Below are positions 1-64,000 of a stretch of 64,000 bases of DNA, in pieces. The position numbers and the translations under genes are program-made. The notes beneath the pieces are model-generated. The model searched no databases and was not told where the DNA came from. It saw only the letters and a program-made list of their open reading frames with translations. Positions within the stretch are counted from its first letter, which is position 1. Each line of letters begins with the position of its first letter. The stretch spans positions 1 to 64,000 of the forward strand of contig JANQQP010000032.1 in NCBI GenBank assembly GCA_028285005.1, read 5' to 3'. This DNA is from Dehalococcoidia bacterium. Lineage in GTDB: Bacteria > Chloroflexota > Dehalococcoidia > Lucifugimonadales > Lucifugimonadaceae.

Positions 1-144
1 TCATCCCTCTGACTTGTAGCCGAGATCCGGTAGGGGCGCTGCTTGCCGCGCCCGGTCTGGGCAAAGCCCAGACATCAACCCACCCTCTGACTCCCTCCCA
101 GGCTGGGAGGGAGAACATCTGCCATCCTGAGCTCGTCGCGGGGT
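1..144. repeat. Dispersed intergenic hairpin repeat, copy 1
   Basis: Non-coding stretch at the window edge. It contains a perfect 10-bp hairpin (91-113, CTCCCTCCCA/TGGGAGGGAG) and, after it, the phrase CCATCCTGAGCTCGTCG. The phrases TCATCCCTCTGACT, AACCCACCCTCT and CATCCTGAGCT recur in the same order around 53.8-53.97 kb, so this is a member of a dispersed family rather than random spacer. The left end may lie outside the window. Confidence 0.7.
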
Positions 145-204
145 ATGCGGCTTCAGCCGACATGTCGTCCGTCCGCTGGCCGGTCAAGCGATACAATCTG
201 CAGC

Positions 205-1836
205 ATGTATTTCAAGGAAGAGTTCTCCGCGTCCGAACGGCTCGTACTGAGCCGGTTTTTCACCAACACTGACCGGCCCGTCTTCGCTCTCGTCAACCTG
301 CCTGAAGTGGTGAAGGGCGCACTCTTCGCACGCTACAGCCGCACGCCGAAATCGCTGCGCAGGCTGTTTCTCGATGAGTTCTATGACCAGCCTGAAACAG
401 GCGTCTCGGCGATTGCTGACTCGCTCGCGGGCGACGACGCCCAGCTAAAGCTGGACCGCGCAGAGCGTCTCTATGAGCGGGTGTTCTCTGGCTACGGCGA
501 CGACTCTGTGGCTCAGCTCGGTGGCGCCCACCTCGCCTGCGAACAATCTTCGAACCTGCTGACCAAGATCCTGGAGCGCGGCAGGATCGCGGCCTATCTC
601 GAGCAGAGCACTCGCTACATCTACTACGACCAGAGGCTGGGGCAGCGTTACCGCTACCTGGTTCCGCCGGAGTTGCACGGCACGGAACATGAAGCAGACT
701 TCGTCGCAGAGATGGACCGGCTGTTCGACACCTACTCCGAGGTCGTGCGGGCGTGCAAAGTTCATTTTGAAGAGCGTTTTCCGCGTCAGCCCGAGGATTC
801 GCCCGGAGTATGGCGCAGCAGCATCCGCGCCAAGGCCTGTGATGCGGCCCGCGGATTACTTCCTGCGGCGACCACATCGAATCTCGGCATCTTCGCTACA
901 GGACAGGCGTACGAGGCGATGTTGATCCGCATGCGCGCTCACCCGCTGGCCGAGGCTCAGCAGTACGCAGGGATGATGCTGGAAGAGTTGCGCCATGTGA
1001 TTCCGTCGTTTGTGCGGCGAGTAGATATCCCTGATCGCGGCGGTGTCTGGGGCAATTATTTCTCCGGAATTCGCTCTGAGCTGGAGGACATCGCTGGGCG
1101 CATTGGCGAGGAGCCGAATGAGGTTCCAGAGGTCGAGCTAACCGAGTGGGACCCGGACGCTGAGAGGAAGTTGGCCGCGGCGGCGCTGTATGAGGCGTCG
1201 GACCTGCCGGACAGTCAGCTGTCGGCGATTGTGGAACGAATGTCGGCAGATGATGTTGAGAAGGTCCTGAAGGCGTATGTGGGCAATCGTTCGAACCGGA
1301 GGCATCGTCCGGGACGAGCGTTTGAGCGCAGCTTCTACCGCTTCGACATCTTGTCGGACTTCGGGTCGTTCCGTGACCTGCAGCGTCATCGCATGCTGAC
1401 CATCGACTGGCAGCGACTGACTCCCGATTTCGGCTATGCCGTGCCAGAAGCCATTGAAGAGAATGCGCTCACGGACACATGGAACGAATCGATGTCTCGG
1501 ATGTCGGAACTGCACGGCCGGCTGGACAATGCGTTCGGCGCAGATGTGGCGCAGTACGCCGTGCCGTTCGCGTTCCGGCTCCGCTACTACATGCACCTGA
1601 ACGTCCGTGAGGCGTTCCATCTGCTGGAGCTTCGCACCGATCGGCAGGGTCACGCCGATTACCGTCGTATCTGTCAGGAGATGCACCGCTTGATCGCCGA
1701 GAAGGCCGGTCATCGAGTACTCGCCGGTGCGATGAACTACGTGGACCACAACGAGTACGGGCTTGAGCGTCTTGAGGCCGAACGCAAGAACGCAGCGAAG
1801 CGCAAGACCAACGAAGGCATCGAGAGCGCCGACTGA
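205..1836 (+). CDS. ThyX-like protein with two fused ThyX-type domains
   Basis: About 543 residues from the ATG at 205; an in-frame ATG at 145 exists, but the family-like sequence begins only after 205. The first half carries a substrate-binding-like EQSTRY motif, LLPAATTSN and an AEAQQYA segment, as in FAD-dependent thymidylate synthases (normally 220-250 residues). The second half carries LQRHRM (the RHR of the ThyX signature), AVPFAFRLRY and a LRTDRQGHADY segment. Each half therefore keeps a different part of the usual RHR-X7-S...RY signature. ThyX makes dTMP from dUMP using methylene-tetrahydrofolate, FAD and NADPH; whether this fusion is active cannot be read from the sequence. Its stop codon abuts that of the convergent MFS gene. 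No strong ribosome binding site is visible. Confidence 0.8.
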   Translation: MYFKEEFSASERLVLSRFFTNTDRPVFALVNLPEVVKGALFARYSRTPKSLRRLFLDEFYDQPETGVSAIADSLAGDDAQLKLDRAERLYERVFSGYGDDSVAQLGGAHLACEQSSNLLTKILERGRIAAYLEQSTRYIYYDQRLGQRYRYLVPPELHGTEHEADFVAEMDRLFDTYSEVVRACKVHFEERFPRQPEDSPGVWRSSIRAKACDAARGLLPAATTSNLGIFATGQAYEAMLIRMRAHPLAEAQQYAGMMLEELRHVIPSFVRRVDIPDRGGVWGNYFSGIRSELEDIAGRIGEEPNEVPEVELTEWDPDAERKLAAAALYEASDLPDSQLSAIVERMSADDVEKVLKAYVGNRSNRRHRPGRAFERSFYRFDILSDFGSFRDLQRHRMLTIDWQRLTPDFGYAVPEAIEENALTDTWNESMSRMSELHGRLDNAFGADVAQYAVPFAFRLRYYMHLNVREAFHLLELRTDRQGHADYRRICQEMHRLIAEKAGHRVLAGAMNYVDHNEYGLERLEAERKNAAKRKTNEGIESAD

Positions 1837-3330
1837 CTAAGCTGCAGGAGCAGCTTCTGCCGGTGTGCTGCCCGTTCTGCGTGACATCAGGACGACGAAC
1901 GGCAGCGCGATTGCGATCGATACCGCAGCTGCCCTGAAGAAGTCCCGGAACACTGCCAGTCCGGCAAGCGTAGTTTCAAGCTCGATCTCGTCCTGCACTT
2001 CGGGGTCGAGCGAGAATGCCGGAATGTCGGCCACCAGGTCGACGAACTGGACAGTACCCAGCGATGTCATCACTGCCAGTCCGGCGGTCATTCCGATCAT
2101 GCGAGACACCGTGAGCAGCGCGCTGGCAGAGCCGCGCATATCGCCCCGGACAGAGTGAAGAGCGGATTCGGCGATGGGAGCGACGAGCAACCCGAAGCCT
2201 AGGCCGGTGATGACGAGGTGGATCGTGAGCGTCGGGTCGCCCGTGTCCAGCTCCCACGTAGACATCAGCAGGAAGCCAGCAAAAGTTAGCGCTACGCCGA
2301 GGATGGCCGGCGCCAGTGGCCCGAGCCGCTGTGTTGCAAATCCTCCTGCGAGAGCGCCAATGCCAATCGCGATGGTCATCCTCAGGAGTCTCAGACCGCC
2401 CTCAAGCGCTGATTCGCCGTAGACGGTTCCGGCCATGAGCGGCACCGCCACCATGCCGATGATCAACGCTGCTCCGACGAGGAAGTGCACTGCGTTGGCG
2501 GTAACGAATCCGACGAGCCGGAACAGCGCTCTCGGGAACAACGGATCTCGTGAAGTTGCAACACGACCTACGAGCAGCGCAGTCGCTCCGGCAGCAGCGA
2601 ATATCGTGATGTAGAAGAGGCCGTCCGGCTCTCCGGCACGAGTGAGGGCGATCGTCAGCAGGCTCAAAGCGGCGGCGAACAGCGTGACACCGACCATGTC
2701 GACGCGCACAAGGTTACGTTGACCGGCAGGCAGTCTGAGCATGAGTGTCACGACAATCAGGATCAAAGGCAGGTTGAGCCAGAACGCCCACTCCCAGGAC
2801 AGGGCTTCGGTGATCGCGCCGCCCCAGAGCGGGCCGATCACGCCGCCCGCCTCTGCGCTCGCTCCAACCAGGCCATACGCGATGGCCCGGTGTTTTCTGT
2901 CAACGAGCTCTCCCGCCGCGGCCAGTGAAACCGGGATTACGGCTCCGCCACCGATCGCCTGGAAGACTCGTGCTCCAACCATCCAGCTGAACTCAGGCTC
3001 CCGGTCGAAAAGCCATCGCGGCAGGTCCGCGCTAATCGCCACACCGACTGAGCCGAGGGCGAATATGGCCATTGCCGCCAGGTAGGTGTTGCGGAAGCCG
3101 AACCGGTCCGAGATTCGGCCCATGAGCGGCATTGCGGCTGTGTAGCCGATCAGGTAGCCAGTGACGGCCCAGGACGCTCGGTCAAGTTCGCTTGCGGCGA
3201 CTCGCAGGTCGGACAGCATGTCCGGCAGGATTGTGACCACCACGGTTTGGTCATCGGCCGCGATGAACACTCCGAAACAGAGCGGCAGAAACAGCCAGTA
3301 AGGGCTGAGCGCTGTCTTGATGCGCTGCAC
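1837..3330 (-). CDS. MFS drug/lipid exporter, 14-TM DHA2 type
   Basis: 497 residues, strongly hydrophobic throughout, with the MFS motif A region (MGRISDRFGFRNTYL, about residues 70-85) after two helices and the motif C-like GGVIGPLWGG near residue 160. Length and spacing fit the 14-helix DHA2 group of proton-driven exporters. Its start is 2 bp downstream of the stop of an LprG/LppX-like lipoprotein gene, so the two are almost surely co-transcribed. This is the same arrangement as mycobacterial lprG-p55, where lipoprotein and exporter cooperate in triacylglyceride/lipoglycan export. Family is secure; substrate is inferred from context only. Confidence 0.88.
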   Translation of the reverse strand: MQRIKTALSPYWLFLPLCFGVFIAADDQTVVVTILPDMLSDLRVAASELDRASWAVTGYLIGYTAAMPLMGRISDRFGFRNTYLAAMAIFALGSVGVAISADLPRWLFDREPEFSWMVGARVFQAIGGGAVIPVSLAAAGELVDRKHRAIAYGLVGASAEAGGVIGPLWGGAITEALSWEWAFWLNLPLILIVVTLMLRLPAGQRNLVRVDMVGVTLFAAALSLLTIALTRAGEPDGLFYITIFAAAGATALLVGRVATSRDPLFPRALFRLVGFVTANAVHFLVGAALIIGMVAVPLMAGTVYGESALEGGLRLLRMTIAIGIGALAGGFATQRLGPLAPAILGVALTFAGFLLMSTWELDTGDPTLTIHLVITGLGFGLLVAPIAESALHSVRGDMRGSASALLTVSRMIGMTAGLAVMTSLGTVQFVDLVADIPAFSLDPEVQDEIELETTLAGLAVFRDFFRAAAVSIAIALPFVVLMSRRTGSTPAEAAPAA

Positions 3331-3332
3331 GA

Positions 3333-4067
3333 CTAGATTGGCGGGTCGATGGCGAGATCGGCTTCGAAGCCCGAAAAGCGTATCAGCCTCACGTAGTCCG
3401 CTCCGTCGCCGGGTTGCAATGCGCCCGTGAGTCGAGCGCTCGTGAGCAGAAACGTGTCAGGATCAAGGGAGAGCGTCACGTCCAGCTTCTGTCCCGGAGT
3501 GACGGTTCCAACCAGTGGTTGAAGCGCCTCGGACGGCACCAGTCCATTGAGGACGATGTTGCCGTTCGAGAACCCGCCAGAGTCCGGATAAGTAGGCTGT
3601 TCTGTCTGCGCAAGAACGTTCGTCACGAGCCGGACGGGATCAAGGAAACTGAAAGGGCTGTCTTCTGGTGCGATGCTCGCCCAGTTGCCGGTCAACGGGT
3701 TCGTCATCCAGGTCTCGCCTTCGATGACGACGGCGCTGATCTTGACGAATATCCTGCCGAGGTCGGCCTCAGCTGCGACTGTGAGACGCTCTGGCGTGAT
3801 GACTGCGCCATCGGCGCGCCGGAGGTCCAGTCCGCCGTCGAGCGATGTCGTACCTTCGGGGTGTGTCAGCTCAAACTCGAACTGCGGCACTTCGGCCATT
3901 GCTGTGTGCGCGTTGTCGAGCGCCTGTTGCGCCGTGGGGAGCTCAGGAGTTGGAGTTGCGGTGTTAGAGGATGAGCACGCCGCAGCGAACGCGATGGAAA
4001 GCGAGATGACGAGAAGTCCGATGGACCGCGACCTGCGCCGGGATTTGGATAGCGAGTTCATCGCCAT
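3333..4067 (-). CDS. LppX/LprAFG-family lipoprotein
   Basis: 244 residues. An arginine-rich N-terminus and a hydrophobic segment (residues 16-30) end in a lipobox with the acylated cysteine at residue 31 (FAAAC-SSS), followed by a Thr/Pro linker. The mature part has the features of the LppX_LprAFG family: an early helix with ALDNAHTAMAEV, the pattern of short beta strands, VEGETWMTNPLTGNW, and an FSFLDPVRLV segment. In mycobacteria these proteins have a hydrophobic cavity that carries acylated lipids across the cell envelope. Cell location is predicted as anchored to the outer leaflet of the cytoplasmic membrane. First gene of a two-gene operon with the MFS exporter. Confidence 0.82.
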   Translation of the reverse strand: MAMNSLSKSRRRSRSIGLLVISLSIAFAAACSSSNTATPTPELPTAQQALDNAHTAMAEVPQFEFELTHPEGTTSLDGGLDLRRADGAVITPERLTVAAEADLGRIFVKISAVVIEGETWMTNPLTGNWASIAPEDSPFSFLDPVRLVTNVLAQTEQPTYPDSGGFSNGNIVLNGLVPSEALQPLVGTVTPGQKLDVTLSLDPDTFLLTSARLTGALQPGDGADYVRLIRFSGFEADLAIDPPI

Positions 4068-4150
4068 TCAATATATGCGGCGGGCTCGGGCCGGTCGAGT
4101 GTGGGAACTCCACACCATCTGGCAAGTTGTCGTCTGCCGCCAGACGCTCT

Positions 4151-4321
4151 CTACGGGTCCGAACAGTCACGCATGAACCCGCAGTTCGTGCATCGCAGCT
4201 TGCAGTGCAGGTCCAGCATCACGGTGCCGCAAATATCGCACTCCCAGATCGCGTCGACGGGCCTGGTCGCCGTAGCTGTGCCGCTATCGAATGCCGGTGA
4301 CTGGCTGTTCACGAATGGCAT
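4151..4321 (-). CDS. Small zinc-ribbon protein (56 aa)
   Basis: Short ORF starting at an ATG preceded at 5 nt by a perfect AGGAGG Shine-Dalgarno. The protein has two CxxC-type knuckles, CDICG (residues 28-32) and CTNCG (44-48), with additional cysteines at 40 and 53, so a single zinc ribbon is likely. The N-terminal 24 residues are Ser/Thr/Ala-rich and look disordered. Function is unknown; such stand-alone ribbons may bind nucleic acid or protein. It sits between the anti-sigma gene and the lipoprotein operon, all on the minus strand. Confidence 0.72.
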   Translation of the reverse strand: MPFVNSQSPAFDSGTATATRPVDAIWECDICGTVMLDLHCKLRCTNCGFMRDCSDP

Positions 4322-4434
4322 ACCCGCCTCCTAAGTCGCTTCAGTTGACGGCGAGAACTCTATTGTTCCCCTGAGGCGGCCAATATTAAGGCGTGTTGGC
4401 TGACGGTAATCCGGCAGTTAAGAAAGTACGGCCG

Positions 4435-5388
4435 CTACGGCGCGGTGGCGGCCGTCATGACTGCCTGGCCCGACAGACTCTCGAGACCGCCGTCGAGCGA
4501 CTCAAGTGTGACGATTATGCTCTCGAAGTGCACGATGTTGTCGGGCAGTTCGAACTCGACACGCGCCATACCGGCCTCGTTCACCTGGAAGCTGGCTACA
4601 GGCGATGGAACCCCGTCACGTACGAGCGAGAGCATGTACTGGTAGCTCTCCGGGGCGGGCGGCAGGTTGGAAACCAGCAGGACGGCAGGATCGTCGAAGT
4701 TCTTGACCGCAAGAGTCCCGATTGCTTCGGGCATCTGCGGACCGCCCTGCAGGATCTCAGGAATGCGGTACTGGTTGTTCTGCGTGACGTAGGTGAGCCA
4801 CTGCTGGTCTTTCAGCGCCTCGTTCATGGCGGCGTTCAGTGCAGTGAGCCTGGCAACTTCGGCGTCTTGTGCCGCGAACTGTGAGGTCATGAGCTCGACC
4901 GACTGCCTCAGTTCGTCGATCTCAGACGACTCGGTGTTAACGTCATCTCGCAGTTGAGCGACTTCCGAGTTGAGCTGCGAGTTCTCCGCAGCGAATACTG
5001 CTGCGATTGCAATGACTGAAATGAGCGCCGCCGCGGTGCCTGCATACGCGACGCGAGCAGGCTTGAGAATTGCGCTGAGCACGGACTGCCCGGAAGGACT
5101 TACCGAACGTGCGTCCTCGCGGGCAATGTCCATCAAGTGAAGGTCACTGTCGACCTGCGCGAGCAAGAGCCGTCGGACGCGAGCTGATGGCACCGTGTCT
5201 GGCGCCAGCTTGCTCAGGTTCTCTGCCGCTTCCATGTAGCGACGCAGTTCGTCCCTGGCTTCAGGTGAGTATTCGAGAAGTTCCTCGACCCGCGCGCGTT
5301 CGTCGGGTGAAAGTGCGTTGAGCGCGTAACCCGGCAGGTCGCCCCACGGATCGGGGACCGTAAAATCCAGACTATTCGGATCGGTCAT
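4435..5388 (-). CDS. RskA-like anti-sigma factor
   Basis: 317 residues. The N-terminal segment DLPGYALNALSPDERARVEELL resembles the sigma-binding domain of RskA-type anti-sigma factors but without the zinc His/Cys residues. One transmembrane helix lies at about 112-134, followed by a predicted coiled coil (about 137-195) and an RskA-type extracytoplasmic domain (about 200-317). The start codon overlaps the stop of the upstream ECF sigma gene by 4 nt (ATGA), implying translational coupling. Known RskA proteins hold SigK-type factors at the membrane and release them after regulated proteolysis. The long coiled coil between membrane and outer domain is unusual. Confidence 0.85.
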   Translation of the reverse strand: MTDPNSLDFTVPDPWGDLPGYALNALSPDERARVEELLEYSPEARDELRRYMEAAENLSKLAPDTVPSARVRRLLLAQVDSDLHLMDIAREDARSVSPSGQSVLSAILKPARVAYAGTAAALISVIAIAAVFAAENSQLNSEVAQLRDDVNTESSEIDELRQSVELMTSQFAAQDAEVARLTALNAAMNEALKDQQWLTYVTQNNQYRIPEILQGGPQMPEAIGTLAVKNFDDPAVLLVSNLPPAPESYQYMLSLVRDGVPSPVASFQVNEAGMARVEFELPDNIVHFESIIVTLESLDGGLESLSGQAVMTAATAP

Positions 5389-5975
5389 ACAGCTGCGCTG
5401 ATCTCGCTGCTCAGAGCGTTTCGCAGCTTCTTCAGGGCCAGGCGCATCCGGGTCTTAACGGTGCCGAGCGGCTGCCCGGTCTTCTCAGCAATCTCCGCTT
5501 GCGTCAGCCCCTTGAAGTAGGAAAGCTCTACTACTTGCCTTTGCTCCACTGGTAGGTCCGCCATAGCATCGCGCACTTTGGCGTACTCTGACTGTGCTAC
5601 GGCATTTTCAAGCGGGGAGATTTCTGCAGATTCGATGTGCAGATGGTCCTCTATGTCATCATTCTGGCGGTTTCGGTCACGACGGCGCTTACGCAGCTCA
5701 TCGATAGTCCGGTTATGGGCAATGCTGAACAGCCAGGTGGTGAACTTGCCCTTGGCAGCGCTGTAGCTGCTGCCCCGGCGCCAGACGCTGAGGAAAACGT
5801 CCTGAGTCACTTCTTCTGAACTTACCGGGTCGTTCAGGATGCGGGCGGCAAGGGCGAAGACTCTTCTGCCGTACCGGTCGTAGAGGTGGGCGAGGGCGTC
5901 CCTGTCGCCGCTTGAGATCAGTTCAAGCAACTCCAGGTCATCCATCTCTTGAAACACAATAGACTCTTGCGCCAT
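5385..5975 (-). CDS. ECF RNA polymerase sigma factor (SigK-like)
   Basis: 196 residues from the ATG at 5975; the reading frame is open to 6029, but the upstream residues are Arg/Thr-rich and outside the family. An AGGA lies 9 nt before 5975. Region 2 (LYDRYGRRVFALAARIL, EVTQDVFLSVW, WLFSIAHNRTIDELRKRRR) and region 4 (LPVEQRQVVELSYFKGLTQAEIAEKTGQPLGTVKTRMRLALKKLR) are both clear. It directs RNA polymerase to alternative promoters and is presumably silenced by the coupled anti-sigma factor. I could not recognise an autoregulatory ECF promoter with confidence in the 174-bp spacer upstream. Confidence 0.9.
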   Translation of the reverse strand: MAQESIVFQEMDDLELLELISSGDRDALAHLYDRYGRRVFALAARILNDPVSSEEVTQDVFLSVWRRGSSYSAAKGKFTTWLFSIAHNRTIDELRKRRRDRNRQNDDIEDHLHIESAEISPLENAVAQSEYAKVRDAMADLPVEQRQVVELSYFKGLTQAEIAEKTGQPLGTVKTRMRLALKKLRNALSSEISAAV

Positions 5976-6149
5976 TTTTGCGGTCCTCGGGGTCGTGGTC
6001 CGGCCTCTGGGGACTCGCCGCCCGTGCATAGCGTGATCGCTAACTGGTTTAGCTGCTACGCATACACCGGTTGCGGTAAACGAATGTTAACTCATTCCCT
6101 GATACCCATTTGTGGAGATTGTGAAGAAGTTCGAAGGCTATTCGAAGAT

Positions 6150-7022
6150 TCAGGCGTTAGGTTCAGCCGCCGACTGCTTCTTCGCCAGCTCACGTAACTG
6201 ACCTAGAGCGTCTTTGGCCCGCCGCGTGTCCACGCCTTCGGGCGCTCGGTCAAGGAACTCGGTGAGGGAACGCACCGCCCTGTTGAAGTCACCTACTTCG
6301 GCCTGCAGCCGAGCGAGGTCGCTAAGGTTGCGCCAGTTCTGCGGATCAAGAAGCTGAATCCGCTCTGCTGCGGCGAGCGACCGCCTGTAGTCGCGCTTCT
6401 TGGCGTGGTTGAGCTTGAGGTTGGTGAGCAGTCGCCGGAGAGTAGACCGGCTGCCACACCTTGGAAGCAGTCGACTGCTTAGGGCGATTGCGGTGGTGGA
6501 CGATGGCTTTCGGCCGCGGATAGCGAGAGCTAGGCACTCCTTGCGAGAGAGGAGACCGCCTTCGTGGTACGGGTCGACGAAGATCTCTTCCTTTCCGGAC
6601 CCGGCAGACAGGAGGTAGTGGCCGGGCATTCCAATGCCCTGCATCTCCACGTCGATGCGTCGTGCGACCTCGCGGTAGATCACCGAAAGCGTGATCGGGA
6701 TGCCAAGCCCTCTGTCGAGAACTTCGTTCACATAGCTGTTGCGCGGGTCATAGTAGTTACCACTGTTACCGCGCAGGTCCGCCGTATCGAAAAGAACTGA
6801 ACGTACCGCATCGAGCTGGTCGTAGAGCGAGTGGCGTGCCGGAAGCTGATTGACGGCGATCGCTGCAAGCGTGTCCAGCTTATCGACGTACTCCTGCGGT
6901 TCGAGCCCCGGATACTCCTCACCGGCTATGAAGAGACAGGCTCCGAAGAGGTCAATCTCCGCGTCGCGGCGGCGCACAGCTTCCGTGAAGTTCGCCCTTG
7001 CCTGTTCGACGTGGCTTTCCAT
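6150..7022 (-). CDS. SirB1-family transglutaminase-like protein with TPR repeats
   Basis: 290 residues. The middle contains the SirB1 signatures: YYDPRNSYVNEVLDRGLGIPITLSVIY (about 88-114), GIGMPGHYLL (about 129-138) and FVDPYHEGGLLSRKEC. The C-terminal part (about 195-285) holds TPR-like helices (DYRRSLAAAERIQLLDPQNWRNLSDLARLQAEVGDFNRAVRSL). The family is common next to many house-keeping genes and has a transglutaminase-like fold, but its biochemical role is not established. It lies upstream of, and on the same strand as, the sigma/anti-sigma pair. Confidence 0.82.
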   Translation of the reverse strand: MESHVEQARANFTEAVRRRDAEIDLFGACLFIAGEEYPGLEPQEYVDKLDTLAAIAVNQLPARHSLYDQLDAVRSVLFDTADLRGNSGNYYDPRNSYVNEVLDRGLGIPITLSVIYREVARRIDVEMQGIGMPGHYLLSAGSGKEEIFVDPYHEGGLLSRKECLALAIRGRKPSSTTAIALSSRLLPRCGSRSTLRRLLTNLKLNHAKKRDYRRSLAAAERIQLLDPQNWRNLSDLARLQAEVGDFNRAVRSLTEFLDRAPEGVDTRRAKDALGQLRELAKKQSAAEPNA

Positions 7023-7196
7023 TGGGTACTCGCAACCCGTGTGCCGGGTGATAAAAGTAAAGGGTTCGAGTGGCTGCCTCAGGTCTCACCGTGGGTGATG
7101 ACTGACATGCATGCTAGCAATGCCCGTCCGGTGTAGCAATCTTGCCTGACGGACGGTTTCGAGGCCGCTCAAACCAAGGCTCTGTTCGCAGCCGAT

Positions 7197-7225
7197 TTGA
7201 CAGTTTCGCGGCCTGTTGCAAAACT
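7197..7225 (+). promoter_or_regulatory. Possible promoter of the thiamine-precursor transport operon
   Basis: TTGACA (7197-7202) is followed after 17 nt by AAAACT (7220-7225). The -35 box is perfect, the -10 box weak. It lies about 65 bp upstream of the riboswitch, a reasonable distance for its transcript start. Confidence 0.3.
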
Positions 7226-7288
7226 TCGACTGCGCCTCGTGCCAGCTTCGAGGCTGATCTAGACACAGAGAGATTGACGGAACCGAAT

Positions 7289-7385
7289 ACGCGGTGGGGA
7301 GCTCGGAATAGCCGGGCTGAGAGGGCGAATGACGCTTCGCCGACCCAAGAACCTGAACTGGGTAATTCCAGCGGAGGAACTGCGG
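7289..7385 (+). promoter_or_regulatory. TPP riboswitch (THI element)
   Basis: The conserved blocks of the thiamine pyrophosphate aptamer occur in order: GGGGAGCTC, GGGCTGAGAGGG, GACCCAAGAACCTGAACTGGGTAATTCCAGCGGAGGAACTG (given here in segments of the 7295-7381 region). Helix P1 can form between GCGGT (7291-7295) and ACTGC (7379-7383). A rho-independent terminator follows 20 nt downstream, so control is probably by transcription termination when TPP is bound. The regulated genes encode a pyrimidine-type ABC importer. Confidence 0.93.
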
Positions 7386-7403
7386 CATATCTGTACTTAA
7401 CAG

Positions 7404-7435
7404 AACCGCCAGCGAACCCGCCTGGCGGTTTTTTT
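7404..7435 (+). terminator. Riboswitch attenuator terminator
   Basis: Perfect 9-bp stem AACCGCCAG (7404-7412) / CTGGCGGTT (7422-7430) with a 9-nt loop and a run of seven T (7429-7435). It lies between the TPP aptamer and the first gene of the transport operon, as expected for an expression platform. Confidence 0.9.
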
Positions 7436-7492
7436 GTTATTGAGGGAAGCAGACTCGAGGACGTGTCGGACACCTTTCGCGTAGCGGTTTGA

Positions 7493-8350
7493 ATGCGACA
7501 ACTTTGGCTGACGCGGAACATGGCTGATCAGACACAGATCGCGGCTACAGATGTGCCGGTTGAGACACCGGCACAGGGACTCACAGTGTCCCGAGTTTCG
7601 GTCGGCTACGACGTGGAGCGAGGCGAAAAAGTGTTGGCCGCGACAGACGTAAGTCTCAGTGCTGCTGAGGGTGAGTTCGTGGCGGTGATCGGACCGAGCG
7701 GCTGCGGCAAGTCGACTCTGCTCGGTGCGATAGCCGGACTCTGGGAGCCGTTCGAAGGTGAAATCAGCATCAACGGTGATCCTTCGGCGCAGCGCCTCGG
7801 GAAAATCGCCTACATGCAGCAAAAGGACCTGCTCCTCCCGTGGCGGACAGTACTGGCCAACGCCCGGCTGGGGCTTGAGCTGGCCGGCATGGAACGTCGC
7901 ACTGCTAATGCACTGGCTGTAGAACGAGCGGCAGAGTTCGGACTCGGAAGCGTTGTCGATTCGTATCCGTGGCAGCTTTCAGGCGGCATGCGACAGCGCG
8001 CTGCGCTACTGCGAGCCACCTTGCCCGAAAGTTCGGTGTTGCTGCTGGACGAGCCGTTCGGCGCGCTCGACGCAATCACGCGTAGGACTCTTCAGCACTG
8101 GCTCGAGAGCGTGCTGGACCGTGCGAACCGAGCAGTCCTGCTGGTGACGCACGATATCGAGGAAGCGCTGCTACTGGCCGACCGCGTTTACGTGATGTCG
8201 CCCTCGCCCGGCACGATCTTCGAGACGGTTGATGTGGACATTAAGCGGCCGCGCGGCGAGGAAACGGTCACGACACCAGAGTTTGTCGAGCTGAAGTCGC
8301 AACTCATGGCAGCGCTGTCTGCACCGGCAAGCATCGGAGCGACGGTTTGA
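7493..8350 (+). CDS. thiZ: ABC transporter ATPase, ThiZ-type (thiamine precursor uptake)
   Basis: 285 residues from the ATG at 7493; an ATG at 7520 is equally possible since no strong ribosome binding site supports either and the ABC domain begins near residue 27. Walker A GPSGCGKST (about 66-74), Q-loop MQQKDLLLPWR, signature LSGGMRQR (about 162), Walker B LLLLDEPFG and switch histidine VTHD are all present. It energises import at the cytoplasmic face of the membrane. Being first behind a TPP riboswitch and followed by permease and THI5-type binding protein genes points to hydroxymethylpyrimidine or formylaminopyrimidine uptake rather than the nitrate/taurine transport of related ATPases. 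Confidence 0.88.
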   Translation: MRQLWLTRNMADQTQIAATDVPVETPAQGLTVSRVSVGYDVERGEKVLAATDVSLSAAEGEFVAVIGPSGCGKSTLLGAIAGLWEPFEGEISINGDPSAQRLGKIAYMQQKDLLLPWRTVLANARLGLELAGMERRTANALAVERAAEFGLGSVVDSYPWQLSGGMRQRAALLRATLPESSVLLLDEPFGALDAITRRTLQHWLESVLDRANRAVLLVTHDIEEALLLADRVYVMSPSPGTIFETVDVDIKRPRGEETVTTPEFVELKSQLMAALSAPASIGATV

Positions 8351-9141
8351 GTGCGGACGGCACACGACGCAGAGCTGCGCAAATTGCGTGGGACGTCGGC
8401 GCGTGGCTCCCGGCCGTGGGACTGACAGCGCTGCTGGTTGGGTTGTGGGAGCTACTGGCTCACACGCTGGATGTTCAGCCGTGGCTTCTACCGGCGCCGA
8501 GCGAAATAGCGCAGGAGCTGGGCGAGTCTTTCTCGCTGCACATGGAGCACGGATGGATCACGCTGCAGGAGGTTGTGATCGGTTTCGCGCTGGCGGCCCT
8601 GCTCGGCTCGTTGCTGGCCGCTGCGATTTCCTGGTCACGCATTGTCGAAAGATCGCTCTACCCCATCGTCATCGCGTCGCAGACGATTCCGATCATCACG
8701 CTCGCTCCGCTGCTGCTCGTGTGGGTCGGGACCGAAATCACGTCGAAAGTTATCGTCGTCGTCCTGATCTCGTTCTTCCCGGTCGTTGTGAGCCTCGTGG
8801 ACGGCCTGCGCTCGGCCGATGTCGATATGACGAACATGATGCGAACGCTTGGCGCGAGCCGAGTGCAGATTCTGCTGAAGCTGCGCCTCCCGGCCGCTCT
8901 GCCCTACCTATTCTCAGGTCTCAAGGTCGCGGCAGTGACGGCGGTGATCGGCGCTGTTGTTGGTGAATGGGTTGGAGGCAGCGGCGGACTTGGCTGGTTG
9001 ATGAAGGTCTCTGCGCCGCAGTTCCGCACAGAGCGAGTGTTCGCAGCGATCTTTGTCCTGTCCGTGGCCGCGGTTTCGCTGTTTGTGATTGTGGCGCTTA
9101 CCGAGCGATGGGCGTTGCGACACCACGGTCCGAGGAAGTGA
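8347..9141 (+). CDS. thiX: ABC transporter permease, ThiX-type
   Basis: 264 residues starting at a TTG that overlaps the stop of the ATPase gene (TTGA), so translation is probably coupled. Six hydrophobic segments surround the EAA-type loop MMRTLGASRVQILLKLRLPAALPYLFSGLK (about 160-189), which docks the ATPase. It belongs to the BPD_transp_1 family and forms the membrane channel of the importer encoded by its neighbours. The substrate is inferred from the riboswitch and the binding protein. Confidence 0.87.
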   Translation: MSADGTRRRAAQIAWDVGAWLPAVGLTALLVGLWELLAHTLDVQPWLLPAPSEIAQELGESFSLHMEHGWITLQEVVIGFALAALLGSLLAAAISWSRIVERSLYPIVIASQTIPIITLAPLLLVWVGTEITSKVIVVVLISFFPVVVSLVDGLRSADVDMTNMMRTLGASRVQILLKLRLPAALPYLFSGLKVAAVTAVIGAVVGEWVGGSGGLGWLMKVSAPQFRTERVFAAIFVLSVAAVSLFVIVALTERWALRHHGPRK

Positions 9142-9184
9142 CCAGTATTTCTTGATGATGGAACAAGGGAAGGAATTGGACGAA

Positions 9185-10210
9185 ATGGCCAAGACCGGTT
9201 GGAGCAACGTGCGGCCAGGATTCTGGCTCGCATCTCTGTTGATGTCGGCAGCGATCGTGCTGGTCGCGTGTTCGAGTGACGGAGATTCTGAAGAGCAGAT
9301 CAGCGTATCGCTCGCATTGGACTGGTTCCCGAACTCGAACCACGCGGGCATCTACGCAGCTCTCGACCAGGGATTCTTCGAGGATGAGGGCCTGGACATC
9401 AATGTCTACACACCGGCCGACCCTTCGTCCGTGCTCCAGACGGTCGGCGCCGGCCGCGACGATTTCGGCATCAGCTACCAGACGGATCTCTTACAGGCGC
9501 GCAACGAAGGCATTCCCGTGGTTGCGGTGACAGGCATCGTGCAGCACCCGCTGAACTCCGTGATGGCGCTGCAGACCTCGGGCATCGAGCGGCCATCGGA
9601 CCTGCGCGGCAAGAAGATCGGCTATCCCGGCATTCCGTCCAATGAAGGGCTCCTGGCGACGATGCTGGCGACCGATGGCCTGACTCTGGACGACATAGAG
9701 CTTGTCGACATCGGGTTCGCACTGACGCAATCGCTGGCTGCCGGCAGCGTGGACGCCATCGTTGGCGCGTACTGGACACACGAGTCGATCGTCCTTGAAC
9801 TGGAGGACCTGCCGGTCAACGTGATGCGGATGGAGGAGTGGGGTGTCCCCGACTACTACGAGCTAGTGCTTGTAGCGAGCGAGGACAAGGTGGCTCAGGA
9901 GTCCGAGGTTGTGCAGAAGCTGGTGCGGGCGTTCAGCCGCGGCTTCGAGTACGCGCTTGCCAATCCACAGGAGTCTATCGACATGCTCGTCGACATCGGC
10001 GGTGAAGTGGTCCTGGAGGATGTTGAGCGTGAGGGCGTGGATCTGCTGCTGCCGATGTGGGATGACGGTGTTGCGCCGCGCTTCGGCTGGCAGGAGTCGG
10101 CGCGTTGGGAGAGCTTCGCAGACTGGATGAAATCGCGAGGCCTGATCGATCACTCGCTCGACTCTTCGGCAGCTTTCACGAACCGGTTCATCGAGGCGGC
10201 TGGCGAGTAG
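9185..10210 (+). CDS. thiY: THI5/ThiY-type pyrimidine-binding lipoprotein
   Basis: 341 residues from the ATG at 9185, chosen because AAGGA lies 9-10 nt upstream and the signal peptide then has normal length; the frame is open further upstream. Hydrophobic segment and lipobox (LVAC, Cys 29) indicate a membrane-anchored lipoprotein. The mature domain begins SLALDWFPNSNHAGIYAAL, the hallmark of the NMT1/THI5 family, and continues with GFFEDEGLDINVY and DFGISYQTDLLQAR. It should capture a thiamine pyrimidine precursor for the ThiXZ pair. The 3' end overlaps the convergent MFS gene by 23 bp. Confidence 0.88.
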   Translation: MAKTGWSNVRPGFWLASLLMSAAIVLVACSSDGDSEEQISVSLALDWFPNSNHAGIYAALDQGFFEDEGLDINVYTPADPSSVLQTVGAGRDDFGISYQTDLLQARNEGIPVVAVTGIVQHPLNSVMALQTSGIERPSDLRGKKIGYPGIPSNEGLLATMLATDGLTLDDIELVDIGFALTQSLAAGSVDAIVGAYWTHESIVLELEDLPVNVMRMEEWGVPDYYELVLVASEDKVAQESEVVQKLVRAFSRGFEYALANPQESIDMLVDIGGEVVLEDVEREGVDLLLPMWDDGVAPRFGWQESARWESFADWMKSRGLIDHSLDSSAAFTNRFIEAAGE

Positions 10211-11468
10211 GCGCAGTGTCAATCGTCGGCGCTTCGGCTTCCGTTCCGTCAGTAGACCACGCGGGTCTGAGTAGAGTCACACCGACTGCAACAACGGCGC
10301 CGAACATTAGCGTGCCGCCGATGGTCAACGCGGTTGGCGCGCTGTAGACCTCGGCGAGAGCGCCCATCAGCAGTCCGCCGAGACTTGATGCGCCCCACGT
10401 GAACTGGTTGATGCCCATGACACGCCCGCGGTATTCGGGGCTGACTAAGGTCTGCACAAGGGTCTGGCTCATGGTCTGGTAGACGGTTCGCGCCGCGCCT
10501 ACTAGCGCCAGTGTGAAGGCAGCGGTGACCAGCTGGTCTGACTGGGCGAAGAGCACCAACAGCGCGCCGAACGCGCTGCCTGAGAGCGTTAGGTACATGG
10601 CCGGGCGGACGCGCTTACCGAGCACAACGATTGCTCCGGTCGCGATCAGTCCGCCGATGCCGGAGCCGAGAAGCAGATTTCCGTAGGTCTGTTCGTCGCC
10701 ACCGAACACGTCGTCTGCAAAGACAGGCAGCAACGTCGCGTACGAGAGTCCAACCAGACCGCCAAAGATGCCGAGTCCAATCAGTCCGGCGATGACCCGG
10801 TTGTCGCGCAAGTATTCGAACCCTTCCGTGAGGCCTCGCCACGCCGAGACGCTGTTGCTTGCCATCTTGTGGCCAACCGGTGACATCAGCATTAGCGATG
10901 CGGTGGTGAGGACGTACGAGGCGGCGATGATGAAGAAGAGACCTTCCAGTCCCACTGAACTGACGAGCGGAGCGAAGAGTGCCGGGCCGGCGATTGATGC
11001 AGCCCCGAACACGACTGAGTACATCGCGATGGCACCGGCGAGGTGCTCTTTCGGGACGATCGTCGCGACCATTGCGGAGCGAGACGGAATGTCGAACGAG
11101 AGCAGGATCCCGGTCGCAGCTGAGATGGCTAGCACATGCCACGGCTGAACTGTGTCTGTTGCGATCAGCACGCCTGTTAGCGCAGCGAGGGCGGCGAACA
11201 TCAGGCGCGTAACTCGTACCAGCTTCAGCCTGTTCACGCGATCCGCCAGCACGCCGCCCCAGACAGAGAAGATGAGAACCGGGCCGAGGCTCGCCGCGGT
11301 CTCCAGGCCCAACATCAGCTCGCTGTCTGTGAGCGTCCGCATCAGCCAGAGCCGGCCGAAGATGAGCGACCACATGCCGATGTTGGAGAACGCAGCGGCG
11401 ACCCAGAAGATGCGGTACTCGCGGTACTTGAATGCGACGAGCGATGTGTTTGCGAGATTGGGTAGCAC
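10188..11468 (-). CDS. MFS transporter, MFS_3/EntS-like
   Basis: 426 residues with about 12 hydrophobic segments. The N-terminus (FKYREYRIFWVAAAFSNIGMWS) and the loop GVLADRVNRLKLVRVTRL match the MFS_3 group that includes enterobactin exporter EntS and many macrolide-type efflux proteins. Likely exports a small molecule; substrate unknown. It stands alone and is convergent with the thiamine-precursor operon. Confidence 0.84.
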   Translation of the reverse strand: MLPNLANTSLVAFKYREYRIFWVAAAFSNIGMWSLIFGRLWLMRTLTDSELMLGLETAASLGPVLIFSVWGGVLADRVNRLKLVRVTRLMFAALAALTGVLIATDTVQPWHVLAISAATGILLSFDIPSRSAMVATIVPKEHLAGAIAMYSVVFGAASIAGPALFAPLVSSVGLEGLFFIIAASYVLTTASLMLMSPVGHKMASNSVSAWRGLTEGFEYLRDNRVIAGLIGLGIFGGLVGLSYATLLPVFADDVFGGDEQTYGNLLLGSGIGGLIATGAIVVLGKRVRPAMYLTLSGSAFGALLVLFAQSDQLVTAAFTLALVGAARTVYQTMSQTLVQTLVSPEYRGRVMGINQFTWGASSLGGLLMGALAEVYSAPTALTIGGTLMFGAVVAVGVTLLRPAWSTDGTEAEAPTIDTAPTRQPPR

Positions 11469-11548
11469 GGCTGTTCACTGGCTCCGAGACGGCGCGAACA
11501 AGGCTACTGGAACTGCAAACGCTGCGGGTCGGTGGTCCGATCGCCGGT

Positions 11549-12220
11549 TCAGCGTCTTGAAGCAGTGAAGATCCCGGCGCCGATAGCTGCGTTCCGCCGG
11601 TCGTTGTCCTCGAAGAACTTCAGGTCGATGACAAAGCCCATCACGAGCATTCGCAACCGCTGCTCCTGATGGGCGACCGGCCCCTGGAACTCGATATCGA
11701 AGTTATCGGCGTCTGTGAACATCTCGGTCGCGCCGCCAGAAAAACGCTTGGTGATCTTCCCGACCTGGTTGTTGCCTTCATCGACCCAGAATGTCCATGG
11801 CCGGTACCAGGGGCCGCGGACCGACATTTCGGGATTGCCATCTCCCCAGATAGCGAACTTCCGCCTCGTGAAGGCGAAGCGCTGACGGATCTGAAACCAC
11901 GGCTGGCCGTCCGGATGCAAGACGTGGTGAGTGGAGAAGGGGAAGCTCCAACGCTCCTGCAGACGCAGAATTGGTTCACCAGTTGTCGTGACGAGTTCGA
12001 TGTTCTCGAACCGTCCACTACCGAGGAATAGCCGCTGCATGGTTCCCGTCGCCTCGGCGGCGTGCGCAATCAGGTTCCCCTGCGGGTCGTGGACGTCGTA
12101 GCTGTTGGCACTCTCGAAGCCGGTGAACAGCTCAAGCGGCTCGACACGCTGCTTGATGCGCACCGACGCGTATCGAGTCAGGTCAAGCAGGTCCTTCGAA
12201 TCTTCACTGCGTCGCATCAT
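11549..12220 (-). CDS. Scramblase/LURP-one-related family protein
   Basis: 223 residues. The order of strands fits the tubby-like barrel of the scramblase family: GFESANSYDVHDPQGNLIAHA, a repeated I.R..W.F pattern, WTFWVDEGNNQVGKITKRF (about 142-160) and the terminal hydrophobic helix LRMLVMGFVIDLKFFEDN that is conserved in bacterial members. Function in bacteria is unknown; eukaryotic relatives were named for lipid scrambling. It is separated by 80 bp from the MFS gene and transcribed in the same direction. Confidence 0.7.
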   Translation of the reverse strand: MMRRSEDSKDLLDLTRYASVRIKQRVEPLELFTGFESANSYDVHDPQGNLIAHAAEATGTMQRLFLGSGRFENIELVTTTGEPILRLQERWSFPFSTHHVLHPDGQPWFQIRQRFAFTRRKFAIWGDGNPEMSVRGPWYRPWTFWVDEGNNQVGKITKRFSGGATEMFTDADNFDIEFQGPVAHQEQRLRMLVMGFVIDLKFFEDNDRRNAAIGAGIFTASRR

Positions 12221-12246
12221 CGTTCACTGCCTCGGTTTTGGTCCGC

Positions 12247-12762
12247 CTACTTGCCGAAGCCGCGCATCATTCCTCGAATTAGTCCGACCTGACCGGTGTG
12301 CTGGCTCTCTTCGACGATGATGTGCCCCACAAGCCACCTGCCGGTGATGACGCCAAAGCGCGGGTGCTCGATCTCCCGGGCAAGCGTTTCCTCGTCGAGG
12401 CCTTCGATGATTGGCCCGGTCTCGGCCCTCACAGCGTCGAAGTAGGCTAGGAGGTCAGACATCTTGATGCGCGGCATTGCCATCACCTCTTCGATGCTCT
12501 GCCCTGCTCCCCTGTTTTCGGGATCCATTCCGAACTTCTCGTCCCAGCCACCGCGGTTCCAGACCTGTCCGGCGTCTTGCAGCACGCCGTTGATCCAGTG
12601 GTCTTCCACCCGGGCCATGTGCCAGACGAGCCAGCCGATGTGGTTGGAGTCCGGCGAAGGCTGCGAGTAGGCCTCGGCGTCCGAGACTCCATCCACCGCT
12701 TTCTTCAACTCATCCAGGTACTCGTCATATGCGCTCTTCAGCGTGGCGACATACTCATTCAT
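12247..12762 (-). CDS. DinB-family protein
   Basis: 171 residues from the ATG at 12762 (the longer frame to 12879 has no family-like sequence). The four-helix DinB/YfiT pattern is visible: LGWLVWHMARVEDHW-like helix (IGWLVWHMARVEDHW, about 45-59) and WLVGHIIVEESQHTGQVGLIRGM near the C-terminus, which supply the histidines that bind a metal. Members include thiol S-transferases and uncharacterised damage-inducible proteins. Substrate unknown. It lies 26 bp upstream of the scramblase-like gene on the same strand. Confidence 0.78.
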   Translation of the reverse strand: MNEYVATLKSAYDEYLDELKKAVDGVSDAEAYSQPSPDSNHIGWLVWHMARVEDHWINGVLQDAGQVWNRGGWDEKFGMDPENRGAGQSIEEVMAMPRIKMSDLLAYFDAVRAETGPIIEGLDEETLAREIEHPRFGVITGRWLVGHIIVEESQHTGQVGLIRGMMRGFGK

Positions 12763-12829
12763 TCCTTGGTGCTCCCGTCTGGACGGCCGCGTGCCGGGGT
12801 TGGCAGAGACCGGCATGATACCGGTTAAC

Positions 12830-13807
12830 TCAAACGAACTTGTCGTGCAGCTGGTCGAGGTCGATCCGACCCGCCGCATCGTTGAGCACCGCTATGTTCT
12901 GGTCGACTTCGTCTGCGGTGCGCATGCCTGCAAGCGCAACATCTATCAGCGGGTTCGAGAGAGTGAACCGCAGTAGATCGGCTGTGTAGTCGAAGTCGTC
13001 GTCCGGCCGAATGAGCTTCAGCCATCGCTGCAGAATGCCGGATGCAAGCGCCCGCATCGTGACGATAGCCATTCCGGCCTTTTTCGCGGCGTACATGCAG
13101 CCGTACTCGAGGTCCGGCGAGTAGGGATGCTGGTAGAGCAGGTTGTACTGAACCTGCAGGACCTCGAACCGGCGCGATTCGATGAAGCGGTAGACGGCGG
13201 CGTTCTGGTCTTCGGTCGTGAACCCGATATGACGGATGAGGCCTTCGTCTCGCGCCTTCTCAAGCACTTCGAGCATGCCGCCAGATCGCAGCACATAGTC
13301 CTCTTGTTCGTCTGTGAAGGACCCACCGTGGACCTGCATAAGGTCGATGCGATCGACTCGGAGATTGCGCAGCGAGCGTTCGATGGAACCGCGCACATCG
13401 GGCTCGTTTGGCGAGACCTTGGATGCAATGAAGAGGCTAGCCTCAGTTTCGAGTGATCCGCCAGCAGTTTGATGAGCAGACGGTTGCTGACCGTTCGAAG
13501 CTGGATGGCCGGCTGCTTCGGGCGGGTTCGCGTGCAGCACGTCCGCAGGCGCTGTCACGCGACCTGCCAGTGCCTCGCCAAAGATGCGCTCGCCCTGGCC
13601 TTTGCCGTAAGCGGCAGCGGTGTCGAAGTAGGTGATGCCGGAATCGGCCGCGTGCTGCACCGCTGCGATCGACCGCTCTCGCAGGTCAGCGTCTTCAGGC
13701 GAGTACTCTTCGAGGTAGTTGAAGTGCCCGGCGGGCGCGCCTCCGAACCCAAGCCGGGAGACGATGCGTCCGGTTGGACCGAACTTACTTGATTCGAGCG
13801 GTGGCAT
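12830..13807 (-). CDS. Aldo/keto reductase
   Basis: 325 residues. The catalytic tetrad is visible: Asp and Tyr in YFDTAAAYGKG, Lys in LFIASKVSP and His in LMQVHGG. The family pattern SLRNLRVDRIDLMQVH and GLIRHIGFTTED follows. Unlike typical members, about 35 low-complexity residues rich in Ala, Pro, Gly and Gln lie between the tyrosine and lysine motifs (about residues 85-125). It should reduce an aldehyde or ketone with NAD(P)H; substrate unknown. Confidence 0.88.
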   Translation of the reverse strand: MPPLESSKFGPTGRIVSRLGFGGAPAGHFNYLEEYSPEDADLRERSIAAVQHAADSGITYFDTAAAYGKGQGERIFGEALAGRVTAPADVLHANPPEAAGHPASNGQQPSAHQTAGGSLETEASLFIASKVSPNEPDVRGSIERSLRNLRVDRIDLMQVHGGSFTDEQEDYVLRSGGMLEVLEKARDEGLIRHIGFTTEDQNAAVYRFIESRRFEVLQVQYNLLYQHPYSPDLEYGCMYAAKKAGMAIVTMRALASGILQRWLKLIRPDDDFDYTADLLRFTLSNPLIDVALAGMRTADEVDQNIAVLNDAAGRIDLDQLHDKFV

Positions 13808-13999
13808 CTGAGTCTTCTAGCTCCTGAACGGTGGTGTCCGGCGGGTGAGCTGTCAGACCCTATCGCACAACTGGATGTTCAGACCGCATTTCCGTGGACA
13901 TTTCACACAAACGGTCGCGTCGTGCCGTACTGTGTTACCGAAATTTCGGACAGCGCGCTCAGCAAGCACGCGCCTCGGTTTCGAACAGCAGAGGGACAC

Positions 14000-15226
14000 G
14001 TGGAAGACACGGCGACGACTCCGGCTGAAAACACCGGGCCAAGCATCTCGCGACTCGTAGAAGTGCTGTTGACCTCGCTACGGCTTGGCCTGACCTCGTT
14101 TGGCGGCCCGACCGCGCACATCGGCTACTTCCGGACCGAGTACGTGGAGCGGCGGAAGTGGCTGGACGACCGATCGTTCGCTGATCTACTGGCCTTAAGT
14201 CAGCTTCTTCCCGGACCCGCAAGCAGCCAGCTCGGTATTGCGATCGGAACGCTTCGGGCAGGCCGGATCGGCGGATTCATCGCCTGGCTCGGCTTCACGA
14301 TGCCTTCCGCTGCGCTGCTGATCCTGTTCGCATACGGCGTGAGCGCGGTTGATGATATTGCCGACGCCGCATGGCTCCACGGGCTGGAGATCGCGGTGGT
14401 TGCTGTGGTCGCACTGGCGGTGTGGAGTATGGCGAAGACGCTGGCGCCGGACCGTCAACGGGCGACGATAGCAGTGGCGGGCGCTGTCGTGATGCTTCTG
14501 GCGCCGGGCGCGGCGTGGCAGATTGCGGTGATAGCCGGTGGGGCCCTGATTGGCTGGGCGCTACTGCGCGATGAGACCCGCGAAGAAGAGGCAATCGAGG
14601 AAACGAGGCTGGGCCGAAGGTTCGCTATCGGCGCGCTGGTGCTGTTCGCCGGGCTGCTGATCGGACTTTCGATCTTCTCCGAGGCCGTAAACAACCGGTG
14701 GGCTGATGTGTTTGCGAGCTTCTACCGGTCTGGCTCGCTGGTGTTCGGTGGCGGCCACGTCGTGCTACCGCTGCTGGAGGCCGAAGTGGTGCAACCCGGT
14801 TGGGTGGGCGAGGAGACGTTTGTTGCCGGATACGGCGCGGCGCAGGCGGTGCCAGGACCGCTGTTCACGTTCTCGTCTTTCCTGGGCTCTTCGATGGACT
14901 TTGCACCGCAATTATGGATCGGCGGCCTGTATGCGCTGGGCGCAATATTCCTACCGTCGTTCCTGCTGATCTGGGGCGGACTCCCGTTCTGGGACCGCCT
15001 CCGCACGAACCGCAGCTTCCGCAACGCGATGCTGGGCGTGAACGCCGCAGTCGTCGGCCTGCTACTGGCGGCGCTTTACGACCCTGTCTGGACTTCAACG
15101 ATTCTCAGACCCGAGGACTTCGCGCTGGCCGGAGTGCTGTTCGCTCTACTGGCACTATGGAAGATGCCGCCATGGCTGGTGGTGGGAATAGCGGCGCTGG
15201 GCGGGATCGTGATTGATCAGATTTAG
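14000..15226 (+). CDS. chrA: Chromate transporter, two-domain CHR family
   Basis: 408 residues from the GTG at 14000, chosen because GAGGG lies 5 nt upstream; the frame is open to a GTG at 13922. Two CHR domains are seen: the first with FGGPTAHIGYF, RKWLDDRSFADLLALSQLLPGPASSQLGIAIG (given as family landmarks, about 27-80), the second with LVFGGGHVVLPLLEAEVV (about 245) and AAQAVPGPLFTFSSFLG. The long two-domain form expels chromate in other bacteria; in organisms without chromate exposure the native role may be another oxyanion. Confidence 0.9.
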   Translation: MEDTATTPAENTGPSISRLVEVLLTSLRLGLTSFGGPTAHIGYFRTEYVERRKWLDDRSFADLLALSQLLPGPASSQLGIAIGTLRAGRIGGFIAWLGFTMPSAALLILFAYGVSAVDDIADAAWLHGLEIAVVAVVALAVWSMAKTLAPDRQRATIAVAGAVVMLLAPGAAWQIAVIAGGALIGWALLRDETREEEAIEETRLGRRFAIGALVLFAGLLIGLSIFSEAVNNRWADVFASFYRSGSLVFGGGHVVLPLLEAEVVQPGWVGEETFVAGYGAAQAVPGPLFTFSSFLGSSMDFAPQLWIGGLYALGAIFLPSFLLIWGGLPFWDRLRTNRSFRNAMLGVNAAVVGLLLAALYDPVWTSTILRPEDFALAGVLFALLALWKMPPWLVVGIAALGGIVIDQI

Positions 15227-15770
15227 GGGCAATTGCCGACTTTTTGTCTGCAGCCTCGATCGCTCCCGGAACGAATTCGTTCATCAGCAAGTACATCGAG
15301 AGGAACGATGTCATGATCCATGTGGCTAATGCATCTACTTCCTCCGATCTTTGGCATTGCTTTAGGTGAAGCGGGTGGGCTGTAGCTATCAGGCGACGGT
15401 TTACACTGGAGCAATTCCAATCAGCATGTCGGTCTTGCCACACAGTATTTCCAGAAAATGCGGCATCGAATGAGGGTCGCCGACGCTTCAGACTGGCGAA
15501 CACCGAATCGTTCCAGATTGGGCACTTGGGACGGTCAATGACCAGTTCCACCTGGCTGCGCCACGGTAGATGCTCGCATCTATCGGCGCTCTTAAAGGCG
15601 ATGGACAAACTGACGTGACTGAGCTTGGTCGGGTACTCAAGGTAGTTGTCATCGGTAACAGATGTCGGGTCTCGTGTGATTAATTGAGCCAACGAGTACT
15701 CATGGATCAAGGAGTTGACCCTATTCGCCATCGACGTGAAGAACTGCTTGTACTCCGGTGCATTCGCCAT
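15105..15770 (-). CDS. Hypothetical protein, possible DUF4268-like domain
   Basis: 221 residues, starting at an ATG with AGGAG 7 nt upstream. The region VELVIDRPKCPIWNDSVFASL through NTVWQDRHADWN to ALATWIMTSFLSMYLLMNEF (about 75-170) resembles the strand-helix-strand order of DUF4268 domains found in nuclease and defence contexts; this is a weak, by-eye match. Base composition is visibly lower in GC than its neighbours. The last 40 residues are Pro/Arg/Ala-rich and are read antisense to the end of chrA (122-bp overlap), so the original C-terminus may have been lost and the frame extended. Function unknown. Confidence 0.5.
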   Translation of the reverse strand: MANAPEYKQFFTSMANRVNSLIHEYSLAQLITRDPTSVTDDNYLEYPTKLSHVSLSIAFKSADRCEHLPWRSQVELVIDRPKCPIWNDSVFASLKRRRPSFDAAFSGNTVWQDRHADWNCSSVNRRLIATAHPLHLKQCQRSEEVDALATWIMTSFLSMYLLMNEFVPGAIEAADKKSAIAPKSDQSRSRPAPLFPPPAMAASSIVPVERTALRPARSPRV

Positions 15771-15805
15771 CGCCGCTCTCCTCTCAGCGCTTTTCTCGCC
15801 CTCTG

Positions 15806-16786
15806 CTAATCCCCAGCAGCCTGCTTCGTCACCGCCTCAATCATTGCCTGGATGTAGCCGTTCGCGAACGCTCGGCCGCGGTGGCCCCACTCCGTGTCGC
15901 CGATCGTGTGCGGCACGTGGTCGTCGATGAAGAAGCTCTTGTAGCCGGCGTTGTGGTAGGTCTTCATCGCCCTGTACATGTCCACATGGCCGGTGTTGAT
16001 GAACTCCTCGTGGAAGTCGTCCGGGTTCGGGGCTGAGACGTTCCTGAAGTGCACGTAAAGCACCTTGTCTTTGCGCACCATCTCGTCGATGAACTCGTAA
16101 AGCGCGTCGCCTGCTGAGTCATGCATCTCCGAGATGGTGCCCTGGCAGAACTCGATGGCGCAGTTCGGTGATTCGTAGATCGACAGGTAGCGACGGTAAT
16201 TTTCATACGACCTGAATAGCTGTGGAATACCGCCGAGCTTCTTCGCCGGTGGGTCGCAGGGATGAATACCAAGCCTGATGCCCTCTTCCTCGGCGATGGG
16301 CGTGATGATCTTGATCCAGTACTCAAGGTTCTCCCACATCTCCTCGTCCGTGTACTCACGATCGTGGGTCAGCGGCATCTGCTCCGCCTCTTTGAGGTTG
16401 AAAGCAGTTGCGACTGCGCCGCCGCGGATCAGCTTGGGAGTGGTACGCCAGACGTGGGAAGGCATCCAGTTGTAGCCAAAGATAGGAATGCCAGCGCGGG
16501 CGATGTTGCGCACGGTCTGGATCATGTTCTCGATCTGCTCGTCACGCTTCGGGCCGTTAAGCATGATGTGGTCGTAGAACTGCGTTGGCACGTTTTCGAG
16601 CGCAGACAGTTTGAGGCCGTAGCTCTCGACCGTCGTCCGCATCTTCACGAGGTCGTGCAGCGACCACTTTCCGCCGTAGTTGGGCAGGTTTGGCGTGTTG
16701 AGCAGGACGTCTGTTGCGCCGTACTGGGCTGCGAAACGCAGGAACTCTGGAGTGGCGTTCTGAAACTGTCCGAATGCTGGTCTCAT
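15806..16786 (-). CDS. uxuA: Mannonate dehydratase-like TIM-barrel enzyme
   Basis: 326 residues from the ATG at 16786; the frame is open to 17023 but the extra residues overlap the divergent flavodoxin gene and lack family sequence. Landmarks of UxuA-type dehydratases: LHDLVKMRTTVESYGLKLSALENVP, FGYNWMP, IRLGIHPCDPP (metal-binding His), IEFCQGTISEM, VLYVHFRNVS and FFIDDHVPHTIGD. UxuA converts D-mannonate to 2-keto-3-deoxygluconate with a divalent metal. It is shorter than the E. coli enzyme (394) and may act on a related sugar acid. Confidence 0.82.
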   Translation of the reverse strand: MRPAFGQFQNATPEFLRFAAQYGATDVLLNTPNLPNYGGKWSLHDLVKMRTTVESYGLKLSALENVPTQFYDHIMLNGPKRDEQIENMIQTVRNIARAGIPIFGYNWMPSHVWRTTPKLIRGGAVATAFNLKEAEQMPLTHDREYTDEEMWENLEYWIKIITPIAEEEGIRLGIHPCDPPAKKLGGIPQLFRSYENYRRYLSIYESPNCAIEFCQGTISEMHDSAGDALYEFIDEMVRKDKVLYVHFRNVSAPNPDDFHEEFINTGHVDMYRAMKTYHNAGYKSFFIDDHVPHTIGDTEWGHRGRAFANGYIQAMIEAVTKQAAGD

Positions 16787-16916
16787 GGTGAAAATGTCCT
16801 GTGCACTGAGCGTAGGCTTCTGGGTCTCTCCGAATCGGCAGCGCAACGGTACAGCAGCGTACCGTTTGATGCGAGTTCGCGACTGTTGAGCCCGATGCGG
16901 CACGTAGACTGGAGCC

Positions 16917-17480
16917 GTGCCACGCATTCTTGTCACATACGCCAGCAGGTATGGCTCGACAACCGAGGTCGCCGCGGCCATCGCCGAGGAACTGACCGCG
17001 TCCGGGTTGGACGTGGATGTCATGTCGGCGCGGCCTGAGATCCAGGTTGCGAAGTACGACGCCGTAGTGGTGGGCGCTGCGGCCTATGGCAGGAAGTGGC
17101 TGCCCGACGCTTCGGTGTTCGTCGTTGGCAACCAGGACAGCCTGTCGAAGCTGCCGGTCGCCCTGTTTACAGTGGGAACGCTCGGAGTGAAGAACCCGAA
17201 GGCGGCACTGCGCGAACATGACCGTATTGTCGCCACGTTGAACGAGCTAGCGCCCGGTTTCAACCCTGTTGCGACCGCTCTGTTTCACGGCTCATTCACC
17301 CGAAGTAACTTGCCGCTTTGCCTGCGTGTGCTCGACTGGATGGCGGGAACGCCGCAGGGCGATCATCGGGACTGGGATGCGATTCGCGGCTGGGCGCAGC
17401 GGCTCGGGGATTTGCTGCGGGAACGGTTGGACGATTCAGGGTCGGAAGCTGGCGGCGAGGTTGAAGGGAACGACGGTTGA
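16917..17480 (+). CDS. Flavodoxin-domain protein (HemG-like)
   Basis: 187 residues from a GTG. The FMN phosphate loop TYASRYGSTTEVAAAIAEEL (residues 7-26) and the second loop VVVGAAAYGRKWLPDA match the Flavodoxin_5 group that includes HemG protoporphyrinogen oxidase. The middle LPVALFTVGTLGVKNP is also typical. It may be an FMN-dependent oxidoreductase; no haem genes are nearby. The stop overlaps the TTG start of the following TatD gene by 4 nt, implying a shared transcript. Confidence 0.8.
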   Translation: MPRILVTYASRYGSTTEVAAAIAEELTASGLDVDVMSARPEIQVAKYDAVVVGAAAYGRKWLPDASVFVVGNQDSLSKLPVALFTVGTLGVKNPKAALREHDRIVATLNELAPGFNPVATALFHGSFTRSNLPLCLRVLDWMAGTPQGDHRDWDAIRGWAQRLGDLLRERLDDSGSEAGGEVEGNDG

Positions 17481-18325
17481 AGCTGATCGATGTCCATGTG
17501 CACATTCAGCAGCACGAGCCTTCCGAGCTTGGCGGAATACTGGAGCGTGCGGCGACTGCGGATGTAGGAGCGGTCATCGCTTCAGGTGTCACGGTGGAGG
17601 ACAGCGAGAAATGCATCGATCTTTCCCGGCGACACGAGATGGTGCTCGCAGGCGTTGGCGTACATCCGACCGATCTCACCGGGCCGCTGACTGACGATGA
17701 TCTCGACCAGCTGGAGCAGATGGCATCCGACGAGAGTGTGGTCGCGATGAGCGAAATCGGGATAGACCACCAGGAGCACGTGCTGTCGAGAGAATCGTCG
17801 AGTGGCCGGCCATGGAGTGAGATCCAGGAGGAAGCGTTTCGGCAACAGATCGAGATTGCGAGACGCCAACGGTTGCCGATCGTTTTTCATGTGCGCGAAC
17901 CGGGTGACGACCCGGACGCCGAGTCTGCATGGCCAGCTGCGCTCAGGGTTCTTGATGAGACGCGAGCGGGGGAGCTAGGTGGCGCGGCACACTACTTCCA
18001 GGGGAACGAGTCGGCGGCGAAATCGTTGCTGGACGCCGGGTTCATGGTGTCTTTCGGCAGGCCGCTCATCAGGTTCAAGCGCCTGCAGGAGATCGCACGC
18101 TGGCTGCCGTCGGACCGCATCGTGATTGAGACCGACTCATACCCGCAGCCGTTCAAGAAGAACCGCGCGAAGTGGACGGAACCGAGACATCTTGCGGACG
18201 TTGCTGCCTGTTTAGCGGAAGTGCGCGGCGTGTCTGTTGACGAGATTGCGGAGCAGACGTCTGAAAACGCGCTGTCGATGTTGCGTGATGCTGGAGGGCG
18301 AGTGCGCGGGCTGCTGGAAGCCTAG
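17477..18325 (+). CDS. TatD-family metal-dependent hydrolase
   Basis: 282 residues from a TTG that overlaps the preceding stop (TTGA). Metal ligands fit the TatD family: HVH (residues 7-9), Glu in AMSEIGIDHQEH, His in PIVFHVREP, His in AAHYFQG and Asp in VIETDSYPQP. The family includes 3'-5' DNases. The IGIDHQ-type segment and the aberrant spacing before it depart from classical TatD (usually GLDY), so the substrate is uncertain. The 3' end overlaps the convergent 698-residue ORF by 4 bp. Confidence 0.82.
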   Translation: MKLIDVHVHIQQHEPSELGGILERAATADVGAVIASGVTVEDSEKCIDLSRRHEMVLAGVGVHPTDLTGPLTDDDLDQLEQMASDESVVAMSEIGIDHQEHVLSRESSSGRPWSEIQEEAFRQQIEIARRQRLPIVFHVREPGDDPDAESAWPAALRVLDETRAGELGGAAHYFQGNESAAKSLLDAGFMVSFGRPLIRFKRLQEIARWLPSDRIVIETDSYPQPFKKNRAKWTEPRHLADVAACLAEVRGVSVDEIAEQTSENALSMLRDAGGRVRGLLEA

Positions 18326-20418
18326 GCAGCTGGCCGATCAAGCTTCCTGTTGATCTTGAGTGACTGCTCGATAGCCTGTTTCCAGATGAGCGTCTGAGGG
18401 TCGTCTTCGAGCGAATCGAGAGCGGCTTTCAGTCGGTCGTCGCTGCCCTGCCAGTCGCCTTCCTTCGCCCTGGCAACAGAGTCGAAGAAGAGCAGCTTGC
18501 CGCGGTCTGAGTCGCCGACGCTTTCGATGTGCAGTCCGTAGAGATCGGCGACACTGGCGGCATCAGATGCTTGATTGGTGTCGAGAGTCGGCGTTGGTTC
18601 CGGAGCAGCCTGCTGGACCTCAGGTGCTGGTTGCGCTGGCTTCGGCGCGCTTGCGCGGCGCTTGATCTTTGCGTTTGCAGTCTTCCTGGTGGTTTTCTGC
18701 TGCTTCGGCTTTGCGGCCTTCGCCTTTGGCGCGACTTTCGCCTGAGCGGGTTTTGCTACATCGGCTACAGGTTTTCGACCGGCTTTCTTGTTGTTGACGC
18801 TCTGAGGTCTGGGAGCCTCAGCTTCCGTGGTCTTGGCGCTGGCGATCTCCGCTTTAGGAGCAGGTTTCGGCGTCGCGGGCACGGGTTTTCGGCTGGATTT
18901 CTTGTTGTTGGTGAGTGCAGTTCCAACGCTCTTCGCGCTGGCGGCCTTAGCTTTACGACCAGGGTTCGCTACAGCGACTGAAGACTTGCAGACGGATCTC
19001 TTGTTGCCAGAGGTCTGAGAAGCGCTGGTGGTCTTGGCGTTGGAGGCAGATTCCGTTACAACGGCTGAAGAGTTTCGGATGGCCTTCTGTGTGTCCGCGA
19101 TCTCGGCACCAGGCGCCGCTTTGGTTCGGACGTTCTGAGACGCCACTGCGGGTCGTTGTACGGCCTTCTCGTGTTCGGCTGTCTGTGATCTAGCGGTCTT
19201 AGCTTCGGAAGCAGGTTTCGCTGTCTGTTGGCCGACGCTTACCGCTGAAGCCGGAGGCCTCACAGGCTCAGCCGCGGCCCTTGTCCGGACTACTTGCTTT
19301 GGTCCGCTGGCTTTCGCCTTCTTGCCGGTGCTGGCGGCAGGTTTCGCGTCCAGTTTCCGCGGCTTCCTGCAGACTCTGTCGGCCGCTTTAGCTTCGGCCT
19401 TTTCCAGCTTCGTTTGCACTGGCGGCGCGTCCGAGGTGGCTTGAACTCGTGATGTAGCCACGGGTTTTCGATCAGGTTTTCGCTTCGCTGACTGCTGCTT
19501 CGCGGTTTTGCTGTTTCGGGCAGTCACCTTGCGAACTCTAGTGGACACGATCGTCGGAGAATCTTGGCGGAAGGCGGGCTCCTCTACCGGTGGCACCGGT
19601 TCGATGGGCGAAGTCGGCTTGATGGGATCGAGGAAGCGGTCATCTTGAAATGGCATCTGTTCGATGGCTGCCTCGAAGACGGAAGTTTCCTTTGCCACAA
19701 CTTCCGGTGGCTCCAGCCGACTGACTATCTCCTCTTCGGGTTTCCACGACTCTGGCCATGATGTGTCGCGAGCTGGCTGTTCAGGTTCCGGTTCAACTGC
19801 TTCGGTATGCGCAGAGTCGGCGGTTCCTGCATCTCCACTGTCAGTCGAGCGGGTTTCAGGAGCTTCGGCCCGCACCGCGAACTGGCTGATGATCTCGTGT
19901 TCCGGTCTTCTGGGCTCGGACCACAGGATCACTTCGGAAGTCCGGTTGGACGCGTCAATTGGCGCGTTGAGGGCACTGGCTTGTGAGGACACCCGTTGGA
20001 CGTGTATTGGGCTCAGTGTCACCGGCTCGTCGGTCGCAGCCGTGGGCTCATTGGAGCTAGCGGTCGGCTTTTCTTCCTGCATAACCGCTTCCGCGCCTGG
20101 AAAATCAGCCACAGCGTTCACCGCGTCAGGCCGTGGGGGGTGTGCGAATTCAGCGAAGACTTCGCTGTCAGGTCGGCGAGCTTCGGACCACAGCGCGACT
20201 GTGGGCTTGCTCTGAACTCGAGCTCGGTGAGGAGGCGCCATCATGGCCGCGGTGATTAGCTGCACCTGGAGCACAGATGAGACTGGAAGGTCCGCCGGTG
20301 GCGGCAGTTCAAAGCTGGTGGTCATTCTCGCCGCTGCTATTTCGGCCCGGAGCTGTGGGAGGACCGCTAGGATCATCGGCAATGTGTGGCGACTCTGGAG
20401 CAATGGCCGCCTCTGCAC
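18322..20418 (-). CDS. Large repetitive Lys/Ala/Pro-rich protein of unknown function
   Basis: 698 residues; an in-frame ATG at 20325 is an alternative start. Three parts are visible. First, an acidic N-terminal third with three imperfect copies of a motif: ALWSEARRPDSEVFAEFA, ILWSEPRRPEHEIISQFA and SWPESWKPEEEIVSRLE. Second, a basic middle of about 300 residues, rich in Lys, Ala, Pro, Thr and Ser, with repeats such as NNKKSSRKPVPA and NNKKAGRKPVAD, resembling histone H1-like or linker tails. Third, a compact C-terminal domain of about 70 residues (from VADLYGLHIESVGDSDRGKLLF) that looks helical. No signal peptide or membrane helix. It could bind nucleic acid or act as a scaffold; no family recognised. 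Confidence 0.68.
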   Translation of the reverse strand: MQRRPLLQSRHTLPMILAVLPQLRAEIAAARMTTSFELPPPADLPVSSVLQVQLITAAMMAPPHRARVQSKPTVALWSEARRPDSEVFAEFAHPPRPDAVNAVADFPGAEAVMQEEKPTASSNEPTAATDEPVTLSPIHVQRVSSQASALNAPIDASNRTSEVILWSEPRRPEHEIISQFAVRAEAPETRSTDSGDAGTADSAHTEAVEPEPEQPARDTSWPESWKPEEEIVSRLEPPEVVAKETSVFEAAIEQMPFQDDRFLDPIKPTSPIEPVPPVEEPAFRQDSPTIVSTRVRKVTARNSKTAKQQSAKRKPDRKPVATSRVQATSDAPPVQTKLEKAEAKAADRVCRKPRKLDAKPAASTGKKAKASGPKQVVRTRAAAEPVRPPASAVSVGQQTAKPASEAKTARSQTAEHEKAVQRPAVASQNVRTKAAPGAEIADTQKAIRNSSAVVTESASNAKTTSASQTSGNKRSVCKSSVAVANPGRKAKAASAKSVGTALTNNKKSSRKPVPATPKPAPKAEIASAKTTEAEAPRPQSVNNKKAGRKPVADVAKPAQAKVAPKAKAAKPKQQKTTRKTANAKIKRRASAPKPAQPAPEVQQAAPEPTPTLDTNQASDAASVADLYGLHIESVGDSDRGKLLFFDSVARAKEGDWQGSDDRLKAALDSLEDDPQTLIWKQAIEQSLKINRKLDRPAA

Positions 20419-20665
20419 ATCTGCCTGTTCTCAAGTTTGATACCGGAGCGAGCGAACCGAATCGCGGAACTGACCAGTCGAATTGCGCCGGAGTGAGCGC
20501 CGAATGCGGATTTCCCCTACTCGATGACACCCGGCAAGACCGCTGTCGCTTGAGAGCGACCGCAAAGCTGGACTGACAGGTGATCTGCCATCACAATTCA
20601 CCTATCTACACCGCTTCTAAAAGCAGCCTGTCCCGACCAGGACACAGTGACAGGCAGGAGATGAA

Positions 20666-21973
20666 ATGGACCAGTTCGCTGAACGAAGAGACAGGCTTTC
20701 GAAGCTGATCACTGACGGGGTGATCGTAGTTCCAGCGGGACATCTTGCGACCCGGAACAACGATGTGGAGTTCGAGTTCAGGCAGCTTTCACCGTTCTGG
20801 TACCTGACCGGGTTCGGAGAGCCGGATGCCGTCGCCGTGATACGTCCGGGCCACGAGAAGCCGTTCACCATGTTCGTCCTGCCACGTGACCCGAAGATGG
20901 AGACGTGGACGGGCCTGCGCACCGGCGTCGATGCGGTCCAGGAGAAGTTCGGCGCTGACACTGCTTTCCCGACGACTGAGCTGGAAAAGGAGCTTCCAAA
21001 GCTGCTGGCCGAGTACGAGAAGGTGTACTACGCGCTGGGCTCCGACAAGAAGCTGGACGAGCTGCTGATCGACCAGTCGGTGAAGCGTCGGAGGATGTCA
21101 CCTCGAGGTGACAAGCATCTGAACGAGATCGTTGATCCGATGCCGGTGATCGACCAGATGCGGCTGATTAAGTCGGCGGCTGAGGTCGAGTGTCTGCAGA
21201 AGGCAATCGACATCACAGCGGCAGGGTTCGACATTGCCTTCAAGTCGGCGCGGCCGGGCAGCTTCGAGTATGAAGTCCAGGCCGGGATGGAGATCGAGTT
21301 CCGACGTGCTGGCTCGCCGCGTAATGGCTATCCGTCAATTGTGGCTTCCGGTGAGAACGCCTGCATCCTGCACTACATCAGCAACCGGGACCAGATGAAT
21401 GATGGTGATCTCTTGCTGATCGATGCAGGCGCTGAGTACGACCTGTATTCGGCCGATATCACCCGCACGTGGCCGGTGAACGGCAAGTTCACCCCTGAAC
21501 AAAAGGATGTGTACGAAGTCGTGCTGGCGGCCAACGAGGCCGGAATCGAGGCAGCGAAGCCGGGCGAAGATGCCATGGGCGTTCACGACGTTGCGCTCAA
21601 GGTGCTGACGCAGGGACTGCTCGACCTGGGCGCGCTGACAGGTGAGCTGGATACCTTGATCAAGGACCGGGGCTTTTTGCCCTATTACATGCACGGCACG
21701 TCTCACTGGCTGGGGCTGGACGTGCACGATTCAGGTGTCTATCGAACCGGCGGCAGGACCGGGCCTTCGGTGAAGCTCGAGCCGGGGATGGCGCTGACCG
21801 TTGAGCCGGGACTCTACTTTGGGCCGTTCGCCGAGGATGCGCCGGAAGGTCTCAAGGGCATCGGTATCAGGACCGAGGACGATGTGCTGATCACCGAGGA
21901 CGGAAACAGTGTGCTGACTTCGGCGGTGCCGAAGACTGTCGACGAGATCGAAGAAGCGGCCTCAGCCGACTAG
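20666..21973 (+). CDS. pepP: Xaa-Pro aminopeptidase (M24B)
   Basis: 435 residues, with AGGAGATGAA directly before the ATG. The N-terminal AMP_N domain (DVEFEFRQLSPFWYLTGF) is followed by the pita-bread catalytic domain. The dinuclear metal ligands are all seen: Asp in LLIDAGAEYD, Asp in YSADITRTWP, His in GTSHWLGLDVHD, Glu in VEPGLYF and Glu in IRTEDDVLIT. It removes N-terminal residues preceding proline from peptides in the cytoplasm. It is monocistronic and its stop abuts the convergent PAC2 gene. Confidence 0.93.
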   Translation: MDQFAERRDRLSKLITDGVIVVPAGHLATRNNDVEFEFRQLSPFWYLTGFGEPDAVAVIRPGHEKPFTMFVLPRDPKMETWTGLRTGVDAVQEKFGADTAFPTTELEKELPKLLAEYEKVYYALGSDKKLDELLIDQSVKRRRMSPRGDKHLNEIVDPMPVIDQMRLIKSAAEVECLQKAIDITAAGFDIAFKSARPGSFEYEVQAGMEIEFRRAGSPRNGYPSIVASGENACILHYISNRDQMNDGDLLLIDAGAEYDLYSADITRTWPVNGKFTPEQKDVYEVVLAANEAGIEAAKPGEDAMGVHDVALKVLTQGLLDLGALTGELDTLIKDRGFLPYYMHGTSHWLGLDVHDSGVYRTGGRTGPSVKLEPGMALTVEPGLYFGPFAEDAPEGLKGIGIRTEDDVLITEDGNSVLTSAVPKTVDEIEEAASAD

Positions 21974-22906
21974 CTAGACCCCGCCGCTCGTCGGGCCTTC
22001 TTCACCTGATTCTCCGCTGTTACGCCTGGCCACGTCATCGAGGAACTGCTCGATCTCCGGGGATAGCGAGACCGACTCGTCGTCATCTACCTCCTGGCCC
22101 GCGTCGCGGTCGTAGTCATCCTCGAATTTCTTAACCAGCTCCTGCAGCTGCGGGTTGCTGGACATCGCAGGAGTCACCTGGCCGTACTGCTGCTCTGCAA
22201 GACCTTTCTCAGGCACATCGGCCGAGAAGCCATACAGTGCCGACAGAGCCTGGATGACGCGGTACGCTCCTGTGTAGTCGTCTTCCAGTTTGAGATAAAG
22301 CGGCAAGTGGACGATGAGTGAGAGAGTCTCGATGCCGAGTTCGTTCCTGGCGCGGTCGGTCAACTGGCTGGTCAGGCTGGTTGGACCCTGGTAGTTGCTG
22401 CGGCCGAGCCTGACGCCACCGAACTCTTCAGGCGGTGTGAATCCTCTTGCTGAGCCGGTGACCGAAAGTGGCCGTGAGTGAGGCACAGAATCGTACATAC
22501 CGCCAATGAGTACGTACCGCTCGACCTTGAGATCGGCGAGTAGCTGCAGCACAGAGTCGTTGAAGTCTTCGGCGTTGGAGTGCGGCTCCAGCATGTGAAG
22601 CAAGACAAGGTCATTGCGCGCCGTGATGCTCTCCGTGGCTCTGCCGACTACGATCGCCGTGTTGGGAACTTTGACCGTCCGCTTGCCGTCGGCAAATCGA
22701 ATCTCGGGTCGGTAGCGCGTGAAATCGTAGAACTGCCCGGGCCTGACCAGGCTGCCGATCTCCGAGCCGCCGTAGATCCGAGACAGCCTTCCAAGCACAG
22801 TCTGCCCCACGTTTCCAACATTCACCCACGGACGGAGCAACGCTATGCAGTGCGGTGACTGCAGCGGTGGGTCGGGCGGCGTGAACTCGAAATGACCGGC
22901 TCTCAT
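21974..22906 (-). CDS. PAC2-family protein
   Basis: 310 residues from the ATG at 22906, chosen because GAGAGGA lies 4-5 nt upstream; the frame is open further. The PAC2 pattern is seen: IALLRPWVNVGNVGQTVLGRL, RPEIRFADGKRTVKVPNT, YVLIGGMYDSVPHSRPLSVTGS and IETLSLIVHLPLYLKLEDDYTGAYRVIQAL. In eukaryotes and archaea the family assists proteasome assembly; in Actinobacteria and Chloroflexota it occurs widely and its role is unclear. The last 50 residues are acidic and probably disordered. No proteasome gene is in the window. Confidence 0.83.
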   Translation of the reverse strand: MRAGHFEFTPPDPPLQSPHCIALLRPWVNVGNVGQTVLGRLSRIYGGSEIGSLVRPGQFYDFTRYRPEIRFADGKRTVKVPNTAIVVGRATESITARNDLVLLHMLEPHSNAEDFNDSVLQLLADLKVERYVLIGGMYDSVPHSRPLSVTGSARGFTPPEEFGGVRLGRSNYQGPTSLTSQLTDRARNELGIETLSLIVHLPLYLKLEDDYTGAYRVIQALSALYGFSADVPEKGLAEQQYGQVTPAMSSNPQLQELVKKFEDDYDRDAGQEVDDDESVSLSPEIEQFLDDVARRNSGESGEEGPTSGGV

Positions 22907-23074
22907 AAGTCCTCTCGGGAACCCAATTTTCACGTGAGCAGAGTTTAGCTTACAGATTGGGCTGTATTCGCTGGAGGACCATCTGGCGATGCTAGAATCA
23001 CGAGCCGCTCGGGCAGGTCTCGCCCGGCGCATTTCGTCTTACCCGTCTCCCCAATCAGCGAGAAGAGCATCGCC

Positions 23075-24046
23075 ATGAAAAAGTTCGTGTTCGTTCCTCC
23101 ACAGGCAGAGCAGATTTCCGGCTGGGTAAAACGGCTGCAGGACACCGTTTCGGACATCGAGTTCGTCGCCCCCGAGACAGAGGACGAAGCTGTAGCAGAG
23201 ATCGCTGATGCGGACGCCGCGTTCGGCACTTTGTCTAAGCGGGTCCTGGCGGCAGCCAACAACCTGAAGTGGATCCAGGCTCCAGCGGCCGCGCCACACG
23301 CCGGCTACTACTACCCGGAGTTGATCGCGCACCCGGCCCAGGTAACGAACTTCAGGGAGATCTACAACGACCACATCTCGACTCACATCCTGGCGGTGCT
23401 GCTGTCGTTCGCAAAGCATCTGAACGTTTACCGGGACCAGCAGCTCAAGCACGAATGGTCGCCGTTGTCGCCGCCCGAGCACCACTCGATCTTCCTGCCA
23501 GAAAGCACCGTGTTGATCGTGGGCGTTGGCGGGATCGGCGCAGAGACCGCACGACTCTGCGCGGCGCTGGGAATGAAAGTGCTCGCTACCGATGCCAGGC
23601 GAGAGGACAAGCCGGAATGGGTCGATGAGATGGGCGGTTCGGACGACCTAGACAGGTTCTTGCCGATGGCGGACTTCGTTGTCCTGACAATTCCGCACAC
23701 ACCACAGACCGAAGGGTTGTTCGATCGATCGAAGTTCCAGATGATGAAGCGGTCTGCGATCTTCATCAACATTGGTCGAGGGATGACGACGAAACTGGAT
23801 GACCTGGCAGATGCATTGGATGCAGGCGATATCGCGGGTGCGGGGCTGGACGTCTACGAGATCGAGCCGCTGCCGGAGAACCACCGGCTGTGGGACACGC
23901 CGAACACGATCCTGACGCCTCACATCGCTGCACAGGCCGGGGCTCACCTCGAAGAGCGCAGATACGAGATCATTCTGGAGAACGTGCGGCACCTGATGAA
24001 TGGTGAGCCGCTGCGGAACGTGGTCGATAAGAACAACTGGTTCTAG
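23075..24046 (+). CDS. D-2-hydroxyacid dehydrogenase
   Basis: 323 residues with a GAAGAG just before the ATG region. The NAD-binding loop GVGGIGAETARLCAALG (about 149-165), the catalytic Arg in INIGRG, Glu in DVYEIEPLPENHRLW and His in ILTPHIAA are present, the standard set for the family. It interconverts a 2-keto acid and a D-2-hydroxyacid with NAD(P)H. The substrate-binding N-terminal domain is divergent, so phosphoglycerate, glyoxylate or another acid cannot be separated. Confidence 0.88.
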   Translation: MKKFVFVPPQAEQISGWVKRLQDTVSDIEFVAPETEDEAVAEIADADAAFGTLSKRVLAAANNLKWIQAPAAAPHAGYYYPELIAHPAQVTNFREIYNDHISTHILAVLLSFAKHLNVYRDQQLKHEWSPLSPPEHHSIFLPESTVLIVGVGGIGAETARLCAALGMKVLATDARREDKPEWVDEMGGSDDLDRFLPMADFVVLTIPHTPQTEGLFDRSKFQMMKRSAIFINIGRGMTTKLDDLADALDAGDIAGAGLDVYEIEPLPENHRLWDTPNTILTPHIAAQAGAHLEERRYEIILENVRHLMNGEPLRNVVDKNNWF

Positions 24047-24054
24047 GACTTCGC

Positions 24055-25476
24055 TCAGGTCAGCTGCTGAATCAACTCAGCGTACTGAAGCAGGTGCCGG
24101 TCGCCCAGGAAGTGTTCGTTGATCTGACGCCGGGCATTGTCTCCAAGCCTACCTGCGAGGGCGTCATCGTCGAGTACCGACTGCAACGCCTTGCCGAACT
24201 CTTCGCCATCCTGCGGGTCGTCCACCAGCAGTCCCGATTCTCCGTGGACGATCTGGTCCTGGATGCCGCCGACAGCCGAAGCGACTACAGGCCTCCCCTT
24301 CCACATGGCCTCGGTCACCGTTAGCCCAAAGCCTTCTTGAATGCTCTTCTGGACGACCGCCGTTGCATTGGTCTGGAGTGCGTTCACTATCGCAGCGTTT
24401 TCGTGGATATCGATCATTGGTAAGCACACGAGTTGAATCCTGTGCCGTTCGAAGTGCGGCAGCTCTCGCCAGGCCTCGATGCATTCGGTCAAAACCTCGC
24501 CACCTTCCGGATCGTCGGCGACTCCCGTCACCACAGGTCCCGCAAGCACCAGTCGCGTCTCGCGCATGCCGTCAACATATTCGGCGAAGGCCTCCATCAC
24601 GCCCTGCATGTCCTTGAGACGGTCCCACCGGGAGACCTGCACGGCGTACCGCGTGTCAGGATGTGGAGCGGGACCTGTGCGGACGATGTCTGCCATGCGG
24701 TTCACTCGACCGATTGAGCCGTCTGCACGGGTGAACTCCGGCGGCTCGGTTGTCGAGTTCCCCTGCACAATGCCTGTGTGTTCGAGAATGGACCGAGCCT
24801 GCTCGCTCGACATTGGCCGGTTTTTGGTCGAAAAGGGATCGATCGACGGCGCAATAATGCTCAGTCGTTCCCTGTCGACCCAGTCGGGCACAAGACTGGG
24901 TCTCGTGAAGATGAAACGGTCGACGTCATTCAGGTAGGGACTGAGGAAGTTCCAGGCTGCGGTCCGTAGTTCACTGTCCTGTTCCGTGCCAACGTGACAG
25001 CGCCAGATGACGTCAGCTCCAGCTTGCTTCATTTCGGGTGCAAGACCGGCGGTCTGCGGGTCGTGAAGGACAACGATGTCACCCGGCTTAACGACGGCTC
25101 GTAGTTCTTCAGCGTTCTCGAGTGAGACCTTGCGGAAGACCTCTGAATCGGCGTCTGTCAGTGGAATCCCATCGCCCGCATCGCCATGCAGCATGTTGTG
25201 GATCCGCTTGGTCAGGGGGAAGAATTCGGGCGAGCCGCTGATCACGTACCAGTTGACGTCCACACCCGTTCCCCTGATGTAGCGCAGCAGCCAGTGAAGC
25301 ATCTCTGCCACTCCGCCGCCTTTGGCCGTGGAGTTCACGTTGATGACTGACTTTCCTGACAGCGCACTGGACACGTCGGACGCGGTAGAGAGCAGGCGGC
25401 TGGTCCGTTCTTCACCAATGATTGGCGCCAGGACTGAGAGGTCGGTCGGCTGCAGGGGCACGGTGGTTATTGGCAT
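24055..25476 (-). CDS. treT: Trehalose synthase, TreT-type GT4 glycosyltransferase
   Basis: 473 residues. The sequence VINVNSTAKGGGVAEMLHWLL near residue 45 is the nucleotide-sugar glycine loop of TreT-like enzymes, and GDIVVLHDPQTAGLAP, WRCHVGTEQD and IAPSIDPFSTKN follow in family order. The GT4 donor site is seen as VVQKSIQEGFGLTVTEAMWKGRPVVASAVGGIQDQI. TreT makes trehalose from an NDP-glucose and glucose, which is a one-step route to this compatible solute. It is monocistronic and convergent with the hydroxyacid dehydrogenase gene 8 bp away. Confidence 0.88.
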   Translation of the reverse strand: MPITTVPLQPTDLSVLAPIIGEERTSRLLSTASDVSSALSGKSVINVNSTAKGGGVAEMLHWLLRYIRGTGVDVNWYVISGSPEFFPLTKRIHNMLHGDAGDGIPLTDADSEVFRKVSLENAEELRAVVKPGDIVVLHDPQTAGLAPEMKQAGADVIWRCHVGTEQDSELRTAAWNFLSPYLNDVDRFIFTRPSLVPDWVDRERLSIIAPSIDPFSTKNRPMSSEQARSILEHTGIVQGNSTTEPPEFTRADGSIGRVNRMADIVRTGPAPHPDTRYAVQVSRWDRLKDMQGVMEAFAEYVDGMRETRLVLAGPVVTGVADDPEGGEVLTECIEAWRELPHFERHRIQLVCLPMIDIHENAAIVNALQTNATAVVQKSIQEGFGLTVTEAMWKGRPVVASAVGGIQDQIVHGESGLLVDDPQDGEEFGKALQSVLDDDALAGRLGDNARRQINEHFLGDRHLLQYAELIQQLT

Positions 25477-25784
25477 CTATGAAACATATGAACGTAGTGA
25501 GCCGGATCGATTAACCAGAAGTGAGGGTCCTCTGAGTTTTCGGCAGAGGGTTAAGTATCAAGAACAGTTGTTAGCTGGTGCTAAAGGGACTGTGGCGGAT
25601 CGCGGACCGCGGCGGACGGAGTTCCCGGGAGCAGATGACTGCGCGGTAATCGCCAGCAGGATGAGTGAACGCTCGCACCCGTCAGCCAGGGGCAGTTTGA
25701 TCACTGTGGCATAATGGAATTAGCGGCGGGGCGAGGCTTACGTCAGCCGTTCAGCCGAGGGCAGTGGCCCCGGACTGCAAACGA

Positions 25785-25930
25785 TAATGAAAGGAGGTGT
25801 TTGCTAAGCATGAATAGTAGTACCGGAGGTGTCCTGCTGTAGGGCGCCCATTCTTAGCAGGGCACCTCAACAGGAGGGGTCACCCGGTTAGCGGCCACGA
25901 GGCTGTTGACCCGGTGGCCCCTCCTGCGTT
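25785..25930 (+). ncRNA. Candidate structured RNA with a sequestered start site
   Basis: The 555-bp gap between treT and the DUF2267 gene is non-coding apart from this element. Four nested or adjacent helices can be drawn: GAGGTG (25794-25799)/CACCTC (25863-25868); GCTAAG-C-ATG (25803-25812)/CAT-T-CTTAGC (25849-25858); a hairpin GGTGTCCT/AGGGCGCC (25828-25835/25841-25848); and a long terminal hairpin CAGGAGGGG..../....CCCCTCCTG (25871-25926) with an inner 7-bp helix. The first two helices cover a very strong AAGGAGGTG and an ATG. No matching known RNA family is recognised. Strand is inferred from the Shine-Dalgarno. Confidence 0.5.
25810..25842 (+). CDS. Possible 10-residue leader peptide
   Basis: ATG to TAG reading MNSSTGGVLL, preceded by AAGGAGGTG, a perfect complement to the 16S rRNA 3' end, at 10 nt. 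Both the Shine-Dalgarno and start codon can pair with downstream sequence in the RNA element described at 25785-25930. The next plus-strand gene starts over 800 bp away, so an ordinary attenuation role is not obvious. The peptide may be fortuitous. Confidence 0.3.
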   Translation: MNSSTGGVLL

Positions 25931-26031
25931 TAGGCGAGTTTTCGGACACGCGCTAAAGACTGGCAGCAGTGCCGGATTTAGAGGAAAGATTGGGAACCGG
26001 GGTGACTGGCGCCGGCGGGAAATCTGCCGGC

Positions 26032-26409
26032 CTAGACAGCGAACTCGAACAGGCGCTCGTACTGCTTCGGCAGGGCCGCACGGAGTTCATTGAACTCCTC
26101 CAGCGAAAGCTGCTGCTCGACTACCGAAAGCACCGCCCAGGCCCGTTGTGTCGCAACGGGCTTGTCCACGTTAGAACGCTCGCTGACCCGCTCGAAGAAC
26201 TCGTGCACTGAGAACTCTTCTGGCCGATCGGCGCGGTTTAGATATAGAGCCGCCTCATGAGGCAGCCGCTCTGCAAGACGCTTGACCTGCGGTCCCGGAA
26301 GGCACTCCGCGAGCGTTTCGAGGGTCGCCTGAACCGCCCGTGAAGCGTCTTCGGGCTTCTCGATGCGGCCGCGTCGACCTATCAGTTCGATGAATTCCAG
26401 GTAGTTCAT
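26032..26409 (-). CDS. DUF2267-family protein
   Basis: 125 residues from the ATG at 26409. The pattern of DUF2267 is visible: an N-terminal helix NYLEFIELIGRRG, ASRAVQATLETLAECLPGPQVKRLAERLP (about 21-50), FSVHEFFERVSERS and RAWAVLSVVEQQLSLEEFNELRAALPKQYERLF. The family forms two small helical repeats and has no established activity. It appears monocistronic. Confidence 0.78.
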   Translation of the reverse strand: MNYLEFIELIGRRGRIEKPEDASRAVQATLETLAECLPGPQVKRLAERLPHEAALYLNRADRPEEFSVHEFFERVSERSNVDKPVATQRAWAVLSVVEQQLSLEEFNELRAALPKQYERLFEFAV

Positions 26410-26672
26410 GCTGTCTAGAGTAACCCGCGAAAGTCGAATTTGGCGCGATTGCGGCACAGTTTTCGCTTCGAGGTCAACTTAGAATCCACTCTGCGCCGTA
26501 GGCCAGTGTAGGCTGTTTCACCCAAAAAGCATCCCGGCATGGCTCAAGTAGGTTGTCTCCCGGTCTCATACTACGCCCAATCTGAAATATTACTGCCAGA
26601 AAAGGCGCTGTTTTCAGAGAGTTCTGTCAATTCGACACACGTTTTACACCTGTTTTGGCTCAAGGGGAATAG

Positions 26673-27191
26673 ATGATCCGCCACTTCACGTCGACTGGCA
26701 TCGTTGCAGCGGGTGACTCAACGCTCGTTCACTGGCACGAAAAAGTGCAGGCCTGGCTGGCGCCTGGAGGGCATGTTGAACCGAACGAAGACCCGGTTCA
26801 GGCCACTCTAAGAGAGGTCAAGGAGGAGACCGGGCTCGATGTCCGGATACTGCCTACTTCTGAATTACCGGCGATCTCGAACCTTGAGCAGGTTGCTCCT
26901 CCTTATACGGTGATGATCGAGGATGTCTTCGATGCCAAAGTGGGGAAACACCAGCACATCGACTTCATCTACTTCACGACCCCTCTGGTGGCAGTTGAGA
27001 GTGATAACGAGTTGCCGTCGGTGCCCGAAGGCTGGCACTGGGTCGATCGAGAGGCTCTGCTGGAGGCGAGAACAATTTTGGCGCCGACCGGAGAAGAAGT
27101 GGCTCCGCCCGAGGACGTGCTGAAGCTGGGGATAGTGGCCCTAGACCTGCTTGCGAACGGTTCAATCAGTCAGGCGGTCACCCAGGCCTGA
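26673..27191 (+). CDS. Nudix hydrolase
   Basis: 172 residues with AAGGGG 6 nt before the ATG. The Nudix box GX5EX7REUXEEXGU is complete (GGHVEPNEDPVQATLREV followed by KEETGL, about 32-54). It should hydrolyse a nucleoside diphosphate linked to another group. The segment HQHIDFIYFTTPL and WHWVDREAL are typical of cytoplasmic housecleaning members. The 3' end overlaps a small convergent membrane-protein gene by 14 bp. Confidence 0.88.
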   Translation: MIRHFTSTGIVAAGDSTLVHWHEKVQAWLAPGGHVEPNEDPVQATLREVKEETGLDVRILPTSELPAISNLEQVAPPYTVMIEDVFDAKVGKHQHIDFIYFTTPLVAVESDNELPSVPEGWHWVDREALLEARTILAPTGEEVAPPEDVLKLGIVALDLLANGSISQAVTQA

Positions 27192-27396
27192 CGATAGCGA
27201 TGAGCGCCTTGAACACTCCGTAGACAGCCCCGACTACTGCGCCTGCCAGGGCTCCGGCGAACATCACAACCCCGACCACCATCATCGCTCCGATGCCTGC
27301 GAGCAGCGCTCCAATGACCGCGCCGATGATGGTCCATTTGCGGAGCTCCCCGCCGGGTGTTCGCCGCTTTCGGTCGGTGGTCACTTCGATCTGCAT
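27178..27396 (-). CDS. Small glycine-rich membrane protein
   Basis: 72 residues from the ATG at 27396. A basic N-terminus (TDRKRRTPGGELRK) precedes two hydrophobic stretches with GxxxG/AxxxG spacing (IIGAVIGALLAGIGAMMVVGV and AGALAGAVVGAVYGVFKAL, about 23-64), like glycine-zipper membrane proteins. No known function. It lies just downstream of the DSD1-type gene on the same strand (16 bp apart) and could be in its operon. Confidence 0.55.
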   Translation of the reverse strand: MQIEVTTDRKRRTPGGELRKWTIIGAVIGALLAGIGAMMVVGVVMFAGALAGAVVGAVYGVFKALIAIVRPG

Positions 27397-27412
27397 GTCT
27401 GTGCTCCCGTTG

Positions 27413-28510
27413 CTACCTGAACTTGCCCCGGCCAACGATGGGCGCAACCGTCTCCAACTTGCCATCACGCACGCAGAAGTAGTAATCGTGCATGTTGATC
27501 GTGGTGTCGCCGTGCATCGCCCTCAGGCTGACGTTGTCTCCGACCCGCAGGTTTTTGGCTTCGCCTGACAGGGAGATCTTCGTGTGTTCCTCAGAAGGCT
27601 TGCCAACCTCGACGCCCTCGATGCCCACTGCGTAAGGCGTTCCCCTGTCGATACTGACCGACTTCAGGCCGCAATCGAGCACACCGCGGTCTGCAGTCCG
27701 GGATATGACTGTCGTCAGCAGGGTCATCGCGGGCTGGAAGTCCTCGAAGACCTCAAGGTAATCGCCGTCCATAAAGATGTAGCTGCCGGGCTGAATCTCA
27801 GTGATCCCTTCGAGCTGACCCGTGATGTTGTAGGTGCCCGTGCCTGCAGCCGAAACAATGTTCACGGGAGGTCCGGCTTTGCGAATGGAAGAGGCTGCGC
27901 TAAGCAGCTTGTCCATCGCTCGCAACGCCTCGGTCTTGCGCTCTTCGAAGTCACGAGCGGCAACGGTATGGCCCTCGTAGCCCATCACTCCGTCGAAGCG
28001 AAGGCCGGGCGCCTTGACGATCGAGGCGGCGAGGTCTGCGGCGATATCCGCGTCCACGCCGCAGCGGTCCATTCCAACGTTGATCTCAATCAGCACTCCG
28101 AGTTCGATGCCATGGGACGTAGCGGCGGACGAGAGGTCAGAGACGTTAGCTTCGCTGTCAACAGCGACGATGGTTTTCGTGGTGGCCGCCACCGACATCA
28201 GTCGCTTGATCTTGCGGGTCGTGACTATCTGGTTAGGGATGAGGATTTCCGGGATCCCGGCGGCGGCCATCTGCTCGGCCTCGCCGACCTTTGCACTGCA
28301 GATGCCAATGGCGCCCGCATGCAGCTGTTTCCACGCCCAGTAGGGACTCTTGTTGGTCTTCGTGTGCGGCCGAACGCTGATGCCGGCTTCTGATGCAAAC
28401 TCCTGCATCTTGGCGATGTTCGCTTCGGCGGCGTCAAGATCGATGACGATCGCCGGTGTGTCTAGCTCTTCGACGGGTGTGCCGGGCAGCGGAAGCCAAT
28501 CCTGTGACAA
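27413..28510 (-). CDS. DSD1-type fold-III PLP enzyme (D-threonine aldolase/D-serine dehydratase-like)
   Basis: 365 residues. The fold-III alanine-racemase-like barrel starts with LDTPAIVIDLDAAEANI, and the PLP lysine is in VRPHTKTNKSP (Lys 51). Further landmarks: LIEINVGMDRCG, GVMGYEGH, VSAAGTGTYN. The C-terminal domain has the paired metal ligands expected of D-threonine aldolase relatives (MHGDTTINMHDYYFCVRDG, His and Cys). It should act on a D-beta-hydroxy amino acid, either by retro-aldol cleavage or dehydration; the sequence alone does not decide. Confidence 0.85.
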   Translation of the reverse strand: MSQDWLPLPGTPVEELDTPAIVIDLDAAEANIAKMQEFASEAGISVRPHTKTNKSPYWAWKQLHAGAIGICSAKVGEAEQMAAAGIPEILIPNQIVTTRKIKRLMSVAATTKTIVAVDSEANVSDLSSAATSHGIELGVLIEINVGMDRCGVDADIAADLAASIVKAPGLRFDGVMGYEGHTVAARDFEERKTEALRAMDKLLSAASSIRKAGPPVNIVSAAGTGTYNITGQLEGITEIQPGSYIFMDGDYLEVFEDFQPAMTLLTTVISRTADRGVLDCGLKSVSIDRGTPYAVGIEGVEVGKPSEEHTKISLSGEAKNLRVGDNVSLRAMHGDTTINMHDYYFCVRDGKLETVAPIVGRGKFR

Positions 28511-28705
28511 CTGGTTCTCCTGTGCGGATTCTTGGGTATGGAAGGACTGATTCGGAAATGGGCGTTGCGCAGCCCCTTGAAGCGCTGAGCAATGTGCGGT
28601 GAAGCTTACCGCAGGTGGCGAGCCGACGCGGTGTCACAGGCGCGAAGCAGCCGGCTCAGTCACTGGACTGGCTGCAAGAATCGCCTTTTGTGGTCCTGGG
28701 TCTGA

Positions 28706-30628
28706 CTAGACCTCTCTGAACTCGCCTTCGACGGTGTCCTCTGCGTCATCGCCTTCGGCAGCCTCGCCGTCTGCCCCGTTGGCGCCCGGGGCACCGGGAG
28801 TTCCGGCTGCTGCCTGGTCAGCGGCGTACATCGCCTCACCGATCTGCTGCAGACTGGTCTGTAACGCGGTCGTGGCCGTCACAAGCTGCTCGGAGTCGGC
28901 ATTCTCGTCTTCCAACAGCTTCTTCACTTCGTCGATGTGAGTCTGCACGTCCTGCTTGACCTCGTCCGATACCTTCTCGCCGTGCTCGGACAGGATCTTC
29001 TCAGCCTGGAAGACAGCACTCTCAGCCGCATTCCGCGCATCGATTGACTCTTTGCGCTTGCGATCCTCCTCGGCATGCTCCTCGGCCTCCTTCATCAGGC
29101 GGTCAACCTCATCATCCGCAAGACCTGAACGGCCGGTGATGGTGATGTGCTGCTCCCGGTTCGTGCCCTTGTCCTTGGCTTTCACCGTGAGAATGCCGTC
29201 GGCATCGATGTCGAAGGTCACCTCAACCTGCGGCACACCGCGCTGTGCGGGTGGGATGCCGTCCAGCGTGAACCGGCCGACAGAGATGTTGTCCGATGCC
29301 ATCGGGCGTTCGCCCTGCAAGACGTGGATCTCGACACTGGTCTGGCCATCGGCGGCAGTGGTGAAGATCTCGGTCTTCGAAGCCGGAATCGTGGTGTTGC
29401 GCTCGATCAGCGACGTCTTGACTCCACCGAGTGTCTCGATGCCCCAAGTGAGTGGGGTGACGTCCAGTAGAAGGACATCCTTGACCTCGCCCTGCAGCAC
29501 ACCACCCTGGATCGCGGCGCCGATCGCTACGACTTCGTCCGGGTTGATGGTCTTGTTCGGCTCCTTGCCGAAGATCTGCTTCACCTTCTCGATCACTGAA
29601 GGCATGCGCGTCATTCCACCGACAAGAACAATCTCGTCAATGTCGGACTGAGCAACTCCAGCGTCCTTCAGTGCCGCCTGGCACGGAGCAACCGTCCGCT
29701 CCACGAGAGCGGCCGTTAGCTCCTGTAGCTTGGCTCGCGTGAGAGTCAGCTGCAGGTGCTTCGGGCCGCTTGCATCTGCCGAGATGAACGGCAGGTTAAT
29801 GTCTGTAGTAGTGGAGGAAGAGAGATCGATCTTGGCGCGCTCGGCTTCCACACGCACGCGCTGGTGTGCAGACGCGTCCTCTCGGAGATCGATACCGTTC
29901 TCCGCCTTGAACTCAGCAGCGATGTAGTCAACTATCGCCTGGTCGAAGTCGTCTCCGCCTAGGTGCGTGTCGCCGTTCGTAGACTTGACCTCGAAGACGC
30001 CGTCACCGATCTGGAGGATGGTGATGTCAAACGTGCCTCCGCCGAGGTCATAGACGGCGATGGTCTCATCGGTCTTCTTGTCGAGCCCGTATGCCAGCGA
30101 AGCGGCGGTCGGCTCGTTGATGATCCGAAGAACCTCGAGCCCTGCGACCTGCCCAGCGACCTTCGTGGCGTCACGCTGCGCGTCATTGAAGTAGGCCGGC
30201 ACAGTGATGACGGCCTGTTCGACCGGCTCGCCGAGCTTGGCCTCTGCGTCTTCCTTCAGCTTGCGCAGGACCATAGCCGAGATCTCGGGAGCGGCGTGGT
30301 CCTTGCCAGCAAGCTTGATGCCGACATCGCCGTTGTCGAGCTTCGCCAGCTTGAATGAGACGCGCTTGGCATCTTCCTGCACAGACGGGTCGTCGAACCT
30401 GCGGCCAATGAATCGCTTGGCCGAGTAGATGGTGTTCTCGTGGTTGGTGATCGCCTGGCGTCGCGCCAGCTCACCGACGAACCGCTCCTCGGTCTTGGTG
30501 TTGACCGCGACGACTGACGGCGTGGTGCGGCGCCCTTCAGCGTTTTCGACTATCTCCGGCTCACCGCCCTGCATGACGGCCATGGCGGAGTTCGTTGTGC
30601 CGAGGTCGATTCCGATGATTTTTGCCAT
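28706..30628 (-). CDS. dnaK: Chaperone DnaK (Hsp70)
   Basis: 640 residues from the ATG at 30628, preceded by AGGA; an upstream in-frame ATG at 30709 gives a non-conserved extension. The N-terminus [18 protein letters not shown], the phosphate motifs and FFNDAQ-type segment ([17 protein letters not shown]), [15 protein letters not shown], and the substrate domain ([18 protein letters not shown]) are standard. The tail is acidic ([16 protein letters not shown]). ATP-driven folding chaperone of the cytoplasm. It ends the operon hspR-grpE-dnaK, and no dnaJ follows within the window. Confidence 0.97.
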
Positions 30629-30726
30629 GTTGTCCTGTTTCCTGTTTCGCCGCTGAGAGCGGGCTGTTTCGCTGTTCGAACTACCGGCTGATCCGGCCGG
30701 AACGGTCATTCAAATCTGTCGCCTGC

Positions 30727-31305
30727 TTACTCGTCTTCATCCGTGTTTTCCGGCGCCGCTGCGATCTCCACCTGTGCAGGCCTCACCACTTCACCGTGCC
30801 TCGTGTAGCCAGCGGCCATCTGCTGTATCACGTGGTTTGGAGGGTGCTCGGTCGTAGGTGAAGCAAGTAGCGCATCGTGCCTGCGCGGGTCAAACGCCTC
30901 ACCGTGAGCATCGAACCGCTCGAAGCCCTCGGCCTTCAACACATTGAGCAGGTTCTGGTAGATGCCATTCACCCCGTCGACCCACTGCTGCTCTGCTCCT
31001 GACGCCGCCTCCGGCTCCAGCGCCTTTTCCAGCTGGTCCGCGACCTCGATGAAACGTGAAGCAACTCGCTCCGTTGTGCGAGCCTGCAAAGCTTCTTGCT
31101 CACTTCGCACTCGGTTGCGGTAGTTAACGAGATCTGCCTGCGCTCGTTGAGCGAGCTTCTTGAACTGATCCTTCTCGCGCTCAGCTTCCGAAAGTCGCGC
31201 TTCAAGGTCGCCGCTGCCCTGCTCGACCTGGTCCGCCGGACGAGTATTAGCCTCTTCGCCGGGTTGACCGGTCGTTTCCTGCTGCTTGTGATCGTCGCTG
31301 CTCAT
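30727..31305 (-). CDS. grpE: Nucleotide exchange factor GrpE
   Basis: 192 residues. An acidic disordered N-terminus is followed by the long dimerising coiled coil (LEARLSEAEREKDQFKKLAQRAQADLVNYRNRV, about 34-66) and the beta-domain signature VIQQMAAGYTRHGEVVRPAQVEIA. GrpE releases ADP from DnaK and acts as the thermosensor of the cycle. It lies between hspR and dnaK with short spacers. Confidence 0.95.
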   Translation of the reverse strand: MSSDDHKQQETTGQPGEEANTRPADQVEQGSGDLEARLSEAEREKDQFKKLAQRAQADLVNYRNRVRSEQEALQARTTERVASRFIEVADQLEKALEPEAASGAEQQWVDGVNGIYQNLLNVLKAEGFERFDAHGEAFDPRRHDALLASPTTEHPPNHVIQQMAAGYTRHGEVVRPAQVEIAAAPENTDEDE

Positions 31306-31372
31306 ACGTCGTGTTCTATCTTTCCTCGAAGTTGTCTCCGGCGTATGACCGGATCCAGTTCGTCCACCGATA

Positions 31373-31864
31373 TCAGGTCTGTGCGCCCAGGCTTGCGAGC
31401 ATCCGCCTCAGCTCCCTCGCGGCTACCTCTGCAGTCGCTTTACCTTTTAGCTCTTCGCTGTTCTCGAGGAGGTTGACCACGCCTGTGACGAGCCGCACCA
31501 GGTCCATCACCAGTCGAACGCCGCTCAAGTTGATTCCGTAGCGGTCTGCTAGCGTCCTTACGATCTGCAATCTCTGGACATCGGTATCGGAGTAGAGCCT
31601 CTGTCGGCCTTCTGACCTCGAGGGGCTCACAAGACCCTCTCGGTCGTACTTGCGCAGAGTGTTCGGATGCATCGAGGCGAGTCGGGCGGCCACGCTGATG
31701 ACGTATACCGCTTCGTACCTGTCGCCCGCGTATCCAACATCCTGCGGCGCCGAAACTGCAGGTTCCCGCTCGCTCCTTGGCGCAGGCAGTGCCTGACGGA
31801 ATTCGTCGCCCAGGCCGGCAGCCGACAGTATTTCGCTCAGAATCCTGTCGAACTCGGTCGCCAT
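31373..31864 (-). CDS. hspR: MerR-family heat-shock repressor HspR
   Basis: 163 residues from the ATG at 31864. After a 50-residue Pro/Ala-rich lead, the MerR-type helix-turn-helix reads VYVISVAARLASMHPNTLRKYDREGLVSPSRSEGRQRLYSDTDVQRL (about 53-99), the HspR pattern, followed by IRTLADRYGINLSGVRLVMDL-like helices. HspR represses the dnaK operon with DnaK as corepressor in actinomycetes. Here it is the first gene, upstream of grpE and dnaK, and a HAIR-like inverted repeat lies 93 bp upstream of its start. Confidence 0.88.
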   Translation of the reverse strand: MATEFDRILSEILSAAGLGDEFRQALPAPRSEREPAVSAPQDVGYAGDRYEAVYVISVAARLASMHPNTLRKYDREGLVSPSRSEGRQRLYSDTDVQRLQIVRTLADRYGINLSGVRLVMDLVRLVTGVVNLLENSEELKGKATAEVAARELRRMLASLGAQT

Positions 31865-31956
31865 GACCCAGCCACCTGCACCGTCTATGCGACTTGTGGT
31901 GTCGGAGCCTTGATCGTTTTGCGGTCTGTCCTGCATTTTCCCCGGTTTTGCGACTC

Positions 31957-31977
31957 CCTGAACTTAACGCGCTCAGG
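31957..31977 (-). promoter_or_regulatory. HAIR-like HspR operator
   Basis: CCTGAAC-N7-GCTCAGG, with the same 7-7-7 layout as the HAIR element CTTGAGT-N7-ACTCAAG. It sits inside a larger perfect repeat, CTCCCTGA (31954-31961) / TCAGGGAG (31973-31980). It lies just downstream of the predicted transcription start of hspR-grpE-dnaK, a position where bound HspR would block transcription. Confidence 0.7.
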
Positions 31978-31994
31978 GAGGTCACATGGATTGA

Positions 31995-32023
31995 ATTGTA
32001 ATAACTAACACAATCCGTGTAAA
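31995..32023 (-). promoter_or_regulatory. Sigma-70-type promoter of hspR-grpE-dnaK
   Basis: Read on the minus strand: TTTACA (32023-32018), exactly 17 nt, TACAAT (32000-31995). Each box has at most one or two mismatches to consensus. Predicted start of transcription is near 31988, immediately before the HAIR-like operator. Confidence 0.75.
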
Positions 32024-32126
32024 GTCTTGCGTGACGTGATTCACACAGTTAATATGTGCGGGAAGTTTCGCGGCCAGACCGTGGTGCATGGATCCAGTAA
32101 CAAGGATATGCACGTAACAAAGTCGT

Positions 32127-32150
32127 TACGAATCCAGTCGAGAATTCGTA
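32127..32150. promoter_or_regulatory. Inverted repeat, possible operator
   Basis: Perfect 7-bp arms TACGAAT (32127-32133) and ATTCGTA (32144-32150) around a 10-nt spacer. It lies in the 446-bp divergent region between hspR and a small zinc-ribbon gene. The rest of that region, beyond the hspR promoter and operator, shows nothing recognisable. The binding protein is unknown. Confidence 0.35.
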
Positions 32151-32310
32151 GACATTGACGGAAAAGCACTGTAAGCTTCGCCGCCGGATTGGACAGGTCA
32201 GTTCGCCAGAGCGACCGGATTCGTCGCTCAGCAGAACGCCTGGACAACCGAAAAGCCTCGACTCAATAGAGCGGGGACAGTTTGAGAGTCTGTAGAAACG
32301 AGGGTTCGAA

Positions 32311-32475
32311 GTGATCTACCTGAAGGCATGCCCCAAGTGCTCGGGCGACGTTGAGCTGGCCAACACGCCAGACGGTCGCATCTTGCAGTGCTTGCAGTGC
32401 GCGTTCACGGTCGATTCGCCTGAGGCTGCGCGCAGAGCTGCAGCTGAGAAGGCCAAGAAGACCGCCGCCGCTTAA
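32311..32475 (+). CDS. Small zinc-ribbon protein (54 aa)
   Basis: GTG start with GAGGG 7 nt upstream, ending in TAA and followed 30 nt later by a strong terminator. Two knuckles CPKC (residues 7-10) and CLQC (27-30) form a single zinc ribbon; the C-terminal 20 residues are Ala/Lys-rich (RRAAAEKAKKTAAA), possibly contacting nucleic acid. Function unknown. A promoter, start, and terminator all of its own support it as a real gene. Confidence 0.75.
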   Translation: MIYLKACPKCSGDVELANTPDGRILQCLQCAFTVDSPEAARRAAAEKAKKTAAA

Positions 32476-32504
32476 CACCTATATCAAGACAGAGCACGAT
32501 AATC

Positions 32505-32548
32505 GACGCTCCAATGGCTGATCCGGGCCAAGGAGCGTCTTTTTTTTT
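32505..32548 (+). terminator. Rho-independent terminator after the zinc-ribbon gene
   Basis: Perfect 8-bp stem GACGCTCC (32505-32512) / GGAGCGTC (32532-32539) followed by nine T (32540-32548). Confidence 0.92.
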
Positions 32549-32564
32549 GAACCGGGTCGGCCGC

Positions 32565-32858
32565 TTACTCGAAAGGGATCACGTCAGCCTCAATCTCGGT
32601 GACTATCGCCTCGGGTGAGTGCTGTTCGATGAAGCGAACGAGTTGATCCAGCCGTTCGCCAGCATGAGTCGCATTTGAACTGACGACGCTGACGCCGATC
32701 TCAGCAACCTGCCAGGTGTCCTGGCCGCCGGTTTCGGCAATGGCCGCATTGAACTTGGAATGCGCCCGGTCAATCAGAGACCGCAGCACCCGACGCCTGT
32801 CCTTAAGCGACTGGCTTGCAGGTATGTGAAGGCTTATCCGGGCTGCTGCTACATGCAT
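32565..32858 (-). CDS. DUF503-family protein (YlxP-like)
   Basis: 97 residues from the ATG at 32858. The DUF503 pattern is clear: ARISLHIPASQSLKDRRRVLRSLIDRAHSKFNAAIAE (about 4-40), QVAEIGVSVVSSNATHAGERLDQLVRFIE. The family is a small ferredoxin-like fold usually found near ribosome-maturation genes such as rbfA; here it stands alone between a terminator and rex. Confidence 0.85.
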   Translation of the reverse strand: MHVAAARISLHIPASQSLKDRRRVLRSLIDRAHSKFNAAIAETGGQDTWQVAEIGVSVVSSNATHAGERLDQLVRFIEQHSPEAIVTEIEADVIPFE

Positions 32859-32979
32859 GGTCGCTAGTTCGCCTGTTTTCAAGAACCATGACGATTCAAG
32901 GCTTCATCGCACTCTGAGAATCGTAAATGACCCGGCGGACCATGTGACGCTGAACTGGGTAATGGCGGCGAAACAGACT

Positions 32980-33008
32980 TTGTGATAGAAAAAACTTCCT
33001 TTTCACAA
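32980..33008 (+). promoter_or_regulatory. Rex-type operator with an extended spacer
   Basis: TTGTGA (32980-32985) and TCACAA (33003-33008) are the two perfect half-sites of the Rex operator. They are 17 nt apart rather than the usual 6 nt, so they face the same side of the helix one turn further apart. The position directly upstream of rex suggests autoregulation. Confidence 0.5.
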
Positions 33009-33025
33009 TCGGAAGAACATTGGCG

Positions 33026-33679
33026 ATGGTCAACTCCGACAACCCAACAGACGGAATAGACAGCGAATCCGTGCCAGAGGTCGTTGTGCAGCGGCTTCCT
33101 CTTTACGTGCGCGTGCTGAGTCACTTCGCGTCGGCAGGGATTGAGGTGATCAGCTCGGAGCAGCTTGGCGCGCATCTGCAGATGACTCCGGCACAGATCA
33201 GGAAGGACCTGTCGTACTTTGGCCGCTTCGGCAAGCAGGGCCGCGGCTACGACGTCGGGAACCTGGCGACAAGGCTACGTTCAATACTCGGACTCGATTC
33301 CCAATGGAACGCCGGGCTGATCGGCATGGGAAGACTCGGCCGCGCCGTTGCGGCGTATCCCGGTTTCCAGCCCGAGGGATTTCGAATTGTTGCGGCATTC
33401 GATGCCGATGACCGGCTTGTCGGTCATGAAGTCGGCCCGCTCCGTGTGCAGGCGCTGGCCGAACTGAACGAGACTGTGGAAGAGCGGGACATCAAGATCG
33501 GCATCGTCACCGTACCCGCTGCGCATGCCCAGGAAGTGATCAACCAGCTGGTGCGAGCCGGTGTGAGATCGATCCTCAACTACGCGCCAATAGCACCTGT
33601 AGTTCCGCCCGACGTTCGAGTGCAAGGTGTCGATCCGGTTCTTGCGCTGCAGTCGATGACGTTCTATCTAAAGAACTGA
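33026..33679 (+). CDS. rex: Redox-sensing repressor Rex
   Basis: 217 residues from the ATG at 33026 (a TTG at 33020 is in frame). The winged helix carries VVQRLPLYVRVLSHF and EQLGAHLQMTPAQIRKDLSYFGRFGKQGRGYDV, the Rex signature. The NAD(H)-binding domain begins NAGLIGMGRLGRAVA and the C-terminal swap helix ends in LQSMTFYLK. Rex senses the NADH/NAD ratio and represses fermentative or respiratory genes when NADH is low. A Rex-like operator lies just upstream. Confidence 0.95.
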   Translation: MVNSDNPTDGIDSESVPEVVVQRLPLYVRVLSHFASAGIEVISSEQLGAHLQMTPAQIRKDLSYFGRFGKQGRGYDVGNLATRLRSILGLDSQWNAGLIGMGRLGRAVAAYPGFQPEGFRIVAAFDADDRLVGHEVGPLRVQALAELNETVEERDIKIGIVTVPAAHAQEVINQLVRAGVRSILNYAPIAPVVPPDVRVQGVDPVLALQSMTFYLKN

Positions 33680-33713
33680 TCTGACGCTCACCAGGCGATG
33701 CCCGAAAGTCTGA

Positions 33714-34901
33714 TTACTCGCTCGTCAGCATCTTGCGCAACCGCTCGATGCCTTCGCGCAGGTTCTCACGAGAGTTGGCGAACGAGATGCGGATGTAGCC
33801 GTCGCCGTGCTCACCGAACGCTGTGCCGGCCAGCAAGGCGACGCCTGCCTCGTTGAGTGCACGGTCAGCGAACTCCTGGCTGGACAGTCCTGTGCCAGTG
33901 ATGCGCGGGAAGGCGTAGAACGCACCACCGGGCACCTGGCATTCGACGCCTGGCAGCGAGTTGAGACCTTCCACGACGAGGTCTCGCCTGGCGGTGAACT
34001 CTTCCATCATCGTGCCGACGGAGTCCTGCGGGCCTTCCAGTGCAGCGATCGCCGCCATCTGGCTGAACACGGATGTGCATGAAACGCTGTTGGTCATCAG
34101 GCGAGAAACCGGCTCAACCAGCCACTCGGGGAAGACGCCGTAGCCCAGCCTCCAGCCGGTCATCGCGTAGCTCTTCGAGAAGCCGTCGAGGATGACCGTG
34201 CGATCGATCATGTCGGGGAACTGGGTGATCGAGTCGTGCTCCCCTTCGTAGTACATGTCCTTGTAGATCTCGTCTGAGAGAACGACAAGGTCTCGCTCGA
34301 CAGCGATCTCGGCGATTCGCCTCAGGTCGTCTTTCGGGATGACCGAGCCGCATGGATTGTTGGGGGAGTTGACGATAACCAGCTTCGTCCTTGGCGTGAT
34401 CAGGCTGCGGAGCTGGTCGACGTCGAGGCTGAAGTCGAACTCTTCCTTAAGCGGGACCGCAACGGCCGTGCCGCCCATGTACTCGATCATCGACTCGTAG
34501 ATCGGGAAACCAGGGTTCGGATAAACCGCTTCGTCGCCGGATTCGATCAGCGCCATCATGGTGAAGAACATCACCGGCTTGCCGCCCGGCGTGACGATCA
34601 CGCGCTCTGGCGAGATCTCGTAGCCCTGGCGTTCGGACTGATGCTTTGCGATGGCGGTGCGCAGCTCCATCTGTCCGGCCGATGGGCCGTAGTGAGTGAA
34701 GCCGTTGTCGAGCGCATCTTTGGCTGCGTCGCGTATATGCTCCGGGGTGTCGAAATCGGGCTCGCCGATTTCCAGGTGGATGATGTGCTTCCCCTGGGCT
34801 TCGAGCTTCTTGGCCTTTGCGAGCGTTTCGAATGCGGTCTCGGTCCCAAGTCTGGCCTGTCGGGATGCGAGCCGGGTCCTGGGGTCGGTCTTCAAGGTCA
34901 C
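33714..34901 (-). CDS. Class I/II aminotransferase (aspartate-type)
   Basis: 395 residues. Landmarks: IIHLEIGEPDFDTPEHI, FTHYGPSAGQMELRTAIA, IVNSPNNPCGSVIP, the Asp-Tyr pair in VVLSDEIYKDMYYEG, and the PLP lysine in DGFSKSYAMTGWRLGY (about residue 240). It transfers amino groups between an amino acid and a keto acid. Similar sequences serve as aspartate, prephenate or alanine aminotransferases. It is convergent with rex, 34 bp away. Confidence 0.9.
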   Translation of the reverse strand: MTLKTDPRTRLASRQARLGTETAFETLAKAKKLEAQGKHIIHLEIGEPDFDTPEHIRDAAKDALDNGFTHYGPSAGQMELRTAIAKHQSERQGYEISPERVIVTPGGKPVMFFTMMALIESGDEAVYPNPGFPIYESMIEYMGGTAVAVPLKEEFDFSLDVDQLRSLITPRTKLVIVNSPNNPCGSVIPKDDLRRIAEIAVERDLVVLSDEIYKDMYYEGEHDSITQFPDMIDRTVILDGFSKSYAMTGWRLGYGVFPEWLVEPVSRLMTNSVSCTSVFSQMAAIAALEGPQDSVGTMMEEFTARRDLVVEGLNSLPGVECQVPGGAFYAFPRITGTGLSSQEFADRALNEAGVALLAGTAFGEHGDGYIRISFANSRENLREGIERLRKMLTSE

Positions 34902-35120
34902 GAGCTTTCTCCATATTCCGGCTGTCGCTGACCAGTGGCCTCCAGGACCGCGTTACCTGGTAGACCCCGACCTTGAACAACCGGGGGGAATCGAAGGCGT
35001 AAAAAGGAAGTTTCCTGCGGCACCTGTACGCTGTCAACAGTCGAGGCGGGCAATCTTGCAGCGAGACGTGATGATGAGCCGGCCCGACGGACGAATTGGG
35101 AAGCGCTGAAAGGTGGAATA

Positions 35121-35882
35121 GTGCAACCGAACCGGATGAAAAACCTGATCGCGTCCGGGAAACCGGCGTTCGGAGTGTCTGTGCAGTTCGCGTCCGCCGA
35201 CATTGTCGAGATGATCGGTGAGCTGGGATTCGACTGGGTGATGCTAGACGCCGAACACGGCTCGATCACTCCGGACAACATCGGGCCGATGGTCATGGCG
35301 GCAGAGCTTCACGGGATCACGCCAGTTGTTCGGCCGGAAAAGAACGACCCGGCGGTGATTAACAAATACCTCGATCGCGGCGTAATGGGCATGCAGGTTC
35401 CGCACGTGAACACTGCGGAAGAGGCAGCAGCAGTGGTCGAAGCCTGCAGATTTCACCCCGACGGGAAACGCGGTCTTGGCGGCGGCAGGATGGCCGATTT
35501 CGGTTTCGGTGTTTCGACCTCTGAATACGTGAAGCAGGCGAACGAGAACATGCTGGTGTGCGTGCAGATAGAGGATGTGGAGGCGATCGAGAACCTTGAT
35601 GAGATCCTCGCTGTGGAGGGCGTCGACGTGTTCTTCATCGGCCCGACCGACCTCGCGCAGTCGCTGGGGTATCCGGGACAGAACGGTCACCCTGAAGTTC
35701 AGAAAGTGATCCAGGAGACGTTTGCGCGCATCCATGCTGCGGGCAAGGCATCAGGAACGCCCGGCGCCGCTGAACAGGCGAAGAAAAACGCAGAGTCAGG
35801 AGTTCTTTACCACTACACGCACATCCCCACTTTCATGAGCAGCTACGGTCGTCTCTTCATGGAAACTGTTGGGAGAGGTTGA
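35121..35882 (+). CDS. HpcH/HpaI-family class II aldolase
   Basis: 253 residues from a GTG. Family landmarks: ADIVEMIGELGFDWVMLDAEHGSITPDNI (about 26-54), KYLDRGVMGMQVPHVNTAEEA, the metal-binding Glu/Asp in VCVQIEDVEAIENLDEI and VDVFFIGPTDLAQSLG. Such enzymes cleave 2-keto-3-deoxy sugar acids or 2,4-dihydroxyhept-2-enedioate to pyruvate and an aldehyde. With the mannonate dehydratase and other sugar-acid genes in this window, a 2-keto-3-deoxyaldonate is a sensible guess. Confidence 0.87.
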   Translation: MQPNRMKNLIASGKPAFGVSVQFASADIVEMIGELGFDWVMLDAEHGSITPDNIGPMVMAAELHGITPVVRPEKNDPAVINKYLDRGVMGMQVPHVNTAEEAAAVVEACRFHPDGKRGLGGGRMADFGFGVSTSEYVKQANENMLVCVQIEDVEAIENLDEILAVEGVDVFFIGPTDLAQSLGYPGQNGHPEVQKVIQETFARIHAAGKASGTPGAAEQAKKNAESGVLYHYTHIPTFMSSYGRLFMETVGRG

Positions 35883-35886
35883 TGAG

Positions 35887-36684
35887 TTGACCGGGCCAGA
35901 GCCGCAAATGAACTATGCGGAGTGGGCTAAGTGGTATGACCTCTTCTATTCGACCGCAGGTCGTGAGGAGGTCGACTTCTATGTCGACGAAGCGGTGGGG
36001 TCCGGCGGCCCTGTGCTGGAGATCGGCGTCGGCACGGGGCGTGTGGCAATTCCAACGGCCAGCCGAGGTCTTGAAGTGTTTGGAGTAGATGCCAGTCCAG
36101 AAATGCTGGCCGTCGCTGAGGCGAAGGCAGCGAAGCGGTCACCACTGACCGGCAGTTTGACGTTGACGCAGGCCGACATGCGATCGCTCGACCTGCAGCG
36201 CAAGGACTTCAGCCTCGTAACTATTCCCTCACGCACACTGCTGCTGTCGACCATCTATGAGGACCAGCTTGCGACGCTCTGCTCTGCCGCCAGGCACCTG
36301 CGTCCGGGCGGGAAGCTAGTGTTCAACGTCTTCAACCCGACTCCGGACCTGATCTTCGACGAGTCAGCTGAGCCTGTCGAGATCGGCGAGGCCACGGACA
36401 ATGGCTCAGGAAGGCGCTACCGGCTCAGCGGGATTAATCGGTTCGATACGGAATCGCAGATCAATAACGCGGTGCAGGTCGTAGAAGAGATCGGCGATGA
36501 TGGGACACGAAAAGAGATAGCGCACCTTCCGGTCGTGCTTCGATACCTGCATCCGCATGAAGTCTTCGCGATGCTGGAAGAGACGAACCTCGAGGTTGAG
36601 AGCATGTTCGGCGGCTTCGATCGCGAGCCGTTCCGAGAGGACAGCCCGGAGATTATCTTCGTCGCCGTACGACCAGAGACGTGA
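35887..36684 (+). CDS. SAM-dependent methyltransferase
   Basis: 265 residues from the TTG at 35887, chosen because GGGAGAGGT lies about 7 nt upstream and it avoids overlap with the aldolase; a TTG at 35869 or ATG at 35908 are alternatives. Motif I VLEIGVGTGRVAIP (about 44-57), GVDASPEMLAVA and the VTIPSRTLLL segment place it among class I methyltransferases with a Methyltransf_25 core. The acceptor substrate is unknown. Probably co-transcribed with the aldolase gene 4 bp upstream. Confidence 0.86.
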   Translation: MTGPEPQMNYAEWAKWYDLFYSTAGREEVDFYVDEAVGSGGPVLEIGVGTGRVAIPTASRGLEVFGVDASPEMLAVAEAKAAKRSPLTGSLTLTQADMRSLDLQRKDFSLVTIPSRTLLLSTIYEDQLATLCSAARHLRPGGKLVFNVFNPTPDLIFDESAEPVEIGEATDNGSGRRYRLSGINRFDTESQINNAVQVVEEIGDDGTRKEIAHLPVVLRYLHPHEVFAMLEETNLEVESMFGGFDREPFREDSPEIIFVAVRPET

Positions 36685-36739
36685 TCCCTTGCGCGCTTAG
36701 CAAAATTAGCAGGGACGAGTCCGGAGTTAGAATCGACCG

Positions 36740-37426
36740 ATGCGACAACTGGTTGAACTCATCCCGCTTACCATCTCCGGTGCGATCACCGGACTCCGCC
36801 TGTCGCTAACACGTCACAACCGAAGAATCACACTCGCGGTGCTGGCCGGCGGCTTGACTATCGCAGTTGCGAACTGGATTGCGATGTACCAGGCGGACGG
36901 CGAGTCCTTCATGGGTCTTGGGCCGGGCGGCACGGCAGGCACAATTCTCGCACCCATCTATGGAGGCGTCGTAACGGGAGCGATCGCGGGCTTCAGTCGT
37001 CGACCTCTCCATGCAGATGCGAAGGCCGGCACGTTTGCCGCGTTCCTCGGCACGGCGATGCTGCTCATTTGGACAGGCATTGCGCGGGCTAACGGTGATC
37101 TGCCGGACGGCGGTGCCGGATTTGAAAAGTTCGGCCCGTTCAGCGGGACAATGTTCGTGCTGATCGTGGGCTCGGCCAACATGTTCCTCACTTTCCCCTC
37201 GGCGTTCATCGTGATGTTTGTCAGCCGTTCGTTCCTGCGAGACAACAAGCACCGGTATGGCTGGGTGAGTGACGACGAAGAAAATCCGGGGCTCGTCTAC
37301 GTCACGCCTGGCCCTCGTGATCAGGCAGACCTTTCTCGAGCCAGCACCGCATACTCCAGGTTCAACCAGAGCCAGCCCCGGTTCAGCAAGATCCCGCGCC
37401 GTTTTCTCGACGCCAAACCGGAGTAG
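36740..37426 (+). CDS. Membrane protein of unknown function
   Basis: 228 residues with four likely transmembrane stretches (about 28-46, 60-85, 98-116 and 137-162), short loops, and a polar C-terminal tail of about 55 residues rich in Ser, Arg and Pro. No family recognised. The glycine pattern MGLGPGGTAGTILAPIYGGVVTGAIAG near the second helix is notable. It is followed closely by the first Ldh2-family gene. Confidence 0.65.
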   Translation: MRQLVELIPLTISGAITGLRLSLTRHNRRITLAVLAGGLTIAVANWIAMYQADGESFMGLGPGGTAGTILAPIYGGVVTGAIAGFSRRPLHADAKAGTFAAFLGTAMLLIWTGIARANGDLPDGGAGFEKFGPFSGTMFVLIVGSANMFLTFPSAFIVMFVSRSFLRDNKHRYGWVSDDEENPGLVYVTPGPRDQADLSRASTAYSRFNQSQPRFSKIPRRFLDAKPE

Positions 37427-37505
37427 AATCCGCTCCGCGCCTGCGACCTGGCTCAAGTCTGTCTGCGCAGCGCGCCTTCATTCCGCGTGCAGCTAAGGGG
37501 CGATG

Positions 37506-38582
37506 ATGCTAGAGCACTTTCACGTACCTGAAGAGGACGAGGTCAGAGTGATGTCGGCTGACCTGCGCCGCAGCGTCGACTCGGTCTTCCGCAAGCTTGG
37601 CCTCAACGACTCGGACGCCGCGCTGGCAACGGATGCGCTGGTCTCAGCGGACGATCGCGGCACCGACACTCATGGTGTTTCAAACATGCTGCGCCGTTAT
37701 GTTGAGCAGTTTGGCGCAGGATTCATCAAGCCAGACCCGGATTGGAAGATCGTCCGGGAGTCGCCGACCACCGCCAATATCGACTGTGACGCCGGCCTCG
37801 GGCTGGTTGTGGTGCCGAAAGCGATGGAGCTGGCTATCGAGAAGGCGGAGAAGAACGGCATCGGCGCGATCACGATGGGCAATGGACGGCACGCGGGGAT
37901 GATGGCATACCACGCCATGATGGCACTGCCGCACGACATGATCGGATACGCGATCACCGCCGGTGGGCAGAACATGGTCCCAACGTACGGCGCCGAGCCT
38001 CGGATGGCGGCGAATCCTCATGCATGGGCGGTCCCGGCAGGCGAGATGCCGCCGTTCGTTTTGGACATCTCGTCTTCTGCGATCGCAGGCAACAAGGTGG
38101 CGCTTTTGCGGCGCATGAACAAGCCGACGATTCCCGGATTGCTGGCTGCGGCCGACGGCTCACCAATCATGTCTGAAGAGTCCCTGCCTGAGCACACCTG
38201 GATGCTGCCGACCGGCGCGACGCGGGAGATGGGATCGCACAAAGGCTACGGACTCAGCGTGGTTGCACAGGTGTTTGGCGGGATTCTGTCGACGGGAGCG
38301 TTCGGCGACTACAGCATGGGCCACATGTCGCACTTCGTGGCGGCGTACAAGATCGATGCGTTCACTGATGTGGCACGGTTCAAGTCGTCGATGGATGACT
38401 TCATGAAGTATCTGACTGACACGCCGCCGGCACCGGGCCACGACCGCGTCTATTACGCCGGGTTGATCGAGCATGAGGAGGCGATCGACCGCGCAGAGAG
38501 AGGTATCCCGCTGCATGAAGAAGTGATCGAGTGGTTCGATTCGATCAGCGCAGAGCTGGGAACTGAGCCGTTGGTTCGGTGA
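37506..38582 (+). CDS. Ldh2-family malate/lactate-type dehydrogenase, copy 1
   Basis: 358 residues from the ATG at 37506, which matches the start of its paralogue; another ATG directly precedes it. AAGGGG lies just upstream. Family landmarks: RGTDTHGVSNMLRRYVE, GNGRHAGMMAYHAMMAL (catalytic His), MPPFVLDISSSAIAGNK and GATREMGSHKGYGLSV. Members of this NAD(P)-dependent family oxidise malate, L-sulfolactate, ureidoglycolate or 2,3-diketogulonate; the substrate here is unknown. It forms a tandem pair with the next gene. Confidence 0.9.
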   Translation: MLEHFHVPEEDEVRVMSADLRRSVDSVFRKLGLNDSDAALATDALVSADDRGTDTHGVSNMLRRYVEQFGAGFIKPDPDWKIVRESPTTANIDCDAGLGLVVVPKAMELAIEKAEKNGIGAITMGNGRHAGMMAYHAMMALPHDMIGYAITAGGQNMVPTYGAEPRMAANPHAWAVPAGEMPPFVLDISSSAIAGNKVALLRRMNKPTIPGLLAAADGSPIMSEESLPEHTWMLPTGATREMGSHKGYGLSVVAQVFGGILSTGAFGDYSMGHMSHFVAAYKIDAFTDVARFKSSMDDFMKYLTDTPPAPGHDRVYYAGLIEHEEAIDRAERGIPLHEEVIEWFDSISAELGTEPLVR

Positions 38583-38640
38583 TCTTTCAGACACGGCAAT
38601 CGGGAAATTCTGAATCACGTTCAGAATAACGAATAGTAGA

Positions 38641-38680
38641 CCCTCACCCCAGCCCTCTCCCGCGAGCGGGAGAGGGAGAA
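38641..38680. repeat. Dispersed hairpin repeat, short copy
   Basis: An 11-bp perfect hairpin CCCTCTCCCGC (38653-38663) / GCGGGAGAGGG (38666-38676) in the phrase CCCTCACCCCAGCCCTCTCC. It belongs to the same CTCCC/GGGAG family as the copies at 1-144 and 53.8-53.97 kb. It lies between the two Ldh2 genes and may act as a terminator-like barrier between them. Confidence 0.65.
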
Positions 38681-38703
38681 GACGACCGGGCTAGAGACTA
38701 ACA

Positions 38704-39783
38704 ATGCTTGACCACTTTCATGTGCCTGAACAGGACCGTGTGATGGTGATGCCGCAAGATCTGCGGCGGACCACCAAAGAGATATTCCTGAAGATGGGGA
38801 TGCCGGACGAGCACGCTCACCTGGCGATGGATGCGCTGGTGGTTGCCGACGAGCGGGGCTGCGAGACTCACGGCGTTTCCAACATGCTGCGCAACTACGT
38901 GCGGACCTTCGGCGAAGGCGGCATGAACCCGACGCCAGACCTGAAGATCGTCAGGGAGTCGCCGGCAACCGCAACCATGGACGCCGATGGAGCGCACGGG
39001 CTTGTCTCATGTCCGAAGGCGATGGAGATCGCTATCGAGAAGGCGAAGAAGGTCGGCATCGGCGCGGTCACCATCTACAACAGCCGTCATCCCGGCATGA
39101 TGGCTTACCACTCGATGCTGGCGCTCGAGCACGACATGATTGGCTACGCAATCACCGGCGGCGGCGCAGTCACGGTTCCGACCTATGGCGCTGTGCCAAG
39201 AGTCGGCGCGGTCCCGCATTCCTGGGCCGTGCCGACTAAGAGCATGCCGCCGTTCGTGCTGGACATATCGTCGTCCGCAGTCGCAGCGAACAAGATCGTG
39301 CTGCTCCGGCGAATTGGCGCGCAGACACTGCCGGGCCTCCTGGCCGAGGACGACGGCACGCCGATCATGTCTGAGAAAGAGGTGCCGGAAGTCACGCGAC
39401 TGCTCCCCTTCGGCGCAACACGTGAGATGGGCTCGCACAAGGGCTACGGCATGGCGGTCATAGGCCAGATCTTCGCAGGGATCCTGTCGGCAGGGGTGTT
39501 TGGTGTGACGAACCCACCGGGCAACGGCACGCAGTTCGTCGCTGCATATTCGATAGACGCATTTACGGATGTCGACCGCTTCAAGCAGTCGATGGACGAC
39601 TTCCTCACCTTCCTGACGGAGACGCCGCCCGCGCCGGGGCACGACCGCGTGCTCTACGCTGGCCTGCCGGAGCATGAAGAGGTAGAGAAGCGGACGCGTG
39701 ACGGCATTCCGCTGCATCGCGAGGTCGTGGAGTGGTTCGACACCTGCACAACTGAGCTTGGACTCGAGCCGCTGGCTCGCTAA
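38704..39783 (+). CDS. Ldh2-family malate/lactate-type dehydrogenase, copy 2
   Basis: 359 residues. The same landmarks as copy 1 are present (RGCETHGVSNMLRNYVR, NSRHPGMMAYHSMLAL, MPPFVLDISSSAVAANK, GATREMGSHKGYGMAV), with well over half of residues identical by eye. Differences cluster around the substrate region TGGGAVTVPTYGAVPRVG and the loop GVFGVTNPPGNGTQF, suggesting a different substrate. No clear Shine-Dalgarno is seen; the hairpin repeat lies directly upstream. Followed by an epimerase gene 18 bp away, likely in the same transcript. Confidence 0.9.
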   Translation: MLDHFHVPEQDRVMVMPQDLRRTTKEIFLKMGMPDEHAHLAMDALVVADERGCETHGVSNMLRNYVRTFGEGGMNPTPDLKIVRESPATATMDADGAHGLVSCPKAMEIAIEKAKKVGIGAVTIYNSRHPGMMAYHSMLALEHDMIGYAITGGGAVTVPTYGAVPRVGAVPHSWAVPTKSMPPFVLDISSSAVAANKIVLLRRIGAQTLPGLLAEDDGTPIMSEKEVPEVTRLLPFGATREMGSHKGYGMAVIGQIFAGILSAGVFGVTNPPGNGTQFVAAYSIDAFTDVDRFKQSMDDFLTFLTETPPAPGHDRVLYAGLPEHEEVEKRTRDGIPLHREVVEWFDTCTTELGLEPLAR

Positions 39784-39801
39784 TCAGACACGGAGAGATA
39801 G

Positions 39802-40722
39802 ATGAAAGTCCTCGTAACCGGCGGCTCTGGCCGCGCTGGTGAATACATCATGGCCGAGCTTGCAGCGCACGGTCACACTTGCATCAACGGCGATGTGGCT
39901 CCGCCTCCGCAGAACGCCCATGATTCGGGAGCGCTGTTCCAGAGGGTCGACTTCACCGACTACGGGCAGACCGTTTCGGTGATGCAGGGTGTCGACGCGG
40001 TTGTGCACATGGCTGCGATTCCGGCCCCGAACCAGGATGCTGAGCACACCGTCTTCAGAGTCAACATGCTGTCGAACTGGAACGTGCTGGAGGCGGCGGA
40101 GCTGTACGGGATCAAGAAGATCGTGATGGCGTCTTCTATCAACGCAGTCGGCGCAGGCTGGGGCGCTGACCTGTTCGTTCCCGAGTATTTCCCCGTAGAC
40201 GAGGCGCACCCGCCGCGAGTGCAGGACGCCTATTCGCAGTCGAAGTGGCTTGGCGAGCAGATGGCCGACGCGTTCGTGCGCCGCAGGCCCGATATCCAGA
40301 TCGCATCGATGCGCTTTCACGCTCTGTGGAACCCGGCGACTGCACGTCACCACATGGAGAACGGCAACAAGACCGAGACCTCGGGCCGCAACGCTATGGG
40401 CTTCTGGGCATGGGTTGGCCGGCACGACGCAGCGAGGGCGTGCAGGCTGGCGTTGGAGAAGGAGTTCGGTGGGCACGAGGCGTTCTTCATCAACGCGAAG
40501 GACACGGTGCTTGAGATCCCGACTGAAGAAGCGATCAAGCGGGAGTACGGTGACGTGGTGTTCCGCAGGGAGTTGCCGGACTTCACAAGCCCGCTCGACA
40601 TTTCGAAGGGCAAGCGACTGCTGGACTGGGAGCCTGTGGAGTCGTGGCGAGAGGGAACGGTGCGCGAACCTGAAGGCGCTTCTCATGACAGGCCGGAGTA
40701 CCAGGCTCCGTGGACCCGCTGA
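39802..40722 (+). CDS. NAD-dependent epimerase/dehydratase
   Basis: 306 residues. Rossmann loop TGGSGRAG (residues 6-13), VVHMAAIPAP, SSINAVGAGW and the catalytic YSQSK place it in the extended SDR family. The context, directly behind two Ldh2 dehydrogenases, suggests action on a sugar or sugar acid, for example as a uronate dehydrogenase-like enzyme. Specific substrate not readable. Confidence 0.88.
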   Translation: MKVLVTGGSGRAGEYIMAELAAHGHTCINGDVAPPPQNAHDSGALFQRVDFTDYGQTVSVMQGVDAVVHMAAIPAPNQDAEHTVFRVNMLSNWNVLEAAELYGIKKIVMASSINAVGAGWGADLFVPEYFPVDEAHPPRVQDAYSQSKWLGEQMADAFVRRRPDIQIASMRFHALWNPATARHHMENGNKTETSGRNAMGFWAWVGRHDAARACRLALEKEFGGHEAFFINAKDTVLEIPTEEAIKREYGDVVFRRELPDFTSPLDISKGKRLLDWEPVESWREGTVREPEGASHDRPEYQAPWTR

Positions 40723-40734
40723 CCTAACGGGGAG

Positions 40735-41502
40735 TTAGGTAGCCGACAGGCCGCCGTCGACCGCGATCGCCTGGCCGTTGATGTGCGAGGCGGCATCTGA
40801 GCATAGCCACGCCACAAGTTCGGCCACCTCTTCGGGTGTTCCGTATCGGCCCATCGGCAAGGCTCGCTTTCGACGCGCTGTTCGGTCTGCATCGTGCGAA
40901 TCGACTTCGTCCATCATCGCCGTCTCGATCGGCCCGGGGCAGACGGTGTTGATACGAATGCCGTCGCGCACGTAGTCGGTGACTGTGCCGCGCATCAATC
41001 CGATGACGGCGTGCTTAGCCGCGGTGTAGGCAGGATGCCTTCTCGTTCCCTTGAGGCCCGACAGTGACGAATCGTTCACGATTGCGCCGCTGCCCTGCTC
41101 GACCATCACCGCCAGTTCTGCCTTCATGCTGTTCCAGGTGCCGACGACGTTTACCTCAAGCGCCTGACCAAGCACGGAGTTGTCCGATTCGTGCAGTCGC
41201 CCGGTGTCTGGGAAGGCACCGGCGTTGTTGAATGCGCAGTCGAGCCTGCCGAACTCGCTGATGGTTGCATCGACCAGCGCCTGGACCTGCGCTGCGTCAG
41301 TGACGTCGCACTGAATGAATCTGCAGACTCCGCCGTTGGCAGAAGCGAGCCTCGCCGTCTCTTCGCCTTCCGCCTGCCTGCGCCCCGCCGCCACAACATT
41401 TGCCCCGAGTTCAGCCATCAGGATGGCAGTTGCTCGGCCGATGCCTGACGTGGCGCCAGTTATGATTGCGGTCTTGTCTTGCAGTGAGCGGGCGTCGGGC
41501 AT
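40735..41502 (-). CDS. Short-chain dehydrogenase/reductase
   Basis: 255 residues. Cofactor loop TGATSGIGRATA, FNNAGAFPD, catalytic Ser in NDSSLSG and YTAAK, and the tail INGQAIAVDGGLSAT are those of classical SDRs. An Arg after the glycine loop (AAGRRQ) suggests NADP use. It oxidises or reduces an unknown alcohol. Convergent with the epimerase gene 12 bp away; its 5' end overlaps none of the true start of the acetyltransferase gene. Confidence 0.9.
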   Translation of the reverse strand: MPDARSLQDKTAIITGATSGIGRATAILMAELGANVVAAGRRQAEGEETARLASANGGVCRFIQCDVTDAAQVQALVDATISEFGRLDCAFNNAGAFPDTGRLHESDNSVLGQALEVNVVGTWNSMKAELAVMVEQGSGAIVNDSSLSGLKGTRRHPAYTAAKHAVIGLMRGTVTDYVRDGIRINTVCPGPIETAMMDEVDSHDADRTARRKRALPMGRYGTPEEVAELVAWLCSDAASHINGQAIAVDGGLSAT

Positions 41503-41558
41503 GCGTTCGAGACTCCACGGATGTCTGTCCGGACGAAATATTCGCCAAGTGTAAACGG

Positions 41559-42785
41559 ATGAGCATAGTTCACAGACCGATAGCCTATGAGGAGTTCCCG
41601 GAGTGGCGGGTGCTCGTTCGCCGCGCGTTCAACGACCACATCCACCCGGACGATATCGCTCGCCTGAGAGATGAGAGGGCGGAGATCGACCGTCTGATCG
41701 GTGTGTTCGATGACAAGAAGCTGGTCGGAACCGGCGGCGCCGATTCACACGTCATGACCGTCCCCGGCGGTGCGGAACTGCCAACTGCGGGCGTTGCCTA
41801 CATGAGTACGGCTGCGACGCACCGCAGGCGCGGCGTGTTGACAGGAACCATGGCGAAGGTGCTGGAGCAGGCAAGGGAGCGCGAAGAGCCTCTGGCTGCG
41901 CTGTGGGCCAGTGAATCTGCGATCTACGGTCGATTCGGATTCGGGCAGGCGACTATTGCCGAGAACTGGGAGATCGACCCTTCGAAGTCGACGTTTGCTC
42001 ATATGCCGCAAGTGCCGGGCCGAGTTCGTTTCGTCGAGCACGACGAGGCGCTGAAGTTGATGCCCGGAGTGTGGGAACGGGCGAGCAAGCTGCGTGCGGG
42101 GTTCCTCGACAGGTCAGAACGCAGATGGAAGTACTTCTTCTTTGACGAAGAACGCGTTCGCGGTGACTGGAGCGGCATGTTCCACGTTGTCTATGAGGAT
42201 GCTGGCGAGCCGCAGGGTTACGCGACTTATCGCTTGAAGCAGGATGACCCGGAACTGGATGACGTCCAGGCGATGCAGGTCATCGAGTGTGTCTCCTACA
42301 CAGACGAGGCGCACGCAGCGCTCTGGAGGCTGCTGTTCGACGTTGACCTGGTGGTGAATGTCGAGGCCGAAGGACAGCCGCCTGACGACCCGATCTGGTG
42401 GATGCTGGCCGACCCGCGCAAACTGCAGCGGACACCTGCAGACGGCATCTGGGTGCGAGTGATCGATCCGGTTAAGGCGCTGTCGGGCAGGACCTACGGG
42501 ACCGAGGACCGGCTGGTGATTGAAGTGGCTGACGAGTTCTGGCCCGACTCGGCGGGTGTGTTTGAGCTCGAAGGCGGTCCGGACGGCGCAGTCTGCAAGT
42601 CATCGACCGCAACGCCTGATATCTCGGTGTCGGCGTCAGAGCTGGGCGCGACATACCTCGGTGGAGTGCGACTGCAGGAGCTTGCTCGCGCCGGGCGCGT
42701 GGCGGAGCACACAGATGGCGCAGTTACCCGGTTCGACTGGATGTTTGTCGCTGAACGAGCGCCGTGGTGCGGTCACCATTTTTAA
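41559..42785 (+). CDS. Eis-type GNAT acetyltransferase, copy 1
   Basis: 408 residues from the ATG at 41559; the upstream open frame overlaps the SDR gene and is not conserved. The tandem-GNAT Eis layout is seen: acetyl-CoA loop THRRRGVL (about 87-94), catalytic tyrosine in ASESAIYGRFGFG, a second degenerate GNAT core and an SCP2-like domain (from about 290). It ends in a C-terminal Phe (WCGHHF) whose carboxylate is catalytic in Mycobacterium Eis. Eis acetylates amines of aminoglycosides, peptides or proteins; the natural target here is unknown. Tandem duplicate of the next gene. Confidence 0.85.
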   Translation: MSIVHRPIAYEEFPEWRVLVRRAFNDHIHPDDIARLRDERAEIDRLIGVFDDKKLVGTGGADSHVMTVPGGAELPTAGVAYMSTAATHRRRGVLTGTMAKVLEQAREREEPLAALWASESAIYGRFGFGQATIAENWEIDPSKSTFAHMPQVPGRVRFVEHDEALKLMPGVWERASKLRAGFLDRSERRWKYFFFDEERVRGDWSGMFHVVYEDAGEPQGYATYRLKQDDPELDDVQAMQVIECVSYTDEAHAALWRLLFDVDLVVNVEAEGQPPDDPIWWMLADPRKLQRTPADGIWVRVIDPVKALSGRTYGTEDRLVIEVADEFWPDSAGVFELEGGPDGAVCKSSTATPDISVSASELGATYLGGVRLQELARAGRVAEHTDGAVTRFDWMFVAERAPWCGHHF

Positions 42786-42873
42786 CTATGTCTGTCGACT
42801 GGATCACTAACTGTCGCCAGTTAAGGTTGCAGGTCGGCACCGCGGAAATTGGGATGAACACAGGACTGAGCAG

Positions 42874-44097
42874 ATGAAGATCGAATACCGAAGCGCAACT
42901 AAAGAGGAGTGGCATCCGTTTGGCGCGGCTGTTTCGCGCGGCTTCGGGAATCACCCGCCGACCGACGACCGGGCACGCGAGCGCTGGGACCTGTTCGGCA
43001 AGACGATGAAAACCGTTGGAGCGTGGGACGGCGATCAGATCGTCGGGACCTCTGGTTCGTTCATGAGCGAGACGACAGTGCCCGGCGGAGCGAAGTTACC
43101 TGCCGCGCTGGTGACAATCGTCACGGTCGCGGCGACTCACAGACGTCGCGGGCTCCTGACGAACATGATGAGCAGGCTGCTGAAGAACGCCTATGAGCGC
43201 GGCGAGCCGATCGCAACTCTGTGGGCTTCGGAGAGCATCATCTACGGCCGATTCGGCTACGGAATGGCCGGACAGCACTACGAAACGAGGATCCGGTCTA
43301 AGAAAGCCACGCTTGTGCATCTTCCCGAGATCAAGGGCTCGGTCCACTACGCAGACATGGCTCGAGTACGTGAGGTTGGACCTGATATCTGGACAAGAAC
43401 AGCAGCGAACTGGCCGGGTATGCCTGAGCGCGATGCCGATGGCTGGCAGACTCACATGCAGTTGCCCGAAGACGAGTCGAAACCGGAGGATCGCCGGTTC
43501 TTCGCCGTTTACGAAGAGGATGGCCGGGCAGACGGCTATGTCTCTTACAAAACAACTGACCTTGGACCGAGCGAGAGCTCTGTCAGGATTGGAGACCTGA
43601 TCGCAACGACGGACGCGGCACATGCAGCGCTGTGGAACTTCATCCTGAACATCGACCTGATCGGCGAGGTGAAGTACGACACGATGTCGCTGGACGACCC
43701 GTTGTGGTGGATGCTCTCGGACCCGCGGCATCTCAAGCGAACTCCTTACGATGCGATCTGGCTGAGGCTGCTTGATGTCGAACGGGCGCTGTCGGCCCGG
43801 ACCTACGCGTCGCCGGTGGATATCGTATTTTCGGTTGAGGACGAGTTCTGTCCGTGGGCGGCGGGAAGCTACAGGCTCACCGCTGACGAATCGGGGAAAG
43901 CCGAGTGCATGCGGACGAACGACGCCGCGGACATCGTGCTGCCAGCCGCTTCACTGGCAACGTGCTATTTTGGCAGCGTGAAGTTCGCGGATCTCGCTCG
44001 TGCGGGCCGCGCCGGTGAGAACACCGACGGCGCGTTGCTTGCGGCAGACCGCGCCTTCGCAGCCGAACGAGAGCCATGGTGTCCACTGCACTACTAA
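42874..44097 (+). CDS. Eis-type GNAT acetyltransferase, copy 2
   Basis: 407 residues. Acetyl-CoA loop THRRRGLL (about 89-96), ASESIIYGRFGYG with the catalytic Tyr, SDPRHLKRTPYDAIWLRLLDVERALSARTY in the C-terminal SCP2-like domain, and a terminal WCPLHY match copy 1. The terminal residue is Tyr rather than Phe, so the catalytic carboxylate is kept but its side chain differs. Both copies are on one strand, 88 bp apart, with a small gene following 8 bp after copy 2. Confidence 0.85.
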   Translation: MKIEYRSATKEEWHPFGAAVSRGFGNHPPTDDRARERWDLFGKTMKTVGAWDGDQIVGTSGSFMSETTVPGGAKLPAALVTIVTVAATHRRRGLLTNMMSRLLKNAYERGEPIATLWASESIIYGRFGYGMAGQHYETRIRSKKATLVHLPEIKGSVHYADMARVREVGPDIWTRTAANWPGMPERDADGWQTHMQLPEDESKPEDRRFFAVYEEDGRADGYVSYKTTDLGPSESSVRIGDLIATTDAAHAALWNFILNIDLIGEVKYDTMSLDDPLWWMLSDPRHLKRTPYDAIWLRLLDVERALSARTYASPVDIVFSVEDEFCPWAAGSYRLTADESGKAECMRTNDAADIVLPAASLATCYFGSVKFADLARAGRAGENTDGALLAADRAFAAEREPWCPLHY

Positions 44098-44105
44098 CCT
44101 GACCA

Positions 44106-44570
44106 ATGCCGATCTTCACGCCTGCGCACCTCGGAAAGTGGGAGCCGCTCTACAGCGACCTGCTTGACGGTGAGACCTCGCCACTGACAGAGGAAGGCAC
44201 GTGGCTGCTTGCCGACCGGTCGGGGCTGATGGCTGTGTTCGACGATGGCGAGCCGGTTTACGTCGGCGCAGCTGAGAAGCTCGGCAAGGAGCTGCAGATC
44301 GCTGTTGCGGGCGGCGCGGAGTCGGAGCTGCGCACACTTGTTGCTGTGATAGAGCTCGGAGCCTCGAAGAAGAGCGCGGCGGCGAGGGCGAAGAGCGGAC
44401 CGCTGTCGACGCGAGTGAGCCGCAAGATTGCGAAGATGCGGTTTCGGGTCGTGCCCGCATCGCCTTCGCAGATGGCTAATGTCGCAGAAGCGTTCGCGGT
44501 CGTCGCCGACCCTCGCTACAACGGCCCAACAGCGCGGGCGAACGCAGCGCTGGACGCACTGCCGAAGTAA
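44106..44570 (+). CDS. Degenerate GIY-YIG-like protein
   Basis: 154 residues, 8 bp after the second Eis-type gene. The segment GLMAVFDDGEPVYVGAAEKLGKEL (about 40-63) resembles the GIY-YIG core (usually GIYxx...YVGxA..L..R), with the first Tyr and the catalytic Arg replaced. The late segment RFRVVPASPSQMANVAEAFAVVADPRYNGP keeps the family's E....I....P.yN pattern. A nuclease fold without nuclease activity is the best guess; it could be a binding domain. Assignment is by eye and tentative. Confidence 0.55.
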   Translation: MPIFTPAHLGKWEPLYSDLLDGETSPLTEEGTWLLADRSGLMAVFDDGEPVYVGAAEKLGKELQIAVAGGAESELRTLVAVIELGASKKSAAARAKSGPLSTRVSRKIAKMRFRVVPASPSQMANVAEAFAVVADPRYNGPTARANAALDALPK

Positions 44571-44574
44571 CGAA

Positions 44575-44608
44575 AACGCCCCGGCAAAATACCGGGGCGT
44601 TCGTTTTT
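44575..44608. terminator. Bidirectional terminator between convergent genes
   Basis: Perfect 10-bp stem AACGCCCCGG (44575-44584) / CCGGGGCGTT (44592-44601) with a 7-nt loop. On the plus strand CGTTTTT follows; on the minus strand the tail TTCGTT is weaker. It separates the GIY-YIG-like gene from convergent ftsZ. Confidence 0.88.
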
Positions 44609-44627
44609 CGATGTGAGTTTGCTGGGG

Positions 44628-45782
44628 CTAGTCGCCTGCCAGGCTCTCCGACTCTTCTTCAGCGGCTTCCTCAAGCTCCTGGCTCTTGTACATGCCACCG
44701 TTGCGGTAGCGACGTCGAGCCGCGGGGTGGTGCCGGAGGAACGGCGGGATAGCCATCAGTGATGGGTCCTCGATCGCCTGCTGGGCGATGCGGTCCGCTT
44801 CGTTGTCAGACTCGCCAGCCACCTTGAAGCCGGTAGCGATCACCGTCATGCGAATCTCGTTCTCCATGGCGGCGTCTGTGACCGTACCGAAGATGATGTT
44901 GGCGTCCGGGTGCACCCTGCTCGAGATCACCTCAGAAGCCTGGTGAACCTCGTCCAGAGTCAGGTCTGAACCGCCAGTGATGTTGAACAGCACGCCGGTG
45001 GCACCGTCGATGTCCACTTCGAGCAGCGGACTGTTGATCGCCTCTTCAGCTGCCTCGATGGCACGGTTCTCGCCCGTGCCCTTACCGATAGCCATCCAAG
45101 CCGGGCCAGCGTTCTGCATGACTGCTCGAACGTCAGCAAAGTCGAGGTTGATCTCACCGGGAACGAGGATCAACTCGGCGATTGACTGCACACCCTGGCG
45201 CAACACGTTGTCTGCCATCTTGAACGCGTTGTCCATGGTCAGGTTTTCGTCGCTCATGGCGAGCAGACGGTCATTCGGAATCACGATCAGCGTGTCCACA
45301 CGCTCGCGCAACTCCTCGATGCCTTCGATAGCCTTCCGTGCCCTGTGAGAGCCTTCAAATCCGAACGGCTTGGTGACGACGCCGATAGTAAGTGCGCCTA
45401 TCTCTTGCGCAACCTCAGCGACGACTGGCGCTCCGCCGGTGCCAGTTCCACCACCCATGCCAGCGGCCACGAAGACGAGGTCTGCCCCGTCGAGCTCGGC
45501 CTTGATGGCTTCTTTGTCTTCCTCGTGGCATGCGCGCCCCTTTGAAGGATCGCCGCCGACACCGAGACCGCGGGCCGTGTTGTCACCTACCCGGAGCCTT
45601 GTTGGCACCGCAGACAACTCGATGGCCTGCTTGTCTGTGTTGACAATGATGTATTCGGCACCCGGGATGGGCTCCTTGTACATGCGTGTAACGGCGTTTT
45701 GACCGCCGCCGCCAACACCGACCACCTTGATGGTGGCGGTCCCGACTTTGTCGGGTGAGATAGTGTCGAAATGCTCGGGCAT
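44628..45782 (-). CDS. ftsZ: Cell division protein FtsZ
   Basis: 384 residues. The tubulin signature [12 protein letters not shown] (about 108-119), [13 protein letters not shown] (18-30) and the T7 loop NLDFADV (212-218) are intact. It polymerises with GTP to form the division ring. The usual C-terminal peptide that binds FtsA/ZipA-type partners appears early, IPPFLRHH (345-352), after a linker of only about 25 residues, and is followed by a basic then acidic extension of about 30 residues. No dcw neighbours (ftsA, ftsQ, mur) are present. A convergent terminator lies 20 bp downstream. Confidence 0.96.
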
Positions 45783-46299
45783 GTTCCGTCTCCCGGGAGA
45801 TGCAAATCACACCGCTGTGCGTCGCGTCCGATTCTGGACGGCAACTACGGGTGCGCTAAGAGTGGCAGGTGAGCAAAGTCTAGGACGTGCGGCCTCCAAA
45901 GCTCTCCAATAATCAGGTTCGCGTTTGAGCAACTTTGCGCGATCCGTCTTAGTAGAAGTGTGCGGGCCGGTGCCGCAACCACTGGACTGTGAGCACTGCC
46001 AACAGTTGTGAGTGCTGGCACGTCGTGGGTGAACAGAACTACAAGGCGCGCCATCGATCGGTGCGGGAGCGTGTTTTCTGTTCACGAGCGCCGATATGCC
46101 GCCCGCGCACGCGCTCATTTGATGAGTACGCGACCCCGGCATACACTGTGGCCCGGCCTGACAACCGAAGAACTCGGCCGGCTCCGCAGACCGTGCGGCG
46201 AAGTTGCGAGGGCAATAGACAGATCGACGCGACCGCCGCCAGAAACCTTCGGCTCAATCTCAATTCACTAACGCAGCACGCACAGGAGAAACAGCGCTT
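45783..46299. other. 517-bp divergent intergenic region
   Basis: Lies between ftsZ and the TPP-enzyme gene and should hold both promoters. No convincing small ORF, inverted repeat or known RNA was seen. A GGAGA lies close to the downstream ATG at 46300 and serves as its ribosome binding site. Confidence 0.5.
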
Positions 46300-47940
46300 A
46301 TGAACGGCTACGACGCCATCGCCCAGATGCTCAAGCAGGAAGGATTTGAATGGCTGGCCTGCTTCCCTGCAAACCCACTAATCGAGGCCGTTGCGAAAGC
46401 CGGTATCCGGCCGATCGTGTTTCGGCAGGAACGCGGCGGGATCATGGCTGCCGACGGTTACAGCCGGCTGATGGCGTCGCAGGGCAAATACGGAGTGTTC
46501 GCATGCCAGGGCGGGCCCGGCGCTGAGAACGCATTCGGAGGCTTCGCTCAGACATGGGCGGACGGTGTTCCAGTGCTGTTCATCCCTGACGGACCCGGCA
46601 CCGACAAGGCAGACATCAAGCCTTACTTCAGCGGTCCTGCGAACTATCAACACATCACGAAGTGGGCGGTCTCCATCACAAGCGGCGACCGGATTCCGGC
46701 GCTGATGCGTCGAGCGATGTCCGCGCTGAAGAACGGCCGCCCCGGCCCCGTCATGCTGGAGATGCACCGCGACGCGATGCAAGGCGAGATTGCGAGTCTC
46801 GATGGCTTCGCGCCAGCGGAGCGGTACCGCACAGTGCCGCCTGCGAGCGAGATCGAGCGCGCGGCGAAGAAGCTGGTGGAAGCGAACAAGCCAGTCATCT
46901 GGGCCGGACAGGGAGTGCTCTACTCGGGAGCTACCGAAGAGCTGAAGGAACTTGCAGAACTCGCGCAGATTCCGGTGATCACAACGATGCCGGGCAAGTC
47001 CGCGATCGACGAGCGTCATCCGCTCTCGCTCGGTGCGGCGAACCGGACGGCGCCAAAGCCTGTCTGGACATGGCTGAAGGAGTCGGACGTTCTGTTTGCG
47101 GTGGGCGCGAGTCTGACGAAGACGAACTACGGAATCGACCTCCCGGCCGGCAAGACGATTATCCACAGCAGCAACAACGTCGAGGACATCTCGAAGGAGT
47201 ACGAGACCGAGATCGGTCTCGCAGGCGACGCAAGAGAGACGCTGCGGCTGATGATCGACGCGGTGCGTGACCTGGTCGGCGACTCACGCAGCGGCGACAC
47301 TTCTGTGAAGGAAGCTGTTGCGCAGGTGAGGCAGGAGTGGCAGGACGAGTGGCAGCCACTGCTGAACTCCAACATGAACCCGATCAACCCGTACCGGCTG
47401 GTGAATGAGATCAATAAGGCCGTCGACCACGAAAACACGATCATGACGCACGACGCTGGCCACCCTCGTGACCAGATCATGCCGTTCTACACAGCGACGG
47501 TGCCGCACAGCTACATCGGCTGGGGCAAGACCACGCACCTTGGCTACGGAATCGGCCTGATGATTGGCGCGAAGGTGGCCCAGCCCGAGAAGTTCTGCGT
47601 GAACTTCATGGGCGACGCGGCGTTCGGCATGGCGGGACTCGACATCGAGACGTCTGTCCGGTCCGGCAACCCGATCACAACGATTGTGCTCGACAACGGA
47701 ACGATGGGTGGCTACAACCGCTCGCTGCCGACGGCGATGGAACAGTTCGGCGCAGGCAACATGACCGGTGACTACGCCAAGATCGCCGAAGGCCTCGGTG
47801 CCACAGGCATCACGGTGGACAAGCCGGAAGGTATCGGGCCGGCGATAGACCAGGCGCGACGCCTGAACTCAGAAGGCAAGAGCGCGCTGATCGACGTGAA
47901 GACGCAGCAGGAAATGAAGTTCAGCGTCTACGCAGACTAG
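46300..47940 (+). CDS. Thiamine-pyrophosphate enzyme (acetolactate synthase-like)
   Basis: 546 residues. The three-domain layout of the family is seen: N-terminal Pyr domain with catalytic Glu 44 in FRQERGGIMAADGYSRL and FACQGGPGAENAFGG, central domain (PVIWAGQGVLYSGA) and C-terminal PP domain with the TPP motif FMGDAAFGMAGLDIETSV ... VLDNG. It should decarboxylate or ligate a 2-keto acid. Lack of the regulatory subunit gene nearby and a diverged middle domain argue against biosynthetic acetolactate synthase. Its cofactor is the one whose precursor import is riboswitch-controlled at 7.3 kb. Confidence 0.87.
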   Translation: MNGYDAIAQMLKQEGFEWLACFPANPLIEAVAKAGIRPIVFRQERGGIMAADGYSRLMASQGKYGVFACQGGPGAENAFGGFAQTWADGVPVLFIPDGPGTDKADIKPYFSGPANYQHITKWAVSITSGDRIPALMRRAMSALKNGRPGPVMLEMHRDAMQGEIASLDGFAPAERYRTVPPASEIERAAKKLVEANKPVIWAGQGVLYSGATEELKELAELAQIPVITTMPGKSAIDERHPLSLGAANRTAPKPVWTWLKESDVLFAVGASLTKTNYGIDLPAGKTIIHSSNNVEDISKEYETEIGLAGDARETLRLMIDAVRDLVGDSRSGDTSVKEAVAQVRQEWQDEWQPLLNSNMNPINPYRLVNEINKAVDHENTIMTHDAGHPRDQIMPFYTATVPHSYIGWGKTTHLGYGIGLMIGAKVAQPEKFCVNFMGDAAFGMAGLDIETSVRSGNPITTIVLDNGTMGGYNRSLPTAMEQFGAGNMTGDYAKIAEGLGATGITVDKPEGIGPAIDQARRLNSEGKSALIDVKTQQEMKFSVYAD

Positions 47941-47966
47941 GCTCGCGAATACCAGAGGAGATCAAA

Positions 47967-47999
47967 GAGGGCAGCCAGAACTGGCTGCCCTCTTTTCTT
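47967..47999. terminator. Terminator between convergent genes
   Basis: Perfect 12-bp stem GAGGGCAGCCAG (47967-47978) / CTGGCTGCCCTC (47981-47992), loop AA, then TTTTCTT. The minus-strand side has CTTTGAT, so it may serve both directions. It separates the TPP enzyme from the convergent UspA gene. Confidence 0.9.
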
Positions 48000-48007
48000 A
48001 ACGAGCT

Positions 48008-49066
48008 TCAGTTCTCTCGCGGCGGCGGAACGACCAGCACTGGCAGGCCGGATGAACGGATCACTTTGTCTGCGACGCTGCCCAGAACCCAGCGCTTGAT
48101 CCCGGACTCGCCTCGTGTGCTCATGATGATGAGCGGCCTGGACAACGACTCAACCTCGTCCATCAGGCGGTTTGCAGGCGAACCGGTCATCACAACCGTT
48201 TTGGCATTCACGCCCTCGGCCTCTGCCTTCTCTTCGAACTGCATCAGGTATGCCTCAGCCTCAACGCGCTGCTGCGAAACCGCGTAGCCAGTGTCGAAGT
48301 AAGATGCATCGACGGCCGTTACTCCGTAGTACGGATACTGCACTACCCGGAAGAAGACCATCTCAGACCCGATCGCTTTCGCAACCTCGATTGCGAGGTC
48401 GACCACACCTGCGGACCGGTCTGAGCCGTCAAGCGGCACCACGATCGTCTCAGGCTGGCCTCTTTCACCGCTAAATGCGCTCAAGTTCTCCGGGTGAACT
48501 GCCATCACCGGCATGCCGGCGGTGCGCAAGACTCGGTCCGTCACGCTTCCAAGGACTCCTCGTGCAAGCCCGGAGCCCCGATGTGTGGCCATCGCGATCA
48601 GGTCTGCGTCGATCTGATGGGCGTAGTTGACGATCTCTTCTGCGGGGTCGCCTGCGACGGCCTTAAATGACGACTTCACACCAGCCGCGTCCATCTGGTC
48701 GGCCTCGCGTTCGACATAGGCCTCGGCCTGCTGCAGAACTGTATCGAGGATCTGGGTACCAAAGGCCGGGGCGTGCTGAACACCGCCTCCGTGTCCGGGC
48801 GTGACCGTAGCGCCTCCGGTCATGCCTGTAGCGCCAGCCAGCGCGCCAGTTGTCTCGATGCCTGGGCGGTCGTACTGCCCGGCTCTGCCCGGAATCGGAT
48901 GACCATGCTCAGCTGTGGATCTTGGCAGTTCGATCTTGTCGGGGTCGACGATGGTTAGAAGCACGACCTCGGCGTTGAGTGGCCGCGCCAGACCGGCAAC
49001 CCAGCCTCCGATCTTCTCGGCGTTTTCCGAGCCGTCGAGCGGCACGAGGATTCTGTTGATACTCAA
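48008..49066 (-). CDS. Tandem universal stress protein
   Basis: 352 residues made of two UspA domains. Domain 1 (1-195) begins INRILVPLDGSENA and has the ATP loop THRGSGLARGVLGSVTDRVLR; domain 2 (from about 208) begins TIVVPLDGSDRSAG and has TRGESGIKRWVLGSVADKVIR, both with G-x2-G-x9-G(S). Domain 1 carries an insertion of about 50 Gly/His/Thr-rich residues (48-103) not seen in domain 2. Such proteins bind ATP and accumulate under stress. Monocistronic. Confidence 0.9.
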   Translation of the reverse strand: MSINRILVPLDGSENAEKIGGWVAGLARPLNAEVVLLTIVDPDKIELPRSTAEHGHPIPGRAGQYDRPGIETTGALAGATGMTGGATVTPGHGGGVQHAPAFGTQILDTVLQQAEAYVEREADQMDAAGVKSSFKAVAGDPAEEIVNYAHQIDADLIAMATHRGSGLARGVLGSVTDRVLRTAGMPVMAVHPENLSAFSGERGQPETIVVPLDGSDRSAGVVDLAIEVAKAIGSEMVFFRVVQYPYYGVTAVDASYFDTGYAVSQQRVEAEAYLMQFEEKAEAEGVNAKTVVMTGSPANRLMDEVESLSRPLIIMSTRGESGIKRWVLGSVADKVIRSSGLPVLVVPPPREN

Positions 49067-49327
49067 TTGCTCACCTCTGTTCGGGCTAATTCACATGCGA
49101 CCGCCCGCGCCAGCGGATCGATCATAGAACGGTGCGGCGAATTCTACTTTGCCGCCGCGATGGGCTTGTGAAGGCTGCAAACGCCAGGTGTGATGACGCC
49201 ATGAGATTTCGCGCGGTATCGACATCAAATGGGTGAGCCTGTTGCGACCATAAGTATCGGCGGTAGACTTCTCGCGGAGAACACGAAGGCCGAAATTGAT
49301 CACTAGCCAAACACCGGAGCGACTCCT

Positions 49328-51757
49328 TTGACTAACATATCGAGGTTCCGAGTCTCCCCTGAAAAAGCGCGCTGGTCCATGAACCCGGATGACCTTCCTT
49401 TCAGCTGCACGGACGAGATCAAGCCGCCTGAGATGTTCATTGGCCAGGACCGGGCGGTCAGCGCGATCGAGTTCGGGCTCGGAATGGACGCTCCGGGCTA
49501 CAACATCTTCGTCAGTGGCCTGTCTGGCACCGGCAAGAGCACGGTGATCCGTAGTCACTTAGAGGCGGCGGTTGAGCGTCGCGCTGCCCAGAACGGAGAG
49601 CAGGAGTTCCATGACTGGGTCTACCTCCACAACTTCGAGAGGCCTGACCAACCAGCAGCTGCCCAGCTTCCACAGGGTATGGGCACTGACCTCGCCGACG
49701 CGGCCGACAGTTTGCTTCAGGTTGTCATCAACGACCTGCCCGCGGCTCTCGGAGACGATTCGTACACGGAGCGGGTGCGTGAACTGAATGACCGGACAGC
49801 GAACTACCGTCGCGAAGTGATCTCAGAGGTTGAGCGCGCGGCCGAGCAACAGGGCTTCACTGTCCAGGCCGGACCAGCAGGTATCGCCGTCATCCCCAAG
49901 GTCAACGGCGAACCGATGTCACAGGAGCAGTACTTAGCTCTATCGGACGAGCAGCGCGAGCAGCTTGAGTCGGTCAGGACTGAGATAACTCGACAGGTTG
50001 AGCGGGCGATGGACGAGATCCGCAAGCGAGACCGCGATGCGGTGGAGCAGCTGAGGGATGTCCAGCGGAACGCCACGGAGTCGGTCATCGGCCCAGCATT
50101 CGACGCGGCGATCGAGCGCTTCAAGGAAGCTGGTGCCGAGGAGACCGCTGACTACCTGGCAGGACTGCGCGCGTATTCACATGACAGCGCGGCCCAGATC
50201 ATCAGCGGAAAAGCCGGGGATGACGGCAATCCGCCTGGCCCGCAGCAACTCGCCGACCCGAGACTGCCGTTTCGTGTGAATGTGTTTGTAGACAACACAG
50301 GCCGTACCAGTCCGCCGATCATCATGGAGGACAACCCGACCTATAGCCACCTGTTCGGGCATATCGACCGAAGGCCGATGATGGGAACCTACGTCACCGA
50401 CCACACGATGCTCAGGCCGGGGACACTTGCACAGGCGAACGGCGGTTACCTGGTGATCGATGCGAGGATGGCTCTGAGCCATGCGGCTGTCTGGCCAGCG
50501 TTGAAGCGGGTGCTCAAAGGTGGCGAAGTGCGGCCTGAGGACCCGGAAGACCTGCTGCCAGGTTTCTTGCCGCCTCAACCGCTACGGCCTGAGCCGATCC
50601 CAATCCAACTTAAGGTTGTGCTGACTGGAGAACCGGACATCTATCAGCTTCTGGCTGCGATGGACCCGGACTTCTGGGAGATCGTCAAGGTGCGAGCCGA
50701 CCTGAACCACGAAGTTGAACTCAGCCCGGACATCTTGCACGCCTACTCGCAGTTCGTTTGCGGACTGTGCAACGAAAACGGCTTGAGGCACTTCTCGGCG
50801 GACGGCGTGCTGGCGATCATCGAGCATTCGATGCGCATCGTGGACCACCAGTCGAAACTCAGCGCCCGCTTCGGCCTGCTCGTGGACCTGGTGCACGAGT
50901 CGGCTCACATGGCGCAGAGAGAGGACAGCGAGCACACCGAAAGGCGCCATGTGCAAGAGGCTTTGGACGCTCGACGCTCCCGTTCCGGACAGGTTTCCGA
51001 CCGAATGCAGCAGCTTCTGCTCGAGGGAACGCTGAAGGTGGATGTCGAAGGCGAGGAGGTCGGGCAGGTTAACGGACTTGCTGTCTACAGCGCTGGCGAT
51101 GTGGCCTTCGGCAAGCCTTCGCGCATCACCACGCAGGCATTCATGGGCAGCGACGGTTTCATCAACATCGAGCGCGAGGTAGCCCTGAGCGGCAAGTCAC
51201 ACGACAAGGGCGTGCTGATCATGGCGGGTTTTCTTGGCGACCGCTTCGCCCAGCGGTTCCCGCTCGCAGTGAACATCTCGATAGCGTTCGAGCAGTCTTA
51301 CGGCCCGGTCGACGGCGACAGCGCATCTTCTACTGAGCTCTACTCGATCCTGTCCGAACTGTCCGGCGTGCCGATCCGGCAGAACATCGCGGTCACGGGT
51401 TCGGTGAACCAGAAGGGCGAGATCCAGTCGATCGGTGGCGTCAACGAAAAGATTGAGGGTTTCTTCGACCTTTGCAAAGAGGCTGGCGCTCTCGGGGACG
51501 CCGGCGTGCTGATTCCCGCCTCGAACGAACGAAACCTGATGCTCCGTCAGGACGTGATCGAAGCGATTCGCAATGGCGAGTTCCACATCTACTCGGCGCA
51601 GACCGTTGAGGACGGCATTGAGGTTCTGACCGGCGTGGATGCTGGCGCGCCTGACGATGAAGGCAATTATCCGACGGACTCGGTGAACGGGCGCGTTGCG
51701 GCACGGCTGCAACAGTTTGCCGAGCGCTACCGAGAGTTCTCGCAGCCGAAGAGGTGA
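49328..51757 (+). CDS. Lon-like ATP-dependent protease (AAA_32/S16)
   Basis: 809 residues from a TTG with GGAG about 9 nt upstream. Walker A GLSGTGKST (64-72), a long coiled-coil insert (about 150-290), an AAA_32-type core (SHLFGHIDRR, LRPGTLAQANGGYLVIDAR) and the C-terminal S16 protease. Catalytic Ser lies in VDGDSASSTEL (about 660-670) and Lys in GGVNEKIEGF (about 703-712), the Ser-Lys dyad of Lon. No N-terminal substrate domain like that of LonA, and no membrane helix like LonB. It degrades misfolded or regulatory proteins in the cytoplasm. Stop overlaps the following GNAT gene by 4 nt. Confidence 0.9.
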   Translation: MTNISRFRVSPEKARWSMNPDDLPFSCTDEIKPPEMFIGQDRAVSAIEFGLGMDAPGYNIFVSGLSGTGKSTVIRSHLEAAVERRAAQNGEQEFHDWVYLHNFERPDQPAAAQLPQGMGTDLADAADSLLQVVINDLPAALGDDSYTERVRELNDRTANYRREVISEVERAAEQQGFTVQAGPAGIAVIPKVNGEPMSQEQYLALSDEQREQLESVRTEITRQVERAMDEIRKRDRDAVEQLRDVQRNATESVIGPAFDAAIERFKEAGAEETADYLAGLRAYSHDSAAQIISGKAGDDGNPPGPQQLADPRLPFRVNVFVDNTGRTSPPIIMEDNPTYSHLFGHIDRRPMMGTYVTDHTMLRPGTLAQANGGYLVIDARMALSHAAVWPALKRVLKGGEVRPEDPEDLLPGFLPPQPLRPEPIPIQLKVVLTGEPDIYQLLAAMDPDFWEIVKVRADLNHEVELSPDILHAYSQFVCGLCNENGLRHFSADGVLAIIEHSMRIVDHQSKLSARFGLLVDLVHESAHMAQREDSEHTERRHVQEALDARRSRSGQVSDRMQQLLLEGTLKVDVEGEEVGQVNGLAVYSAGDVAFGKPSRITTQAFMGSDGFINIEREVALSGKSHDKGVLIMAGFLGDRFAQRFPLAVNISIAFEQSYGPVDGDSASSTELYSILSELSGVPIRQNIAVTGSVNQKGEIQSIGGVNEKIEGFFDLCKEAGALGDAGVLIPASNERNLMLRQDVIEAIRNGEFHIYSAQTVEDGIEVLTGVDAGAPDDEGNYPTDSVNGRVAARLQQFAERYREFSQPKR

Positions 51758-52269
51758 GTTCCCGAACGCCGGTGACTATCGCGATCGCAAGCGCCGAGGA
51801 CGCCGTTGCGCTGGCCGCGCTGCACCACCTGAGTCACACCACTTCGTTCGCTCCGTTCGCGTCCGATGAGTGGCTTGCCGGCCGCGATGAAGCTGAGTAC
51901 GTGGCGCAGTGGCAGAGTTTCTTCGAGAGGGCGACGAAAGACCGGCGATTCAGGGCGTGGAAGGCGACGTCCGGCAACAAACTGGTCGGGATGGTGAAGG
52001 TCGGTCCAGAGAATGAAACCGAAGCGCAATTGACGAGCATGCACGTGCGTCCCACATTCCGGCGTCAGGGCATCGGCTCATCGCTCATGGCGGACGCGGT
52101 CAGCTTCATGCGGAGTGAAGGTTTCCGAACGGCGATGCTGGGAGTGATCCAGGCTAACGCGCCTGCTCGAGCAATCTACGAGAAACACGGATGGACGGTG
52201 CGTGAACTGAGGCCAACCGGCGTCGAGGGAGTGCCTGTAGCGATCTACGAGTTAGACCTGAAAGCGTAG
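51754..52269 (+). CDS. GNAT-family acetyltransferase
   Basis: 171 residues from a GTG overlapping the protease stop (GTGA), so translation is probably coupled. The acetyl-CoA motif is V-RPTFRRQGIGSSLM (about 98-112), followed by AMLGVIQANAPARAIYEKHGWTV, both typical. It acetylates a small molecule or protein terminus; the target is unknown. The coupling to the Lon-like protease may mean a shared role in protein quality control, which is only suggested by position. Confidence 0.87.
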   Translation: MSSRTPVTIAIASAEDAVALAALHHLSHTTSFAPFASDEWLAGRDEAEYVAQWQSFFERATKDRRFRAWKATSGNKLVGMVKVGPENETEAQLTSMHVRPTFRRQGIGSSLMADAVSFMRSEGFRTAMLGVIQANAPARAIYEKHGWTVRELRPTGVEGVPVAIYELDLKA

Positions 52270-52298
52270 GCCGCGGGTGACGAAGCACGCCGCGGCCT
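52268..52298 (+). terminator. Hairpin after the GNAT gene
   Basis: Perfect 9-bp GC-rich stem AGGCCGCGG (52268-52276) / CCGCGGCCT (52290-52298), beginning at the stop codon. There is no T run, so it is a weak intrinsic terminator at best. The 333-bp gap that follows holds another 8-bp hairpin, CCGGAGTT/AACTCCGG, and the possible short ORF at 52394-52462; nothing else is recognised. Confidence 0.55.
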
Positions 52299-52393
52299 CG
52301 CATTTGAAGGAACCGTCCGGGTCTCAAGGGCGCGGCGGCCCAGACGGCCGGGACCGGCGACGGTCAACTGGTTGACGTTGACGGTCACCTTGA

Positions 52394-52462
52394 TCACTTA
52401 CATCGCGGCCGGAGTTGAGCAAACTCCGGTGTTGCAGGTCTCCTCGCCTGCACCAACATCAT
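52394..52462 (-). CDS. Possible 22-residue small ORF
   Basis: Minus-strand ATG-ATG preceded by GAAGAGGAG, a good Shine-Dalgarno, reading MMLVQARRPATPEFAQLRP and ending in CK before TGA. A GTG overlapping that TGA opens a second short frame (MIKVTVNVNQLTVAGPG...). Both run antisense to a gap between plus-strand genes. Nothing else supports expression. Confidence 0.2.
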   Translation of the reverse strand: MMLVQARRPATPEFAQLRPRCK

Positions 52463-52602
52463 CTCCTCTTCAGCGTAGAAGCAGCATGAAGACGGTCGCC
52501 GATGCGTGAAAAGCCTGTGAGAAGCGGGCAATCTGTGTCGAGCCGGTAAGATAGAGCGCCGCACCTGACAACACAGTTCAGAACACGAGAGCAATCGACT
52601 AA

Positions 52603-53778
52603 ATGAAGACAACTGGATTTCGCACGTTTGCCCTGGGGACTCCATGGCGCAACCTCAGCTACATCGTCATCGAGACAGACGAGGGAATCACCGGCATTGG
52701 CGAGGCCCGCGTACTGGGCAAGACCCACACCGTTGCCGAGTACCTGAAAGACGTTGAGCGTCACTTCATTGGGCATGACCCGTTCGATATCGAGGCGTTG
52801 TACAGGCGCTTCACGCTGCTGGACTTCGGCAAGCCCGGCGAAGTGGTCTACACAGGGCTTGCCATGGTTGAGCTGGCGTTCTGGGACATCATCGGCAAGA
52901 AAACTGGCCAGCCTGTTTACAAGCTACTTGGTGGGCAGGTGAAGGACCGCGTGCAGGCGTACGCGAACGGCTGGTACACGGTGGAACGGGAGCCAGCGCA
53001 GTTTGCGGCGGCTGCCGAGCGTGTGATGGAGCGCGGCTACCGGGCGATGAAGTTCGACCCGTTCGGCAACGGCGACTTCGAGCTTGAGCGGGACGAGTTC
53101 TACAGGTCGCTGGACCTGATCGAGGCGGTGGCTGGCGTCGCGGGCACGCGAGCCCAAATGATGATCGAGATGCATGGCCGGTTCGCCCCCCACCAGGCCA
53201 GGGAGATCGCCCGACATATCGATCGCTACAACATCGGCTGGATCGAGGAGCCGGTTCGGCCGGGCGACACGCCTGCTCTCGGGCGCCTGCGAAACCACAC
53301 CTCACTGCCGATCGCGACGGGTGAGCGACTGTACGGCGCGCCGGAGTTCCGTGAAATCTGGGCGAGCAACAATGTCGACATCATTCAGACCGACATCACG
53401 CAGTCAGGCGGAATCCTCGAGACGAAGAAAATCGCCTCGACCGCGGAGGCGTACTCGATCATGGTTGCGCCGCACAATGTGGGTGGAATCGTCTCGACGA
53501 TGGCGGCGCTGCACCTGTGTTTGACGCTGCGCAACGGCAAGATTCTCGAGCACTTCAACGACTTCGCCGATCCGCAAGTGAAGAAGGCCGGAACGAACTA
53601 CCCGGAGGTGGTCGACGGTTACTTCCCGGTGCCTGATAAGCCAGGCTGGGGCATCGAGCTGGACGAGGACTTCATCCTGTCGCAGCCGCCGGACAAGACG
53701 TCGGCTGGTGTGATCGCCGACCCGGGCCTGAACATGTTTGAGAACGCAAACTGGGCAAAGCGCGGGCAGGACCAGTAA
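52603..53778 (+). CDS. Enolase-superfamily enzyme (mandelate racemase/muconate lactonizing type)
   Basis: 391 residues. The N-terminal capping domain carries YIVIETDEGITGIGEAR, and the barrel shows the catalytic Lys in GYRAMKFDPFG, metal ligands in MIEMHGR, WIEEPVRP and ATGERLYG, Asp in QTDITQSGG and His in VAPHNVGG. The Lys/His set fits the mandelate-racemase or galactonate-dehydratase-like subgroup. It should dehydrate or epimerise a sugar acid. It stands alone next to a dispersed repeat and the DapA-like gene. Confidence 0.9.
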   Translation: MKTTGFRTFALGTPWRNLSYIVIETDEGITGIGEARVLGKTHTVAEYLKDVERHFIGHDPFDIEALYRRFTLLDFGKPGEVVYTGLAMVELAFWDIIGKKTGQPVYKLLGGQVKDRVQAYANGWYTVEREPAQFAAAAERVMERGYRAMKFDPFGNGDFELERDEFYRSLDLIEAVAGVAGTRAQMMIEMHGRFAPHQAREIARHIDRYNIGWIEEPVRPGDTPALGRLRNHTSLPIATGERLYGAPEFREIWASNNVDIIQTDITQSGGILETKKIASTAEAYSIMVAPHNVGGIVSTMAALHLCLTLRNGKILEHFNDFADPQVKKAGTNYPEVVDGYFPVPDKPGWGIELDEDFILSQPPDKTSAGVIADPGLNMFENANWAKRGQDQ

Positions 53779-53793
53779 GAGTCAGGTGGAGAT

Positions 53794-53972
53794 CTGCCAT
53801 CCTGAGCTTGCCGAAGGGTGCGCACAATCCCCTCTCCCAGCTTGGGAGAGGGCCAGGGTGAGGGTCATCCCTCTGACTCAGCTAGTCGTTGCCTGCGCGA
53901 CCAACCCACCCTCTAACTCCCTCCCTGCCAGGGAGGGAGAAGGTGCCGTCCTGAGCTTGTCGAAGGGTAGTT
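53794..53972. repeat. Dispersed intergenic hairpin repeat, copies 2 and 3
   Basis: Two copies in the gap after the enolase gene. CCCTCTCCCA (53830-53839)/TGGGAGAGGG (53843-53852) and CTCCCTCCCT (53917-53926)/AGGGAGGGAG (53930-53939) are perfect hairpins. The flanking phrases ATCCTGAGCTTGCCGAAGGG and GTCCTGAGCTTGTCGAAGGG bracket them, and TCATCCCTCTGACT and AACCCACCCTCT recur as in the copy at 1-144. Confidence 0.75.
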
Positions 53973-53985
53973 AGCCGCGATCTGG

Positions 53986-54885
53986 CTACAGCAGCCCCGC
54001 CTCACGCATCGCCAGCTTCAGCCTGCCTATCTCCGGCTCACTGAGCGGCTTTGACGGTCTTCGCGGCTGTGTGCCTTCGTAGCCCATCAGGTTGAGCGCC
54101 GCCTTGATGCCGGCGGCGCCGCGGCTCAGCACCTGCCAGTCAGCGTTGTTCAGGTGCTTCTGCATCTGCTGCGCCTTCTCAAGCTCTCCGTTCATCATGA
54201 GCGTGAGCATCTCGATACATTCGGCCGGTGCGATGTTTCCGAACATCAAGCAAGCGCCGTCCGCTCCAATAGCGCCGCCTGGCAGCAACAGCACGCCATT
54301 GCCAATCCAGAATTTTTTCTCAGGCGGCACGTGCATGCGTGTCATCGACTCGAACCTGATGTTGCCGCCAGCGATGTAGCCGTAGATGTTGTCCATCTCG
54401 CAGACTGCGCCAATCATCTCAGGCGAGCCAGCGGCCATCGGCAGGCTCCCTCCAAACATGCCCGGCGCGGGTTGATTGATGACCAGTCCCGGAACTGGCA
54501 ATCGAGGTACCAGCTGCTCGAAGTAGCCGTGCACGTCGTCGGTCAGGCGCGGGATACGGATACGGACCAGTTCAGATCCGGCATCGGCCAGTAACTCGGC
54601 CGTTCGCAGGGACTCTGTGACCGACGGGTTGTCGATGCCGCCAACGATGAACTTCTCCCCTCCTCGGGCACGGTTCACTGTCCGGATGATCTCCAGCCGC
54701 TCCTGCTCGCTCAAGAACGACTCTTCGCCGTTCTCTGAGTTGAGCATGAAGCCTGAGAGCGGAGTCTTCAGCCACTTTTCGACATTCCTCTCAATGGCGG
54801 AAAAATCGACCTCATCGTGCTCTGTGAATGGCGTGGGGCTCGGGGCGATAACAATCGGGTCGACGGACGGGATGGGCAATGACAA
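53986..54885 (-). CDS. DapA-superfamily protein lacking the catalytic lysine
   Basis: 299 residues with the TIM-barrel layout of dihydrodipicolinate synthase/N-acetylneuraminate lyase: PIVIAPSPTPFTEHDEVDFSAIERNVEKWL, GFMLNSENGEESFLSEQERLEIIRTVNRA (the GTTGE position reads SENGE) and IVGGIDNPSVTESLRTAELLADAG. Where E. coli DapA has Lys161 in GIKEATGN, this protein reads GYIAGGN (Ile 171), and the Tyr of YNVP is Ile 136 (VINQP). No Schiff base can therefore form at the usual place. It may be a non-enzymatic or differently catalysed member. Confidence 0.83.
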   Translation of the reverse strand: MSLPIPSVDPIVIAPSPTPFTEHDEVDFSAIERNVEKWLKTPLSGFMLNSENGEESFLSEQERLEIIRTVNRARGGEKFIVGGIDNPSVTESLRTAELLADAGSELVRIRIPRLTDDVHGYFEQLVPRLPVPGLVINQPAPGMFGGSLPMAAGSPEMIGAVCEMDNIYGYIAGGNIRFESMTRMHVPPEKKFWIGNGVLLLPGGAIGADGACLMFGNIAPAECIEMLTLMMNGELEKAQQMQKHLNNADWQVLSRGAAGIKAALNLMGYEGTQPRRPSKPLSEPEIGRLKLAMREAGLL

Positions 54886-55196
54886 CTCCGTTACTCAGGT
54901 ATCACCAGACTGTATCCGGCGGGCGGCAGGTATTCGAGGACTACTCGGTGATCAGAAATCCGGGGATCTAGTATTCGTGGCGACCGGTTCAGCTTGCGGT
55001 TAACCGCAACGTTCCGCTGGATAACTCGCAACGGGCTGGATGCTCTCACGGATGCCATTCAGTCACCGGACTGTGACATTGCTAAACATGACTGTCGGGT
55101 AACTGACTGGTCTCGGGGCCATGCCGTTTTCAGGGCAAGGCTCGCAGCAGCCATTCGTATGCGGCAAGGCCGTGTGGAAGCATAGCAGGGGAAATC
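54886..55196. other. 311-bp intergenic region before the receptors
   Basis: Divergent region between the DapA-like gene and the first chemoreceptor. No ORF, repeat or known RNA is recognised. AGGGGAAATC immediately precedes the receptor ATG and serves as its ribosome binding site. Confidence 0.5.
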
Positions 55197-57401
55197 ATGA
55201 ATCTGACCATTCGTGCACAGCTAATAGGCGGCTTCGCCCTGGTTGTAGCACTACTCATCGCCGTCTTTGGAGTGTCGTTCTGGGGCATGAGCTCCATGGC
55301 GAGCGCCACAGACGAAATCGTCCACGTCGACGTACCAGCTGATACCGCTGTACGAGAGCTTGAGGTCGAAATCCTCAAGCAGACGGTTTTCTACACCGAC
55401 TATGCGATCACGCGTAACCAGCAGGACCTGACCGAGATTGCTCACGAGGTCGAGCAAATCACCGCAGGGCTTACCGCTTTGCACGACCTGTTCGGCAACG
55501 ATCCTGAGACCGACAAGCTAATCTCGAAGATCGAGGAAGAGTATCTGACGTTCGTGCACGAAGGTGAGCTGTTTGTTGCTGCCGTGGACGCTGCCGCAGC
55601 TGCCGAGGAGCACGGCGAGGATGCCAGTCACTCAGAGCCGGTCCTCCACGGCGCTCCTTCTGAGCCTCACGACGACGACGGGCACGGCGCAGCCGCATCT
55701 TCTGACACAGGACACGGTTCGGGTGAGCACGGCGACGATGAGGTAGTACGTATCCTGCATCTGCTGGAAGCTGAAGAAGCTCAGATGCTGGCCGAGCTAG
55801 AAGAGCTTGCGCACCTCGCGGAGGAGCACCTTGCGGCGGCCGCTGATCGCGCTGCATCGGCTGAGCGCCAGGCAATCATCTTCGCAAGCGTTCTTGCTGT
55901 GATCGCTGCATTGGTTTCAGCCGGTATCGCTTTCTTCCTGATCCGCAGGATCTCGAGCGGCCTGAGTGTCGTCGAGGCTGTCGCGACTGACATGAGTGAG
56001 CACACGCTGCCGACTCTGGTCAAGAACATGGAGCGGGCGGCGGCCGGTGACCTCACGTCCGAGTTCAACACGGACCTGGCGAGTATCGATGAGGGACAGG
56101 ACGACGAGATCGGCAAGATCAAGCGTGCGTTCAACCGGATCCAGGATGCGGTCAAGAACACAGGTGAGTCCTACAACCTGATGATGCGGGAAGTGTCGGG
56201 GCTGGTTGGCAAGGTCCGTGAGATGTCTGTTGAGATGACGGGCGCAAGCGGTCAGCTAGCCGATGCCTCGTCCCAGGCAGGGGATGCCACACAGGGACTG
56301 GCGGACGCTTCGCAGCAGGTCGCAAGCGGCGCTCAGGAGCAGGCGACCAACATACAGAAGGCTTCGCAGCTTGTGGATGACCTGATCACGAGTGTTGGGC
56401 TGGTGGCCCAGGGCTCGGAGAAGCAGACCGGCGAGGTTGATCGCGCTCAAGGTGTGGTTGGCCAGGTTGCGAACGCTTCAAAGCAGGTTGCCGAGAACGC
56501 GCAGGGCGCGACCGAAGGTGCGCAGTCTGCTAACAAGGCGGCTGAGAATGGTGTCGAGGTGGTCCAGAAGACCATCGCCGGCATGAATTCCATCAACGAC
56601 GCTGTGCAGAACGTCGCAGAAGAGGTTTCAAACCTTGGTGAGCGATCACAGGAGATCGGCAAGATCGTCTCCGTGATTGATGACATCGCTGCACAGACGA
56701 ACCTGCTGGCTCTGAACGCCGCAATTGAGGCAGCAAGAGCCGGCGAGCAGGGCCGCGGATTCGCAGTCGTGGCTGATGAAGTGAGGCAGCTTGCCGAACG
56801 TGTCAGTCAGGCGACGAGCGAGATTGCGGGTCTGATCGAGAGCGTTCAGGAGAGCGTTTCTACATCGGTCCAGGCAACCGAGAGTGGCACGAAGCAGGTT
56901 GAGGAAGGCACGACCCTGGCTAGCGGAGCTGGTGAGGCGCTGGACGAGATCATCAAGGCCGTTGGGTCCGTTACCCGGCAGGTCGAAGAGATCTCTGCCC
57001 TTGCGGAAGAGGTGTCGGCTTCATCCAACGAGATGGTCGATGCTATCGATGGAATCGCATCCGTCGCCACTGAGAACTCCAGTGTTGCGGCGAAGATGAA
57101 CGACGCGAGCAGCGAGGTTAAGGGATCCATGGAAGCGGTCTCGGCCGTGACCGAGGAGACCAGCGCTGCTGCTGAAGAGACTTCGGCGAGCACCGAGGAG
57201 ATGAGCGCCCAGGTGGAAGAGGTTGTTGCCTCTGCTCAGACACTGGCCGAGATGGCCGAGTCACTCGAGCGTTCCGTCGAGGTGTTCAAGGTTTCCGGTG
57301 ACCAGCAGTCCAGGCAGTCCTCTGCGCCGGCGGCGGAGGTTGCTCCAACCGAGGAGCCGGAGGGTTCACTCGAGGAGCAGATCGAGGAGGAAGCGGCTTA
57401 G
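55197..57401 (+). CDS. Methyl-accepting chemotaxis protein, copy 1, with His-rich sensor insert
   Basis: 734 residues. Transmembrane helices at about 8-31 and 226-249 bracket an extracytoplasmic four-helix-type sensor domain that contains a disordered insert (139-188) with eight histidines ([27 protein letters not shown]). A HAMP-like region is followed by the methyl-accepting signalling hairpin, tip [43 protein letters not shown]. The insert suggests metal or pH sensing. The C-terminus is acidic and has no CheR-tethering pentapeptide. No che genes are in the window. Tandem duplicate of the next receptor. Confidence 0.93.
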
Positions 57402-57424
57402 TCCGTTTCATCGAACCAGATCAA

Positions 57425-57459
57425 GAATGGGCCTGCGTGTATTTCACGCAGGCCCATTC
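57425..57459 (+). terminator. Strong hairpin after the first receptor
   Basis: Perfect 15-bp stem GAATGGGCCTGCGTG (57425-57439) / CACGCAGGCCCATTC (57445-57459) with a 5-nt loop and no T run. It probably stabilises or partly terminates the transcript. The remainder of the 302-bp gap up to the next receptor shows no other feature than GAGGTAGGATC before the ATG at 57704. Confidence 0.6.
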
Positions 57460-57703
57460 GCGTCTGAGGTTCATCGTCCGACGACTTTGCACAACACACG
57501 GCCACGCATGACCGGTTGGAATGCCTACGTCGCAAATCCCCAACTGGGACTGTTGACAGCACAGTATGCGTGAAGGTCATTGAATCCATAGTTTTGGATT
57601 GCTAGAGCCAAATCTCTGTCTGCGTTTCAGTGGGTAGATGATCCCTGGTGTGTGAGGGAAGTGGGTGCAGCGGCCAGACGCCGCGGCACAGTGAGGTAGG
57701 ATC

Positions 57704-59932
57704 ATGAATCTGACTATCCGCGCGCAACTTATTGGTGGGTTTGCGCTCGCAATTGCGCTCCTTATAGCTGTCTTCGGAGTCTCCTTCTGGGGAATGAACT
57801 CCATGGCCAGCGCAACGGACGAAATCGTTCACATCGACTTGCCTGCAGACACGGCAGTCCGTGAGCTCGAAGTCCTCGTCCTGGAGCAGACGATCACATA
57901 CGCCGACTACGCCATCACTCGGGATCCTGCCGATCTTCCGAAGATCGCGCACGAGATCGAGGAAATAGAGGCGAAGACGGCTGCGCTGCACGGCCTGTTC
58001 GGGAATGACCCCGAAGCCGACGCGCTGATCGAGATCTTCGAAAACGAGTATCAGACCTTCGTGCATGAAGGCGAGTTGTTCATTGCAGCCGTTGACGCAG
58101 CTGCAGTTGGTTCGTCCGCGGATGATCACTCGGCTCCGGCGTTGCATGGCGCTCCCGAAGAGCCTGCGCACGGTGATAGCCACGGTTCCGACCACGGTGG
58201 TGATAGTCACTCATCCGGCGACACGCACTCGGCCGGCGGTGGATCGAGCTCGCAGGTCATCGAGCTGCTCCACGCTCTCGAAGCCGAAGAGCAGAAGATG
58301 ATTGCCGAGTTGACGGAGCTGGCTCACTTCGCCGAGGCGAAGATGGAGCATGCTGCAGAGGCGGCGGCTACAGCCGAACGCCAGGCAGTGACGTTTGCAA
58401 GCGTCATCGGCGTCATCGCCGCCGCAGTCCTGTCCGTTATTGCGTACCTGCTTATCAGGCGCATTTCAGGCGGAGTTAACCAGGTTGCCGGCGCCCTGAA
58501 GCAGGTCGCTCAGGGTGACGTGACTGCTCAGGTCAAGATCGACACGGGCGACGAAATCGGCGACATGTCTCGTGCTTACGGCGAGACGCAGGTCTACCTG
58601 ACGGAGATGTCGCAGGCGTTGAACCGCATCGGCGATGGTGACCTGACGGTTGAGGTCACGCCGAAGTCCAAGAACGACGTGATGGGCAACGCGGTCGTCA
58701 AGATGATCGGCGACATGCGCCGCCTCATCACCCAGGTTGCTGAAACAGCGAAAGAGATGACTGGCGCAAGCGGCCAGCTGGCCAGCGCGTCGTCACAGGC
58801 AGGGGATGCTACACAGGGACTGGCAGACGCTTCGCAGCAAGTTGCGAGCGGCGCTCAGGAGCAGGCGACCAACATCCAGAAGGCTTCGCAGATGGTCGAC
58901 GACCTCATCCAGAGCGTCGGCATGATCAGCGAAGGTTCTGAGAAGCAGACCGGCGAGGTTGATCGCGCTCAAGGTGTGGTTGGCCAGGTTGCGAACGCTT
59001 CAAAGCAGGTTGCCGAGAACGCGCAGGGCGCCACTGAAGGTGCGCAGTCTGCAAACAAGGCGGCCGAGAACGGTGTCGAGGTGGTCCAGAAGACGATCGC
59101 AGGCATGAACTCGATCAACGACGCCGTGCAGAACGTTGCAGAAGAGGTATCGAATCTTGGTGAGCGATCACAGGAGATCGGCAAGATCGTCTCCGTGATT
59201 GACGACATCGCTGCGCAGACCAACCTGCTGGCTCTTAACGCTGCAATCGAGGCAGCAAGAGCCGGCGAGCAGGGCCGAGGATTCGCCGTGGTGGCAGATG
59301 AGGTCCGTCAGCTAGCGGAACGTGTCAGCCAGGCAACGAGTGAGATCGCAAGTCTGATCGAGAGCGTTCAGGAGAGCGTTTCGACATCAGTTCAGGCCAC
59401 CGAGAGTGGCACGAAGCAGGTTGAGGAAGGCACCACGCTGGCGAGCGGCGCTGGTGAAGCGCTGGACGAGATCATCAAGGCTGTCGGGTCTGTCACACGA
59501 CAAGTCGAAGAGATCTCCGCTCTGGCCGAAGAGGTGTCTGCTTCATCCAACGAGATGGTGCAGGCTATCGACGGCATCAGCTCGGTAGCAACCGAGAACT
59601 CCAGTGTTGCGGCGAAGATGAACGATGCCAGCAGCGAAGTGAAGAGCTCGATGGAGGCGGTTTCGGCTGTCACCGAAGAGACCAGCGCTGCGGCAGAAGA
59701 GACTTCGGCAAGTACGGAGGAGATGAGCGCCCAGGTAGAAGAGGTTGTTGCCTCTGCTCAGACACTAGCCGAGATGGCTGAGTCGCTCGAGCGTTCCGTC
59801 GAGGTGTTCAAGGTTACTGGCGACCAACCCCAGGCCAGGCCGCACTACTCGGAACCTGAAGCTGAGGCTGCAGAGCCTTCTCCCGAGCCGGAACCGGCCG
59901 AGGAGGAGCAACCTGAGGCCGAGGCAGCTTAG
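57704..59932 (+). CDS. Methyl-accepting chemotaxis protein, copy 2, with His-rich sensor insert
   Basis: 742 residues, same layout as copy 1: helices at about 8-31 and 228-251, an extracytoplasmic domain with a His-rich insert (141-176) carrying seven histidines ([25 protein letters not shown]), then HAMP and signalling hairpin. A second HAMP-like segment ([20 protein letters not shown]) is present here. The signalling region from about residue 355 is nearly identical to copy 1, including 92 identical bases (56418-56509 = 58940-59031), while the sensor and HAMP parts diverge. The tail is Glu/Pro-rich. Confidence 0.93.
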
Positions 59933-59955
59933 TCGGCAAGATTAGAGACTGATGA

Positions 59956-59990
59956 ACAGCGCCGTGTGCAACTGCACACGGCGCTGTTTG
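59956..59990 (+). terminator. Terminator after the second receptor
   Basis: Near-perfect 15-bp stem ACAGCGCCGTGTGCA (59956-59970) / TGCACACGGCGCTGT (59973-59987), with the two innermost pairs opened to form the loop, followed by TTGCTT. Confidence 0.82.
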
Positions 59991-60011
59991 CTTGAGTGAA
60001 TCAAAACTGGA

Positions 60012-60041
60012 AAGGCCGCCGGTTGTTTCACCGACGGCCTT
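60012..60041 (-). terminator. Terminator of the RNase P RNA gene
   Basis: On the minus strand: AAGGCCG-T-CGGT, loop GAAACA, ACCG-G-CGGCCTT, with a T-containing tail (TCCAGTTTTG). One central mismatch. It lies 9 bp beyond the 3' end of rnpB. Confidence 0.78.
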
Positions 60042-60049
60042 ACGCTTCA

Positions 60050-60421
60050 GCAAGACGGACTGTAAGCCGGGTTCTGTGGACTGGCGTTAGCCAGCCGACG
60101 GCCATCCATCTGGGCACGCTGTCGCCAGCGCGCTCTAGCAGCCAACCCGGGAGCGAGCCGGGCCGCTCGTTGCTCCCCTATTTGGCCTTGCACCCAACGG
60201 GGTTTACCGTGCCCCGGACTGTTGCCAGCCGGGCGGTGCGCTCTTACCGCACCGGTTCGCCCTTACCTCGACAGTGTCGCGGCGGTGTACTTTCTGTTGC
60301 ACTGTCCGTCAGGTCGCCCTGCCCTGCCGTTAGCAGGCGTTGTGGCCCGGTGGTGCCCGGACTTTCCTCTCCCGCAGCGCCGGAATTTCGGCTCATGGAA
60401 GCGGCCGTCCGTCCATCTTGC
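60050..60421 (-). ncRNA. rnpB: RNase P RNA, bacterial type A
   Basis: Read on the minus strand, the P4 landmark GAGGAAAGTCCGGGC occurs near the 5' part and ACAGAACCCGGCTTACAG near the 3' end, the standard conserved blocks. Helix P1 forms between GCAAGATGGAC (60421-60411) and GTCCGTCTTGC (60060-60050), defining both ends (372 nt). It is the catalytic RNA that matures tRNA 5' ends; the protein partner RnpA is not in the window. Confidence 0.96.
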
Positions 60422-60490
60422 CTGTACTAAGAATACATCGGGCAGCGGAGGCGGAATCTTGCGGGCCAGTACGTACTGTCGGAACGCTGC

Positions 60491-61879
60491 CTACTGGCGC
60501 AGCTTCGGAATGACCTCGATCGAGTCCTGCCCGACGCTCACCCGGTCGATGACCGCAAGCAGCGCCGGCCGCGCAGTCGCTATGTCATCCGCAAGCGCCA
60601 TGTTGCGGACCGATGAGCTATCGTAGCTAACCTCGGCCGGTTCGTTGGCCATTCTCCTGGCGATCGTCAGTTCTTCAAGCGGCTGGCTAAGGTCACGAAT
60701 ATTGCCGTAGCCGCTAGCGACGGCCCGGACTGCGCGACTGAACTCCCGCTCGGCGACCTTCACCTGGTCGCCTGATCCCTGCGCAGCTTCATCTTCGACA
60801 AGTGTCGCACCGTCGAAGTAGCTGTCTGGCCAAGCCGAGATCAGCTGCCTGACCTCACCTTCGAGGCGCTCTGCAGGCCATGACAGCTTCACTGGTTCGT
60901 CCGCGCCGTTCTGTGACGGTTCGCGGTGCGGGGACTCGTAGTAGCGGTAGGTTTTCTCCATCGGCGTGCCGTCCTGCCGCTTCCATGCTCGCCTCCTTGT
61001 GAGGCCGAACAGGCCGCGGCCCGAGACCTTGCTGCGGAGCAAACCTGATAGCAGAAAGGGTTCGGCCTTGCGCCGTCTGCGGGAGGGGCGTCGCATCTCG
61101 GTCACGGCCTCGGCGCGGTTGAATAGCTCTCGGTCAACCAGGGCCGGATGGCTACCGACTATTCGGACTCCGTAGCGTGAATATGTGCCGAGGTAGACGC
61201 GGTTGCGCAGAATCCCTGCGACAGCAACCTGTGTCCACGGGTGGCCCTGGCGAGTCAGCGAGCCTTCTTCGTTCAAGCGCTGTGCGACGAGTCGCAGTCC
61301 GATGCCGCCGAGCGGCGGCCCGTCGGGGGCCGACCATGGGCCTGCGTACCAATCGAATATCTTCCGCACGACCGCCGCCTCTTCAGGTTGCTCCTGCAGC
61401 TGACCATTGATGCTCGTCTTGTAGCCGTAGGGCGTCCTGCCCAGGACCTGGCCGCGTGAGGCCTTAGCCATGATCGCCTCTCGCACGCGACGCTGCCTGA
61501 TCGCTGAGCGTCCCTTCAGCGTCAGAAGTTCCTCGGCGCTTTGAAGCGGATCGGGCCGTTCGACATCGGTGCACCTGACCTCACCGCCGAGTTCGGTCAG
61601 TTCGATCAATCTGCCCGCGAAGGTTTCGATATCATCCGCCAGATGTGAGGCATCTGGAACCAGAACGAGTGCAGGTCTTCCCGAGCGGAAGAGTTCGGTG
61701 ATCGAAGAGTAAGCGCGATCGACTCCGGCAGAGTTGTCAGTTTCGTAGGTGGTTATCAGCTGGTGCTGATTGCGTTCGCAGTAGCGTTGAAGTTCGATGA
61801 CGAGCGCGGACTCACCCGAGTCATCAAGTGTTGCAAGCTCAGGCGACCTATCTGTGCGATAGAGACCGACTGCTCTCAC
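60491..61879 (-). CDS. Large serine recombinase-like protein, catalytically degenerate
   Basis: 462 residues. Resolvase-like N-terminal domain (1-135), recombinase linker domain (RGQVLGRTPYGYKTSINGQLQEQPEEAAVVRKIFDWY, ILRNRVYLGTYSRYGVRIVG) and a C-terminal helical part. Aligned with gamma-delta resolvase, Arg 8 is kept but the nucleophile Ser 10 is Asp (YRTDRS), and Arg 68 and Arg 71 of the DRLGR motif are lost (PDASHLADD). It is therefore unlikely to cut DNA. No inverted repeats, att-like duplications or cargo genes flank it. It sits between a zinc-ribbon gene and rnpB as if part of the core chromosome. Confidence 0.85.
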   Translation of the reverse strand: MRAVGLYRTDRSPELATLDDSGESALVIELQRYCERNQHQLITTYETDNSAGVDRAYSSITELFRSGRPALVLVPDASHLADDIETFAGRLIELTELGGEVRCTDVERPDPLQSAEELLTLKGRSAIRQRRVREAIMAKASRGQVLGRTPYGYKTSINGQLQEQPEEAAVVRKIFDWYAGPWSAPDGPPLGGIGLRLVAQRLNEEGSLTRQGHPWTQVAVAGILRNRVYLGTYSRYGVRIVGSHPALVDRELFNRAEAVTEMRRPSRRRRKAEPFLLSGLLRSKVSGRGLFGLTRRRAWKRQDGTPMEKTYRYYESPHREPSQNGADEPVKLSWPAERLEGEVRQLISAWPDSYFDGATLVEDEAAQGSGDQVKVAEREFSRAVRAVASGYGNIRDLSQPLEELTIARRMANEPAEVSYDSSSVRNMALADDIATARPALLAVIDRVSVGQDSIEVIPKLRQ

Positions 61880-61883
61880 GGCT

Positions 61884-62585
61884 TCACTCCGTCAGGAGTA
61901 TTCGGCCGCAACTGCTGCAGTTGACCAGCCCGGCCGCGTTCTGCATTCTAGATATTTCTCCGATGGGAAGGCGCACACGGCAGCCCTGGCAAACACCTCG
62001 GTCTACCTTGACTACGGCAATGCCATTCATCCGTGGGAGCAGAGCGTTGTAGGTCTCGAGGTCGGGCGCAGGAATGTCGGCGGTTGCCGTCTCTCGTTCG
62101 GCGCCGATCTTCTTGTACTCGGTACCGATGCGAGATCGCTCTTTGCGAAGCTCCTTGCGCCTGACAGACCACTCCTGCTGACGCTCTTCCAGTTCGCTCT
62201 CAAGCCGCTGATGGGCCTGTTCTGCCTCTTCGGCAGCGCTCTTTGAAGGACCGATGGCCTCGTCCACGCGGGCGAGTTCGCGACGAGCGGTGTTGTGCTC
62301 AGTCTCGATTGCAGTGAGCTCTCGGACGTTGGTGATTGAGCCGCTGTAGAGGCGTTCCTCTAGCTGCTTGACTCGGTCACGGAGAGAGGCAGCTTCCGAT
62401 TCGTTCCGAGCCGCTTCGACCTTGAGTTCAAGCTGACGGACTCTGGCTTTTTCCAGGTCGGCGGTCAGTTCGGGAACGCCGCCTTCCGAATCAAGCTCTT
62501 CGACGATCTGGCGATAGGCTCGACGACACATCGCGAGCTGTTGGTCTGTTTCTTGAAGGCCAAGTAGAAAGCGGGCTGTGCTCAA
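61884..62585 (-). CDS. Coiled-coil zinc-ribbon protein (zf-RING_7/DUF164)
   Basis: 233 residues. A long coiled coil (about 5-170) of Glu/Arg/Leu heptads precedes a C4 zinc ribbon with VCQGCRVRLP (about 196-205) and LVNCSSCGRIL (about 220-230). The family is widespread near RNase H-like, Nif3-like or rnpB genes in Actinobacteria and others; a nucleic-acid or protein-interaction role is assumed. Its stop is 4 bp from the start of the recombinase-like gene, so both are probably co-transcribed. Confidence 0.88.
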   Translation of the reverse strand: MSTARFLLGLQETDQQLAMCRRAYRQIVEELDSEGGVPELTADLEKARVRQLELKVEAARNESEAASLRDRVKQLEERLYSGSITNVRELTAIETEHNTARRELARVDEAIGPSKSAAEEAEQAHQRLESELEERQQEWSVRRKELRKERSRIGTEYKKIGAERETATADIPAPDLETYNALLPRMNGIAVVKVDRGVCQGCRVRLPIGEISRMQNAAGLVNCSSCGRILLTE

Positions 62586-62871
62586 GTAGAAAGCCTCATG
62601 AAAAGACAGGTAGTTCAGGGGGAACTAAACTCTAGTTGTAACGTCAAACTGTGTCAAATTGGCGAGTTACCCCAGCCTCAATTTTGAACTCAAAGCAGGC
62701 TTTCCAGGCGCTTCTGTAGTGCACACACCCGGCTACGCTGCCTATTTCACGTTGGACGGTTAAGATGCGTCCTGCGCGCTGCATCTGCGCACTCGCACTA
62801 CATCGCTTCGCAGCTAACTAACTCAAACCTGTAGCGTCAGGCTTCGCTGCAAAGTCTCCAGGGACTGCTTT

Positions 62872-64000
62872 TTGGCTAACACCTTCGAATTACCGAATTT
62901 TGTAAAGAACCGGCCTCGGACCAGGATCGTCTGCACCATCGGCCCGGCGACAGCCTCGGCAACGATGGTCGAGCGGCTGGTCAGGAACGGCATGTCCGTT
63001 GCTCGCCTCAACCTCTCGCACGGGTCTCGTGCCGACCACGAGGGCTTCGTAGCGACTGTGCGACAGGTTGCTGAGAAGCTGGGTGTGAGCATCGGCATCC
63101 TGGCTGACCTGCCGGGCCCGAAATACCGCGTTGGTGTGATGGACGGCCCCGCGCTGCAGCTACAGCGTGGAGAGGACTTCACACTGTTCGCGAGGGTCCG
63201 CAAGGGCACGTCGGAAGGCGTGAACGTCTGGCCTGTCGGCCTGCATTCGGACGTCAAAGCGGGCGCGAAGATTCTGCTGGACGAAGGAAAGGTCGAGCTC
63301 CGTGTCATGGAGGTCGTCGGCCGCGATATTCACTGTCGCGTCACACGCGGCGGTGAGCTGCGGGACAACAAGGCGGTTACAGCTCCCGGCCACACTTCAA
63401 CGCTCGACTACTTCACTGACGAGACGACCAGTGCGCTGGACTTTGCATTGGACGCTGACGTCGACTTCATCGGCCTTTCGTACATCCGCGGAATCGAAGA
63501 CCTGGAGCGAGTCCAGGAGAGAGTTAAGGCGGCGAAGCGTTCGTGCCTGCTGGTTTCGAAGATCGAGATCAAGCAGGCGGTGGACAACCTGAACTCGATT
63601 CTCGACGCGTCTGACGCTGTGATGGTCGCCCGTGGAGACCTGGGCGTGGAGCTGCCGATCGAGATGGTGCCCGGCGTTCAGAAGCGGATCATCCGCCGGG
63701 CCAATGAACGAGGCAAGCCGGTTATCACCGCCACTCAGATGCTCGAGTCGATGATCGAGAATTCGACGCCGACGCGGGCGGAGGCGACCGATGTGCACAA
63801 CGCTGTGCGCGATGGCACAGACGCGATCATGTTGTCCGGCGAGACGTCGGTTGGCAGGAATCCGGCAAGGGTTGTGCAGTACATGGCGAGAATCGCTAAG
63901 CGCGCCGAGAAGTTCCTTGACCTTGATGAGATCGCCGACCGGCGCCAGGCGTACACGCATGCTCAGGATCATGGTGTCGGAGATGCGATCGCCTACAGCG
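62872..64000 (+). CDS. pyk: Pyruvate kinase, 5' part (runs off the window)
   Basis: At least 376 residues from the TTG at 62872, which has AGGGA 7-8 nt upstream; the 3' end lies outside the window. Landmarks: RTRIVCTIGPATAS (about 17-30), ARLNLSHGS, ADLPGPKYRVG, the catalytic KIE (VSKIEIKQA), VARGDLGVELP and ATQMLESMIENSTPTRAEATDVHNAVRDGTDAIMLSGET. It makes pyruvate and ATP from phosphoenolpyruvate and ADP. The 286-bp divergent region before it (62586-62871) holds no recognised feature. The LPGPKYRVG segment differs from the usual GPKIR form. Confidence 0.92.
   Translation, partial: MANTFELPNFVKNRPRTRIVCTIGPATASATMVERLVRNGMSVARLNLSHGSRADHEGFVATVRQVAEKLGVSIGILADLPGPKYRVGVMDGPALQLQRGEDFTLFARVRKGTSEGVNVWPVGLHSDVKAGAKILLDEGKVELRVMEVVGRDIHCRVTRGGELRDNKAVTAPGHTSTLDYFTDETTSALDFALDADVDFIGLSYIRGIEDLERVQERVKAAKRSCLLVSKIEIKQAVDNLNSILDASDAVMVARGDLGVELPIEMVPGVQKRIIRRANERGKPVITATQMLESMIENSTPTRAEATDVHNAVRDGTDAIMLSGETSVGRNPARVVQYMARIAKRAEKFLDLDEIADRRQAYTHAQDHGVGDAIAYS

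Follow-up and report, generated by a model that had tools for sequence, protein, structure and literature searches.

A predicted autonomous small RNA gene of SAR202 bacteria with a conserved micro-ORF that ends in a covarying hairpin

Much of the uncultured SAR202 group (Dehalococcoidia), from ocean, sponge and other habitats, carries a previously uncatalogued element that we identify as a predicted autonomous small RNA gene, present in one copy per genome. It represents a new RNA family. Members of SAR202 live in the deep ocean, among other habitats, and have not been cultured. In the 64-kb stretch of DNA analyzed here (hereafter the window), the gene spans approximately positions 25710–25931 (+) and would give an RNA of ~150–215 nt. 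An initial annotation had drawn attention to 25785–25930, which is the 3′ two-thirds of the gene; the 5′ start of the element, a −10 box at 25710, lies upstream of the coordinates proposed there (Table 1). Both what that annotation described and how it read it proved partly right, for an element larger than it had reported. We lean, with modest confidence, towards an autonomous SAR202 small RNA whose fold is switched by ribosomes on its own micro-ORF, that is, an attenuator-like switch without an operon.

Table 1. Features of the small RNA gene in the window.
Feature	Position	Strand	Support and remarks
−10 box CATAAT (TATAAT in relatives)	25710–25715	+	ATAAT invariant in the nine-way alignment, flanks non-conserved; also in relatives of other families
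Transcript 5′ domain	25722–25788	+	Transcription start inferred at ~25722; hairpin at ~25723–25750 from the fold; the equivalent 5′ stem (helix 1) covaries in other families (6/6 pairs two-sided, 94% paired)
Shine-Dalgarno sequence GAAAGGAGGTGT	25789–25800	+	9 nt (25791–25799) complementary to the 16S rRNA 3′ end; no variation among the first nine family members; 107/107 sequences carry GGAGG or a near match
Micro-ORF MNSSTGGVLL-stop	25810–25842	+	Homologous 9–12-codon ORF in 107/107 sequences (74 distinct); starts and stops interchange
Conserved hairpin, arm A (final codons of the ORF), GAGGTGTCCTGCT	25826–25838	+	A:C covaries, with two-sided compensatory changes
Loop element GGGCGCCC	25842–25849	+	Overlaps the last base of the stop codon; GGCGCC/GGTACC in the family, (UAG)GUGUUC in other families
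Arm C AGCAGGGCACCTC	25856–25868	+	Pairs with A, alternatively with the Shine-Dalgarno sequence
Terminator	25871–25931	+	Long GC hairpin (25871–25926), then CGTTT; T-runs longer in relatives; helices 5 and 6 (window's family) and helix 4 (other families) covary

Distribution across genomes

We searched for the RNA among related genomes. A BLAST search of 60 related genomes with the intergenic gap as query matched all six congeners strongly (25704–25931 or parts of it, 85–94% identity); the remainder of the gap was unmatched, with conservation peaking over the RNA, and the aligned relatives share the −10 box, the Shine-Dalgarno sequence (SD), the A:C hairpin and the terminator. Covariance models found the RNA in 106 of the 250 genomes searched in the order, spanning 19 families, and in a single genome from a different order. 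This fraction (~40% of the order's searched genomes) is a lower bound; absence elsewhere is not proven, since scoring covered few candidates in each genome.

Models R1 and R2 match the window's family, and R3 the other families. With R1, 38 family genomes each gave a single strong match (E ~2e-10 or better), and there were weaker matches that later proved real in genus g11; R2 added the AT-rich, streamlined genus g7, in which the RNA was found in 9/9 genomes searched. The family total was 49 genomes at E ≤ 0.001, with 4 further g7 genomes when filters were off. Weak matches in other families were clear homologs on inspection; R3, built from ten other-family homologs, extended the distribution within the order by 18 families with 53 genomes, most at E < 1e-15, and reached one genome (G336, E 4e-7) from a different order within the class. 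In a sample of 400 genomes of the phylum, none was found outside the order, which is weak evidence of absence because scoring was limited to 7 candidates in each genome and the window's own family escapes R3.

None of the 4227 models of Rfam 15 exceeded its gathering score or covered the RNA in full, and a known Rfam family was therefore rejected; sub-threshold matches (ftsZ-DE, BjrC68, and suhB/mmgR) lay mostly over terminator hairpins. A repeat or mobile element was rejected since the RNA is single copy in the genome, and a tmRNA because ARAGORN found neither one nor a tRNA-like domain in the window and Rfam gave no match. Sponging of CsrA, as by CsrB/RsmZ-type RNAs, was excluded because CsrA is absent (PF02599 in none of 31 genomes, controls positive). 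In the collection of papers searched, we found none on this RNA or on SAR202 regulatory RNAs. Elsewhere in the window are a TPP riboswitch (7285–7396, +) and a bacterial RNase P RNA (60047–60420, −).

Conservation of the micro-ORF

As the initial annotation had described, GAAAGGAGGTG, an ATG at 25810 and ten codons running to a TAG at 25840–25842 are present inside the 555-bp gap. A point missed there is that the ten-codon frame is conserved in its own right as coding sequence. All 107 sequences compared (104 genomes, plus duplicates of three loci from another collection) have an SD, an NTG start and an ORF of 9–12 codons whose stop is placed at, or within, the loop of the hairpin. The start codon, found 6–12 nt after GGAGG (or a GGAGT/GGAGA variant), is TTG in 69, ATG in 36 and GTG in 2 sequences, and the stop is TAG in 81, TAA in 20 and TGA in 6 (n = 107). 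One locus, L053 (MSDSRTGGALL), fell outside the SD pattern of the script and fits by eye. Frame 0 was open in all 107 sequences, frame 1 in 70 and frame 2 in none; because frame 0 is open by construction, the interchange of codons at homologous places is the stronger argument. The predicted peptides include MSSTKRGVLR, MNSSTGGVLL and METNYKRGALI in the window's family and MDSSSRRCSG and MDSTRRGCLR in other families, and the motifs common to families are short only (S-S/T and R/K/G-R/G). The micro-ORF in the window uses AGT twice, which is the rarest serine codon of the window's long ORFs (6.9%).

The SD is complementary to the 16S rRNA 3′ end GGATCACCTCCTT of the same genome over AAGGAGGTG (25791–25799), of which this is the sole copy within the 64-kb window. 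The 3.29-Mb genome (G000) holds 11 copies, fewer than the 25 of the reversed control. The genome is SD-poor in general: an SD-like 5-mer stood upstream of 7 of the 37 long ORFs in the window.

Covariation of the helices

Compensatory changes were assessed in separate alignments for the window's family and for the other families. In the latter (54 distinct sequences), 93.0% of pair cells were standard, compared with 77.2% in shuffles, and two-sided compensatory cells numbered 270, compared with 65.5. The covariation score was 0.573, compared with 0.256 in shuffles and ≤0.179 for slides of one to three columns; although the structure guided the fitting of this alignment, the controls lie far from these values. 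The corresponding count for the window's family was 176 vs. 60.6, and there the A:C hairpin and the terminator were supported by covariation. The A:C helix was paired in 95% of cases in the window's family and in 91% in other families. The covariance-model check that the initial annotation had suggested thus returned an RNA family with compensatory changes, although the helices so supported are A:C, the 5′ stem and the terminator and not the long-range ones that it had envisaged.

The architecture in other families consists of the covarying 5′ hairpin, the SD directly after it, a single-stranded start codon with the first codons, and then the ORF hairpin (≤16 bp, apical loop UAG(G/A)UGUUC), followed by a terminator with a T-run. 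The loop sequence is nearly invariant within groups.

Several smaller features were also observed. A 6-nt palindrome, GGCGCC, right after the micro-ORF stop is kept in the window's family even in AT-rich genomes, with GGTACC in G028, G036 and G007; loop–loop dimerization, or pairing with both hairpin arms, is a possible role for it. A C·C mismatch is retained in the terminator hairpin of the family (window 25877–25914; CACC[C]GG / CC[C]GGTG), and also at the same place in the AT-rich g7 despite other helix letters (TATC[C]GG / CC[C]GATA). Genus g11 (L137–L142) has an insertion of ~70–80 nt between the two hairpin arms.

Alternative folds of the window sequence

The 201-nt region folded at −101.1 kcal/mol, compared with −72.1 ± 4.6 kcal/mol for shuffled sequences (z = −6.3; 0/200 shuffles as good). 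Two nearly isoenergetic folds, within 0.5 kcal/mol, were predicted for the middle part: one pairs A with C and leaves the SD open (−32.6 kcal/mol), and the other, that of the initial annotation, pairs the SD and ATG region with C (−32.1 kcal/mol). The SD and start codon are single-stranded in most folds. The title claim of that annotation, a structure hiding the SD and start codon, is weakly supported: the two long-range helices that would do so belong to one of two near-equal folds and are not conserved beyond the genus. The SD/CACCTC helix paired in 98% of family cells but, being almost invariant, is uninformative for covariation; the inner helices paired in only about half of family cells (GCTAAG/CTTAGC, 54%; ATG/CAT, 48%). 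The long-range helices were accordingly rejected as a conserved structure, and we regard them as genus-level alternatives. The long GC-rich hairpin described alongside them was found again, as the terminator stem.

Neighboring genes and autonomy

In the window's family, the RNA lies between a 2-hydroxyacid dehydrogenase gene and a NUDIX gene. The genus of the window has other genes next to the RNA, a trehalose-synthase-like one on one side and an antisense DUF2267 gene on the other, and its NUDIX gene is 728–1237 nt away, behind the antisense gene. Seven genera (g2, g3 (G018), g4, g7, g8, g10 and g12) have a same-strand NUDIX gene just downstream, with ~16–370 nt from the terminator to the first aligned NUDIX codon and no obvious SD in front of NUDIX. 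In g11, the RNA is away from NUDIX and upstream of a nucleotidyltransferase/HEPN-like gene pair (named by eye). In other families, the downstream genes differ, and the next one is convergent in 51 of 57 loci, as it likewise is in the window; the RNA was absent upstream of the NUDIX orthologs in these families and is located elsewhere in those genomes.

Since the neighborhood varies from lineage to lineage and the gene that follows is mostly convergent, the RNA is generally not a leader, and this, together with the conserved −10 box and terminator, points on sequence evidence to its own transcription unit. The suggestion in the initial annotation of an independent small RNA that presents an SD is thus strongly supported by the conserved promoter and terminator, the changing neighbors, the covariation, and the spread over 19 families. 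The usual divergent neighbor in other families (L166–L219) is a small VOC/glyoxalase-like gene, while the downstream gene changes; a promoter region shared with this gene may matter.

Proposed mechanism and alternatives

Comparison shows the RNA family, its helices and terminator, the conserved ORF and the independence from neighbors; in the reading that we favor, transcription, translation, switching and action in trans are what we infer. The RNA would be transcribed from its own promoter and ended by the intrinsic terminator, and ribosomes would load at the near-perfect SD and translate about ten codons. The last of these codons form the 5′ arm of the conserved 13–16-bp hairpin, with the stop codon positioned at or within the apical loop; translation would therefore have to open the hairpin. 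Once opened by the ribosome, the hairpin would release arm C, which bears the anti-SD-like CACCUC; without a ribosome, A:C would re-form. In the window's genus, C could pair with the SD instead and thereby close the ORF. Translation of the micro-ORF would in this way set the fold of the RNA, and probably its target pairing or lifetime too. The near-equal energies of the two folds agree with this scheme; against it, the SD:C alternative is so nearly invariant that covariation cannot speak for it, and its accompanying helices lack conservation.

Because the peptide is partly conserved, it could be the product rather than the fold, and the RNA would then be a minimal mRNA for 9–12 residues, with hairpins that merely protect and terminate the message. 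The peptide pattern recurring in MDSSSRRCSG, MSSTKRGVLR and MDSTRRGCLR, the kept frame, and the interchanging start and stop codons agree with this, but we consider it unlikely, given that only short motifs are common to the families and that A:C covaries over the codons more strongly than protection of a message would need. The interchange of starts and stops at homologous places, with the frame kept in 107/107 sequences, also makes it highly improbable that the ORF is incidental in a pure base-pairing small RNA whose arm C or apical loop binds mRNAs, even though CACCUC in arm C resembles the 16S anti-SD and the loop is near-invariant within groups.

A leader or riboswitch of NUDIX was first favored because this gene follows in most of the window's family, and was dropped as the link is missing in g11, in the window's genus and in other families. 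In the specific form of a ribosome-dependent transcription attenuator, we regard this explanation as very unlikely. It would account for the seven genera with a closely following NUDIX gene that lacks an obvious SD, where a cis role is possible, but not for the window's genus, with its intervening antisense gene, nor for g11 and all other families, which keep the RNA without NUDIX and mostly facing a convergent gene. Moreover, the terminator and the covarying helix upstream of it have no strand in common, and inspection by eye revealed no conserved antiterminator. Rather doubtful, but of wider reach, is a role as a general translation sensor, in which the SD, among the strongest in this SD-poor genome, would capture ribosomes on the ten-codon ORF and the state of the stop-codon hairpin would report ribosome availability or termination to targets in trans.

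Relation to known RNAs

The nearest described analog, in design, is rnTrpL/peTrpL, likewise a small RNA that ends at a terminator and whose leader-peptide ORF is about as long. In Sinorhizobium meliloti, attenuation at trpE(G) gives rise to rnTrpL, which contains a Trp codon run and whose 5′ end starts with the ATG of trpL; both the RNA and the peTrpL peptide act in trans (PMC7298713). The SAR202 RNA, in contrast, is without an operon in most lineages and without an invariant codon run, and has a 5′ hairpin and a strong SD. Like Trp-leader-type attenuators, it has a short upstream ORF with an SD overlapping the putative switching hairpin. However, no run of regulated-amino-acid codons is common to all groups, and a same-strand regulated gene downstream is lacking in the window and in 51/57 other-family loci, although some members of the window's family have one; with neither this gene nor the codon run in place, the RNA falls outside the attenuator class. 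A:C and the terminator share no strand, and antiterminators were sought by eye only. The RNA also resembles dual-function small RNAs such as VcdRP of Vibrio cholerae in being an autonomous small RNA with a small ORF, whose translation is predicted from comparative evidence. VcdP has 29 residues (PMC8672173), whereas the SAR202 ORF encodes 9–12 and reaches its stop codon inside the apical loop of a hairpin that covaries.

Implications

A single-copy RNA in at least ~40% of the order's genomes searched, with its ORF and stop-codon hairpin under clear selection, suggests that attenuator-like RNAs can live as independent genes. The family gives concrete loci to seek in existing metatranscriptomes, together with a covariance model for doing so. 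If the sensor role were true, the RNA would define a new class, specific to SAR202, of autonomous small RNAs that sense ribosomes.
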